This document shows positions 1 to 6,983 of a stretch of DNA of 6,983 bases, in pieces. The notes under the pieces were generated by a model. It had not been told where the DNA came from, searched no databases, and was given only the letters and a program-made list of their open reading frames with translations. Origin of the DNA: an uncultured Lachnospiraceae bacterium (lineage in GTDB: Bacteria; Bacillota_A; Clostridia; TANB77; CAG-508); NCBI GenBank assembly GCA_947165105.1, contig CAMUZC010000082.1:1-6983 (forward strand). Direction: 5' to 3'. The position numbers and the translations under genes are program-made. How positions within the stretch are numbered: the first letter of the stretch is position 1; each line of letters starts with the position of its first letter.

Positions 1-6
1 TTAAAT

Positions 7-35
7 ATATTAGCTCTCATTTACATTTTTCGACA
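7..35 (-). promoter_or_regulatory. Candidate Spo0A box overlapping a leftward promoter
   Basis: Read on the minus strand, positions 35 to 26 are TGTCGAAAAA, a close match to the Spo0A box (TTTGTCGAA/TGNCGAA-type). Exactly 17 bases downstream (minus direction) is TAATAT at 12-7, a reasonable sigma-A -10 element, so the box sits where a -35 would be. Known Spo0A-activated sigma-A promoters such as spoIIG have this layout. The gene it would drive lies off the left edge. It could instead repress something rightward, or be chance in AT-rich DNA. The motif is seen directly; the function is inferred. Confidence 0.35.
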
Positions 36-80
36 TTTTTCTGCTACTCTATAATTCAAAGTATAATATGTAAAAAATAA

Positions 81-98
81 ATTGTAAAAATTTGCAAT
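81..98. repeat. Small dyad upstream of dut
   Basis: ATTGTAAA (81-88) and TTTGCAAT (91-98) form an 8-bp inverted repeat with one G-T pair and a 2-base centre, about 30 bases upstream of the best -10 hexamer for dut. It has the size of a dimeric repressor operator, but no regulator family is recognised. In DNA this AT-rich, chance is a real possibility. Confidence 0.2.
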
Positions 99-127
99 AA
101 ATTAGTGCTTTTTTTTGTAACTTATAT

Positions 128-133
128 TATAAT
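128..133 (+). promoter_or_regulatory. Possible -10 element for dut
   Basis: TATAAT at 128-133 lies about 65 bases upstream of the dut start, in the context TATATTATAAT. No convincing -35 hexamer is visible at 16-18 bases; only a T-rich tract (109-116) lies upstream. The rest of the 1-196 gap holds two further TATAAT strings (50-55 and 62-67), also without good -35 partners, so the true dut start point is uncertain. Confidence 0.3.
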
Positions 134-196
134 CATCAAGGTGGTTATAGATACCCTTAAAAATCTAAATTTATGTGTAAAAAGGATGATTGAAAG

Positions 197-664
197 ATGG
201 AAAGAGTTAGAGGATTTGAAATTGCTAAAGGATGGGAAGATAAAGGTATTAATTTGCCAATTAGAAAAACAAAATACTCAGCAGGATATGATGTAGAAGC
301 AGCAGAAGATACAGTTATTCCAAGTTTTAAAAAAGGAGAAAACGAAAATCCAACTTTAATAAAAACAGGTATAAAAGCATATATGCAAGATGATGAAGTT
401 TTAATGTTATATAATAGAAGTTCAAATCCAAAGAAGAAGGGATTAATCTTAGCAAATAGTGTTGGTGTAGTTGATAAAGATTATTACGGAAATCCAGATA
501 ATGACGGTCATATAATGTTTGCTTTCTACAACATCAAAGATGAAGATATAACAATCAAGAAGGGAGAAGCTATAGGACAAGCTGTATTCCAAAAATATTT
601 TGTTGCAGATGGAGATATTGCTGAAGGTGAAAGAGTTGGAGGATTTGGATCAACATCAAAATAG
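197..664 (+). CDS. dut: dUTP diphosphatase (dUTPase), trimeric family
   Basis: Cytoplasmic enzyme predicted to hydrolyse dUTP to dUMP and pyrophosphate, keeping uracil out of DNA and supplying dUMP for thymidylate synthesis. All five motifs of the trimeric family are present in order in 155 residues (usual size 140-160): motif 1 AGYDVEAAED (29-38), motif 2 RSSNPKKKGL (74-83), motif 3 GVVDKDYYGN (90-99) with the catalytic Asp at D93, motif 4 KKGEAIGQAVFQKY (121-134), and motif 5 with R146 and the P-loop-like GGFGST (148-153). An acidic NPDNDG stretch follows motif 3; from memory this resembles phage-type and lactobacillus-type Gram-positive dUTPases. The start is ATG 197, preceded by AAAAGG at 180-185; an overlapping frame beginning further upstream is spurious. 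The gene appears monocistronic, with a terminator at 708-743. Codon use matches its neighbours. The family is secure; a phage origin is only a suspicion. Confidence 0.95.
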   Translation: MERVRGFEIAKGWEDKGINLPIRKTKYSAGYDVEAAEDTVIPSFKKGENENPTLIKTGIKAYMQDDEVLMLYNRSSNPKKKGLILANSVGVVDKDYYGNPDNDGHIMFAFYNIKDEDITIKKGEAIGQAVFQKYFVADGDIAEGERVGGFGSTSK

Positions 665-707
665 TAAGTAATCGAAGATACGTCTAAAATTGTAAAATTT
701 TTCTAGA

Positions 708-743
708 AAAAAATGGTAAAGGCTTTGACTTTTACCATTTTTT
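708..743 (+). terminator. Intrinsic terminator of dut
   Basis: A perfect 13-bp stem pairs 708-720 with 731-743 around a 10-base loop (GGCTTTGACT). The right arm itself ends in six Ts. It lies 43 bases after the dut stop. The loop and right arm double as the -35 and spacer of the next promoter. Confidence 0.75.
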
Positions 744-753
744 GTGGTATAAT
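725..753 (+). promoter_or_regulatory. SigA-type promoter for carD
   Basis: TTGACT (725-730), a 17-base spacer, then TATAAT (748-753) with an extended -10 TGG at 745-747. This is close to the vegetative consensus. Transcription should start near 760, giving an untranslated leader of about 77 bases before carD. The -35 lies in the loop of the dut terminator hairpin, and the right stem arm occupies the spacer. Confidence 0.8.
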
Positions 754-836
754 AATAATCGTAGTTAAGAGGAAAAATATTGTAATTATTGACTCATAAA
801 AATACGAAAAAAGCTAATTGAAAGGAAGTGTCTTAC

Positions 837-1415
837 ATGTTTAATGTAGGTGATAAAATAGTATATCCAATGCATGGTGCAGGGACAATACACGCAATAG
901 AAAAAAAGAATATTTTGAATGAGGAACAAGATTATTACATTATTTCAATGCCGGGAGAAGTAAAGGTAATGGTACCAACACAAAAGGCTGAGGAAATTGG
1001 TGTAAGAAATATAATAGATAAAAATGATGTTTCAAAGGTATTAAACATTTTAGAAGAAGATGAAACAGAAATGTCTGATAATTGGAATAAAAGATATAGA
1101 GATAACATGGACAAAATGAAAAGTGGAGATATTTATGAAGTTGCCGATGTTGTTAGAAATTTAAGCTTTAAGCAAAAAGAAAAAGGATTATCTACAGGAG
1201 AGAAAAAGATGTTAAATAATGCTAAACAAATTTTAGTTAGTGAATTAGTTTTAGCAGAGCATGTATCTCAAGATGAGATTGAAAAAATTGTTGATAATAA
1301 AATCAATGTTTCATTCAAAGAAAACAGATTACATGAAAATAATATAGCAGGAATAAACAATAACATAGTAAGTAAATTTATTCCTTTTGATAGTACAGGA
1401 ACATCTGAAAATTAA
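837..1415 (+). CDS. carD: CarD/CdnL-family RNA polymerase-binding transcription regulator
   Basis: Predicted cytoplasmic protein that binds the RNA polymerase beta subunit and stabilises the open promoter complex, as in the CarD/CdnL family; clostridial members are often annotated simply as CarD. The first 55 or so residues form the RNA-polymerase interacting domain, opening FNVGDKIVYPMHGAGTI. The helical remainder is the DNA-contacting domain, with W83 where mycobacterial CarD uses W85 to wedge the minor groove, followed by a KRYRDNMDKMKSGD helix. The last 25 or so residues form a polar, Asn-rich tail that looks non-conserved. Length is 192 residues, slightly above the usual 155-170. ATG 837 was chosen because AAGGAAG at 822-828 sits about 9 bases upstream. 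A GTG at 828 in the same frame is part of that ribosome binding site, so it is unlikely to initiate. The gene has its own promoter and terminator and lies next to the dnaG-rpoD operon, whose sigma product it would work beside. Confidence 0.9.
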   Translation: MFNVGDKIVYPMHGAGTIHAIEKKNILNEEQDYYIISMPGEVKVMVPTQKAEEIGVRNIIDKNDVSKVLNILEEDETEMSDNWNKRYRDNMDKMKSGDIYEVADVVRNLSFKQKEKGLSTGEKKMLNNAKQILVSELVLAEHVSQDEIEKIVDNKINVSFKENRLHENNIAGINNNIVSKFIPFDSTGTSEN

Positions 1416-1423
1416 TTAAAATG

Positions 1424-1455
1424 AAAAGCGGAAATTATAACTTTCTGCTTTTTTT
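1424..1455 (+). terminator. Intrinsic terminator of carD
   Basis: AAAAGCGGAAA (1424-1434) pairs with TTTCTGCTTTT (1442-1452) through 11 positions including one G-U pair, around a 7-base loop. A T tract runs through 1455. It starts 8 bases after the carD stop and isolates carD from the dnaG operon. Confidence 0.85.
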
Positions 1456-1478
1456 GTCGCATGGCAAATGTCAAAATT

Positions 1479-1523
1479 TTCCGTATATTTACATAAACTA
1501 TAAACTTATGTAAATATATGGAA
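1479..1523. repeat. 18-bp inverted repeat upstream of dnaG
   Basis: The arms 1479-1496 and 1506-1523 are reverse complements across all 18 positions except one G-T pair (G1483/T1519), around the 9-base centre ACTATAAAC. The core is TATTTACATAA / TTATGTAAATA. It is not followed by a T tract on the plus strand, so a terminator is unlikely. The right arm ends on the first bases of the candidate sigma-H -35 element, which suits an operator for a dimeric regulator or a transcript-level structure. No regulator is recognised. Confidence 0.6.
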
Positions 1524-1547
1524 GGATTTATTAGATTTGCGTCGAAT
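1521..1547 (+). promoter_or_regulatory. Candidate sigma-H promoter of the dnaG-rpoD operon
   Basis: GAAGGATTT (1521-1529) fits the sigma-H -35 consensus RWAGGAWWT, and GTCGAAT (1541-1547) fits the -10 consensus RnnGAAT. The AGGATTT-to-GAAT gap is 14 bases, which is the spacing in the B. subtilis spoVG sigma-H promoter as I recall it. Transcription would start near 1554, leaving a leader of about 97 bases. The B. subtilis sigA operon is also known to have a sigma-H promoter. CGTCGAA at 1540-1546 is one base off a Spo0A-box core and overlaps the -10. Confidence 0.55.
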
Positions 1548-1565
1548 AATAATAATAGTTAAACT
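1537..1565 (+). promoter_or_regulatory. Weak candidate vegetative promoter for dnaG
   Basis: TTGCGT (1537-1542), a 17-base spacer and TAAACT (1560-1565) form a poor sigma-A match (3/6 and 4/6). A housekeeping operon needs a vegetative promoter, and this is the best one visible in the 195-base gap between carD and dnaG. It overlaps the sigma-H candidate, so the two forms of polymerase would compete. Confidence 0.25.
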
Positions 1566-1650
1566 GTAACTTGATGAAAAATAGCAATAGTGAGATTTTA
1601 ATTAAGTTAGAGCATATGCGGTAGTTATATTTTATAGAAAGGAACCCAAA

Positions 1651-3471
1651 ATGCCAAGATATAGTGACGAACTTATAGATGAAATTAGAAACAGTAATGA
1701 TATAGTTGATATTATCTCTCAATATGTAAATTTGAAAAAAAGTGGGAGAAATTTTTTTGGTTTATGCCCATTTCATAATGAGAAGTCACCATCTTTTGCA
1801 GTATCACCAGATAAGCAAATATTTCACTGCTTTGGATGTGGTGTAGGTGGAAATGTATTTCACTTTGTAAGCAAAATTGAAAATGTTGGGTTCAAGGAAT
1901 CAGTGGAAATGCTTGCTAATAGGGCAAATATAACTTTACCAACAATAGACAATGAACAAGATAATAAAGCATCATACTTAAAATCAAGAGTTTATGAAAT
2001 AAACAAACAAACTGCACAGTTTTACCATGAAAATCTGTATAAACCAACAGCTAAAGTTGCGCAAGAATATATAAAAAAGAGAAAGTTAGATAATAACACT
2101 CTAAAAACATTTTTAATAGGGTATTCGTGTAATTTTAATGAATTATATAAGTTTTTAAAACAACAAGGTTTTACAGACGAGGAAATTTTAGCATCTACTT
2201 TAGTAAATAGGAATGATAGAGGCGAATTTATAGACAGATTTAGAAAGAGATTAATGTTTCCAATACAAGATGAAAGAGGAAGAGTAATAGCATTTGGTGG
2301 AAGAATTTTAGAGGATAGTCAAATTAAAGATCCAACAAGGCCACAAGCTAAATACATCAACTCATCAGAGAATATAGTTTATAGTAAGGGAAGACATTTA
2401 TTTGGTTTATATGCAGCCAAAAAAGAAAAATTAGAAAAAATACTAATTGTGGAAGGTTATATGGATGCAATTTCTTTACATCAAAGAGGGATAACAAATG
2501 TAGTAGCATCTTTAGGAACAGCTTTAACAGAAGCTCAAGGAAGATTATTAAGAAAGAATAGCCAGCAAGTAATAATAGGCTATGATTCAGATGGAGCAGG
2601 ACAAGCTGCAACTATGAGAGGATTAGAAATACTACAAAATTTAGGTTGTGATATTAGAATTTTACAAATTGAGGGAGCAAAAGATCCAGATGAATACATA
2701 TTAAAATATGGACCTGAAAGACTTCAGAAATGCATTGATAATGCTATTTCACTTGTAGAGTATAAAGTTAAAATATTAAAAAATAAGTTAAATTTAGATC
2801 ATCCAAATGATAAAATTAAATTCTTAACAGAAATTGCAAAAGAACTTGCTAAAATCAGCAGCGATATTGAAAAAGAAGTGTATGTTGATAAAATTGCTTT
2901 AGATTATAAAATTTCAAAAGAGGCAATTTATGCTGAAATAAATAAAATATTATATCAAAAAAATCCAAATGATAAAAAATCTACACAAAGAAAAGTTGCT
3001 ATAAAATCTGAAAATAAAACTCAATTAAAGATGAATAATGATGCAATTACTAAAAAAGAAAATATGATAATATATCTTCTAATAAATTATCCAAAAGAAT
3101 CATATGATAGATTGAAAGCTCAAATAGGATATGAGAATATCAAAGATGAGAGAAATAAAATAATAATAAAAAAATTGTATGAAGAATTGGAAAAAGGAAA
3201 TAGTATTAATAATATAAATGTTTTAGATTTATTTGAAGATGAAGATATTATTAATTTTTTAACGTGGGTAATGGCATATGACTTTGAAATTACTGAGGTT
3301 GATAAGGCTGTTGAAGATATTTTAAATAACTATGAAAAAGATAAATTAATTTCAGTGAGAAATGAAATTATACAAGCTCTTGAAAATACAGATAATTTAA
3401 CAAATGAAGAAGTAGCTAGTTTGGAACAAAGTTTAAGTGAAGTAATAATTAAACTGGCTAAAATGAAATAG
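1651..3471 (+). CDS. dnaG: DNA primase DnaG
   Basis: Synthesises the short RNA primers for leading- and lagging-strand DNA replication, working with the replicative helicase at the fork. Length is 606 residues, normal for the family. An N-terminal zinc-binding domain carries ligands C39, H42, C60 and C63 (CPFH...HCFGCG). The catalytic core follows, with the RFRKRLMFPI and GRVIAFGGRIL stretches. The TOPRIM fold includes VEGYMD (267-272, Glu E268) and GYDSDGAG (310-317) with metal-binding D312 and D314, then KDPDEYILKYG. The C-terminal 150 or so residues are Lys/Glu/Ile-rich and match the poorly conserved helicase-binding domain. ATG 1651 is preceded by AAAGGA at 1638-1643. The stop codon TAG (3469-3471) shares its G with the GGAGG ribosome binding site of rpoD, so the two genes form a tight operon as in Bacillus. 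No yqfL- or yqxD-like gene precedes it. Confidence 0.98.
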   Translation: MPRYSDELIDEIRNSNDIVDIISQYVNLKKSGRNFFGLCPFHNEKSPSFAVSPDKQIFHCFGCGVGGNVFHFVSKIENVGFKESVEMLANRANITLPTIDNEQDNKASYLKSRVYEINKQTAQFYHENLYKPTAKVAQEYIKKRKLDNNTLKTFLIGYSCNFNELYKFLKQQGFTDEEILASTLVNRNDRGEFIDRFRKRLMFPIQDERGRVIAFGGRILEDSQIKDPTRPQAKYINSSENIVYSKGRHLFGLYAAKKEKLEKILIVEGYMDAISLHQRGITNVVASLGTALTEAQGRLLRKNSQQVIIGYDSDGAGQAATMRGLEILQNLGCDIRILQIEGAKDPDEYILKYGPERLQKCIDNAISLVEYKVKILKNKLNLDHPNDKIKFLTEIAKELAKISSDIEKEVYVDKIALDYKISKEAIYAEINKILYQKNPNDKKSTQRKVAIKSENKTQLKMNNDAITKKENMIIYLLINYPKESYDRLKAQIGYENIKDERNKIIIKKLYEELEKGNSINNINVLDLFEDEDIINFLTWVMAYDFEITEVDKAVEDILNNYEKDKLISVRNEIIQALENTDNLTNEEVASLEQSLSEVIIKLAKMK

Positions 3472-3483
3472 GAGGTAGAATTA

Positions 3484-4800
3484 ATGAAAAAATCTGAAAA
3501 AGATGAAATAGAAATGATACAAAAAATTGAAATACCAAATGTTATTGGAATGACAGAAGAAAAAGCAAGAAAAGAATTAGATAGATTAGATGTTATAATT
3601 AAATATGTAAATGATGAGAAAAAAGAAAATGGTGTAGTAACAGCTCAAAGTATAAAAGCCAAAACAACAGTTGATGAATATTCTGAAATAACAATTAAAG
3701 TAAACAAAAAAGAAGAAAAACATGAGTTAGATAAAGAAAAAGTTAAGAGTATAATTCAAAAGGCAAAAAAAGATGGAAAAATCACTTATGGTGAATTAGC
3801 AACACAATTAGGAGATGCAAATACAGAACAAATTGAAGAAGTATTTGATGAATTTGAAAATATTGGTGTAAACGTATTTAGTGAAGAACTTGAAGAACCT
3901 AATTTTGAAGATTTAGAAGAAGTTGAAGAAATAAAACTTGAAGAAATCGATGTTACAAACTTTGATGGTGTTAATGTTGATGATCCAGTAAGAATGTATT
4001 TAAGAGAAATTGGTAAAATACCATTATTAACATATGAAGAAGAATTAGATTTAGCTCAAAAAGTTCTTGAGGGAGATGAAGATGCTAAGCAAAAATTAGC
4101 AGAATCAAACTTAAGATTAGTTGTTAGTATTGCCAAAAAATATGTAGGAAGAGGAATGTTATTCTTAGATTTAATTCAAGAAGGAAACATGGGATTAATT
4201 AAAGCTGTTGAAAAATTTGATTATACAAAAGGATATAAATTCAGTACTTATGCAACATGGTGGATTAGACAAGCAATTACAAGAGCTATTGCTGACCAAG
4301 CAAGAACAATTAGAATTCCAGTGCATATGGTAGAAACTATTAACAAATTAATTCGTACTTCAAGAGATTTATTACAAAGATTAGGACGTGAACCAACGCC
4401 AGAAGAAATTTCTAAAGAGATTGAATTACCAGTTGAAAAAGTTTTAGAGATTCAAAAAATCGCACAAGATCCAGTATCTCTAGAAACACCAATTGGTGAA
4501 GAAGATGACAGTCATTTAGGAGATTTTATTCAAGATGATGATTCACCAGCACCTCAAGATTCTGTTGCATACACATTATTAAAGGAACAATTAGAAGAAG
4601 TAATGAATACTTTAACACCAAGAGAAGCAAAAGTTTTAAAACTTAGATTTGGTTTAGAAGATGGAAAAGCACGTACTCTAGAGGAAGTTGGAAAAGAGTT
4701 CATGGTTACTCGTGAAAGAATTAGACAAATTGAAGCAAAAGCTTTAAGAAAATTAAGACATCCTAGTAGAAGTAAGAAATTAAAGGATTATATGAACTAA
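3484..4800 (+). CDS. rpoD: Housekeeping sigma factor RpoD/SigA with an N-terminal PASTA domain
   Basis: Primary sigma factor that directs RNA polymerase to -35/-10 promoters. From residue 167 ([11 protein letters not shown], region 1.2) to the end it closely follows Bacillus SigA: region 2 with [15 protein letters not shown] and the -10-reading YATWWIRQ (256-263), region 3, and region 4.2 with the helix [16 protein letters not shown] from T409 and the [13 protein letters not shown] end. Residues about 82-137 resemble region 1.1 ([13 protein letters not shown]). The protein is 438 residues against 371 for B. subtilis SigA. The excess is an N-terminal segment that reads as a PASTA domain at about residues 15-75: [16 protein letters not shown], a middle strand, [13 protein letters not shown], and [12 protein letters not shown] 3484 has GGAGGT at 3471-3476. 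No ATG, GTG or TTG codon occurs in frame between codons 24 and 170, so the extension cannot be dismissed as a mis-called start. The gene is cotranscribed with dnaG. No clear terminator follows, so some read-through into the next gene is possible. Confidence 0.97.
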
Positions 4801-4813
4801 TTCTTGAAAAAAC

Positions 4814-4842
4814 TTGACTTTTAGTTACTTTTATGTTAATAT
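4814..4842 (+). promoter_or_regulatory. SigA-type promoter for the 110-residue gene
   Basis: TTGACT (4814-4819), a 17-base spacer and TAATAT (4837-4842), with an extended -10 TGT at 4834-4836. It begins 13 bases after the rpoD stop. Transcription would start near 4849, about 31 bases before the start codon. It shares the TTGACTTTTA start and extended -10 with the carD promoter. Confidence 0.7.
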
Positions 4843-4879
4843 TAAAATATGTATTTATACAAAATCGGAGGTAAAACAT

Positions 4880-5212
4880 ATGAGAGGTCAAATGAAGACT
4901 GGAACTACTATGTTAGATAATATAAAAGAATATTTCAGAAACGCAGGAACATTTCTTTTTGGAAGTGATAATGTAGTTACTGATTTAGATGAAATTGATA
5001 ATTGGGGAGATTTTCATGGAGAAAATCAAGAAGAAATAGATGATATGGCTAGAATAATGAAAGCTGAAACAAGTTTAGGATTAGCAAAACAAAAAAGAAA
5101 TAAATTTGCTAAAGGATTGGAAAACAAGGAAAGGAATCCTCAAATAAGACAAACTAACAAGCAGTTAAGAACAGTCAAAAATGAAGAATTAGAAGATCAA
5201 AAAACTCGCTAA
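4880..5212 (+). CDS. Hypothetical protein, 110 residues
   Basis: I do not recognise this protein. It is cytoplasmic by appearance: no signal peptide or membrane segment is seen. The first 30 residues may form an amphipathic helix (MLDNIKEYFRNAGTFLFG). A strongly acidic stretch follows, with a lone Trp (DLDEIDNWGDFHGENQEEID, about 36-55), then a probable helix (DDMARIMKAETSLGLAKQ). The C-terminal 40 residues are basic, rich in Lys, Arg, Asn and Gln, and likely disordered. This acidic-then-basic layout would suit a nucleic-acid- or partner-binding adaptor, but that is speculation. ATG 4880 was chosen because CGGAGG at 4866-4871 sits 8 bases upstream. A longer reading from TTG 4814 would start inside the -35 of the promoter and is rejected. 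The gene has its own promoter directly after rpoD and a palindromic terminator directly after its stop. Codon use resembles its neighbours. Confidence 0.8.
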   Translation: MRGQMKTGTTMLDNIKEYFRNAGTFLFGSDNVVTDLDEIDNWGDFHGENQEEIDDMARIMKAETSLGLAKQKRNKFAKGLENKERNPQIRQTNKQLRTVKNEELEDQKTR

Positions 5213-5251
5213 AAAATAAAGAACTAATTTTAAAATTAGTTCTTTATTTTT
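5212..5251 (+). terminator. Perfect palindromic terminator after the 110-residue gene
   Basis: The two 20-base halves 5212-5231 and 5232-5251 are exact reverse complements (core AAAGAACTAATTTT). The right half ends in TTTATTTTT and is followed by T-rich DNA. It begins on the last base of the stop codon. The A/T symmetry means it can also stop leftward transcripts. Confidence 0.85.
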
Positions 5252-5295
5252 ATTTATATTTCTTGGACAATAATATATTAAATAATGGATAAAAT

Positions 5296-5325
5296 AAAAA
5301 GAGTTGTAATATTACAACTCTTTTT
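5296..5325 (-). terminator. Terminator of the tRNA-Met transcript
   Basis: A perfect 15-bp-arm palindrome (5296-5310 with 5311-5325, core GAGTTGTAAT) begins on the base next to the tRNA CCA end. On the minus strand the distal arm ends in five Ts, followed by ATTTT. It may also act as a second stop for rightward transcription from the 110-residue gene. Confidence 0.85.
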
Positions 5326-5402
5326 TGGTAGCGAGAAATGGATTCGAACCATCGACCTGCCGGGTATGAACCGGATGCTCTAGCCAACTGAGCTATCTCG
5401 CC
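5326..5402 (-). tRNA. tRNA-Met (CAT), elongator type
   Basis: A full 77-base cloverleaf lies on the minus strand. The acceptor stem GGCGAGA pairs with TCTCGCT, including the G1-U72 pair, then discriminator A and an encoded CCA. The D stem is GCTC/GAGC; the anticodon loop TTCATAC (anticodon CAT) sits on a CCGG/CCGG stem; the T arm is GATGG-TTCGAAT-CCATT. The G1-U72 pair and loop TTCATAC match the B. subtilis elongator tRNA-Met as I recall it. Initiator tRNA would show an unpaired 1-72 and three stacked G-C pairs beside the loop. tRNA-Ile2, also CAT before lysidine modification, has a different loop (CTCATAA) and acceptor. Position 27-43 is a U-C mismatch. Confidence 0.95.
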
Positions 5403-5421
5403 ATGTCAATAGACAAGTATT

Positions 5422-5450
5422 ATTATAATAATTTTTTTGATGTTTGTCAA
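5422..5450 (-). promoter_or_regulatory. Consensus SigA promoter for tRNA-Met
   Basis: On the minus strand: TTGACA (5450-5445), a 17-base spacer and TATAAT (5427-5422), a perfect match to the vegetative consensus in both hexamers and spacing. The expected start point near 5415 leaves a leader of about 12 bases before the mature 5' end at 5402. TGTCAATAG occurs both in the leader (5404-5412) and over the -35 (5445-5453). Confidence 0.9.
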
Positions 5451-5494
5451 TAGGTTCAAACAAAAAATGTAAAAGTTTTTGAAAAAGACAAATA

Positions 5495-5539
5495 AATCAG
5501 TAAATTATATAACATTTAAAGTTATAGGATTTACTGATT
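5495..5539 (-). terminator. Terminator of the 68-residue gene
   Basis: A long hairpin pairs 5495-5505 (AATCAGTAAAT) perfectly with 5529-5539. After a 2x2 internal loop, TATAAC (5508-5513) pairs with GTTATA (5521-5526) around a 7-base loop. In the minus direction it is followed by TTTATTTGTCTTTTT. It ends 17 bases past the stop codon of the small gene. Confidence 0.65.
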
Positions 5540-5556
5540 CTTTTGATTATAAAGTG

Positions 5557-5763
5557 TTAGTTATTTTTGTTTATTTTTTCGTATTCTTTACATTTGATTC
5601 TATAGTCCATTTGTTGAGTTAAATACTTGTAATACATATAAGCTTGCTCATATTGCATTATAGGGTTTATCATTGGAGTTTCGTACATTGATGAATCAAA
5701 ATTGGTTTCATATGGGTTAAAACCAGCATTAGAAAAGTTATTGAAATCAGCGTTTCTATCCAT
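5557..5763 (-). CDS. Small Tyr/Met/Asn-rich protein, 68 residues, probable sporulation protein
   Basis: Not recognised with confidence. The first half is Asn/Phe/Asp-rich (DRNADFNNFSNAGFNPYE), then comes a Pro/Met turn (ETPMINPIMQ), and the second half is a Tyr/Gln-rich helix (YEQAYMYYKYLTQQMDYR) ending in a short charged tail with one Cys (C57). There is no signal peptide or membrane segment. Small Tyr/Met-rich proteins of this kind are common among spore coat and coat-associated proteins, and the candidate sigma-E promoter and the neighbouring spoVV gene support a mother-cell sporulation role; this is inference. The start is ATG 5763, with AAAGGAG about 10 bases upstream (5774-5780). The frame stays open upstream to 5886, but that part is hydrophobic translation of promoter DNA and is excluded. 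A terminator follows at 5495-5539. Confidence 0.75.
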   Translation of the reverse strand: MDRNADFNNFSNAGFNPYETNFDSSMYETPMINPIMQYEQAYMYYKYLTQQMDYRIKCKEYEKINKNN

Positions 5764-5801
5764 TTTAATATTACTCCTTTCATTAATAATATGTTTAGTT
5801 A

Positions 5802-5830
5802 AGTATATTAGTGATATGATAAAAATATGA
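5802..5830 (-). promoter_or_regulatory. Candidate sigma-E promoter of the 68-residue gene
   Basis: On the minus strand TCATATT (5830-5824) fits the sigma-E -35 consensus KMATATT fully. After 14 bases, AATATACT (5809-5802) matches the -10 consensus CATACAHT at 6 of 8 positions. The expected start lies about 30 bases upstream of ATG 5763. CATATTA nearer the gene (around 5791-5785) looks like a sigma-F/G -10 but lacks a convincing -35. Confidence 0.45.
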
Positions 5831-5842
5831 CTTGATAGGATA

Positions 5843-5908
5843 TTATAGGATGTTTTTAACAATAAAAGCTTTATAAGCAGAAACATCTTCTTGGCTTAAT
5901 TGTTTCAT
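5843..5908 (-). CDS. Possible 21-residue ORF coupled to the spoVV stop
   Basis: The spoVV stop TGA (5907-5905) overlaps an ATG (5908-5906) as ATGA, the usual arrangement for translational coupling. The new frame runs 21 codons (MKQLSQEDVSAYKAFIV..., stop TAA at 5845-5843). Its composition looks like real protein: a Gln/Glu/Asp N-cap then an amphipathic helix, unlike the Ile/Lys/Asn noise of non-coding frames nearby. No Shine-Dalgarno sequence is seen. It may be a microprotein, the remnant of a decayed gene, or chance. Confidence 0.25.
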   Translation of the reverse strand: MKQLSQEDVSAYKAFIVKNIL

Positions 5909-6943
5909 AAATTAAAATAAAAAAAATCAAATAAATTTAAAATAATAAAAGTATAGAAGCTAGCAATAAAACCCTGCAATATTTTACCAATTAAATATGG
6001 CTTCATAGATAGATTGTTTTTTGAGGCAATACTAAAGATTTGCAAGAATATCGAAAATCCAGCAAATCCAAGTAAAAATGCGGTAATAATAATTTGCAAA
6101 GACATTTTTTTAGTATGTAATAATGAAACAGAATTGACACCGTTAGTAAGTTCTAATAAGCCTGTCACAATACTTTTTCCAAGGTCAGTAGGAACTTGAA
6201 AGCAAGATAAAATATTTGCAATAGAATCTATTATATTTAAACTATTCAATATAGAAATGATTATGGAAAACAGTACAATAAAACCACCAATTAATAAAAT
6301 AGTAGAAATTGCATTAGTAATACTATTACTTAAAATGGTTCCCAAATCAGAAATATTATAGTTTTGGGAAATGCTATCATTTTCATAGTTTCTTTTATTT
6401 TTAATCCAAGAGTGTTTACTGACAAAACCAAAAAGAAGACCAACAGTTAAACAAGCAATAACGTGCGTTATAAATAGAATAATTCCAATGGTAGTATCTC
6501 CAAATAAACTTATACCGACTGTTCCTATAATAAAAAGAGGACCAGAGTTGTTGGTAAAAGCAAGCATTCTTTCTGCTTCGGATTTAGTGCAAGTGCCATC
6601 TTCAACAAATTTATTAACAATTTTTGCACCAACAGGGTATCCACTAATTATACCCATAATAAAAGCATAGCTTCCTTCACCGTGGAACATTAAATAAAGG
6701 TCTCATGAATTTATTAGTCAGCTTTCCAAGATAGTAAGGAACATTGGTGTAATTTAAGAGTTCAGTGGCTATAAAAAAAGGAAAAAGAGATGGTACAACA
6801 TTTTTGGCCCAAAGGGTTAGTCCATTTTTTGCAGCAAATAAATTTGTTTGTGAGAAGATTACTAGAAATATTAAAAATAGTGTAAAGCAAATTGTTAGAA
6901 TATTTCTTTTAATTATGAATATAAATGATTTTTTATGTCTCAT
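5905..6943 (-). pseudogene. spoVV: spoVV (ylbJ) sporulation membrane transporter, split by a one-base frameshift
   Basis: Relative of B. subtilis SpoVV (formerly YlbJ), a mother-cell protein of the outer forespore membrane needed to import dipicolinic acid into the spore; it has the Gate fold of concentrative nucleoside transporters. The N-terminal part (ATG 6943, AAAGGAG at 6955-6949) starts with a basic end and a membrane helix, then WAKNVVPSLFPFFIATELL and RPLFNVP, but stops at TGA after 88 codons. The next frame continues exactly where the family does: GEGSYAFIMGIISGYPVGAK, SEAERMLAFTNNSGPLFI, several membrane helices, and LTNGVNSV. Removing one base, 6682, restores NVPGEGS and a 345-residue protein (B. 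subtilis about 400). No other lesion is seen, so either the mutation is recent, the read is wrong, or translation shifts +1 at CGG-TGA. CATATTAT at 6983-6976 could be the -10 of a sporulation promoter. Confidence 0.85.
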
Positions 6944-6983
6944 AAATGCTCCTTTAATTTCATTTATCTGTTAAAATAATATG

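Follow-up and report, generated by a model that had tools for sequence, protein, structure and literature searches.

Primary sigma factors rank with the most strongly conserved proteins of bacteria, and PASTA domains are chiefly known from outside the cell, on enzymes of the wall and on kinases. In the 6,983-nucleotide stretch of uncultured Lachnospiraceae DNA analysed here (the window), an initial annotation had read a complete PASTA unit at the N-terminus of the housekeeping sigma factor RpoD. The locus raises the questions of whether this fusion is real and translated, where the domain came from, and what it could do on a general sigma factor.

The PASTA domain is fused in frame to the start of rpoD, the gene of the only housekeeping sigma factor found (Table 1). 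Its boundaries were exactly those annotated, with the PF03793 profile matched in full (E 8.7e-13 with whole RpoD; residues 1-81 alone 51.4 bits, E 1.1e-13; cutoff 23.2). Regions 1.1, 1.2, 2, 3 and 4, annotated as intact, all exceeded their Pfam cutoffs, and the NCBIfam RpoD equivalog matched from residue 75 onwards, above its cutoff of 572 bits; together these identify a housekeeping RpoD/SigA. PASTA and sigma-70 were the only Pfam families above cutoff in RpoD, and transpeptidase and kinase domains were absent. Each of 16/16 genomes of the genus (relatives of the window genome) had one match at E ≤ 1e-50, its sole primary sigma factor. The PASTA match was not due to chance, because 110/110 homologues of residues 1-85 carried both PASTA and sigma domains; the profile score and structural comparison likewise ruled chance out.

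Table 1. Features of the rpoD locus in window coordinates
Feature	Position	Strand	Evidence
CarD-family gene, upstream of dnaG	837..1415	+	PF21095, PF02559
dnaG primase, directly upstream of rpoD	1651..3471	+	ORF, Pfam
GGAGG Shine-Dalgarno, overlapping dnaG stop codon	3471..3475	+	sequence; identical in 9/9 compared
rpoD, 438-aa housekeeping sigma factor with N-terminal PASTA	3484..4800	+	ORF, Pfam, NF006666 RpoD equivalog 601.9 bits
14-residue leader of rpoD	3484..3525	+	low synonymous divergence, pS 0.17
PASTA domain, residues 15-75	3526..3708	+	PF03793 48.5 bits, profile 1-64/64; fold prediction
Linker, residues 76-81	3709..3726	+	alignment; extended in some relatives (forms of 446 and 476 aa)
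Sigma region 1.1, residues 82-147	3727..3924	+	PF03979 38.4 bits
Sigma region 1.2, residues 167-199	3982..4080	+	PF00140
Sigma region 2, residues 205-275	4096..4308	+	PF04542
Sigma region 3, residues 284-360	4333..4563	+	PF04539
Sigma region 4, residues 374-426	4603..4761	+	PF04545

Structure prediction of RpoD alone succeeded in part. The predicted N-terminus had the helix and three-stranded sheet of a PASTA fold, in one good model among five for residues 1-86 (pLDDT 72.8; the other four 38-42), but the full-length model was poor (pTM 0.31), so the domain is not positioned on polymerase by prediction. All 50 matches listed by Foldseek with the full-length model were sigma factors.

The order dnaG then rpoD was found in 31/31 loci compared (two of the 31 being the same place), with a CarD-family gene upstream in 11/15 longer loci (L001-L015). 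On the 3' side of rpoD, a gene for a 110-aa protein (window 4880-5212) had no NCBIfam match, and its product showed just 29-42% identity to its counterparts in L120 and L121, the two PASTA genomes in which the gene was found. The sporulation membrane protein gene ylbJ (window 5905-6943, minus strand) was split over two overlapping frames matching parts 2-75 and 76-324 of the TIGR02871 profile, which points to a frameshift or a sequencing error.

Translation of the extension, as originally proposed, was upheld by the start region. The GGAGG motif lies where it had been reported ahead of ATG 3484, and the 15 bases TAGGAGGTAGAATTA preceding the ATG did not differ between the window and 8 related genomes (9/9 identical). 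Synonymous divergence was low in codons 1-14 (pS 0.17 vs 0.52-0.58 elsewhere), in keeping with constraint on the first codons. In-frame ATG, GTG or TTG codons occurred at codons 1, 11, 23 and then 171, with none at 24-170, as had been stated. That the PASTA segment is untranslated, the true start lying after it, or that the fusion comes from a chimeric contig, is very improbable. In-frame ATGs at codons 11 and 23 would allow later starts, and 3/110 homologues were only 416 aa long, one of them (P0100) starting at codon 23. However, a start after PASTA would lose region 1.1 too, because codons 24-170 hold no start, and an internal start that drops PASTA yet keeps region 1.1 is excluded on the same ground; the unchanged ribosome site and the constrained first codons also speak against late initiation. 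Misassembly is refuted because the same fusion recurs in 8 genomes and 110 proteins.

The RpoD PASTA is under purifying selection. Pooled pN/pS (36 pairs of 9 sequences) was 0.37 in codons 1-14, 0.29 in PASTA, 0.13 in codons 76-147 and 0.033 in codons 167-438, so that PASTA was under weaker constraint than either region 1.1 or the sigma core; these being simple counts at high pS, the ranking counts more than the values. In four genomes, pN/pS was 0.28 for the RpoD PASTA, below the 0.37 that both the PBP1A PASTA and the last PrkC PASTA gave; the L,D-transpeptidase PASTA, in three of those four, reached 0.61.

Among RpoD proteins of related Clostridia, the PASTA N-terminus was found only in one subgroup of one genus. 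The 110 matches to residues 1-85 came from 5.8 billion proteins, in a search that needs shared 5-letter words and may thus miss distant cases; the few named ones were Clostridia bacterium MAGs. PASTA-RpoD was present in 8/16 whole genomes of the genus, in 8/390 genomes of the family sample (all members of that genus), in 4/385 of the order sample and in 1/391 of the class sample (G358, of the same genus), these three samples overlapping and none being exhaustive. Many further genomes of the order sample matched through PASTAs of proteins other than RpoD, a separation made by frame length and score only. The frames of odd length that were read in search of hidden PASTA-RpoD outside the genus turned out to encode PrkC in L189 and L190 and the terminal part of a PBP in L191. 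The sigma frames outside the genus whose matches extended furthest N-terminally (L172, L173, L192-L195) had lysine-rich tails and no PASTA, those of L069 and L077 had no PASTA, and none was seen in the RpoD N-termini inspected in 25 of at least 80 loci from the contig scan.

A FastTree phylogeny of 59 sigma cores placed the 13 with PASTA in one group that has no PASTA-less members (support 0.75), and 8 sigmas with another N-terminal module formed a separate group (support 0.96); the smallest group holding both kinds also takes in L013. Judged from this tree, PASTA would have been gained once, in the ancestor of the PASTA-RpoD subgroup.

That other module, a conserved sequence of about 120 residues, begins RpoD in the remaining 8/16 genomes of the genus (L127-L133; L010:5305-5679). 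It matched no Pfam family (two sequences tested), and at significant E it was found only in RpoD, among the 16 genus genomes and in the protein database, which added three further relatives. Decay from PASTA was ruled out (hhalign probability 0.2%), and derivation from other proteins was rejected, the only four non-RpoD matches (E 0.01-0.08; 3/4 frames read) being judged chance. Among the matches listed, 12 of the 15 nearest loci had charged, lysine-rich RpoD tails of about 46-228 residues, two (L002, L015) had short N-termini, and L010 had the sister module followed by a tail; RpoD tails were lysine-rich in six further family members. The linker between PASTA and region 1.1 varied in length as well, giving RpoD forms of 438, 446 and 476 aa. 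Since PASTA, sister module or tail occupies the same place, the N-terminus of this sigma has the look of a slot with exchangeable contents. The idea that the delta subunit had been replaced was considered and rejected: HARE-HTH exceeded its cutoff in 0/16 genomes, with weak 18-bit matches in two PASTA genomes (G057, G142).

Four PASTA-RpoD genomes were searched for other PASTA proteins, and all had them in kinase-type frames (673-710 aa), in two PBP-type frames (761-774 and 929-992 aa) and in frames of 480-525 aa adjoining a ychF-like gene, which, read by sequence motifs rather than by profiles, are presumably L,D-transpeptidases. Transpeptidase-like proteins, so classed by the same reading, with one or two C-terminal PASTAs were seen close to a ychF-like gene in L148, L150 and L151; in the latter two, a second transpeptidase-like gene lay between the PASTA-transpeptidase gene and the ychF-like gene. 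The best matches of an RpoD-PASTA model outside RpoD were the last PASTA of PrkC (64.4 bits), PBP1A (63.5) and the transpeptidase (60.7), with the remaining PrkC PASTAs at 20.1 bits or less. Because of these matches, the donor was likely a resident wall protein of that same subtype, whether PBP1A, L,D-transpeptidase or PrkC. The rpoD leader may be older than PASTA: a relative without PASTA (L194) begins MKNSENDAVKEVEKK, resembling the start of the leader in PASTA forms.

Twenty RpoD PASTAs (8 from genomes and 12 from proteins picked for divergence) were compared with 37 others (those scoring at least 36 bits in loci that the analysis already covered), a contrast between two selected sets rather than a random sample. 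The 20 clustered together among the 57 PASTAs, a grouping read from the tree topology. Common to both sets were P18, V20, G22, E25, A28, L32, V37, Y41, G50, V52, Q55, S56, V63, I69 and N74. Gln13, Glu16, Lys40, Val42 and Ser67 occurred in more than 85% of the RpoD PASTAs vs less than 20% of the others, Tyr/Phe66 in 20/20 (Gly or Lys in 29/37 others) and Lys/Arg72 in 20/20 (Thr in 32/37 others); E68 likewise differed from the residue common elsewhere. Residues 40, 42 and 72 lie in the model strands 38-44 and 68-74 and alternate with conserved hydrophobics, which suggests a remodelled sheet face, their exposure being read from strand alternation and not from coordinates. No arginine was invariant among the RpoD PASTAs (position 29: Arg 10/20, Lys 10/20; position 34: Arg 12/20), in a comparison with PrkC Arg500 made at the level of sequence.

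In free sigma, region 1.1 prevents binding to DNA, and in the holoenzyme it sits in the main channel. The reading tentatively preferred here is that PASTA acts as a folded cap before region 1.1, an interaction module rather than a sensor of wall fragments. Tethered on its variable linker, the cap would, once sigma is bound to core, come to lie close to the opening of the downstream-DNA channel, through which region 1.1 passes in and out; the RpoD-only Lys40, Val42, Tyr/Phe66 and Lys/Arg72 could there engage a new partner, the likeliest candidates being core polymerase, promoter DNA and a regulator, and the cap could tune the ease of region 1.1 displacement or the quality of holoenzyme formation. 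Such contact would be the simplest reading of RpoD-only residues under purifying selection, and the varying linker, the use of this slot by the sister module and the single group formed by PASTA sigmas also argue for an interaction cap. The constraint on PASTA, weaker than that on region 1.1 and the core, counts against it and favours the strongest rival, a possible but doubtful one: that in this order the sigma N-terminus can change freely and took on a stably folding unit as a tolerated passenger, which has no specific partner and must merely fold and not interfere. The great diversity of sigma N-termini, with lysine-rich tails in most of the nearest loci listed and in the six further family members, and the unrelated module that half of the genus has in place of PASTA, are consistent with a passenger. 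However, the RpoD PASTA is at least as constrained as the wall-protein PASTAs of the same genomes, it has conserved residues of its own, and its group in the core tree includes no sigma that lacks it.

The initial annotation had proposed that the domain binds a partner protein, core polymerase or a cytoplasmic wall precursor. The partner and polymerase part of this proposal is favoured by the RpoD-only residues and by selection, but precursor sensing is disfavoured by the lack of an arginine invariant in the sequence comparison and by the differing strand residues. A sensor that binds UDP-MurNAc-pentapeptide or a lipid-linked precursor, alters sigma activity and so ties global transcription to wall supply appears improbable. 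The PASTA core is kept, the nearest relatives are PASTAs of resident wall proteins, and muropeptides are ligands of the PrkC and PknB PASTA regions according to PMC3601408; but by sequence the RpoD PASTAs have no invariant arginine to parallel the Arg500 described there for PrkC, the strand residues are unlike those of wall-protein PASTAs, the unit is single, and in eight other genomes of the genus an unrelated module takes its place. That the general sigma factor would itself be the sensor of wall state, its PASTA binding a cytoplasmic peptidoglycan precursor and setting transcription from housekeeping promoters with neither kinase nor anti-sigma factor, is judged quite improbable.

No described system of this kind was known to the initial annotation, and no description of PASTA in a sigma factor or a cytoplasmic transcription protein was found in the open-access literature searched, most subscription papers being outside that scope. 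Among the open-access matches listed, PMC5062060 alone had the terms 'PASTA domain', 'sigma factor' and 'RpoD' together. Whichever function holds, this is a PASTA domain in cytoplasmic use. With a wall-protein domain captured here and retained by selection, and an unrelated module in sister species, the slot before region 1.1 can be an evolvable accessory site. A ligand-sensing cap would couple wall metabolism straight to global transcription; a polymerase-binding one would offer a natural tool for probing the workings of region 1.1.

RpoD of the window shares with group 1 sigma factors (RpoD/SigA) regions 1.1-4, the equivalog score, its occurrence as one per genome in relatives and the position of dnaG upstream, and differs in the additional PASTA ahead of region 1.1. 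The PASTAs of PBP1A, L,D-transpeptidase and PrkC face the cell exterior. Those of the same order are alike in fold and core residues, but they are C-terminal, whereas that of RpoD is N-terminal, single and cytoplasmic and conserves other strand residues; and PASTA-bearing wall proteins (PBP, Ser/Thr kinase) have a transpeptidase or kinase domain, unlike RpoD. A weak structural match was 8s7v_J, a chain of the archaeal methyl-coenzyme M reductase activation complex and otherwise an unrelated protein; its PASTA-like part, and the PF03793 hits seen in two methanogens among the control genomes, are possible precedents for a cytoplasmic PASTA. Mycobacterium tuberculosis SigA likewise has a lineage-specific N-terminal addition to the primary sigma, disordered where the present one is a folded PASTA; according to PMC10011835, its residues 132-179 are needed to initiate transcription, with promoter binding not significantly changed, which provides a precedent for lineage-specific N-terminal sequence that matters for initiation.
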